64,000 nt of DNA, from assembly GCA_031841125.1 (NCBI GenBank), contig CM063109.1, positions 69,508,914-69,572,913 on the forward strand, written 5' to 3'. This document shows positions 1-64,000 of the stretch, piece after piece (the first letter of the stretch is position 1; each line of letters opens with the position of its first letter). The stretch is from Acanthococcus lagerstroemiae. Lineage: Eukaryota > Arthropoda > Insecta > Hemiptera > Eriococcidae. The notes under the pieces are model-generated. The model saw only the letters and a program-made list of their open reading frames with translations. It had not been told where the DNA came from and searched no databases. The position numbers were made by a program, and so were the translations under genes.

Positions 1-2311
1 GCAACATAGGCACCTGCCTGGGGCGGCAGATTTGGGGGGGGGGGGTGGCAAATTTTCGACACTTTATTTTGTAAATCTATGTATTTATTAAAAAGACTTA
101 TTATCTATTTAGTCTTAGAGACTAAAAACAACGCAATACTCCATGCTACGCAGTATCCTGAGTATCTCCCTCAAAGATAAGGTGAGAAAAGAAAACATTA
201 TGAAGGAAACTAAGATGGTGGATATTGGGTACATAATCAAAAAAATCAAAATTCAAATTTGTGGGACACATGGCCAGGGAGGGAAGTCAGAAATGGGGTA
301 CAGGTTGCCGGGGTGCGAACCCTCTATGGTAACAAAAGAAAAATGGGACCCCTTCCCCATCAAGTGGCGAGACAAGCTAGTCGCGAGAATCGGCACAGGT
401 TGGATGGGGGTGGCCCAAATAGATTAAGATGGAAAAGGGTGGTGGAGACCAATGCTCAAAACTAGTCGGATTAATTAGGCGTCGATCGGCCGTTAACCCA
501 GGTCAAATCAATTTAAAAAAAAATTGATTTAAAAGAAAAAAAAAGAAAAAAAACCTGAAGGGGTGGCCATTTTTATTCTGCCTAGAAGCTCGAGAATGCT
601 AAATCCCCTGCCTTCTCCATTACCTCCAGTACTATACCCCAATGTTGAACTTTGTTTCGAAGAAAAAGTTTCCGGGGTGATACCTAGCATTATTTTTTGC
701 TTTCCGCAAAACCAACTTTCACAGCAAATGTGGGTTTAATTCTTCAGAGTAATGCATACAGGAAAAGCAAAGGATGAAAGCTTCATTTCAATGATCTATG
801 AACTTTTACAAATATTTTGAACCCTCGAGGACCTCTCTGTAGCTTTAGACGGGTTTTAATTTATATCTTCCCCGAACCCCTCGACTATTTCTATCCCCCT
901 TGAGAGCTGGAAAGTGTTTTGCATTGGACCTCCTGATCCTTCGATTCACGCTGCGCATATATGCGCTCCTCTTTTTATGAATGATGTTTCTGGGGTAATT
1001 AAAAAACGTTTGCGAGAAATCCGGAAAATTTTAATTTTTGTGTTAAACTTTTTCTACTGTAGCCGAAATAGGCCAACGTAACTTCGTTTTTTTGACCTGG
1101 TCTCATAGAGCAGTACCATGAAACAGGGGGGGGGTACAGGGATACATTGCACCTTCTAAAAAATTTGCTGGGACCAAGTATTATGTGTAGCTTACCCCTC
1201 CTTTGCCCCCTCGCCCAAAAGAAAAAAAAAGAGAAAATTAGAAAATGATTTGACAAGCCGTAAAAAGGTGCATTGTGGGGGAGATCAGAGACGGGATAAG
1301 ATTTTTTAATCGTTACGTTCGCTTTTGAAAGGTAAAAACAGAAAATCTTTTACTTTCTCTATGCATGCTTAAACTGGAGCTTCTATGGTTTCCCTCACCC
1401 CCTCCAAAAAATCGATGTTACTGTGACGGGGTGACTCCAAACTCCAGTGTCAAAATTTATCTTCGTGCTTTTCGAGCTCACATCTCTAAAATTTCATGCT
1501 TTCAATATGAAGTGCATTATTGTTCCTATACAGTAGCGGATCCAAGGGCAGGTCATGGGGTGCTTGGTCCTCCTTGGTTGAAATTTTTAATGCAATAATA
1601 GGGGGAAAAAATAAGAATGATGAATTTTACGCTCATTACTCGCCACAAATGTATAATAACTCATCTATATATTCGTCATTACGTATCCCACATTAGATAA
1701 AATATTTTTCCGGGAGCACCCTCACCCCCACACCCCTGCCAACATAAAAGCAACAGCTAATCAATATGCATCGCCGCTACTGTACCCCCCCCCCCCGTCA
1801 CCTTTTTCTAAATCCGCGCCTGTTCTTATAGGTAATATTTTTCACGAAGCGTCATATACTACCTATAAAGACTACTTTTCACTTTTGTTTGGTACTTTCA
1901 GCTTAAATACTTTGAGAATCAGTAATGGATCGTTGAACAATCGTTTCAAATCTGAACTTTGAGCATAATCATTTAAAAAGAAGGTGCTCAGGCCCGCAGT
2001 GTTGGGAGAAGGAGTCAACTGGGGCATTTCCCATTTCCCTTTCTGACTATAATGGTTTGTCTTCTTTGGAAGATAATATTTTTCAAATTCAGACGAAAAA
2101 ATCAAGCTAAACAGTTTTTTTTTTCTTTGCTTGTTTGCTGGAATTCGTTGGTGGAAATTGTCATCTCCCCCCTGGAAAGTGGTCACGCTACGAGGCTGGA
2201 GCTGTTGATACGTGAGCCTCAGCATACTAATGACTTACTGTAGGCATAAACGGCCAAACATTGCTTAAAATATTACAATATGAAGTTGGTTTCCATCGCT
2301 GGGATCTGACT
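1..2311. other. intergenic, no gene recognised
   Basis: I see no convincing exon here. Open frames on both strands are short and match no family I know. The stretch has homopolymer runs: G-runs near 36-46 and 1124-1133, a C-run near 1786-1796, and an A-rich patch near 513-553. A strong donor-like GTAAGTACT at 2312 could end a 5' untranslated exon of the downstream zinc-finger gene, whose coding exon is preceded by an acceptor at 2555-2556. That link is an inference. Confidence 0.5.
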
Positions 2312-2565
2312 GTAAGTACTGTCATGAGATTTATTTTATTATACCTTACTATAACTGTTTTTTTGCACTTATTTTCTTTCTTAACAAAGTTGACTTTTTC
2401 ATAACCTTAACAAACTAATGTGTTCGCAACAAAGAGTTTATCTGTATTGTGAAATGAGTTTTTCCGTGTACCTACTGCGTTTTATTTATTAGTGCATGCT
2501 CTATGACGACATCGTGTGTTATACTCGTACTAACAATCGTGATTATTTGATTACAGATTATCAAG

Positions 2566-5500
2566 ATGTCCTTATTATGTCCCTTGTGTATGGGAGTGAA
2601 TTTTTCATCCGAAGAAATGCTGTTGTACAATTTAGTATCTTCCGCCACCCAAAATATCGTCTGTCCTGTGTGCAGCGATGAACTGCGGGGCTTCGACAAG
2701 TTCACCGTTCACTTATGCGCCCATATTCTGAAATGCGACTCCGGTTTATTGGTTTTAAGGCGAGATGACAACATCGCGACGATAAACGATAGGTTTAAAA
2801 ATATGAACCTGGACTCATTTGTGGTTTCAGGTGCTTGGAAAGAGCAACCACTGAATCTCGAGTGTGTTGTTACTGATGGTATTCCATCTGAGAGTCTTAG
2901 AGACCAGTGCAGTCTGACTGCTGTAAAACAGCCTAAGTCGGTTCCGGAAATTTCGAAAGGAGATCAACTGCAAAACGTAATAGATGATTTGTACAGTGGC
3001 ATTATAACTGCTGACAGTCAAATCTGCCACGAGTCTGGGAGGATCAAATCGTTGGTCACCGTTAATTCGAATTCGTTCCTGTCAGATACCGAAGAACACT
3101 CGAGCAAGATAGTCTCTCTCGAGAAAAGTGATACGAATGAAACTGCTGACTTAGACTTGTCATCATCGAAGGAAATGACTGTAGACCCTTTCCTCGAGAC
3201 TCTGATCGCGAACTCCGTACCCCCAGAAAATGATTTCGTGTTACCTAATAATGGAAACGTAGTTTTGCCTCATGTAGCCGAAGAAATCAATGCGAGTCAA
3301 ATGCAGCCGGATGAAATGAATATTTTACCCGTTGATTCATTGCAAGAAAGTGTTCCCATTTTAGTGGTTCCCGAAACGAGCACGCCAGACATCAGCGACG
3401 CATCGATCGTCCTAAACAATCATGAGGCGACTTCAAATCCGGCGAATGTTGATTGCGCTGTTTGTTCGATTTCATTTCCAGATGTTGAAATATTGTTGTT
3501 GCATAACGAATTAGTTCATGACGGAAGAGCAAAGAAGAGTACGATCGCGAAACTCGAGTGCACGCTGTGTGGAAAGAAATTCAATACCAAAGGTGGTCTC
3601 GTTATTCATCAGCAAGTTGGTCATAATGGTGGTAAGAATTTGTTCGGTCTAAATAATTTCATCGCGCGAAATCGAAAATCGAGAATCCGTGCATCCATCT
3701 AAATTGTATACTTATTTTAATATGTTGGTATAGACCCTTTTCGCCCTTGAGAAGAGAAGAATGTTGACTATATTGTGTTGAAAAGTCGGGATGAGGTTTC
3801 GCGAGGATAATATGATGACTAGGGGTGGATTGAGACGCTGGGATAAAACAGACCACGGGGCGCTATTCTATTTTCTCAGGCTTTAACATGTGCAACAAGC
3901 CACGTGGGAGTGCATGTTCATTGGGAGTGATAGTGATGATAAATGCTAAGGTGTTACCTATACTGGTTGCTAAGCGTAAAGTAGGAGAATAAATAATGGC
4001 TGTCACAATACCACAAATACCTATTGGATGATAATATCTTAACGTGTTATACTCGTACAAAGGAAGTACTTACAGCACTGGCACGGGGCGTTCGAGAGCT
4101 GGAAAACGCATGAACACGAGCATCACTGAATACTTGAGGGTGAAATCGGAAAATGATGTTTTGGATATCCTATTTTAGGGTTTATTTTCAGATTTCAGTT
4201 TCAATTTTCAGTAATGATCTCGTTTTCTGGTAGCAAGCCACTGTACGATGCTTTGTTGCTTGTCAAGGTGTTTTCCCCTCCATGGATACGTAGGTATGGG
4301 GTAACTACTACTAGCTTCATATTATGAGTAAAATTTACTGTAAATTTTGCCGAATTTCACCAAATTTTGGTTTGCAAATTACAAAATCGGGGAGTTGAAC
4401 TATGCCTCGAACTTTGATTATTTGCTAGAACAATGCGTGTTTTTTTTTTAACATTTCATTATTTTATGTACATTTTCAATTTCAAGAAGATAGAACAAAG
4501 CATTTGGATAGGTCTCTTTTCTAATTTTTTTGCTCTCAACCCGAGCCCTGGAATCTACCTTATTGAGCATTACCCCAGAGATGTCGGGGAGGATGTTAGA
4601 GCTGTCTTAGTCCTCTTTTCTTCTTGCTGAAAAACCAGCCTAGGTAGAAATGTAGAGAGTTGCTACATATGGGCTCGAACCCGGAACCTTCGGATTCCGA
4701 GATTAGTGCTCCATCCATTCGGACAACCAGATCCCCTAAGATACACATATAGGTACCTATAATCTATTTCGGTCGGCTTACAGTGGTGCAGTTCCCAACT
4801 TTCTGGATCTAAGAGTTTACTTAATGAAGATCTGAATCTGGTTCAGTCGTATAATCCTCACCAAAAATGTAGAATTTGATGGAAGTACTAGAGAGACATT
4901 AGCAGTACAACCATTGTAATAATCAGAGACGAAATTTGACTTTCAGTTGGGGGGGGGGGGGTGGAGAAGAAAAATTTACCGACAAATATTTTTTGAAAAT
5001 TAAAAATGCGCCGACAGAATTTGCTGGTTTTTCTATCAAAATATTCTTTAATTGGAGAAAAATGAACGAACAAATGAACAAACGTTCTTAAAAATTGAAA
5101 AATTAATTCAAATAACAGTTTCAAAAGTTGTTGACTGCCAAATTATTGTGAGGGGAGGTCACCCCCATAGTTTCGTCCCTGGTAAATACAGCTATGAGAA
5201 TCATTAAATGGCCGCTCTACTATAGGTACTGGGATTCGTTTGACTTTTAGTAAACGCACTTTTCTTCTATATTTCCAGGGGAGTTATCGCGAGTGTCTTC
5301 AGAAGAACAAAATGAAAATACTGACTTTCAGTTCTCCTGCGATTTATGTTCTAAAGTTTTTAAAAAGGTTAGTACATAGGCTATATCGAATTCATCATTT
5401 CTCGTAGGTACGTGGTAACTGGTGTGATGGATGATATATATCGAGTAAGCTCAAAATATTGTTATGCTGTTGTGTATTAATAAGTATAGGCGGCGGGATA

Positions 5501-8500
5501 AGATGAAATGGACGCTCTGTTAAGCAACCCTCTCAGCGACAAAATTTGTTTCTTGAGAAAACGTAACATTAAAAGCCAATGAATAACGCCGGTTTAGGGA
5601 CATAGCGTTTACTGATGAGCTTTCTTCATCAACGTGGATACACATTTTTGTATCGGGGGCCCAATTTTAGAAAATTCTACTTTTACGCTCTTTCCAACAA
5701 TACTAATAATGCATTTTGTCAAGAAATGTCGCTTAGGCGGTTTTTGCTTGACACCGTCCGAATATTCTAGCAATTGAAAATAGACCTCGATGGGCATGTT
5801 CACTAGTGAACGCGTTCGGTTTACAAAGTTTGAGCAAGATTTTTGGGAAAATTGCAATCATTTAGGAAAAAAATAATCGAAGGGTTCTGATAAAAATATT
5901 GGAAAAAATAGTAAAATTTGAAAATGTTGATAAAATTGAAATATATGATCTTAATTTGATGTTATTGATTTTCAAAAAACTCGTATACGGAAATTATAAG
6001 TAGGTAAGTCTTATGGAAAATTGTAGTCACAAAATGATCACAGAGTGTTATAACAATATCTAGTTTTGAAGTAAAAAATCTCAAATTTCGAAAAATTCGG
6101 TAGGTAGATATAAAATTTCAAATTAATTAAATAGGTACCAGTAGATTTCAATAATTTAAGATAGGAAAATTCGAGGAAATCAGCGACCCATACAAACCGG
6201 TTTTGATGTTTCGTTTGACATATCTTTCTGTTTGGAATTCCTAAGTTGGTGGCAAGTTAGAGTCTCCCCTTCTCTTTTCTTTGCTCTCTACCCGAGCGCT
6301 GGAATTCGCCCTTTCGAGCATTACTTCAGAGACGTCGGGAAGGCTGTTAGGGCTGCCTTAGCTCATCTCTTCACTTCTTGTCGAAAAATCGGCCTAGGTC
6401 GAAATGTAGCGAGTTGCTACGTAGGGGTTGAGTCGAACCTGGGACCTCCGGCTTCCGAGACCAGCGCACTATATCCACTTGGCCAACCAGACTTCTAGTG
6501 CGTCCCATGTGGTGGCACTCTTGAATCGCATCCCCTTCTCAAGGTAGGGAGATCTTCAGCGATGTATCACGTGGAAATTCCAGGAGCATGGATGACTCTC
6601 CAACATGTCGGCACTCGGTCGAGCCGTCGTGGCGTGCTCTTCGAAGGTCCGTGAGCTTTCATATGCCTAGAGTCTCCAAAAATTATTCAGTCAGAGTTAA
6701 AGTTCAACTCTTGAATCATTGGACCCATATTTCGTCGAATTTTGATTCGACTGCGCGTTCTTTAGATATTTAAATAAGTATTTTTGTGGAACATGTGAAC
6801 TGAATGTTTTGTAAACTGAACGGTTCACAAATGCAACGAACGAGAGTGAACGGTGTCAGTCAAGAGTAACAATTTGAATATTGTGTCCATTGAGTAAGTG
6901 AACTAAACTGAATTGAACGGTGTTCATTTCTCAAATGAACTGAACGAGCCGAATTTTTGGTGAACTAAACGAAAGTAAACGGTTCGTGAACGATGCCCGT
7001 CTCTGCAAAAGACCTTCCTTACAGGCTGTCGAGCGGTAATGAGTTATGAGTTACAAATTGTTTTAATATTTTAAGGAAGAAATATTGAATTTCAGGAGAA
7101 TTACTTAGCGCAGCACTTGAAAACTCATGATGAAAAACGGTGGAATTGCGACGAATGTGGCAAACTATTTGCGACCAAGTACTTCCTGAGGAAGCACAAG
7201 CGATTGCACACAGGTGTATTTTAGGATATTGAACTCCTTAGTAATACAGGAATATGATATGTACTGGATACGCATCTACCTATATTTCACAGTTCAACGT
7301 CCTGTAGGAAAAACAGAGGTGGTTCCGAAGTTGAAACTAATATGTGTATGCTTGAAAAATAAATAACTGTTTAGTATATAGGTAGATATTCATGCGTACA
7401 ACCTTTATATAAAATTCCATGTGTTCAAATTCACCTGTACTTACATGTATGCCCTATGTATAGCTAATATGAGGGGAGTCAATAATGCGAGCAATTATTT
7501 CTATTTTAAACACAGGTGAAATGCCCTACACGTGTTCTGTTTGTCAGAAACACTTCACTTTTCAACAATCTTACTACAGACATATGTCCTACCACACAAA
7601 TGAAAAGCCGCATGCGTGTAAAGAATGTGGTCGAACATTTAAAGAACTTTCTACACTGTACAATCATCAACGAATACATACTGGCGAAAAACCATTCTCG
7701 TGTAATGTATGCGGTAAGTTCTAAAGAAAATTTACTTTGTGGGGGCTGCCTATACCTATTATTCATTCGTGAAATTCCTAATCAAACTGTAATTTGTGTT
7801 TGATTTACTCATCTTTTTCTCAAGAACCAGGAGCCAGTTCGGACCTAAAAACAGCTACCGAGAAAATGTTATTGTATTGGCCTAACTTTTCATTTTCATT
7901 ACCCCGCTTGTTTCCTTTTCCTCTGCTGTCCCTCCGAGCCAGTGGGTACATCGATCCAAAAATCCTAATACCGGCTTAAATCTTAATAATCAGACCGGGC
8001 TTTTTGGAAAATGTCCTTGTAACTTATATGGTTAATCTGCCCCTATACCTAGAACAAATCCTAAAATATTACATATTAAGTTCATTATTAGGCTCCCACC
8101 TTGCTAATAATCCAAGTAGTCCTGTAACTATGTAATAAATGAATGAAAAGTGTTTCAATTCTAATTTCAATTTTATGTTTAACAGGAAAAGATTTCAGAC
8201 AGCGTGTGTCTTATTTAATACACAGCAGGATACACACCGGACTGAAACCATACGTGTGCTCTAAATGTCAGAAATCATTTCGATATAAAGTGAGACAATA
8301 GACAATACATATATTTTTGAACGATTGGTTGAAATAACGATGAATATCACTTATTTTTTTCAGAGTCAGTTTTGTGAGCGAATTGATAAGATGGAGCAAC
8401 GTAACTGACTGTTGCTCCCTGAAACCCTATTTAGTTAGAAAAGTTATCATTAGATCGTACTTTAATTAAAAAGAAAAAGTAAAACTTTGTCTTTTCTTAC

Positions 8501-9562
8501 CTAAATAAGAGTCGATTAAGCGCACCAGCCGTATAAAATATGCCATTTGTCGTTATTCCAGCTGAGCTTTCATTTACTTGGTGCTTAACCTTTCTTCGAA
8601 TAAACTGTCAAAATATGATAAATAAAACATGACCTTTTTAATGACTATTGATGCGTTCTTGTACATATATTTTACGTAATCCTTATCGTTATTATCGCAG
8701 TAGGTAGATGGGTTTTAATTTTGTAGATAAAGATAGTACGCCACGTTGATTTGGTATGTTGGAATTTATGGCGATGCACGCATGCCAAAGTGCCCCCTGA
8801 GACACCGCATCCCCGACCCCGGAAACTACCTTTTCGAGTGTCGCATCAGTGGCCGGAGGGACGCTTTGAGGCCGGCCCGAGCCCCCATTTCATCTTCCGC
8901 TTCTGGTGCGCGCGTCCTGCGAGGGCCACCGTCGGGTCCCCTGTTGACCTAGGTTCGCGCTCCCCGAGCACTAGCCTGAAAATTTCAGGTTCCCCATAGT
9001 CGGACGCGTTTCCTCTTTACTACGCACATTGATTTATAATAAGCGGTAATTATCTGATCAAACTAGGCATACTGTGGGGAAAAAATATGTATAGCAGTAC
9101 AGAGATGATAACGATAGCCTCGACTAAACTAGTGTTTGACCCTCAGTCCCAAAACTGATCGTTTCTAAAACCGGCCTCATCTGTAAGAAACTTCACAAAT
9201 TTTCGGGTTTTAGCTTCACCGCAGTGAGTTTATGAAAAAACAAATCTACCATATGATTCAAAATTCATAAAGATGCTCTAAATTATAGCTCTTTTATAAG
9301 CAGTTACTTCAATCTTTTGCCGATCGTCCTTCATTTCTCTCGAATATTCGGAAGCATTCGCCACAATATTGTAAATAAATTAAAATAAGTATTGCAAGCC
9401 ATAAGTACTTCACTGCGGCGACCATAACATTATTTAGTTTTTTGTATATGTATATGTAATTTCTTGCAGGTTATGTTAAGAAATCATAAATGTGTATCGC
9501 AGACTGGAGTCGTATTGGAAAAACCTGAATTACCAAATAATACCGGTATGTCCATGACATGA
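2566..9562 (+). CDS. C2H2 zinc-finger protein, multi-exon
   Basis: Likely a nuclear DNA-binding transcription factor. Exons read from splice phase: 2566-3631, 5279-5367, 7096-7213, 7516-7713, 8186-8289, 9470-9562 (555 codons plus stop, all phases consistent). Exon 1 encodes an N-terminal Cys/His segment (CPLC, CPVC then HLCAH), a long acidic Ser-rich stretch, and two C2H2 fingers (CAVC..., CTLCGKKF). Later exons add about five clear fingers with TGEKP-like linkers ([40 protein letters not shown]) and an incomplete last one (CSKCQKSF). The start at 2566 lies nine bases after an acceptor, so a non-coding first exon probably ends near 2311. AATAAA at about 9728 could be the polyA signal. The binding target and a gene name cannot be given. 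Confidence 0.85.
4510..4740 (-). repeat. tRNA-derived SINE, copy A (intron of zinc-finger gene)
   Basis: On the minus strand the head reads like a tRNA gene: an A-box-like segment near 4720-4735 and the B box GGTTCGAGCCC near 4668-4680. Past the head comes a shared tail with CCTAGGC and a segment around 4545-4600. The same modules occur in the same order at 6258-6500. Divergence from that copy suggests an old insertion. Exact ends and target duplications are unclear. Confidence 0.75.
6258..6500 (-). repeat. tRNA-derived SINE, copy B (intron of zinc-finger gene)
   Basis: Same family and orientation as the copy at 4510-4740. The minus strand shows a near-perfect A box (TGGCCAAGTGG, about 6476-6486) and a B box (GGTTCGACTC, about 6430-6442), the spacing expected of a tRNA-type RNA polymerase III promoter, followed by the shared tail. 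The tail replaces the tRNA 3' half and no acceptor stem closes, so it is a SINE, not a tRNA gene. Confidence 0.8.
8364..8408 (+). other. alternative terminal exon of the zinc-finger gene
   Basis: After the exon ending at 8289, an acceptor (ttttttcag) at 8361-8363 opens an in-phase frame that stops at 8406-8408 after 14 codons. AATAAA signals follow near 8599 and 8620. Using this exon gives a 539-residue protein; skipping it and joining to 9470 gives 555 residues. Neither ending completes the last zinc finger, which keeps its CxxC and Phe but not a normal HxxxH. Both ends look usable; which one is used needs transcript data. Confidence 0.5.
8770..8866. repeat. dispersed SINE-like repeat, copy 1
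   Basis: A GC-rich block of about 90 bases (starting GATGCACGCATGCCAAAGTG) recurs at 57010-57098 with roughly 90% identity by eye. It includes CTTTTCGAGTGTCGCATCAG, which resembles the middle of the SINE tail at 6305-6340. I read it as a tail fragment of a related SINE. GC-rich sequence continues to about 8995 here but not in the second copy. Confidence 0.6.
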
Positions 9563-10745
9563 ATGAAGTTTATCCCATTTAGACAGAACTGGAGCCAAAT
9601 GGCTGGACATCTTGCTTCCTAACATAAGCTGTACGAATAAGCATTATACGTATATTTGCGGTGCCAAAATAATAGTGTAGGCTATCAGTGTCGTAGTTAG
9701 GATGCCAGAAAGCAGGTATAATTGTAAATAAATAAAAGTTAAAATGCCCGTTTGCGATTAACAATTTTTTGAAATGTTAATAAATTTAAGCGATAATGTG
9801 TATTTTTGCTACCTATATAAAGGAGGGGTTTAAACTCTCAAACTTCTTCCCGTAACTACGTTGTGGTATCATCAAGCGCGTACCCGTAAATTATGCCTGG
9901 GGAGGGTTAAAAAATTAAAAGACAGAAAACAATACTCGCAAATGAACCATTTTTGAAACAATATTTATTAGTAAGAAGGTTAAAAAACTTCCTTATGGGA
10001 TAGCCCTCGTGGTGACGTATACCTATAACTTGAGTCTGGGTTTAGAAATGTTTAAAAATTTTATTGACTCCTGTTCACAAGTTAGTATCGTTTTTTAAGG
10101 CTCGAAAGCTTTAAAAAATGAAGGATAAAACATTAAAAAAAATCCTAGATTCGTCACAGCGTTGATTGAAGAATAGCTGCTCTGGATGAATTAGCTGTTT
10201 CTGAGACAGTTGGGCTCCATTTGAACTATGTTTCTTTGTATCACTATGATCATCATCATCATCAAGCTATGAAATTATATAATGATTTGAATGATATTTG
10301 CAAAATTCACGATAACCTCGATCTCGATATCCTTGACTTTGCAACAGATGGAGTTTTAAGAAGCAAATACGGACGTTGCTAGATTAACAGCTCATGGCCC
10401 CCCTACTTCTGTTTACTCGTAAGATAGAACAGATGAAACTGCCGTGCTTATGACTGAAATGGGCTGGTGGAGCTTGGTGAGACATGGGGTGCCGAGGGGT
10501 GATGGGCGGATTTATTATAGTATGTATCCTTTTTTATTTCTTTTGTATTCCTTTTTATTCACTTATTTAGTTTTTTCTTTTTTCAGTTTATCTTATTTCT
10601 GTTTGCATTTATTTCTTATGCCCCCCGTCGTAATTGGCCATCTGGCTGTGACTGAGGGCGTTAAATAAACATTATTATTATCTCTCTGTATACTAAAAAA
10701 GTAAAATCTGCCTCCACCATCGCCGCCGCCACCACCTCTGGGAGA
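9563..10745. other. intergenic after the zinc-finger gene
   Basis: No gene seen. AATAAA near 9728 probably serves the zinc-finger gene. The end of this stretch (10630-10680) reads like a non-LTR element 3' tail: a GGCCATCTGGCTGT segment, then GGCGTTAAATAAA, then TTA repeats. This tail call is a resemblance only. Confidence 0.4.
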
Positions 10746-11030
10746 AAAAAAAAACGCACTGTGGGTTGCTTACCTAAAATTCAGAAAAATTGCAGAGGCA
10801 GATCAACTACTTTCAAAGACATAATCTGTTCTAACACAAAAGATCTCCAAGTTTTAAGACATAATAGACATAAGACATAAAAAGACGTATCTCTCTATCT
10901 TTCTTCTCTAAGAAAAAAACGCACTGCGGGTTGCCTACTTAAAAATCAGAAAAATTGCAGGGGCAGATCAGCTACTTTCAAGGACATAATCTGTTCTAAC
11001 ATAAAAGATCTCCAAGTTTTAAGTCATAAC
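10746..11030. repeat. two-copy direct repeat, unit about 168 bp
   Basis: About 115 bases starting at an A-run plus CGCACTG (10746) recur from about 10913 with a few substitutions. Shared landmarks are GGGTTGC, CAGAAAAATTGCAG, GACATAATCTGTTC and AGATCTCCAAGTTTTAAG. The spacer holds TAAGACATAA-type short repeats. This is a local duplication in intergenic DNA with no coding content. Confidence 0.75.
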
Positions 11031-11144
11031 CGACATAATAAGACATAAAAATACATATAATGACATCTCCAAGATCTCAAATTGCAAGATACCACACATA
11101 GTCTAGCTATTTTGGACTCTGAGGGTGGAGGAGGGAGCAGCAAA

Positions 11145-11173
11145 GGTAGGCAACCCACTGCTGGTTGCCTACC
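11145..11173. repeat. perfect 11-bp hairpin
   Basis: GGTAGGCAACC and its exact reverse complement GGTTGCCTACC flank a 7-base loop (CACTGCT). The arm GGTTGCCTAC also matches the opening of the direct-repeat units at 10746 and 10913. It sits at the left edge of the purine-rich array and may be a relict element end. Confidence 0.55.
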
Positions 11174-11219
11174 CTGCCCCTTAATTACTCTATTTTCTAG
11201 GGGCAGCCTACCCTCAGGA

Positions 11220-12220
11220 GGGGTTCATGGTTCAGTAGGGAGCTCCTGAAGGGGGAGGATGGCCCCTATGGGGGCGTGAGCTGTGGATGGAGATGGAGGC
11301 TCTGGGTGGGGTGGGGGTTAGATGAGTAAGAGGACCTGGTGGAGGAAAAAGTATTTAGTGAGAGTGGGGGCCGGGGAGAGAAATGGCCGTGGTACAGGAG
11401 AGGCTGGTGGCGGGGTGGGGTCCTGAGGGGGAAAGGCTCTCGGGGGATGGGGTGGCCATGGTTGTGAGATCTCCTGGGTGGATAGCCAGGGATCTTCAAG
11501 GGGGTTGGAGTACCATAGTGAGGACAGGGGCTGTGAAGGGAGATAAGGCCCAAAGGGTAGTGGTGGGTGAGGCGTCCTCGTGACGGAGGAAATCCTTGGT
11601 AGGACAGGGTGGCCATTAAGGAAGAAGGAGGTAGTGGTGGGTGGGGGTCCTGGTGGGGCAGTAAAACTTTGGTAGATAAATGCCCGAGGGGATAAAAGGT
11701 ACTAATGGAGGCGGGGACCGTAGACGGAGATAAAGACCCCAGGTGGGGGGGGATAGTGAGTACGAGGTCCTGGGGGAGGAGGAAGTCCTTGGTGAAAGAG
11801 GCGACCGGGAAGGCGAATGAAGGCCATGGTGCGGAAGGTTCTGGTCCCGGGGAGGGGGTCTTGAGGTTCCTCGTGGGGGAGGAGTAGTCATGGTGGTGGA
11901 AGCTCCTGGTTGGAGGACCAGGGGATCATCGAGGTGGTTGAGCGAGGAGGCTGTAAGGTGATGGAGCCGCAGAAGGGGAAGGCTGTAGAGAGGGACTAAG
12001 GGCGCCATTGGGGAGGGAGTGGATACTGCGGAGGTAGAAGACCATGGGGTGGGGTGGGCATTGAAGCCTCTGGTAGGAGATTATGGCCGTTGTGGGGGAA
12101 GAGTTTGTGGCTGAGGAGGGCTGCGACTGTTGAAGTGTGACCATAGAAGCGGAGAGCGACCGTGGTGAATGAGGGGTTCATGGTGGAAGATTGAGACCGC
12201 TGATAGATGGGGAGCAAAAG
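11220..12220. repeat. purine-rich degenerate minisatellite
   Basis: About 1 kb with G and A dominating the plus strand and degenerate motifs such as GGTCCTGG, GTGGTGG and GGGGGAGGAGG recurring without a fixed period. The minus strand is therefore Pro/Ser-rich in several frames, and its open frames (for example 11266-11616 and 11616-12008) are low-complexity by-products. No splice signals or conserved domain support coding. Confidence 0.65.
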
Positions 12221-12282
12221 AAGCGCAAAGCAAACCTCAACCCAAGAACAAAAGTTTTAGACCAAACACTGAGGATTGTGAT

Positions 12283-12375
12283 GGTCGGACGAGGCGCGAA
12301 GCGCCGAGTAAGGCCGGCAGAGCGAAGCAAATGACGGCGCGGGGGTGAGGTGTTGGGCCGCGATGCTCCCCTAGT
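12283..12375. repeat. GC-rich repeat with short palindromes
   Basis: Sharply bounded GC-rich block in AT-rich surroundings, with GGCGCGAAGCGCC, CGCCGAG and ATGACGGCGCGGGGG. It looks like a terminal or subterminal piece of a dispersed element. Only this copy is seen in the window. Confidence 0.4.
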
Positions 12376-13353
12376 TATTATTATTTTATCTTCATCATCA
12401 TTAATGTAGGTAGAATATAATATTCATTCCGCTCGACAAAGGCGACGAGATATATCATTCGCACGATTTTAGGTATTTAGTTATTATAGTTGAGAGGTTG
12501 AGACGATTTGCCACTGCTTACTGATGATGCTTTCCCTACAGTTTTTTGGAGGGCCTATGGATGAATTTATATGTATGCGTATATCTTTATAGTTACATAA
12601 ATATTTGAAGCTGCTTCTTTTATGGCGAAAGACTTCCTCTCCCTACCCTCTGTGGTGAATGAGAACTTGAAGATCTAAATGCGCTTCTTTCACGTAAGAT
12701 GTAGTCCTCAAGGATCATAGAAGTCTCAAAAACTGTATAATAATTCATTTCATAAATTAAAAACTAATTAAATTTTTCGTTATAGATACAGGCGACGTGA
12801 AGTTTACTCAAAAAGTGATTGTACTATATGAACTATGAAATCCTTCGCTACAATGCCGTATGTTTTCATAAAACTAAATTGTTTTAAACGTTCAGCATGG
12901 AAAAAATTTCTTGAATAAATTTTACATTCTGGTGAGAATTACTGTTTGTGTTCTGTATTGAACTTGAAAAGTATATTGAATTGTTAATTGTGGATTTGAC
13001 TTTAAATTTTTAAATAATACATGAATATAGTTGCGACCAGAATAGATAAAGAATCAATCTCAAATCACAAGACATAGAGTTTTAGGCGGAAAAAATATGT
13101 TTCTCAGACTTCAGTACTTTTCATTATGATACTATATGCAGTGCATTCAAATCGATTATTCGGTAGGAGTTAATGAGAGCGATTTATTTCGTTTCCATTG
13201 ACTCTTTTTTTTTTTTAATAAAATGGATCTCAAATTCCGCCTCATGTCTTTGGTGTAATGTGTAATGCAGTATACAGCATGCAGATTAGATTTCACAATT
13301 CCTACCAAGTTGCCCAGTAGCGTCATCTCATGTATCACGGCCACCTCTATAGA

Positions 13354-13525
13354 TAGGGCTCTATAGTTTCACCTGGGTATACTAAGCCGCCATTTTGGTT
13401 CATACTGCGCCCGTGGATGCCGAATCCGACTATGCGGAGCGTATCGCGTAGTCAATTCGGCATCGACGGGCGCAGTATGAACCAAAATGGTGGCTTAGTA
13501 TACCCAGGTGAAACTAGAGCCCTAT
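13354..13525. repeat. palindrome 1, arms about 80 bp
   Basis: The left arm starts TAGGGCTCTATAGTTTCACC, runs through GCCGCCATTTTGG and reaches GATGCCGAAT. The right arm mirrors it nearly base for base to GGTGAAACTAGAGCCCTA, with a 2-base loss. The turn is near GCGGAGCGTATCGC. The inner 60 bases (about 13411-13470) are almost identical to the centre of the next palindrome although the outer arms differ. Confidence 0.85.
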
Positions 13526-13532
13526 AAACCCA

Positions 13533-13661
13533 AGTACTCGCATACGTCATTTTGGAGCCCATCGTGCCCGTGGATGCCGAATCCGACTATGCGGAGCGTA
13601 CCGCCTAGTCAGTTCGGCATCGACGGGCCCGATGGGCTCCAGAATGGCGTATGCGAGTACT
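13533..13661. repeat. palindrome 2, arms about 60 bp
   Basis: Arms begin AGTACTCGCATACG and end CGTATGCGAGTACT, with CATTTTGGAGCCCAT on the left and its near-inverse on the right. The core (about 13568-13627) matches palindrome 1 at almost every position. A second copy of the outer arm of palindrome 1 (AGGTGAAACTATAGAGCCCT) follows at 13681-13700, so the pair is itself enclosed. Confidence 0.85.
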
Positions 13662-14058
13662 CATCTTTATAGGTGACTTTAGGTGAAACTATAGAGCCCT
13701 ACTATAGAAGGCCCTATAAGCTAATGTGACAACACTGAATTCGACCTACTACGGCAGACGTTTCGGTGTGCGAGCGGCAAAGTGTAACGGTACCGCACTT
13801 CGTCCTCTATCAGACTTTTAATTTTCAAACAATCGCTACTTGTTCCACAATGAACCGATTCCATTGAGAGTTGGCTCAAAAAATCGAAAATCGTTTGCTC
13901 TTTATATTATTTTCTCTTCAATTTTTTTCGCGAAACTCACTGTATTCGCAAAAGAACCGATTATTCGTATTTTTCAAAGTTTTTTCCATAACAACATGTG
14001 TAAACATCACTGTAAACATGACCTTCACGCAGCGTTGCCAAACATCTAGTTATACGGC

Positions 14059-14121
14059 CTTCTATAGAGGTAGGGATACTAGACTAGGATGAGTACTCTC
14101 GACCGCCATTTTAGTAGCAGA
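14059..14121. repeat. left arm of palindrome 3, interrupted by Copia
   Basis: The segment containing GAGTACTCTCGACCGCCA and TTTTAGTAGCAGAAG has its inverted partner at about 18583-18640 on the far side of the Copia element. With Copia and one target copy removed, the arms face each other across about 70 bases. Copia therefore landed in the central region of an existing foldback. Confidence 0.75.
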
Positions 14122-14152
14122 AGCCGAGAGTAAGCACGTAACATGTTGTGAT

Positions 14153-14304
14153 TGTTAGAGTGTTCGATAATGTTCGATAACGATAAATATCAAATTTCGA
14201 TTGTCAACTGCTGTTATTATTAACCTTGTAACTAGACGATATCATGTACAGAATATTTTTGTTGTTATAATGTTCGTTCTAAAGTACAATTAAAGAATTT
14301 AATA
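14153..14304 (+). repeat. Copia 5' LTR
   Basis: Starts TGTTAGAGTG and ends AATTTAATA, 152 bp, with no mismatch to the 3' LTR by eye. It contains a duplicated GTTCGATAA near its start. As 5' LTR it should carry the element promoter, but I could not place a core promoter with confidence. GTGAT just before it is the target duplication. Confidence 0.95.
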
Positions 14305-14320
14305 GGTTATGGGCTCAGTC
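14305..14320 (+). promoter_or_regulatory. Copia primer-binding site (initiator tRNA-Met type)
   Basis: GGTTATGGGCTCAGTC directly follows the 5' LTR. It is nearly the sequence described for Drosophila copia, which is primed by a fragment of initiator tRNA-Met pairing near the anticodon stem. Position and sequence together make this a confident call. Confidence 0.85.
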
Positions 14321-14377
14321 ACCCTTCAACCGCGCCAGCACTGCTTTAACGATATTATTTGAGTCATTGAACGAGGC

Positions 14378-17300
14378 ATGGCACCGAAAAAAGGCGGAAA
14401 CGAGACGGCTGTCAAAGGTCAAGATGAGAATTCCGGAAAACGAACGGAGGAGAAGACCACTTCAGAACTGTCGAGTACCAAGTTGGAGCGCTATGGCTTG
14501 TGGAAGTTCAACGGAACAGAGTATGAAAACTGGAAGTTTGTACTAGAATTAGTATTAAAGAATGAAGATCTAGCGGATGTCCTGGACTGTGATGCCGAGC
14601 ACGAACGAGCTGATGAGAAGAAAGATTGTAAAGCGATGTTAATTATAGCTGGTGCACTCCATAGTTCTCACTTGATGTACGCGAAAAATGCCACTTGTGC
14701 AGGTGATGTAATCCGTAAACTTGATGACATCTACTTGCAGAAAGGTACAGCGGGAAGAGTACAATTACGTACTGAGTGGCAGAACCTGAAGATGGAAGAT
14801 AATGGAGATTTGGAGAGGCACTTGCGGAAATTCGATCAACTAACTTCTGATTTAGAAAATGCTGGAGTTCGACTGTCACGTGAGGACGTTGTTGATCAGT
14901 TGTTAATGTCAATGCCGAAAAGTTACGAGGTGACGGTACAAGTGATGGAATCGATGGAAAAGCTGACGTTGGAAGTAGCCAAGGGAAAGCTACGGAATCA
15001 GTTCGAGAGAATGAAACCTGCTACAAAAGTCACTACTTACGAGTCAGAAGAGAAAAGCGAAACGACGACGTCATTCATGAGCCATGATCGTAAAACTGTG
15101 AAGTGTTTTAATTGTGGCAGAACAGGTCATTCTAAAGCTCAATGTTACAGAACTGGAGGTGAAAAAGCTCATGGAGAACGGTCTACAAAAGCTGGTACGA
15201 GAACGAACAATTCACAGCCGAGTCACGGAGGCGGTTTCAAATGTTACAACTGCAACGGATTTGGTCATATTGCAAAATACTGCAAGAAGAAAGATGGAAA
15301 TGGTGATCCAAAAGGGGCCAACGAACCAAGGGACGAAAAACGGTCAACGGCATCATTTTTCAGTTGGCTATCGATCGACAACCACGAAAGTCAGAACGAT
15401 AAGAGTTACGTCGGAAAGGAAAATTTGAAAGCTGGGAAAGTTGTGTTCTTCCTCGACTCTGGTGCGACTTCCCACTACGTGAATGACAATGGGCTGTTCT
15501 GTAAAAGCTTGGAACTGAAAAAGCCGGACATGGTGCAGATCTTCAAAAAGGGAGTCGAAGTTCAAGTCACGAAAATCGGAACTATTAGATGCAAGAATGA
15601 TAACACTGAACTTGAACTTACAAATGTAAAGTATTCCCCAGAGTTTCCCGCGAACCTATTGTCGGTAAAGAAAATTTGTCGAAACGGTTTTCAAGTCTTG
15701 TTCCAACCCAATGATACGGTAGAATTAATCAAAGAAGATAAGAAAGTAGCAGTCGGAACGGCTGTTAGTGAGGGTTTGTATAGATTAGAACTTAATGTTT
15801 TCCCTCAGAAATGTGCTCTGATGGTAGATGAGAAAAATGCAGACACGAATTTGTGGCATCGACGATTGGGACATGCTGGATTTGATTGCATGAAGAAGAT
15901 GCGAGAATTTATCGGTGAAAATGTGAATCTCGATGAACGATTTTTCTGCCATAACTGCGTTGAGGGGAAGCAATGCAAGTCTCCCCAAGTAACCACTGGA
16001 ATGAAATCGAAGCGACCGTTGGAATTAATTCATACGGACGTGTGGTCGGCTGGAATTGAGTCGTATGATGGTTACAAGTATCTAGTAACATTTATTGACG
16101 ATTTCACAGGTTACGTAAGCACATTTACCATGAAAGCCAAGTCGGAGGTGTTGGAACATTTCAAAGTTTATCATGCGCTATGCGAGACGCAGTTTGGACG
16201 ACGAATTGCGGAGATACGATGCGACCGTGGAGGAGAATATATCAACGGAGCTTTCCAGAATTTTTGTAAGGAAAAGGGTATACGTATGGGTACCACTGTT
16301 GGATACTCGCCGAAGTCGAACGGAAAAGCTGAAAGGATGAATCGAACGCTGAACGACAAGTCAAGAACAATGCTAATTGCTGCTGGAATGGATGAGAAGT
16401 ACTGGTCCGAAGGAATGACCTGTGCGGCCTTTTTGGTGAATCGTGTGATGAATTCGCATGGAATAATTCCTGCAAGAGTTTGGTTTGATCGTGAAATCAA
16501 TTACTCTCGTTTCAGAACGTTTGGATGTGACACGTACGTACACATTCCGACAGAGAAGAGAAACGGAAAGTTCGACGAACGTGGAAAAAAGACAACCTTT
16601 GTTGGTTACAATTGGAGTGGATATCGATTGCTGGACAGTAACAACAAGATCATCACAGCAAGAGATGTCATATTTGATGAAAGTATTGCGTTGATGGACG
16701 TAGTTGATGATGATCAAGATGACATTGGATTTTATTCATGTTACATGAATTTGTTGTCTGATGAAGTCCCTCAGAATTATGAGGAAGCGATGAATGGAAA
16801 TGATCGAAGTACGTGGATTGTGGCGACACAAGAAGAACTAGAAGCCATAAGATCTCACGAAGTTTGGGACGAAGTTGAATGCCCGGAGAATACTGAAGTG
16901 TTGACAACTAAATGGGTCTTTCGAATCAAAGAGTCAGGCACCGCAAAGGCCAGGCTGGTTGTGCGAGGGTTTGAAGAATCGGAAAAGTTCGGAGTTGTGG
17001 AAATTTATGCACCGGTAGCAAAGTTGTCCACAGTTCGTTTGATGTTGGCGCTGAGCTTAGTGCTGAAAAGTAAAGTTAGACAACTTGACGTACGAAATGC
17101 TTTCTTGAATGGGAAGTTGAACAATTCTGTTTTTATCAAAGTTCCTGAAGGCGTTGTAGTTGATGGTAAATTCAAAAATCCGGTGCTAAAATTAAAAAGA
17201 GCCCTTTACGGCTTAAAAGAAGCGCCGAAGATGTGGAACGAGACTTTCAATGAATTCCTGTTATCGATTGGTTTTAGAAGATGTAAAGTCGATGAATGCC

Positions 17301-18283
17301 TTTATACTAATGGTAATGTTTTTCTGTTAGTATATGTAGATGACCTGTTGCTGATTGGAAAGTTTTCGAGCGAAGTCGAGAGGGTCATTGGACAATTGAC
17401 AAAACGATTCAAGTGCAGAGATCTCGGCGAAATCAGTAACTATTTGGGGATGAGTCTTAAATACGAAACTGGAAAGATGCTGATTAATCAAGAAGAGATG
17501 ATTCAACGAGTTGGTGATGAATTTAAGCTGAATGACTGCAATCCTGTTTACACGCCGATTGAAGAGAAGTTGGTAATAAACATCAAAGAGTTGAAGAAGA
17601 AAGAAAGCGATCCTGAGATTCAAAACAAGTATCGAAGACTTCTTGGACGATTGATGTATGTTATGCTAGGATCGAGACCAGACATATGCTATGCAGTTTC
17701 GTACTTCAGTCAATTTACGAATTGGGCTGACAATAGTGTGTGGAATTACCTGTTACGAGTGTTGAAATATGTGATTACGACGAAAGGATTGTCACTCACC
17801 TACCAAGTTTCGAAGGATGAAAAATTGGAGCTAAAAATGTTCGTGGATGCTGATTTTGCGAATTGCCCAACAACCAGAAGGTCTTGGACAGGTTACGCAT
17901 GTTATCTGAACGAGAATTTGATCTCCTGGAGGTCTAGTAAACAGTCACTGGTTACGTTGTCAAGCTCAGATGCTGAGACAGTTGCTCTGTGTGAAGCAAC
18001 TTGCGAGGTGATGTCATTGGTAAATATTGTTCGAGATATTGGACTGAGGATTCCAGAAGTTCGTATTTTTGAGGACAACGAGAATTGCATTCGATTTGCC
18101 AACGGATGCACGAAGAAATCAAAACACTTGGACATAAAGTTTTATTTTGTCCGCGATCTGGTGCGTGATGGAAAGATCGTAGTTCAAAAGATACCAGGTT
18201 GTAATCAGATTGCTGATTCTCTTACAAAAGGACTTGGACGTAAGAATTTCGAACGTTTTCGTCGCGATTTTCATCTGTTATAA
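14378..18283 (+). CDS. Copia gag-pol polyprotein
   Basis: A single 1301-residue frame without stops or shifts. In order: a gag domain of the UBN2 kind (about residues 35-220); two CCHC zinc knuckles (about 243-256 and 289-302); an aspartic protease with DSGAT (about 360); integrase with an HHCC zinc site (from about 494) and catalytic D, D, E regions including CDRGGEY; reverse transcriptase with YVDD (about 985); and RNase H (from about 1156). It would build cytoplasmic particles, copy element RNA and integrate the cDNA. The ATG at 14378 lies 58 bases after the primer site and is the first in frame. Gag and Pol are not separated by any frameshift signal, as usual in Copia. Confidence 0.95.
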   Translation: MAPKKGGNETAVKGQDENSGKRTEEKTTSELSSTKLERYGLWKFNGTEYENWKFVLELVLKNEDLADVLDCDAEHERADEKKDCKAMLIIAGALHSSHLMYAKNATCAGDVIRKLDDIYLQKGTAGRVQLRTEWQNLKMEDNGDLERHLRKFDQLTSDLENAGVRLSREDVVDQLLMSMPKSYEVTVQVMESMEKLTLEVAKGKLRNQFERMKPATKVTTYESEEKSETTTSFMSHDRKTVKCFNCGRTGHSKAQCYRTGGEKAHGERSTKAGTRTNNSQPSHGGGFKCYNCNGFGHIAKYCKKKDGNGDPKGANEPRDEKRSTASFFSWLSIDNHESQNDKSYVGKENLKAGKVVFFLDSGATSHYVNDNGLFCKSLELKKPDMVQIFKKGVEVQVTKIGTIRCKNDNTELELTNVKYSPEFPANLLSVKKICRNGFQVLFQPNDTVELIKEDKKVAVGTAVSEGLYRLELNVFPQKCALMVDEKNADTNLWHRRLGHAGFDCMKKMREFIGENVNLDERFFCHNCVEGKQCKSPQVTTGMKSKRPLELIHTDVWSAGIESYDGYKYLVTFIDDFTGYVSTFTMKAKSEVLEHFKVYHALCETQFGRRIAEIRCDRGGEYINGAFQNFCKEKGIRMGTTVGYSPKSNGKAERMNRTLNDKSRTMLIAAGMDEKYWSEGMTCAAFLVNRVMNSHGIIPARVWFDREINYSRFRTFGCDTYVHIPTEKRNGKFDERGKKTTFVGYNWSGYRLLDSNNKIITARDVIFDESIALMDVVDDDQDDIGFYSCYMNLLSDEVPQNYEEAMNGNDRSTWIVATQEELEAIRSHEVWDEVECPENTEVLTTKWVFRIKESGTAKARLVVRGFEESEKFGVVEIYAPVAKLSTVRLMLALSLVLKSKVRQLDVRNAFLNGKLNNSVFIKVPEGVVVDGKFKNPVLKLKRALYGLKEAPKMWNETFNEFLLSIGFRRCKVDECLYTNGNVFLLVYVDDLLLIGKFSSEVERVIGQLTKRFKCRDLGEISNYLGMSLKYETGKMLINQEEMIQRVGDEFKLNDCNPVYTPIEEKLVINIKELKKKESDPEIQNKYRRLLGRLMYVMLGSRPDICYAVSYFSQFTNWADNSVWNYLLRVLKYVITTKGLSLTYQVSKDEKLELKMFVDADFANCPTTRRSWTGYACYLNENLISWRSSKQSLVTLSSSDAETVALCEATCEVMSLVNIVRDIGLRIPEVRIFEDNENCIRFANGCTKKSKHLDIKFYFVRDLVRDGKIVVQKIPGCNQIADSLTKGLGRKNFERFRRDFHLL

Positions 18284-18375
18284 ATAGTCTTCGACGATTC
18301 GTTCGCGTTTGTTCTTTTTATTTTAAGAAATCAATTGTAATTGAGTTTAGTTGTTTTTGTTTTAATCAGAAATTT

Positions 18376-18384
18376 GAGGGGAAG
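18376..18384 (+). promoter_or_regulatory. Copia polypurine tract
   Basis: GAGGGGAAG abuts the 3' LTR. All-purine, in the expected place for priming plus-strand DNA synthesis. Confidence 0.8.
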
Positions 18385-18536
18385 TGTTAGAGTGTTCGAT
18401 AATGTTCGATAACGATAAATATCAAATTTCGATTGTCAACTGCTGTTATTATTAACCTTGTAACTAGACGATATCATGTACAGAATATTTTTGTTGTTAT
18501 AATGTTCGTTCTAAAGTACAATTAAAGAATTTAATA
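18385..18536 (+). repeat. Copia 3' LTR
   Basis: Same 152 bases as 14153-14304, followed directly by the target duplication GTGAT at 18537-18541. As 3' LTR it should supply the 3' end of the element RNA; the AATTAAAGAA near its end is the closest thing to a polyA signal. Confidence 0.95.
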
Positions 18537-19164
18537 GTGATAATGATTTGTAGTGATAAAAATGATGTTTACTCTTAGCTTCTGCTACTAAAATGGTGGT
18601 CGAGAGTACCCAGCGTGGTTCAGTATCTCTAATAGAGGTGGCCGTGGCACTTCTAGCGGATTTTGTATGATGGAGTCAGCTATGAATGTACATCATTATG
18701 CTATGACAGACAGTTACAAACGCCATATTAATACAATGACAGAGTACGCTAAACTAACCTGCACTTAGCATATTCTGTCAAATAATCAAAATAGCATTTA
18801 TTACAAGTGTCTTCGTCTCCCTATGTCCAGCTGTTTCCAGCAAGTTGATCAGGGTCACGAGACACTGTCGGATCCAATCTTTTTCTCTGTGATAATCCAA
18901 AGTGAGAAGTAGTAAGTAGTTGTGGTTTGCTCATTTTCCAGCCAGGTTTTTTCTTTTAGTTCCGTTCCCTTTTTTTTCTATTGACATATTTTTTGTTTCT
19001 GAATAATTTGGATCATTAAGACAGGAATTTTCACATTTACGTTCCGTATTAAAACTTTTGCGTGCATTTTACGAACACTTTTCGCGTAAACTAATCATAG
19101 TGAGTTCGGTTTCTTTATTTCATAAGCGCCGAAGAAATCGTACAACACCTTTATTGAAAGTAAT

Positions 19165-36618
<17,454 letters not shown>

Positions 36619-38948
36619 AAAGTCATCGATGTTTGTTTTTCTTCTCATGATTGGTCATTCCCCCGTTTCCCAATTTATTAAATTACTCAAGGAATTACAC
36701 GATTTAATTCTCGATCGAAAATCACGAAGCGTGCATATTTTTCCTCCTTCGAATTGTTTTTTCATTTTATTATTATCCATTTAATAGAAGTCTCAGAAAC
36801 GTACTGAAGTTACGTATCTAAATGAATTTTTTCTTTTCTAATTTTCTTATTACTATTATATTATTTTTAATTACCTTTCGTATTGTGATTATAACGCGTA
36901 GAAAACGCTGGTATTAATAAATGTAGGTATTTCTATTCGCTAGAAACGTCCATTTTATTTTATTTTTGTATATACGATTGTATTTTCGTTCTTATGTCGC
37001 TCTCTCTTTGCTATACATGTTGGTTGTTCTAAATGAAAAAGAAAAAGATAAAAGCTTCCCGAAGCCATTGCTTCCCCTCCCACGCGGTGTAGGTTCTTTC
37101 GATTAATTGGTTTACTTTTTTTTTTTTTTTTTTGTAACAGTATTCTTTATTGTTGGTTGCAAGCAGCTTTGCATGTACAGTAAATTAGTTTTTGTTTTGT
37201 GTGATATGCTTTAAGTATATGCTCTCACGGAGGGGATTCCGAAGCTTTCATTAAATTTTAGTTTTATGTTACTTTTCCAAAAACACGATTTTCGACTTCG
37301 TCATGTAATTTCGTTTGCAGTATTTCCACTATCTTTGATTCCATCGAGCTCCATGAGTTACAGATTTCGAAATTTTGCTACGACTGGTGTGCCTGCATCG
37401 CAATAAAAACGAAAATACGCAGTAGTAGATATTAGATAGGTTCAAAATTACTATCAAGTTAACTTTTCTGTTTCACTGTCTTGATTTTAGTATTAGTGTA
37501 AAGCAATATGCAAATCTAGAATAGACGATGTAATAGTTTATTTCTACTATCCCGTGTTGATAATATGAATTTTTTTTTTTTTGCGTTAAAATTCAAGTGT
37601 TGGTATGTTCTTGCGAGCGATAGTATAATCGAATTATTCGAAGTGTGTGCGTAGTCTTAAATTATGTATTTACTGTTTAACAGTAGTGTAGGATGTCAAC
37701 ACGGTGACCGACGAAGTATTGAGCTGCTTGTCGGTCGATGGAATTAATTCTTCTTGCTGTGATCTCGAAAATTGTTATTTCAGCTTCTTGTAGGTGGACT
37801 TCTGTAATATTTTATGTTATTTGCTTTTGATTTGTTATTAATTTATTCGAGATACGTAACAGCTTCAAAGAATTCAAAACTTCTGAAATGTATTGAGTGT
37901 TGCAAATAAATGTACTTACCACGCTCGCGTTTTACTGTGTCATGTTGAATATCAGAGAGATGCCATCAACATCAGGGTTTCGTGACTTCGGTCTACTAGC
38001 TGATAGTTTTCTTAAAATGCCCCGAGTTCGGCGCATATTGATATCGCTCGCAAAACGAGGGCTACTAGAGGCGTCCAACATTGGACACTGGAAGGATGCG
38101 ACGCATCGTTTAGCCTTTGGTTTAGCCGCAGCATATATGTCGAACGACGAATGGCTAGCATCAAATGTTGGTGTTGGAACATGTTCGGCTGTCTGTCTGT
38201 CTTTCTTCCCGCTTCATAGGATGCTTCCAACGTTTGAACTTACATCTCGAGACGTTCTGCACACGGCTATAAATAATATTGGACCCAAAATTTGCCTTAC
38301 CGTGAAGCTGACTGCCGCGTTCAGCATTGGTTCCTATGTAAGGCCAACGTTAGACGCATCATTTAGCATCGGGTCAAAGGAGTTACAACTTCCATGGCCA
38401 ATAACTCGAGCCTAACTCTTGTTGATGACTGGTGATAGTGATAGACTATGTTATTCTCATTTGTGAAAATCTCATGCTACTGACTCGACTTAAACCACTG
38501 GCCAAGAAAACCTATTTTCGAAACGATGAACTTGAATCCTACAAAAGTAGCATGTCAGTTTACGACTATAATAGCAGTTCCAACTCTTTCCGTAACTCCA
38601 AGTTGAATAGTTCATCTTTTGCGGGCTTCAGTCAATTATTCAATCCGGAAAAGAACTAATTAACTCAAATTTCATTTTATCGTCACTTTTATTCGAGCGT
38701 TTGGTACATTTCTCTTCAACCATACAGACATTACGCTACGAATCATTTACGGACAAAACAAGTATAAAAAATCGATTAACAAATAAAAAGTTATTTTAAC
38801 ACATCACAATTTTTAGGAAACTGGTAAATTTTACAACTTTTCACAAGGAAAGATGCATGGAACGTTGACCGTAAAATTTCTAACTGGAAATGATACGTTT
38901 ACGATATTATGAGATACCTACATAATACGAAACTTTCAATACCGAATC
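36619..38948. other. Belle 3' UTR and intergenic stretch
   Basis: AATAAA at about 36915 and more polyA-like signals up to 37912 follow the Belle stop. A GC-richer island at 37970-38415 holds a 172-codon frame (from 37897) and then a 75-codon Ser-rich frame (38432-38659). Neither shows a domain I recognise. Partly inverted short motifs in the island (GCGTCCAACAT and ACGTTAGACGC) suggest a repeat more than a gene. A reverse-oriented AATAAA near 38685 could serve the HSP70 gene on the minus strand. Confidence 0.4.
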
Positions 38949-39700
38949 CTAATCAACTTCTTCGATAGTTGGTCCCTGTTGGGCGGCTCTCGCTCCAGCA
39001 CCAGCATCACCCATCTTATCGTTTGTTCTTCCGTGCATCTTACTCATGATAGGAGCACATGTACGCTGGAGGTATTGCATTTTCTCTTCGTATTCTTCTT
39101 TATCGGCCAACGTATTGTTATCTAACCACCGCAGGACACTATCGCACTCTTGTCGACACGAATTCTTCTCAGAGTCGTACAATTTATCGCCAGCCTCGTC
39201 AAGCGCCTGCTTCACACTGAAGATGTAGCTTTCTAGCTGGTTTCTAGCCTGTATTTTCTCTCGTTGTCTATCGTCCTCCGCTTTAAATCTTTCCGCTTCA
39301 TCAACCATCCTATCGATTTCTTCTTTGGACAAGCGTCCTTTGTCGTTCTTTATCACAATATTCTTCGAACGGCCGGTGCTGTTCTCCTTGGCGGAGACGT
39401 TCAGGATTCCGTTGGCATCCAAGTCGAACGACACCTCTATCTGAGGCACTCCACGAGGGGCCGGGGGAATTCCCGTCAGGTCGAAGGTACCTAAGCAGTT
39501 GTTGTCCTTCGTCATGGCTCGCTCGCCTTCGAACACCTGAATGGTCACCGCTGGCTGGTTATCCGAATACGTACTAAAGATCTGACTCTGCTTACACGGT
39601 ATTCTCGTATTACGTTCTATTAGTTACCTTGCTGCCAGACTCCAACGCAGGAGTACGTCGTGCCCAGGTCGATTCCAATGGCTGGGTTTTTGCGAACCAT
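38949..39700 (-). pseudogene. HSP70-family chaperone with the ATPase domain deleted
   Basis: Minus strand. The start at 39700-39698 encodes the normal opening with the phosphate-binding [13 protein letters not shown], but after about 24 residues (39628) the sequence jumps to the end of the nucleotide-binding domain and the whole substrate-binding domain and lid (39616-38949), ending in the cytosolic EEVD tail. About 390 residues are missing. The pieces are separated by 11 bases (GTAACTAATAG, 39617-39627) that begin GT and end AG; removing them leaves an in-frame 246-residue product, but 11 nt is too short for spliceosomal splicing. Read straight, translation ends just after residue 26. Either a real deletion with breakpoints in the first and last introns or an assembly collapse. 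The promoter looks intact. Confidence 0.85.
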
Positions 39701-39894
39701 TTCGGTGTACCAAATAACTTACACGAAATCGCAAATACGAAAGAAAAAATAGACTTCGAAATCCGAAATCACAGTACTTGTACTAATTTCACTTGATAAT
39801 CGCGTATAAAAATCGTTTGAGCGCCTTGTGAATCGCGTTAGTAATCACACAGCACGTTACAATCGAACTATGGGCTGACATTGTTGTGCAATTG

Positions 39895-39930
39895 CTTATA
39901 TAGATATTCAAAATTCTAGAGTTTTCGAGA
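39895..39930 (-). promoter_or_regulatory. TATA box and proximal heat-shock element of the HSP70 gene
   Basis: On the minus strand TATATAAG lies at 39902-39895, about 195 bases before the ATG. Just upstream, CGAAAACTCTAGAA (39927-39914) matches the alternating GAA/TTC 5-bp units of an HSF-binding site with one imperfect unit. Confidence 0.65.
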
Positions 39931-40023
39931 CATTTCAGGACTTTTGGTTCGCAGACGTTGTATAAACTTCACTTCAAACTTTTGTTTCCATTTCCATAAT
40001 TATTTTGAACCAGAAAGTAAATA

Positions 40024-40039
40024 CTAGAAATTTCTAGAG
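40024..40039 (-). promoter_or_regulatory. distal heat-shock element
   Basis: CTCTAGAAATTTCTAG on the minus strand contains GAA-nn-TTC with a further CTC half unit in 5-bp phase, a strong HSF site, about 110 bases above the proximal one. It argues for heat-inducible control of the truncated HSP70 gene. Confidence 0.65.
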
Positions 40040-40605
40040 TGGCTTTGTCGAAAGAATCCAACATTCCAACCTTGTCAAATTTTTAAGTACTGGGATAAAG
40101 TACCAAAAGCTTCCTGAATCAATGGACCTTTTCTCTAGACTAAATGAAAGAAGCACAGAGAACATTCTCAACTGTTATTTCATAATGTCTCAAAAAAGAG
40201 GTTCAATAAAATGATGGTTTTAAGTCCTTTTTTTTTTAGAATTATACCAAATCACCTAGAACAAAACGTGGCAAACCCAAAAGTCAAGAAAATAAAAGGT
40301 CGCAACGTCGTGTCGATTTCCTGATTCCCGAATTTCTTGAGATTAGTTGGCGTGCTAATTGCCAAATTCATGTGTTTCCATCCAAAATTAGTTTAATTTA
40401 TAGTTCGTGAGGTAAGTTTCCACTCTTTTCTAATTATAATTTTCTTATTCCAGTCGCAAAGGATATTACTATTTTAATTTCTCGCATCTATCGGTCTCTC
40501 CACCTCGTCTCTACTTTTCAGCTTTCGCCGCATGTCTCTTGTATGCCCGGTTGTTGCATCTAATTTCGGAAATTAAACGGGTTTAATTATTTTCGCAGAT
40601 CGGAA

Positions 40606-41861
40606 ATGGGTCGAGTAATTCGCGCGCAGCGTAAAGGAGCTGGAAGTGTTTTCAGATCCCACACTAAACACCGTAAAGGAGCTCCGAAACTGCGTCCACT
40701 AGATTATGCAGAACGACATGGCTACATCAAAGGTGTTGTTAAGGTATAAATGGGAAATTTCGGTTGTAGAATGTTATTTGAGCTGTAAATTTAGTTCGAA
40801 TTTCGACTCGTGCTTTATGACAGTATTTGGAATATTCAACTTATGTTCACCTTTCATATTAGGATATCATTCACGACCCAGGTAGAGGTGCGCCTCTCGC
40901 CATAGTTCACTTCAAAGATCCGTATCGTTATAAGACCCGAAAAGAATTATTCATCGCTCCCGAAGGCATGTACACCGGCCAGTTTGTATACTGTGGAAAG
41001 AAAGGTACAGCAACGAGTATAAGTAACAATCTTATTTTGTGTTACCGATGATGCTTAAGACATTTGAAACCTGAATGTTATCTTTATGAAGCCAAACTTT
41101 ACTGAGGTTACACCGCAGATCACTGATTTGTCTGTTATTACATTCGAAATGTTGTGGAATCACGATCAAAACTAACGCAAGTCTTTTTATTTTAGCTACT
41201 CTTCAGATTGGCAATGTAATGCCCGTCGGCACCATGCCTGAAGGAGCTATCGTATGTAACTTGGAAGAGAAAACCGGTGACCGTGGTCGTTTGGCCAGGG
41301 CCTCTGGTAACTATGCCACCGTTATCGCTCACAATCCCGATTCGAAACGTACTCGCGTAAAATTACCTTCTGGAGCGAAAAAAGTTATCCCTTCGAATAA
41401 CAGGGCCATGGTTGGTGAGTATCGTAGGAAGTTGACTATACTGTTCGTTACAAACGTTTAAGTTCTCCCATAATTGATGTTCTTGTATTTTTAGGAATTG
41501 TCGCCGGAGGTGGAAGAATTGACAAGCCGATTTTGAAGGCGGGACGCGCATACTTTAAGTACAAAGCTAAACGTAATAGCTGGCCCAAAGTTCGTGGTGT
41601 TGCTATGAATCCCGTCGAACATCCTCACGGTGGTGGTAACCATCAGCATATTGGTAAAGCTTCGACCGTTAAACGAGGCACCCCTGCTGGTAGAAAGGTG
41701 AGAGCGATTTGTACTCTACGAATGAGTAATTCGTCCGATTTTATTCGGCATAGAGCTAGACATAATTTGTTTTACTTGCGTTATAGGTTGGTCTTATTGC
41801 TGCAAGAAGAACAGGTAGAATTCGTGGTGGTAAAACCGACACGAAGAAGGGCGACGATTAA
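40606..41861 (+). CDS. RpL8: 60S ribosomal protein L8 (uL2)
   Basis: Core large-subunit protein near the peptidyl-transferase centre. Exons: 40606-40743, 40863-41004, 41196-41414, 41495-41697, 41787-41861; all phases agree. The start [16 protein letters not shown], the GRGAPLA segment, the conserved [15 protein letters not shown] loop with the uL2 histidines, and the C-terminal TGRIRGGK are diagnostic. Length, about 258 residues, is normal. An acceptor at 40597-40598 precedes the ATG and a donor after 40411 suggests a short non-coding first exon, usual for ribosomal protein genes. A polyA signal lies at about 41889. The second intron of the coding region hosts a C/D-box snoRNA. Confidence 0.97.
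41039..41113 (+). ncRNA. C/D-box snoRNA in an RpL8 intron
   Basis: Terminal stem GTGTTACC/GGTTACAC (one mismatch) encloses C box ATGATGC (41048), D' CTGA (41071-41074), C'-like TATGAAG (41085-41091) and D CTGA (41102-41105). The D box ends about 90 bases before the 3' splice site, close to the spacing usual for intronic snoRNAs. Guides upstream of D' (CATTTGAAAC) and D (CCAAACTTTA) are present; I cannot name the target. The C box differs at its last base from consensus. Confidence 0.75.
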
Positions 41862-41889
41862 ACTGTCAAACGCTTTTATACGTTTAAAA

Positions 41890-44800
41890 ATAAAACTTCT
41901 GGTTTGTATGTTGATTTTTCTTTTTCCATTTTGAATAAGACCGGAATTATTCGTAGATAGTGCTGCGTTTACAATAACATTAGAAGAGCACTGGTTTGTA
42001 GACATTGTGAAACGTTTGAAGAGTTTTCAGATATGATACTTGGAGTATGAAATTACTGTTCGTTGTGTGTTCATTACTTTAAAGAAAAACATATATCAGC
42101 TAGTATTTTTGAGTATAGGAAAAAACATTGACGAATATGTAGGAAAAAGAAGTTAGATGTTCCACGGTGTAATTGGGCGTCAACTAGTCTTTTTTTTTTG
42201 CGCTCGAGTAAGTGCATTTTAGTGTATTATGTGCTTTTAGCGGGTTGAAAAGAGCTGGTGTCATGTAATAAAATATGCCATTTTGCTGAACTGGATGCAG
42301 TTGCTAGATCATTGGCCAGCGAGAATAAAATTGAGAACTTTTGTAAATGCATTCAGATATTGTTGGACGGCATTTTCCAGTAATGTGAGCGTATACGCGT
42401 GTACTGCATTTCATGTGTTGTGCTGGTCGACTGATGAATCTTGAAGGTCATGTTGTCGCGCACATTGGAGTTTAGTGTATGAGGATGGATCAGTGCCAAT
42501 GTTGATGCTTTTGAAGGTTACCACAAATACCGGTGTTACTTACTGATCACGTCGATTCGTTTCGTTGTGTACTTTTTTTTTTTTTTTTAATAAATTGAGA
42601 GATTGTTTTGATACGTGCATGAAAGGTATCATTGCCGAGTGAGTAAACCAGAGGAAAGTCTAGTATTCAAAAGGAAATAAAATGGCCTATTAAAAATGAA
42701 ACCATTTTTGTGTGAATTTTATCGCAAATTTTGTTTTTGACAGTAAACAGTGGACTGTGAGTTGAAAAGTTTACAGAAACCTAAGTAATCATATATTAGC
42801 TTTCTTCAACATTGGAGGAGTTCTAGATTTAAAACATCGATTCGTAAAATCTAAGTGAAAATTTAGACTGGCGACCTCTTCAGTATAACAAGAGCAGTGA
42901 ATCATGTCACGGTTTTCGCTTTATTTTCAAAATAAAAATACTGCCCGTAATTATCCTTGAAGAGAGATCAAAAAATACATTTCAGAATTTGCTTGTGGAA
43001 ATCTTATTTCAATATTTTGAAATGTCTGCAGAATAACAATATAATGTGAAATAAAGTTTTTGTTAATGGAAATTTTCTCGTAGCAGTAGTATATAAAGTT
43101 GACTGTGGAAAGTCGTAAGTTTCTGTCGATATTTACAACGAAACCTCATTGCCGCCCTCAATTAATTTTTCAACGTGAAACATGTTAGTTCATGATGATG
43201 ATTCGTTATTCTTTAAATTGAAACGCCTTGTCCCCCTTTCAATTTTAAAAATATGCTGCAAATGAAGGGTTTTGCTTTTCTCAACATATCCTAAACATAT
43301 ATATTTTCATCTTGCTGGCACACCTGTATTCGCTATAGTGTACGTATTGATTTTCGATTTTTGAGTTTGGAATACAGCGCCCTCTTCCCCGTCCCTCTTT
43401 CATCGATTCCATACATGAAAAAAATAAAAAATACATAGCTCGCAGAATTTTAATGAATATCTCGAGGTTATAGCTTACTGAGTTCAATACGCTAGTTTTC
43501 AGGTGTTTCAATAAGGAATAGTCTGATCAATAAGATTTTGATTTCTGGTCTTGGCGTGTTTTCAGTGTATGAATTTTCGTTAATTTGGGGAAATAATGTG
43601 AAAATGGTCACCGTTTATACTCATGAAATTGAAGTACATATTCCATTAATTTCTGATATTTTCACTTTTCATAAATATCCTAAAACATAATCTACGTTAC
43701 ATTTATGACATTTTTTGATTCTATTGTATTTATTATCGATGTGACAACTTTTAATTAGAAGTGAAAGTAATGTAAACCAAATTTCAGTTCTGTAAGGTAC
43801 TTATCCTTAAATTTTTTATGAGTTCCACTACAAAAAAAAAATAAATAAATAAATAAATAAATAAAGCGGGGCACTCCCTATATGCCAAGTCACTGCCTGC
43901 TGATTTGGCATTGATACCTACTGTTAAAATATGTCAATAAGGGTTGTAGTTATGCCATGTTGCCTTCAATTACTGCCAGAAAAATGTGGCAGTACTGCTA
44001 GTCCACAGCCAGACAATACTTGACTGTAACAGTGAATTAATTTACAGAGCTCCGTGCCAGTGTAATTGCCTGATTGCCAGTGCTTAGTGGCAATGTGGTC
44101 GGCTTAAATGGCAGTGCGTTGGTTGGCACTGCAGTTGCCATATAAAAGTGGCAGTATGGCCGATTTAATTGGCAGTAAGCTAACAGTAAAATAACTAAAC
44201 ACATTGGCAGTGAAATCTGGAAGTCTATACTGTCGTGTTTACGATCTCTAAGAATTTCTCAGATGGTGCACTGCATGTATTTCACACAACTCTGTATTTG
44301 TAGTAGTAGTGGATCTGTCAAAGGAACTTATGGCTGCGTTATCATGGCTTTCTTCATGGGGATAGATGGGTATAATCTGTAAGTCATAAATTTATTGAAT
44401 TTTGTATTATTTTTCTATAGCTTCTGGGAAATGCGAGAATGTGAGCCTTTCTGAACGCGTCTTTGTGCAATAGTATCATGTGATAGATATCTTGAGATCA
44501 TAAGTCATTAAATGTGCGTTGTCTCAATCGATCGTAATATGGGAGGGTGATTCTGTAACCGCATCAGTCAAGTGTTTGGATCCAACAGCATACTTCATAA
44601 TTTTTACTTCTTCTAAAAAGTTACTCATAAATATCTAATCGATGGTTATAACTGAAGGGAATGGATGGGGTGGTGGTGTTCATTTTTTTGTAATTTTTTC
44701 AAATTATGAACTTTTTATATGAAGTCATAATCGCGTTTATTTTGGGCGATAATATTGAAAGGTGACAGGGCAGGTGGGAATCCGATGGTCAGGTCAACTC

Positions 44801-46028
44801 AAGTATGATATTTTGTCCGTGGTTTGGGTAATTGTAACCCCATTTGCTTTATTAATAACACTTATTTCTCATCATATCAATATTTCTATACTAAAAAAAA
44901 CAAAAACATCCTTCCCCCTTAGGAATTAGTCAACTGTGTGCAGGATAGCACCCCTTTTCCGAATCTACGATGTATTCAGTATACCCTTGATTTTCATATA
45001 GACTAGCTGGCATCATTTATTTACTGGGCCGTTCATTGTTTTCGTTCCTTGTTACCCACCTATCAGCTTTCAAGTCCAGTAATCTAAATTATTTTTTGTA
45101 ATGCTTACGTCTATTAATTACACAATAGTTACTTATAGTATCACTTCCTTTATTTCGTAGTTGCCAAATCAACTAATACTGGATTAGTCATTCCACTCTT
45201 TGTACAATGTTACCGTCGGATTTTTCGAAGGTCGATTCCCTGTCTCGTGCCCAAATGAATACGATTTCATAAACCGTGTATTCAGAAAGATTATTCAAAA
45301 TTTTTTTCCAACCCCGGCTATTTTGCCCCGATATTTTTGCGAAGTTCGAAATTCAATAAAATTCTGAGAATAGTTTATAATCAGCTACAGTGATTTCACT
45401 TTTAATTTAATTTATTGTAATGAATTCATAATGAAGGACGGTCAGTTGCGTCTCAAGTGGTTCTCAACTCTCAACGTGCGAGATCTGATTCAACTACTTC
45501 CAGGTATCTTGTGTTCTGGGCATGTTTTTGTTGCCAATTCAAAAGATCGAGTTGATTGCTGCCAAAACAATTAACGACTGAGTTAAACTTGTACGCATTA
45601 ACAAGCTGTACCTGTACCGTATTGAACAATACACGGTAGGTATATCGTTCATGCATTGTTTATAGAGGGTATTTCCCTATAGTTAATTATAGCGAAGCCG
45701 CTTGTTTCATTCTCAGCACGCTTTTTCATCCACTTGGTAAAAATTCATTATTCGAGGTTTTGAAATAATAATTTTAACAATCATTGTGCAGAAGATCAGG
45801 GTAGATACATGTCTTCGGATCGACTATGAAGCAGACGTAACATTTTGTCAACGCTCATTTTTATAAACTTGAAAAACCTGTATTTAGCTAAATAAATATG
45901 CTATACCACTACTCTATCGAAACATCGAAGTACTCGTAACTGGGCGAACGAATACGTGAAAAGTGTTACCCTAAAATATGTTTCAGTCGCGTAAAATTTA
46001 ATAATTCTCGAAATTTCTAACACTCGAA
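41890..46028. other. intergenic between RpL8 and the esterase-like gene
   Basis: No gene recognised over about 4.1 kb. It contains an (AAAT)n microsatellite at about 43839-43865 and a 350-base patch rich in TGGCA/TGCCA. Several poly-T and poly-A runs occur, for example near 42571-42588. Minus-strand open frames here are short and without domains. Confidence 0.5.
43877..44232. repeat. patch dense in TGGCA/TGCCA half-sites
   Basis: About fifteen TGGCA or TGCCA pentamers in both orientations, often extended to TGGCAGT or ACTGCCA, lie within 350 bases. They are irregularly spaced and do not form one tandem unit. Possible explanations are a decayed inverted-repeat element or a cluster of binding sites of the NFI half-site type. 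Confidence 0.45.
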
Positions 46029-49000
46029 ATGAAAGTGCTTCTGATACTGGTAAGTTGTGCGGTGCTTGGGGTTCAATGTGATCGTGTGAAACGTATCGTC
46101 GGTGGTGAGCAGGCCGCAATACCGAAACCGATACCCAATCTTGTGCAAACTGCGGGATCTACGAAAGGTTCCAGCTCCAGCGAGAATGCTCAATCCACGG
46201 GTTCAGTCCGAGCTGGCAGTTCGAATAAAGCGGCGGTCACTACACCAGCCACTGATTTCTACAGCCAGGATTCGGTGTATATTTACGAAGAAGATAGGGA
46301 TGCGAAGATATTCGGTGTAAGAGAGAAAGATGGGTATATTTCTTTCAAAGGAATCAGATACGCACAGCCGCCGTTGGGCCGCAACCGGTTTCAGGTACAG
46401 TAGCTATACAAAATTGCGGATTTGGTGAATTTGCTGTGTACCTCCGGGTGAAGTTAAGTATTGTGGTTTACTTCTGTTTATCAGAGGCCTGTAATTGCAC
46501 ATCTGAAAGACAAAGTTGAAGCGTTCGATTATGGGAGTCCGTGTGTGCAACCCCTTGCAGACAATTCAGGCATCACGGGCAACGAGGATTGTCTGTTCTT
46601 GAATGTATACACTCCTTCGGTGAGTCAATGTTCTTTGTATCTTTTGTCATTCCTGAATGCGTATTTTTCAGATCAGATTTCTGCGTACGGATTTTAGGCA
46701 TTTCAATGTTTAATCTCTTTTCTTCCAGCGTTGAAATAGATTTGTGTGCAACTAGTGGATATTTCTGAAAGCTCATTGAATTTGCAGTTCATCAATAAAG
46801 TCAGGCTTATTCTCCCCCTCCACCCGTGACCATTGAGATTCGGAATCAGAATTCTAGTATTTTTTTGGTTTTGAAATTATAATATCAATTGCTGAACCAC
46901 TGATGGGTGTTCCAAATTCATTTAGTACGTTCAGAAGTTGAGTACCCGAATACATTTTTTGGATTTGCAGATGAGGTGCTGTCAGGAAGAGTCGAAGAGT
47001 TTTCGTGTGGGGGGGGGGGGGTAAGATTTTGAAAGTCCCAACTGACTCAACTCAGTATTCCCAAGTATCGAAGCAAAAAAAAAACCTTTTGACCTGTTGG
47101 ATTTTTCTGACTGACTCAACTCAAAATTCCCAAGTATCAAAGCAACAGAAGAAAAACCTTTTGACTTGTTGTGGTTTTCCAACTTCTTAACTCATTTCCC
47201 ACGTACGAAAGCAAAAAAAACAAAAAAAAAACTTTTAACTTGTTCACTTTTCCCAACTCACCTGACTGAAGATAATGAGTGCCTCTCTTAGACCAATGAG
47301 TATATATCCTCCTAAAGTTAATAATATTTGGATGCTTTGAAAACAGGCATAGCAGATGAATTTCTGCAGTGATGTCTGGCGGAGGGGGGAGGGGGAGAGA
47401 TTATCTACTGAGTCCAACTACCAAAGGGAGAATAACCCCTTCCCTTTTTTAAGCGCTCCTCAGAATTCTAAATAATTATTACTAATTTTCGAAATCGACT
47501 AAGGGGGAGAGAGAGCGCACACTACTCCCGAAACGATGGTTGAAGTGATGCTGGTTAATCCGCGGAACTGGTAAGTGGTGATCGAATTTGCTGGCACACT
47601 GATGCGGGCCAAGGAGGACGCCAAGCCCGTGAGACAGCGAACAGTATCTCCGCAGCTCACGCAATCCACGCATCAGATTTTGAACGACTATTCTCCATAA
47701 GTAGGAAAGGCTCACCCACCAGACGGTCGGTTCGACAGCTGAAACCCGTCTCCGTGCCTGAGAAGAAGCCTGAAAGGTGATACCAGGGTATGGCGGTAGT
47801 GAGGGTGAACACGGACACGACAAGTGAAACCGCGAATAGAAAAACGTGTGTTGTTAGGTGTCATTTAACAAAAATAATTATATGGATCCGGAGATTAGCT
47901 CTTCTGATTCAAAGCTTCATTTGTAATTTCTATATTTAGGGTGTGCCAATTCCCAATTTCTTCCTTCTGTAGTCCAGAAGGAAGAAATTGTGATTTGGCA
48001 CACCCTAAATATAGAATTTATTAAGTTCACTCACACTCCAACATGAACACTAATATTCATCTGTAATGATGAACTGGTAGTAACAATCGAAGCCCAAAAG
48101 GTCCAAGTTGATTTTACTAATGTTCGGACTGAGGTTATTATGTAGTAGACCACTGGATATCCTTCTTTTTATTTGAATGGTACGTATAGTTGTATCCTTG
48201 TACTCCTACCGCTCCTTGAATTGCCGATATCAGCGTGACTAAGGGAGACGCAGACTAGTCCCCCAAATAGATTGAGTGCCCAGTCAGGCAATGCTAAATC
48301 TGTTCTTATTATGAATAATGGCAAGCAGCCTAATAATAATGTTTTCTAATGCTTATTTTGTGTGGCTCTGCTCCATAGATACCATTTCTGTCGCATCAGT
48401 GGTTGCTCGGAAATCACTTACCTATACCTTCTTGAGATCACGAGTTGTGTCTAATATAGAGCCATGTTTCATTTTTAGCATCATAAGCGTCAACAGGTTT
48501 GATTATGTTATATAGGTGTACTCGAGGAATGCAAGCGGCGTTCCAGTGTTTTTCTGGATTCACGGAGGAGGATTCACGAGAGGTTCTGGAAACCAATATG
48601 GAGTAAAAGATCTGGTTAAGAAGAACATCGTTGTTATTACCATGAATTACAGACTTGGAACTGTCGGTAAGGGGCAGTTATACGCAATAGTTCACACGTG
48701 ACTAATTCGTAATCCCTATATTCTTTCACCTGTACCTAGCATAAATCGGAAGTTGAAACAAAAATCACTCTTGTTGATTAATCATGAAGATACAATTTGA
48801 ACTTCTGAAAGAGTAAACTGGTCTTGTACCTGCTTTTTCAAACATTACTCATATTATGAGTAATAAGAATGATCAACTGATTCTAAGTGTATCATGACCC
48901 TGTCAATGAACATTTAAAATCCTGTCTTAATATATTTATTCATTAAACATCCCTCCCCATAAATTTACGTTTGACGTAGTGATGTATTGTTCACGCAGGT

Positions 49001-51964
49001 TTCCTTGGTTCAGAGGACCAGCAAATGGCGGGAAATGCTGGCTTATTCGACGTTAGAGCAGCTTTTGAGTGGACCAAAAGATACATTACCTACTTTGGTG
49101 GTGACCCCAGCCATATCATCACCGCTGGTCAAGGAAGTGGGGCTAGTCTGGCCATGCTCCTAGCCCAGTCTGATTTTACCGCCGGTACTGCTTTGTGTTT
49201 TATTTTTCTTAGTTTTTTTTTTCCTTCTTAAAGTATGTATGTAATTTTAATTGCTGTCGAAGAACAATTAATTTTATAAAAATTTTCAACAGGCTACATC
49301 AAGGGCGTTTTTGCAATGAGTGGCACTGGAATCTCTTCAAACGCTGTCGATTACGCCCCGGGCAACACTAGTACATTCATTTCACAGGCATCTAAGTGCT
49401 CTAAACTGAGTCCTTTGAAAACAATTCGTTGTCTGCAATCAACTGATCTGAATTCTATCGTTACCGTCGACAAAGCTTTAGAAGTAGGTCTATGCTTGAG
49501 TATTTGAACTCCAATCGCGATTCTTAAAAGCTTAATTTCTACTAAGTGAACTTGATATGTCAAATTCAGGAAGTTCGCATTGGTGACGGTGGATTTGTGA
49601 ACGCTGTTTCGAAGCTACTTTCCGCTGGTCCTGTCATCGAGGGTAAAAATGACGGTCGATTCTTGTCTTACTTTCTGCACAACAACCCACTGGATGCGTT
49701 GAAAAGTAAAAAAATGCCAAAAGTACCTTTGCTAATGGGTACAGCGAAATCTGAAACTGGAAATGCTGTGACAGGTAAATTATTGATTGTATTTTATCCT
49801 ACTTGTCCTTTTCAATTTTGAGTCCTTAATTTTTCTCTCGTGTGTAGGAAAGTTCAAAGAAGATGTAACGAAGAGACTGAAAGTGCCAGAATTCTTGAAT
49901 AAAGTTTTACCTCTGTCCCTAGTGGATAACAATATTGGTAAGTACGTATTCTACAAATATACATATAGAAGATGATTCTATTTCGGCCAAATTATTGATT
50001 TAATATTTTCAGTAAAAATAAGTTCATATTTCACTGCGTAGGAAAGTCTAAACTGTGTCATTTCTCTTTGTAGTAAAATAATTTTATTGCGAATTGCAGG
50101 ATTATTTACTAACGGTGCGGTAAATAAGTTAGTGAAAACATTATTCAGCAATGATAAATATTTAGGATTCATTACTTCAACCTTATCGAAGGGATTAAAT
50201 GACTTCCAAAAAGTAATTGAGGTACGTAGTTCGTTAATATGTTCAGAATAGGGAGGTTTTTCATTTTCCGCCCTTATTCGGTAGCTGTAAGTATTACGAT
50301 AATTTCTTTGTATTTGTTAAAACTTGGTTATCCAATCTAATTATCGATAGGAATGCAAGCTATACTAGGATGATACGAAGCTCATCAAAATTGATTTTTC
50401 CTAATCCCTATCAACTCAACAATCATTAAAAATTGTAGGTTTAAAGAATGACTTACGTAGAAAATTGAAATTCGTGTAAGTAAAATAAAAAAAGATGCAT
50501 TACACAGTTAGTATAGTACCTACTTATATTGTTTTAGGATTATCTTTTGTCATTATAAAAAGCACTAGGTATTTCATTGGATATTGCGGATAAAAATTAA
50601 GCTGTCGGGATTTTTCACATTAGTTTATACTAAAAAGTACCCATTGGAACGAAAAATTTACCAGATGAGTCAGTGTTGGATAACTGAATTTTCTTATTTA
50701 CGTGTACACTTCTACATAATATTATTATATCGTAAACTTTCCTCGCTGATACCTATTATAGACAACAACAGACGCTTTATTCAATTTGCCTGCTGCGACA
50801 ACGACCACATTGTGGAGCGATGCTGGAGGAGATTCTTACTTTTATAGTTTCGAGCACGAATCAGGCCAGTCTGCTAAATCATCATTTTTGGAAGGAATGT
50901 CTTTATTCTCACCGGATACGTCTTCTACTGAGAAATCCCGTAATTTTTTCTTATTTAATTACTGTTTCACTTATATTTCGCTATAAACAACTGTTGTTTT
51001 TTTTTTCTGTTCGAGAATAGCTGTGCCAAATTTTGAGTGAAGGTGGAAAGCGTTAATTTTACCTGTATTATTATAATACTCATCTACTTCTTGTTCAGAC
51101 TTTTCTGTCTTATTAACAGCTAGTCACGGAGATGATTTGTTGTATCTATTCGAATTACAAACGCTGGAAGGAAAACCAGTTCCGGAAGCCGCTTTGAAAG
51201 ATTCGAAAGATCTTAAAGTGAAAGAAGTATTTGTGAATGTTGTATCGGACTTCGTAAAAAATGGGTACGTATGTTACTGTGAACTAATAATGTGCTCCTT
51301 TTTTCTGGTAGGGCTGTATGAGACTTTAGTAATTTCTTCTCAATCATTCTTCAGGAAACCTCGACTACCTAATTCAAAAGATGAATGGCGGCCTTATAAA
51401 GATGAGAATACATATGGTATCATATCAGACCAACCGAAAATCGAGAAGAAATTCCGCTATTGCCAAGTAGCGTTATGGGGTGGTTTCGTTGATAAACTGA
51501 CGGATCCGTTCTGCAATTTACCCGGTATCGATAACGTACTAAAACTTATTCCTCAGGATTTATTGAAAGGCGGATTACTTAGTGCCCCTGCTGGCGTTTC
51601 CAAAGTGATCGGCAACATTCTTCCTACGAATGGCGGTAATGTACTTCCTGTTGGCGGGCAAGGCAGCGCATTAGGGAACATTGGCGGCGGCCTTGCTGGT
51701 GGCCTAACTAAAATGGGAGATTCAAATGGAACTGGGAATCAATTACCGTTGCTCGGTGGTGAAAATCCTACAAGCTCATCTAATGGCAGTAAGCAGCCTC
51801 AATTGCCATTATTGGGTCAAAAAACCACCAGCCAACCTAGTAATGGTAATAACGGTAAGAAGCAGACAACGACTCCATCCAGTAAAACCACTAGTGGTAA
51901 AAAGCAGGCGACCACCACTGTACCTATCGGTCAAATTCAGATAAAATTTCCGGGCCTTGGATGA
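46029..51964 (+). CDS. secreted carboxylesterase-like protein without catalytic serine
   Basis: Alpha/beta-hydrolase fold, carboxylesterase/cholinesterase family. Exons: 46029-46394, 46485-46619, 48516-48666, 48999-49184, 49293-49483, 49570-49774, 49848-49937, 50100-50221, 50762-50939, 51120-51264, 51355-51964 (792 residues, phases consistent). A signal peptide (MKVLLILVSCAVLGVQC) is followed by VKRIVGGEQA, like a trypsin activation site, then a Ser-rich linker and the fold from about residue 85. The family's EDCLFLNVYTP and oxyanion HGGGF are present. The nucleophile elbow reads GQGSGA where active enzymes have GESAG, so glycine replaces serine; the acid region (AKSETG) and HGDDL histidine remain. 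The tail is a Gly/Thr/Ser/Lys-rich linker. Probably non-enzymatic (adhesion, binding or cuticle role), as in neuroligin- or glutactin-like relatives. Polyadenylation probably near 52380. Confidence 0.9.
47040..47250. repeat. three-copy tandem repeat, unit about 70 bp
   Basis: ACTGACTCAACTCA at 47041 and 47110, then AACTTCTTAACTCA near 47180. Each is followed by TCCCAAGTAT- or CCCACGTAC-like bases, an A-run and CCTTTTGACNTGTTG. The unit decays towards the right. Confidence 0.65.
47928..48016. repeat. 89-bp palindromic MITE, copy 1
   Basis: Ends TTCTATATTTAGGGTGTGCC and its exact inverse, and the interior is also self-complementary (AATTTCTTCCTTCTG, 5-base turn, CAGAAGGAAGAAATT). Transcribed, it would fold into one long hairpin. 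A diverged copy lies at 55668-55754. Confidence 0.8.
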
Positions 51965-53238
51965 ATGGAACAATATGTACGCCATTAGGACTAAGAATTC
52001 TACATAGAGACTAAGCTGTTTTTACTTTGATTATAGCATTGCTTCATTTCATATTCCACTATTTACATTTGATTTGTAGAGTTAATAGGTGTGCCATTGA
52101 GTTTCACGAAGTCTTAATATGACCAGCCCTGGTTATACCTTGTTGAATTTTATGTTGTACCTACTACTCATGTTACTCAAATGTATTGTTATTCGGCTTG
52201 CAAATTCGTAATACACATATGAGTTGAAAGGCGTTACTGCAGTTTTTCTTTGTAACATTCTCAGCACTGGATTTTAAAAAGAAGGCAAGAAAAGAGAATA
52301 ATGAGCGCTTTCTAAAATTTGCCCCGAGGCATATTTCCCCTAAATCCAGTACTGAATATTATTGAGAACAGAAAATCACAAATAAAATGGGTTTCTTACG
52401 AGGTTTGGTTTGAGGGTGCCAGGGGGGGGGGTATTATATGAATGGCATAAGAGCAACGTTATTCTTACATCTGTTCTGATAGTGATTCCTGGTGCTGAGT
52501 CATTTCCTGCTGGTAGTTTCAAAATCATATTTTTAATTGGATCGTGATGTAATTTTAGAATTACAGTTTTAATTGGACAGTGACAAAAATCTACTTCCCA
52601 ATCCGTTTAGTAGTGTTCGTCTGTCCATAATGCTGACCGTATCTGAAACTTTATCACTATCTGTTTTCATAATAGAGACTTCGACAGTTTTCAACTTCCT
52701 TTCATTTTTGGATAAGGAGAGAATGGAGAAAGCAGATAGAACTTATGTGACTGTGAGACCTTGCGAGCTGAAACTGTGAGAGTGAGCGATGCAAGATTTT
52801 ATTGAGGGGTGGAAGGACATGTTGATAGAAGTGACAGCTGACGATTGCCCGGAAAGCAGGAACGTACATCGATGTTCGATGCAGTGTGGGAGATAGAGCG
52901 AATGTACGAACTATACGAATCTAGAAACTACAAAATTATTATTTACTATTTAGTTTGCGCTTTTCGGATTCCACGATATTAGCGCTCCTAGTGGAATTGT
53001 AAAGAAACACGAAGTCTCACTCGAAAGTTAATCCAGTACCACGTATTATGTCGATAGTCCGTTTCGCCGACAAGGCTGCCGACTTTTCGAGGACGTGATG
53101 ACGCCGATGACGATATGGTATGACAGCCAGAGCGCAAGAGGATGAGAAGGGAGCGAATAGCGAAATGCATTCACATTTTTCCACATTCGATATGCGAGCG
53201 ATAAGTAGCGAAGTGAAGAGAAGAGTCAAGTTTAATCA
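51965..53238. other. intergenic between the esterase-like gene and MsrB
   Basis: Holds the esterase-like 3' UTR (AATAAA near 52380) and a G-run at 52421-52430. The last 200 bases, moderately GC-rich with many CG dinucleotides, are the probable MsrB promoter and 5' UTR. No other gene seen. Confidence 0.5.
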
Positions 53239-56200
53239 ATGGCAAGTAAAACGTTCTCCTTAATCCGCAATAATATTCTATATAAGGTAAGATTTCAATA
53301 TTATTGTGTAATTTATCTTGTATGCGTGTTTATTTTTTGCACTCCGTACGTTTTTTGGCAAACGCGCTCGTCTTCGATTCTATTACAGTTTGTAGCTTTT
53401 TCCTACCGTGGTGTGTATGTAGTCAAGCAAATTAGTAGTATTTACATTTGTCTATGTATCTGTTGTAGAGTAATAAAGGAATTCATTTTAGATTTGTTCG
53501 TGCAGCTCATTCGAATATGACGGACGCCGATATCACTAATAAAGAGGAACTGAAGAAACGCCTCACTCCGTTGCAGTACCATGTGACTCAAGAGAAAGGA
53601 ACCGAGAGGTATGGTTTAATTCGAGTATTGTATTAATTTAAACGCGGTGTTAAAATTGGTCAGATTTGTTTTCAAAAGGAACTTTCCTGACGGTTCTGTA
53701 AAATGTCTTTCTATTAACAACGTGAAAATGATGTGAACTTGTAAGTCAGTTCTGCTACTGAATGTTCCGTGAAGACTTTGAAACACTGATTCAACGTATT
53801 CTTCATTTTGAATCGAAGTTGTATATGAGCCAACGATAATTAAAAACGTTTGAATAATTGTGGCCGTATGTCGCAAATCTGATGAAATGACAAGCGTGAT
53901 CGGGAATTCCAAAAAATGTGTAAAGATATTAATATTACGGCTCCGTGTAGTGGATTAAGAGGCTTGGATCATGATGAATTTTTTACTAATGGAACTGAGA
54001 AATCAGTTCTGCTGCAAATGTGCTTGTGATCCGGTCGGCCAGAAGCTCAGCTATCCGCCCATAAGGACTCCATACTGGACGGTGGGCTGATCCACATCAG
54101 TTAGAAATTTCTCTCGAATGATGAATCAATCAAGTCAGTTCTGCTACTGATATTGAAGTGAAGATCTTTACATCCTGACTTAATTTGTTATCTTAGTACA
54201 TTTTCTGTTATGGTATGTATGTACTGTATTAGATGGTTGACTTCAGAGTATGTCCATTGTTTTCACAGTGAATTGATCAACAAAGTTAGTTTTTGCTACT
54301 TCTGAAATGTCTGTGGGCACTTGAGAAATCTAATTTATTATTCCCCGATCTTAACGATGTAAATTTGAACTAGCATTATTGTTAGGATTCTGTGAGAAAA
54401 CTTTTTGGAATGATTATTTGGATTTGTAAAAATGATGAATCAGATGTCAGTTCTGCTGCTGATATTGTCATGAAGATATTTAAATTCTGATACAGTTATT
54501 GGTGATCCATTAGTTTGATGTTTTGCCTGCATGAAGATTCTTGATGTTACCAAAACATGACTGCTTTTGACTGATGGATTAACAAAGTCAGTTCTGTTAT
54601 TGATGCTTCTGTGAAGACGATGACAGTGGTATGAATTTATTAATTTAAGATTCATGGGAACGTGTGAAAATTTGTAGCTGGAAACACCTATCTGCAATAT
54701 GAGTAACAGCTTAGTCAGTTCTACTTCTGATATGTCAGTAACCAAATGTTTGTGATCTCTATGAGATTCTGATATTTTATTTATACTTACATGCCGAAAA
54801 TGTGAATTTAAACTATGTAGCAGTTAGGTCCAGAGGTAAATTAGCCAAATAAGTTACCAGGAAATTTCTCGATGAATCGGTACATTTGGTCATTTTGGGC
54901 TGCTGTAGTAGCTTAGTGGGAGCAAGGTGGAAAAGAAAACGTGGAAGTGTAAAGTAAAAAGTCGGAAGTTTTTTGAAATACCTTTAATGTTTTAAAATTA
55001 TGAATTAACCATGTCAGTTCTGTTGCTGATTTCGTTATGAAGATGTCCACATTCTGATACTTTAATTGATAATGTGTTACTCCGTTAAAGTTTTCTCTCG
55101 TATGAAAGTATTGAGAAACGTGCAATATTAAATGATGAATTAATCAAGTCAGTTCTGCTACTGATATTACTGTGAAGATGTTTAGATTCTGATCATAATA
55201 TTGAAAACATGAAACCTGTTAAATGATGAATATACTAAGTCAGTTCTGCTACTGATATTACAATGAAGATAATAACATCCTGATATAATTACCTGAAATT
55301 ATTTACGACTTACGATTAAGAAAGCATGCAAAAGTGACAACTTGGCATTCTTAGAATGATGAATTAGCAAAGTCAGTTCTGCTACTGATGGTGCAGTGAA
55401 GATACTAGATTTCTGATAAATTATCAGCTCATTATTTATTTGTTTTTAAAATTATATATGTAGATGGATATGTTTCAGTTTTAGTTTTTGCTATGTTTAA
55501 TTACCTGTCGTTGCTTTCAACAATACAATTTTTAAGTTTGGACAAAGGTGATTTCAGAGAAACAGTATCGGTTAAAGCTATATATCTGTCTGAACGATGG
55601 TAAATGAGCTCCTTTCAGCCTGATTATATCTTAGTGTCCATGTTGGAGTATGAGTGAACTTGGTAAATTCTATATTTAGGGTATGCTAAGCAGCCGAAAG
55701 CGCTCTGGACCACAGAAGGAAGAAATTGTGAGTTGGCACACCCTAAATATAGAATGATTATAAGTATCTGATGTCTCCTCGTCTTTTCTTTGCGAGTTAT
55801 GCAAATTATCATTTATTGCATACATTTTTTACAATACAATTTTTGAAACAAGCAACTGTTTTTGAAAGTTGTGTAGGTACATGAACCTGCGAGTTGTAAC
55901 CCTGGTATTCAAAGATATGATGAATTTTGTATAATGTCAGTTCTGCTACTGAATTTATTTGCGGAAGAATATTTCTGATGATTGAATACCTTGTTTCAAT
56001 AATTAACACAGTCGGACATAATTATAAATCGCTTGTATTGAGTAATATCACTTTGGTTTAGCTATCAATCTTCTTTTTGTTCTGTTCGAAAACTGCCAAT
56101 TTAAACGTAGACAATTTTCAGGCCCTTCACCGGAGTGTACAATAAAACCTCGGAGAAAGGCACGTACAGTTGCGTAGTCTGCGACCTTCCTCTATTTTCA

Positions 56201-59200
56201 TCTGATACGAAATTCGACTCCGGATGTGGTTGGCCGGCGTTTAATGAAGTGCTCGATCAGGGAAAAGTCAAACTTACTAAAGACACGAGCAACGGTAAGA
56301 TTCTCAAGAAGACTATTCTCATTTCAAGAATTGTTAGGCGTATCGTAAACTAACAGTTACTTAAGTTAACCATAACATTGTCAAGTTGCCATGAAACGTA
56401 CGTCTGAAGTGCCGGGACATGAAAAGTATGGTGATCTTGTTTACATTTTGTTGAATACGTTTTGTTCAGAATGCCGTATATTTAAGCGATTTGAAACGTC
56501 AAGAGGCACGTGAGGAATGTGTGTCTGTTACAGTGACACACCTGCGTTCGGAATTCGGTCTTGTATTTGGAGGCATCTGAACTGTTGAATGTTTGAACTT
56601 TCGTGTCCCGACACTCGATAAACTAAAATGCTTTCAGTTGTGTAGATGTGTTGTTTCCTTAATCACTCGGTGTTGCTTTTTGATTGTTGAATGTGATGAA
56701 ATCCTGTGTAGGCTTAAATTTAGTAGTTGAGCGTTTAGACAGGATTAGATAGATGGTTTTATGATTAGTAGGTAGCTTTTGATGAAAAACCTAAGCATTT
56801 AGTTTACAGTTGGGTAGGTTAAGATAAACTGAGCGATCTGTGAACAGCAAAGGATAAAAAAAAAGTGTGGTTGAAAGGGCTGGTATCAACGTTTTCTGGG
56901 TCTGGAAGAGGAAACAACTGTTAGAAATTCATGAAAATATTAGGAACTACACCCACTAACAAAATGAGTTATTGTCGCGTAGAAGGATGGTATGGTGGGA
57001 CGTACGGCGATGCACGCATGCCAAAGTGGCCCCTGAAACATCGCACCCCCGGCCCCAGAAATTACCCTTTCGAGTATCGCATCAGTGGCCGGAGGTACAT
57101 GTAGAAGGATAATCGTTCTGAAACCATTTCCAATTTATGAAATGAATGTGCATTGTGATCGTAGTGGTTTGAAATTTTTGATACGAACCTCTTAAATCTC
57201 GCAAATCGTAAGCCTTTCGATCTCATGAAAGTATTCCTTTGTAAATGATTTTATCGTGGTATGTACTTTACTTTAAACAAAAACGAGCGTGAAAACGCAA
57301 TTATGTATTATATTATATTATATTATCTGATGAACGATAAAAGAATCGAGGATACGAGTATTTTGAATGGTCATTTTCCTGAAAATGTCAAAAAGATTAA
57401 CGTGATGCATAAAAATTTCAAATTGTGCTGACATTGGGATTATAATAATTACTTACTGCTCTCGCGGGTGGCAAAGTGACTATATTTGAGTATGGAAAAA
57501 ACTTTGTATCTTCGTATCAATAATGTTGAATGCTAAATATCAAGGACAGTGAATAGTTGGCCATAGCAACCTAACGAACCATTACATTCAGTCTCATGAG
57601 GTATAACTACCTTGAGTGAAATTCAATGACAGATGCTCCCTTGTTCGTTGATAGTGTTACTGTAACTTCTGTTCTTGTAATCTGCTAATATAACAAATTC
57701 TTCTGCTTAATTTCCTGTTAGTATACTGAAATAGAGCTGATCCAATTAATGGCTCTATTTCCTAATCTTTTCACTATAAATCATTATCTGTGAAGTAATT
57801 GTGGAATATTTTGGATTCTTAAATTGATGCCCACTTAACTTTGTGTAACTTTTTCTCATTTATTCAATTTAATAATGTCTTTATTCTGTAGTATGTTGAT
57901 TTGATTCAATAAACTAGATTCATTTTAGTGCAGATCGTGCTGTTCGTGATCGACTTCGGTTAGGTCTTTGAACTGCCTTAGGTGCACTTGAATTTGAGAA
58001 ATTATGCCCATCGCCTATCGTACATTGAACATGTCAAAGTCTGTGATCCATTTCATTTATAATTTTGAATCCAGATTTTTACAGCACGCACCGGAACTCG
58101 CATTGGTTCTGGCAAGTGTGAAAGTTACACCTAGTTGTCCGTCATTCGTTGCATCACCGTGCGGAACAGCCGGCGTTAATCTCATTATTAGATGTTAATT
58201 TGGAAATCCTGTTTGCAAATTCTGAAGGTATCATTTTTTATTGAAAACTATCCGAATGTCGAGTTTTCGGTGTAGCTCAGCTCCCTGTCTAAAAGAATTC
58301 TGTGCTAATAGGTCAAAGATCAATGAACAGGATCACAAACAGCACTGTTTCTGTCCGGTGCAGTATAAAATATATATTTCTAATTGTCACACGTCTTCAA
58401 AAAAATTGAATAATTTATTCTGCCAAAAACGGTATTGGATTTCGATGTACATACGCGCCGTGTATAAATGTGATTCCGAAAATGTAACGTCGCTCGAAAC
58501 TTATAGAAATGAGAGCATTAATGAGTAGATACTTTTTTTGGACCGCGGTGGGGCACAGCCAGTCTACACGCTACACTTGTAATTATTTGTGATATGCTGG
58601 GGAAAAATGTTCGACTGAAAATGCACTTGTTAATAAGCACACATATGCATGGCACTCGTCTGTGAACTTTTCAGCTGCACAAGGAAATATTTACAGGGCC
58701 TCAGGTGGTGTCGGTGTGTAGTGGTAACTTCGTTATTTGAAACAATTATGGTTGTACAATAATTCGTACATGTTTCAAATGTGAATTTCGAATGCTACCT
58801 CGGTGGTTTCGAATGGGGAGATCAGCATTAAAATAGTAGTGTTATGTTCAGAGGAAACGAAGTTGTGAGAGACAGCACAGACCACTTTCTTTCCCCCTCT
58901 TCCTCTGAAAAACACGTTCTCTGATTTTCTCACCCAAGTAAGCAATTCTTATCAGTTTTGAGGAAATGAAAACACGTGAAGTTAGCAGATAACCTACTAC
59001 CAGGATGATAGTTGAACTTCTCCTTGTGCGAGGAGGAAGGGGCGGGCAAAATTTAGTAGTTTTTGTCGGAAACTGAGAACTTTGCCGACAACTTGTTCAG
59101 TCAGTATGCCATGGCGTATTCAAAAATTTAACCTGAAAGTGTTTCTCCCTCCCCTCCCTTGGTATTTCTAAGGAGGGGAAGAGGTGTAACCCCTCCATCG

Positions 59201-61628
59201 TAAAAGTAGAAACGAATCAACTCATTGGAAATAGAATCTGGCTAAGGGGAAAAAATCTACGTCTTGATACTATGCCGTGTTTACAGGAATATAGAAAAAA
59301 AATTGGTATCTGAAAGTCAGCCAATGATGACAGGACTAGGCTGATGCTAATTATCTTTATGGGGAGGGAAGAAGGAAAAGCAGGATGATTTGTAGCAGAG
59401 ATGACTAAAATCATTGAAATGTTATTTCAATGTAAGATGTTGGGAAAGAGTGAGTACTTTTCAATATTTAGTAGAATAGTTATTGAAATTAGTCGGGCAT
59501 ACAATTTGGAAAATTTTTGAGGCTGTAACACCCTCTGCACCTCCTTCGTACTGATTCTGTCGGACAAATTATCTTGGCTCGTGTATTCAAGACTCGAGAG
59601 TAAAAAGTAGAAACTAAGCCCATAGTTTGTACTTGCAGGGTGTCTACCGGTCTCGAAAAACCCCGAAAGTCCCGGATTTCGCAGAGAGGGCCCGGAAACT
59701 CGGAATACCCCGGAATTTGTTTAAGTGATCCTGGAAAAACTATTTAAAGTGCAGCAATTTTTCCTGTGAATTAGAAAATCAAATATTGTGAGAGAAATTA
59801 GTATGATTGGATGTGTCCCTCGCTAGATCTCAAGAAGGAATTAGCGGTAAAAGTTTGGGTCCTGGAAAAATGATTGGTAGGTCCCCAAAAAGTGCCGTAT
59901 TTTCATTTTCCGGTTTTGGTAGACGTCCTGGCTTGTACATATTGAGCGCCTTAGTTTCTTGTAACAAAAAAAAGTTTTAAGATTTCTTGAATTTGGGTTC
60001 TTCAGTTATATGGAAGTCTTGGAATTTAAGGAATGTTGTCGCAAATTTCTCTTTGTAAAACCGCAAAAGTTTTGTGAATTGTTCCCAATTTTAGCTTGCA
60101 AGTACATAAAAATACCGAAAATGTGCTTTAAATGCTTTTTTCAATGAGAGAAATGTTCCTTTGAATTTTATCCCAATTCTGAGCGACTAAGGACGTTCCG
60201 ACGTGAGAGAAAGAGGGCTTCATGATCTTCGTCAGTTTGTTATGAGTATTGGGTCTCTAATTGGCATTGGTGGCTTTTATGACACCATATTTGTAGTTTG
60301 AAAAAGTTGTGTGTTAGACCATGCTCGAGCGTGAATCGTTCAGAGTATTTTATACACATCAGCTCTCGACGGTTTCATCCATCTGAATCTCAGCACATCT
60401 GTTCGTTCTATTTCATTTTTTGTCTGTCTAGGAACGTCATAACCCCTGCGATACATTCGATACAAAATTTGACTTTGTTGTTGACAGTGAAAATCAGTCA
60501 TTTTTTCTGCACGACATCGGCTTTGGATAGAATTCTACTTCCAAGTCGATGCACAAGCCGATTCAAAAGTCAATGTCGAAACGGTTATTCCATGCGTCTG
60601 TATTAAATTCGAAGACAGGTAGGACATTCCTGATACACGCAATGTATGCAAATTGTAACTGAAGTGTTCTCACAGTGAATACACGAGTCTCGCAGAACTC
60701 TTGAAAAAGAATGAAGTGAAATGTGAATGATTGGTTTAGCATTGAAGAAGTTTCCCGTGAGGGTAGCGAGATTCAAAAGGGTTACCCTTGATTTGATTTT
60801 GAGGACTCCTACTGTCCGATAACAAGACTCAAATCGATTACCCTTGATTTCGTTTTTGAGAAGCCTATTGTGCTGTAGGAAGGTTCAAAAAGATTACCCT
60901 TGATTAAGTTTTTAAGAAGCTTGCCCTGCGGTTGCAAGATTCAGAAGGGTTACCCGTAATAAGGTTTTCTAGAACTCCGTTGTGTGGTTATGAGATTCAA
61001 AATACCCCTTCCCTTCCTCGCAGATATTTTGAAAGATTATTACAGCTGATGCGGCTACGTCAAATGTCAGAATTTTTCAACTGCTGTGATTACGCATTAC
61101 CCCTTTTGACACCCTCGGATCTGAACTCGTGACAAGACGTTATTAATTGTCCTTCATTTAACTCGCATTCTGTGAAAATATTGTAAATCGACTAGAATTC
61201 GTGCTATCCGAGTCAACGTTAGTTCGGTGGGAATAAATTTGTAAATATTTTTGAAGACGTGTCATGTGTAAATACTACGGTTTGGGTGTTCTAATTGGGT
61301 ATGTTTTTTTTTCTTTTGTTCTTTTTATGAATTCTTCCTTCTTCTCCCGTCTAATACACCGTCCTCTGTACGGCCTCGTATGTGTCTGATTTCTTCATAT
61401 TTACTTTACTGGAAAATATGGGTGCATGTGGAAAATTGTGAAGTTGGCGCGAATCTATTGTTATTGATCAAAAATCCAGGTCTGATTCGAACCGAAGTAA
61501 CATGCTCCAAATGCGGTGCTCATCTGGGTCACGTGTTCAACGACGGACCGCTGCCGACCCGTAAACGCTTCTGCATTAACAGCGCCTCGATGCAGTTCCA
61601 TCCAGCTGCCGAGACCAATTCTTCTTAG
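53239..61628 (+). CDS. methionine-R-sulfoxide reductase B, mitochondrial-type
   Basis: Reduces methionine-R-sulfoxide in proteins. Exons: 53239-53286, 53469-53608, 56122-56294, 61480-61628 (169 residues, phases consistent). Exon 1 and the start of exon 2 give an Arg-rich, acid-free leader ([16 protein letters not shown], then FRFVRAAHS) typical of mitochondrial import. The SelR domain follows: [22 protein letters not shown], two zinc CxxC pairs (CVVC, CSKC), AHLGHVF and the active-site [11 protein letters not shown] with catalytic Cys in the usual place. A shorter product could start at the in-frame ATG 53517. Using acceptor 53504-53505 instead breaks frame with exon 1, which would leave exon 1 as leader for the internal ATG. 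Intron 2 carries a snoRNA array and intron 3 is 5.2 kb. Confidence 0.93.
53720..53797 (+). ncRNA. C/D-box snoRNA unit 1
   Basis: C box ATGATGT (53728), guide GTCAGTTCTGCTA, D' CTGA (53758), C' GTGAAGA (53769), D CTGA (53786). Flanks ACGTGAA and TTCAACGT can close a terminal stem. C box end deviates from consensus. Confidence 0.65.
54112..54185 (+). ncRNA. C/D-box snoRNA unit 2
   Basis: C box ATGATGA (54118), shared guide, D' CTGA (54147), C' GTGAAGA (54158), D CTGA (54175). All boxes match consensus; the outer stem is weak. Confidence 0.7.
54426..54495 (+). ncRNA. C/D-box snoRNA unit 3
   Basis: C box ATGATGA (54432), guide variant GTCAGTTCTGCTG, D' CTGA (54459), C' ATGAAGA (54470), D CTGA (54487). 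TGTA before the C box pairs with TACA after the D box. Confidence 0.7.
54990..55062 (+). ncRNA. C/D-box snoRNA unit 4 (weak C box)
   Basis: C box degenerate (ATTATGA, 54997), guide GTCAGTTCTGTTG, D' CTGA (55026), C' ATGAAGA (55037), D CTGA (55054). It may be decaying. Confidence 0.5.
55124..55203 (+). ncRNA. C/D-box snoRNA unit 5
   Basis: C box ATGATGA (55132), guide GTCAGTTCTGCTA, D' CTGA (55161), C' GTGAAGA (55172), D CTGA (55189). Terminal stem CAATATTA/TAATATTG is perfect over 8 bp. One of the two best units. Confidence 0.8.
55216..55290 (+). ncRNA. C/D-box snoRNA unit 6
   Basis: C box ATGATGA (55223), guide GTCAGTTCTGCTA, D' CTGA (55252), C' ATGAAGA (55263), D CTGA (55280). No clear outer stem, and it starts only about 13 bases after unit 5. 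Confidence 0.65.
55350..55421 (+). ncRNA. C/D-box snoRNA unit 7
   Basis: C box ATGATGA (55356), guide GTCAGTTCTGCTA, D' CTGA (55385), C' GTGAAGA (55396), D CTGA (55413). Outer pairing is short. Confidence 0.7.
55668..55754. repeat. palindromic MITE, copy 2 (MsrB intron 2)
   Basis: Same ends as the element at 47928-48016 (TTCTATATTTAGGGT and its inverse). The right half is conserved (CAGAAGGAAGAAATTGTG, then TTGGCACACCC), but the left interior has changed, so the hairpin is less perfect. It sits among the snoRNA units. Confidence 0.75.
55904..55990 (+). ncRNA. C/D-box snoRNA unit 8
   Basis: C box ATGATGA (55917), guide GTCAGTTCTGCTA, D' CTGA (55949), degenerate C', D CTGA (55975). Terminal stem GGTATTCAA/TTGAATACC is perfect over 9 bp and unrelated in sequence to the stem of unit 5. 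It lies about 130 bases before the 3' splice site, the closest unit to the acceptor. Confidence 0.8.
57008..57098. repeat. dispersed SINE-like repeat, copy 2 (MsrB intron 3)
   Basis: Second copy of the block at 8770-8866, same orientation, starting GATGCACGCATGCCAAAGTG and ending at GTGGCCGGAGG. The GC-rich extension seen in copy 1 is absent. Confidence 0.6.
59639..59930. repeat. dispersed repeat opening GGGTGTCTACCGGT
   Basis: Opening is shared with 63711 (GGGTGTCTACTGGT). Both continue with short iterations: here variants of CCCGGAAA, there of GTCATGAAA. Probably different members of one family of elements with a conserved start and a degenerate internal repeat. Confidence 0.5.
60771..61010. 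repeat. 56-bp tandem repeat, about four units
   Basis: TTACCC landmarks fall at 60782, 60838, 60894 and 60950, exactly 56 bases apart, with a decayed further unit near 61003. Each unit reads roughly GATTCAAAAGGGTTACCCTT, then GATTNGTTTTTGAGAAG, then a variable part. It is in an intron and non-coding. Confidence 0.8.
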
Positions 61629-63197
61629 TTTTTTTAAGTTCAATTTTCTAGTCCGCAGAGTACACTCTGACAAAATGCAAAAGATTTCTGCAAATTACTG
61701 TAAATTTTCGGTAAGGCGAAGCCGAGAAAAGTTTTTGCGTTACTAATTACGAGAAGTACGTAATTGACAATCGTTTTCGTGTGTATCCTGTATCGTACAT
61801 TAATTCGAATTTTTATCATTTATAAGATATGCTCGGGTTGCAGCTCGTAAAACGTCAGTGATGATCCTGCAATTACCGAACATGATTACCGTGTGCTAAA
61901 ACGTAAATCGTGTGTTTTATATTATGTTTAATTACTAATGCTGGCGTTTATATTATCGCGAATATCGCTCAATTATTAAAACTGTTGGTAAAAAGCATTT
62001 TCTGGTCGGTGTTGCCGAAATATTACCGCGTGAATTTATTGTCGAGTCAGTCAATTGTACCAAATTGTAATGTCGTGCTCCTCCTGTAAATGACTGGTTT
62101 TTTTTCATTTTCACTTAATTGTATGTCGGAGTAATTTTATTATTAAAATAGGTTTACGTTTGGGAATTATTAATTCGTGGTCCTGCTGGAGTTGCATTAT
62201 ATATTCCAATTTTGAGTGAGAACTTGTTTCGCGAGAACTAACGTGTGGTTTCCTTATTTTCTTTTGTAAGAATTACGTGCTAGTGGAATAACACAGGCAC
62301 TGAATTAACGCATTTGGAATTTCGCACTTTTCAATTATTTGTTCTCCTGTAACCGCGGCTAGAGTACGCGGAATTACTGTTCGTACGCTTTCATAGTACA
62401 TTATTATTGTACGCGAGGGTTGTTGAAATTTCATTGTAAATTGTATTAATTTATACGCTAAGATGTGGAGCAGATATTGTTTAATGCTACAGATTAAATT
62501 TTTAATTTCTCCAACTCGATTCACCATGTCACTGAACGTACGAGTGAAAAATCTTTTTCTTTTTATATTTCTGTAATCTTCGTAATGTAAAAATGTGCGT
62601 ACTTTTTGATATTCGTGTAATCTTTGTAATGCAAAAATTTACGTTGATCTGAGCGTAGGTATGATCTAGGTTGGTTTTGAAAATGTACCAACCTACGTTT
62701 CAGTTTTGATGATATGGCAAGTTAAATTTTAAGGAAGAACGTGAACAAGTACGGTCGTGATTCAGTTCAGAAATCGGCATTTCTTTTGATATGTATGTAG
62801 TACCACAGTCAAATGGCTGCTCTTTAATATTATATTCAAATCTGGTCAATTTGTGCAACTTTATGTTTTCTTTCATTCTGTCCGTAACGTATTTATTTAT
62901 TATTTTCTTTTTCCTCTTTTCTTAATTTTAAAGTTATTGCAGTTTAATTCCTTCCATTTCCCCGACTTATCGTGCATCAACTCACATAAACTCACTAATT
63001 TTTTTTCTCAGAATTTTACTATTTATTGGATTTGTTGACGTGAAAATGTTTTCACATGTAGTTTCAAATGATATGTCTCACTCAGTCCCAATCAACTGTA
63101 ACTGTATTCTGTCCTCGTAAATATTCTGGGTCTTCATTTTGAGCTTTCTTCTTCTAGGTCCTATTTTTTTAGCTGTTATTTAACCTTTTCATTGTCA
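61629..63197. other. MsrB 3' flank and intergenic
   Basis: After the MsrB stop the sequence is AT-rich with no recognised gene. No canonical AATAAA lies in the first 200 bases; ATTAAA near 61974 and 62142 are possible polyA signals. Confidence 0.4.
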
Positions 63198-63205
63198 GTC
63201 TTAAC

Positions 63206-63459
63206 CTTTGAGTATAAATCTCCTGGAGAGATAGAAATCGGATTATTTACATTATACGAGCGTCCAACTGTAGAGCGTGCTATACCGTGTGACGCGCGCG
63301 TTCACGTGCGTTACTGTCATGCGAATGCTCCGTTGTAAACAAACTGATTACCATAAGCTTTCATTAGCACCGGGGGCATTTGCATGATAGAAATGCCCGC
63401 TCTACAGGTAAGGCATAGGAAACATGGTTTCTATCCCTCCAGGAGATTTATACTCAAAG
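63206..63459. mobile_element. hAT-like MITE, 254 bp
   Basis: Inverted ends of about 32 bp (CTTTGAGTATAAATCTCC... with one mismatch) and a perfect 8-bp direct repeat GTCTTAAC on both sides (63198-63205 and 63460-63467). An 8-bp duplication is the mark of hAT transposases (P elements also make 8 bp). No coding capacity, so it is non-autonomous. Near-identical ends suggest it is not very old. Confidence 0.9.
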
Positions 63460-63710
63460 GTCTTAACATCTACGGAAGTAAACTTTTGTATTAACTCGAA
63501 TGTACCCTTAACTTTTTGTATTGTCTTGTACTACGGTATTTATGTGTTGCGTTGTTATTTTGTTGTTGACATTAAAATGTGATAATTTTGAAACTTCATT
63601 GTGTTACTCTGGTCGTATGTGGGATGTCAAATTTGTGAGAAACTCAGTTTTATAGAAGGAAGCTATGCTTCGTGATTTCATTTTTCTGTAACTGTAATAC
63701 GAGTAGCAGA

Positions 63711-64000
63711 GGGTGTCTACTGGTTTAAAAGTCATGAAAAGTCATGATTTCAAAAAATTGTAAAATTCATGATATTTTATCTTGTAGTCATGGTTCACAA
63801 TATTTCCATTACCAAAAAAATATCGGTTTTATTCATTTAATGAGGAAAAAAAAATATTGAGTGAATATTTATCATGGAAATTTAGCGCGCTCTGTATTGA
63901 CCCCCTGGTAAGGCATGAAGCGCCGAGTTTTCCCTTCCCTTCCACTTCCTTTTTTATATCCCCCATGATAGTCACGAAAAAATGTCATGAAATTCACCAT
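63711..64000. repeat. dispersed repeat opening GGGTGTCTACTGGT, runs off the window
   Basis: Shares its opening with 59639. Variants of GTCATGAAAAGTCATGA recur several times up to the window end, including TGTCATGAAATTCA at 63982. Truncated by the window boundary. Confidence 0.5.

Follow-up and report, generated by a model that had tools for sequence, protein, structure and literature searches.

Why should a single MsrB intron contain about a dozen copies of one snoRNA, when redundant guide copies are normally expected to disappear? Within the window (the whole 64-kb stretch of DNA that was analysed), this intron holds 11 clear box C/D snoRNA copies, eight of them box-complete and three decayed, together with one further doubtful relic. 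The array very probably consists of redundant SNORD38/U38 box C/D snoRNA genes that have accumulated in one intron by duplication, birth and death.

The host is an MsrB/SelR gene on the + strand, whose three exons join in frame to give a 149-residue protein. The SelR domain (PF01641) is found with E 1.8e-27 in exons 1-2 and 8.9e-17 in the last exon, and the nearest relatives among the best 120 of 8000 candidates are scale-insect proteins, such as MsrB of Parthenolecanium corni (86% identity over 100% of the query) and of Planococcus citri (85% over 96%), which makes a scale insect the most likely source of the window. The gene is laid out as follows.

53517..53608, + strand: MsrB/SelR coding exon 1, 92 nt; in-frame three-exon join; PF01641; 85-86% identity to Coccoidea MsrB
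53609..56121, + strand: MsrB host intron, 2513 nt, GT..AG; splice sites read directly; alignment to a scale-insect protein covers 100% of the joined protein
56122..56294, + strand: MsrB coding exon 2, directly followed by GTAAGA; SelR domain; in-frame join
61444..61628, + strand: last MsrB coding exon, carrying the stop codon; SelR domain; in-frame join

The GT..AG bounds at 53609-56121 and the SelR domain confirm the original prediction that one MsrB intron houses all of the units. This would be the first coding intron, between the first two coding exons, with splicing itself predicted from the DNA. A possible alternative 5' exon at 53236-53290, which begins ATGGCAAGTAAAACG and is followed by GTAAG, might lengthen the MsrB N-terminus.

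The copies were identified by guide, by boxes and by profile. The 17-nt GTCAGTTCTGCTACTGA, which spans the guide and D', has 10 occurrences in the 64-kb window when up to 3 mismatches are allowed, always on the + strand and always in the intron, between 53745 and 55952; 0.10 occurrences are expected in shuffled sequence, and none of 100 shuffles reached 10. With anchors chosen solely by the 12-nt guide, on either strand and with no more than 3 mismatches, the window gave 73, of which 15 lie inside the intron and 58 outside. Boxes C (RUGAUGA), D', C' and D (CUGA), with at most one mismatch allowed in C and one in C', follow in order at 8 of the 15 intron anchors and at none of the 58 outside; among 200,000 random + strand positions elsewhere in the window, the full order was found at 0. 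These counts bear out the original prediction of box C/D snoRNAs with a common D' guide. Furthermore, a sequence-only profile built from the eight box-complete units (model R1), which these units match by construction, detects three decayed units at 54572-54624 (E 6e-11), 54708-54751 (E 2e-4) and 53971-54028 (E 0.0017). The candidate relic at 54276-54315 (E 0.08) scores below an off-array match at 46845-46897 (E 0.036) and is doubtful, as the model cannot tell it from chance; another possible relic near 55478 has no R1 match and was dropped. The earlier count of about twelve units, eight of them complete, was thus correct to within one. All 11 clear units are sense to MsrB, and the C box is an exact TGATGA in six of the eight that are box-complete.

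53723..53792, + strand: unit 1, SNORD38-like; boxes present, C box ATGATGT (one change); RF00476 35.9 bits (gathering score 45)
53971..54028, + strand: unit 2, decayed; guide retained, D' lost (CAAA), C, C' and D absent in register; R1 14.8 bits, E 0.0017; fails the box test
54113..54181, + strand: unit 3, complete boxes; RF00476 36.7 bits
54276..54315, + strand: unit 4, doubtful guide-region relic; R1 9.4 bits, E 0.08; direct repeat with unit 7, 79% over 29 nt
54427..54493, + strand: unit 5, complete boxes; G at the guide position adjoining D'; RF00476 38.6 bits
54566..54624, + strand: unit 6, decayed; C box CTGATGG, D' TTGA, lacking D; R1 38.6 bits; fails the box test
54708..54751, + strand: unit 7, decayed; guide TCAGTTCTACTT; C, C' and D absent in register; R1 17.7 bits; fails the box test
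54992..55060, + strand: unit 8, four boxes with at most one mismatch; C box ATTATGA; C-to-T change in the guide; RF00476 29.0 bits
55123..55203, + strand: unit 9, complete; 8-bp terminal stem 55123-55130 / 55196-55203; RF00476 38.8 bits
55218..55299, + strand: unit 10, complete boxes, highest family score; RF00476 48.6 bits (gathering score 45 exceeded); tandem copy of unit 9
55351..55419, + strand: unit 11, complete boxes; RF00476 39.1 bits
55904..55990, + strand: unit 12, complete, degenerate C'; 9-bp terminal stem 55904-55912 / 55982-55990; RF00476 36.8 bits; fold z -3.1

Could such boxes arise by chance in a minisatellite or transposon array? A repeated unit inside an intron, with a MITE-like element beside it, is what such an array would offer, but Tandem Repeats Finder (minimum score 50) returned no array between 52000 and 58000, the units are irregularly spaced at 91-564 nt, and their flanks are nearly unrelated. 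The match to a known snoRNA family and to rRNA, described below, also contradicts this explanation, which can practically be dismissed. The original prediction had likewise preferred selection to a decaying minisatellite, and it is upheld by the lack of a Tandem Repeats Finder array in that region and by boxes and guide that are conserved far beyond the linkers. The neighbouring element is not part of the snoRNAs.

55628..55754, + strand: MITE-like element with inverted repeats, lying between units 11 and 12; a copy 82% alike is at 47928-48056, opposite strand

A hairpin at 55667-55755, within this element, folds strongly (z -5.7). It was considered as an RNase III processing site or a microRNA and rejected, as it belongs to a dispersed element with the 82% copy at 47928-48056.

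To judge from the covariance model, the units belong to the deeply conserved SNORD38/U38/snR61 family (Rfam RF00476). When the intron was searched alone (E up to 1), eight units matched, one at or above the gathering score of 45 bits and seven at 29.0-39.1 bits, so that only 1 of the 11 clear units reaches that score; seven units matched in a search of the whole window. The three decayed units and the relic are missing from the RF00476 matches in the intron search. Eight rows place other Rfam families on these units (TtnuCD8, plasmodium_snoR28, SNORD111, DdR13, SNORD18, SNORD26, SNORD59), all well under their cuts; they were put down to the same C/D features. The D' guide of the units is GTCAGTTCTGCT, and its core, CAGUUCUGCU before CUGA, is common to the RF00476 consensus and the array. 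According to published sources that give position numbers, RF00476 has its clan and target in common with U38 (PMC3511168; PMC8817022; PMC6461891). The U38 family is represented in Rfam by RF00476, RF00212 and RF00135, in clan CL00051.

Against eukaryotic LSU rRNA, the guide forms 12 contiguous base pairs, one of them G-U, with AAGCAGAACUGGC, at the site AAGCAGAACTGGC. This is the longest pairing in each of three rRNA loci (L001, L002 and L004, carrying LSU_rRNA_eukarya), which were retrieved by a pattern containing the target site and are partial rRNAs from elsewhere rather than this insect's own 28S. These three loci are titled as bacterial MAGs (Bacteroidetes, Rhodobacteraceae, Cytophagales) yet bear eukaryotic rRNA operons, and are probably contamination. 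By the +5 rule the duplex places the modification on an A, which would be the equivalent of human Am1858 and yeast Am1133. Among the box-complete units, the guide changes only at the unpaired position adjoining D' (units 5 and 8) or by turning a C-G pair into U-G (unit 8). Scans of viral contigs matched neither the rRNA site nor a U38-like pattern.

A different 28S segment, AAGCAGAAUUC, had been suggested as the partner of the guide on the strength of a 7-nt match. That suggestion is not needed, given the 12-bp match elsewhere in LSU rRNA, and was set aside; the absence of AAGCAGAAUUC from the four fetched rRNA loci is no test of it, since the LSU 3' end is cut in the three that were scanned. 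Similarly, the array had been proposed as a possible variant family with a special target. Such a family, directed at a new non-rRNA target, would be comparable to the orphan tandem SNORD115/116, and the tandem amplification does recall those arrays. In mammals, SNORD115/116 form tandem arrays with one snoRNA per repeated host intron and are orphans; the MsrB array is also a tandem C/D amplification but sits in a single intron and matches rRNA. Where an orphan-type guide lacks rRNA complementarity, this one has 12 bp. The canonical U38 guide, the A at +5 and guide changes confined to one unpaired position and one U-G substitution make a special target unlikely, and a new-target family very improbable; the family assignment and the LSU rRNA match speak for an ordinary member.

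What sets the array apart is its arrangement. SNORD38 is one of the snoRNA families putatively assigned to the last eukaryotic common ancestor (PMC6461891; PMC3511168), and the sources consulted give two human genes (U38A/B), both in RPS8 introns (PMC3766210), three in Arabidopsis (U38-1 to -3), CD9/13 in Dictyostelium and snR61 in yeast (PMC3511168; PMC6461891; PMC8817022). Compared with these, the MsrB units have the same C/D architecture, the same D' guide core and, it would appear, the same LSU rRNA target, but there are 11 clear copies (eight box-complete) in one intron, as against one to three genes per species in those sources. In animals one snoRNA per intron predominates, and intronic clusters are a described class (PMC11028025). 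The array resembles animal intronic clusters, including those of Drosophila, in having several snoRNAs per intron, and differs from them by its single common guide and high copy number. By its title, a 2004 paper by Huang concerns intronic snoRNA clusters in Drosophila. A search of open-access literature gave no description of such an array among the titles of the matches listed. Eight box-complete copies in one MsrB intron are an unusual arrangement of a well-known RNA.

How the array grew can be read in part from the units themselves. A block containing units 5 and 6 aligns with one containing units 8 and 9 straight through the spacer (69.7% over 195 columns), and units 9 and 10 form a 91-nt tandem pair that is 80.6% identical over 93 columns, flank included. 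Tandem and block duplication therefore account for at least part of the growth. The copies have since diverged very unevenly. Over the 28 pairs of the eight box-complete units, C, guide, D' and D together show 33 mismatches in 784 comparisons (4%), against 347 of 616 (56%) in linkers and 727 of 1120 (65%) in flanks; these pairs are not independent, and part of the box conservation follows from row selection, since rows were picked for having boxes and decayed units were excluded. Composition alone would give unrelated intron sequence 28% identity, that is, 72% mismatch. The C' box shows 54 mismatches in 196 comparisons, of which 42 involve unit 12, whose linkers were compared ungapped despite its shifted C' register. 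A fairer test, as it includes the decayed unit 6, is the duplicated block of units 5-6 and 8-9, in which functional columns count 61 matches and 7 mismatches and the remainder 90 and 69 (Fisher p 5e-7; 23 gap columns omitted). The C'-D linkers are short (8-10 nt) and variable, with a mean identity of 0.46; a guide upstream of D was rejected on these grounds, and the original prediction that only the D' guide is maintained holds.

These comparisons bear on whether the array is mostly a graveyard, in which U38 comes from one or two units and all others are decaying duplicates with no selection on copy number. The copies are redundant by construction, and three of the 11 clear ones show obvious decay. 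In unit 8 the C box is damaged, and the pairs that include this unit differ at 2-4 of 28 functional positions, as expected of a decaying member. However, in many pairs (for example u11-u12, u1-u11 and u3-u12) the linkers differ at 12-16 of 22 positions while functional positions differ at 0-1 of 28, a pattern that decay as fast as in the linkers would not produce. Gene conversion should have homogenised the linkers too. A graveyard of this kind is thus fairly unlikely, and several units appear to have retained their functional parts while their linkers drifted far. The array would be old, and should occur in other scale insects. The copies are most likely redundant U38 guides that are kept for dosage or are lost only slowly. 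A bolder and less probable proposal is that the lineage maintains at least seven working copies of one and the same ancient rRNA guide within an intron over long evolutionary time, breaking the one-per-intron habit.

Terminal stems offer a more mixed picture. Units 9 (8 bp) and 12 (9 bp) have perfect stems that differ in sequence, whereas the other six complete units have 3-5 bp. The two stems quoted in the original prediction are exact, CAATATTA/TAATATTG in unit 9 (55132) and GGTATTCAA/TTGAATACC in unit 12 (55917), but the general argument for compensatory pairing that was built on them is weak, and rests on these two units. Their ungapped stem scores are 17 and 21, respectively, where 1.7% of random intron positions reach at least 16 and 0.5% at least 20. 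By this score, a unit's own flanks exceed swapped flanks with p 0.0005 (nine units, including unit 6 with a misplaced D box) or p 0.0024 (seven units); by duplex energy, p is 0.06 for eight units and 0.75 when units 9 and 12 are left out. As the ungapped score supports them and duplex energy does not, terminal stems were rejected as a general sign of selection. When the eight units were folded against shuffles, only unit 12 was clearly better (z -3.1), with the others between -0.9 and 1.1; C/D RNAs usually fold no better than shuffles. A structured-looking stretch at 54016-54108 also proved no better than shuffles (z 0.06).

In the mechanism that these data suggest, the MsrB pre-mRNA would be spliced, C/D core proteins would bind the units in the excised intron, and exposed RNA would be trimmed away. 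The D' guide (GTCAGTTCTGCT) of each surviving particle may then direct fibrillarin to 2'-O-methylate one 28S adenosine, the putative Am1858/Am1133 equivalent. The array would have grown by tandem and block duplication within the intron, followed by birth and death, with seven or eight copies probably retaining boxes and guide as linkers and flanks drifted, and at least three decaying. Some details count against this reading, namely the gathering score reached by one clear unit of 11, the damaged C box of unit 8, the degenerate C' of unit 12, and the lack of a convincing terminal stem in six of the eight complete units.

Processing poses a particular question, because trimming that worked solely inwards from the ends would yield a long RNA bounded by units 1 and 12, and separate snoRNAs therefore require cuts between units. 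Such a long RNA, resembling a sno-lncRNA with the first and last snoRNPs as its ends and U38 RNPs inside, could be made instead of, or besides, separate snoRNAs. At least two snoRNAs per intron, as in sno-lncRNAs, are present in the sequence here, whereas the long RNA is hypothetical. Insects produce separate snoRNAs from introns that hold several, and unit 1 lacks a strong closing stem, both of which argue against a long RNA. In its favour, the terminal stem is strongest in the last unit, the one strong inter-unit hairpin that was folded is a transposon-like repeat and not an obvious processing site, and hybrids of this kind are left when exonucleases trim an intron that holds two snoRNAs (PMC11028025). 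On balance the long RNA is improbable, and separate, redundant U38 snoRNAs are the preferred outcome.

If at least seven copies have indeed been kept for so long, this would point either to an exceptional requirement for U38 dosage or to an intron RNA with several snoRNPs that acts as one long molecule. A series of about a dozen copies, some intact and others damaged or dead, with one guide and in one transcript would permit direct tests of the importance of snoRNA dosage. The same series could be used to test which boxes are required for accumulation and how an animal cell excises several snoRNPs from one intron. MsrB would also be another host gene for a family whose human copies sit in RPS8.

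Other features of the window lie upstream of the array. Exons of the ribosomal protein uL2/RpL8 (PF03947) are found at 41090-41934, where whole-window Rfam searches show no snoRNA. The second copy of the MITE-like element (47928-48056, minus strand) sits between carboxylesterase exons. It matches two Rfam families below threshold, MIR7504 (at 48.4 bits, where the cut is 83) and snoR110 (at 32.5 bits, where it is 44), and both matches are likely false. The carboxylesterase-family exons (PF00135) span 46005-51964, one scoring above and two below the curated cut, and the last reading frame of this region has a long Gly/Ser/Thr-rich tail.
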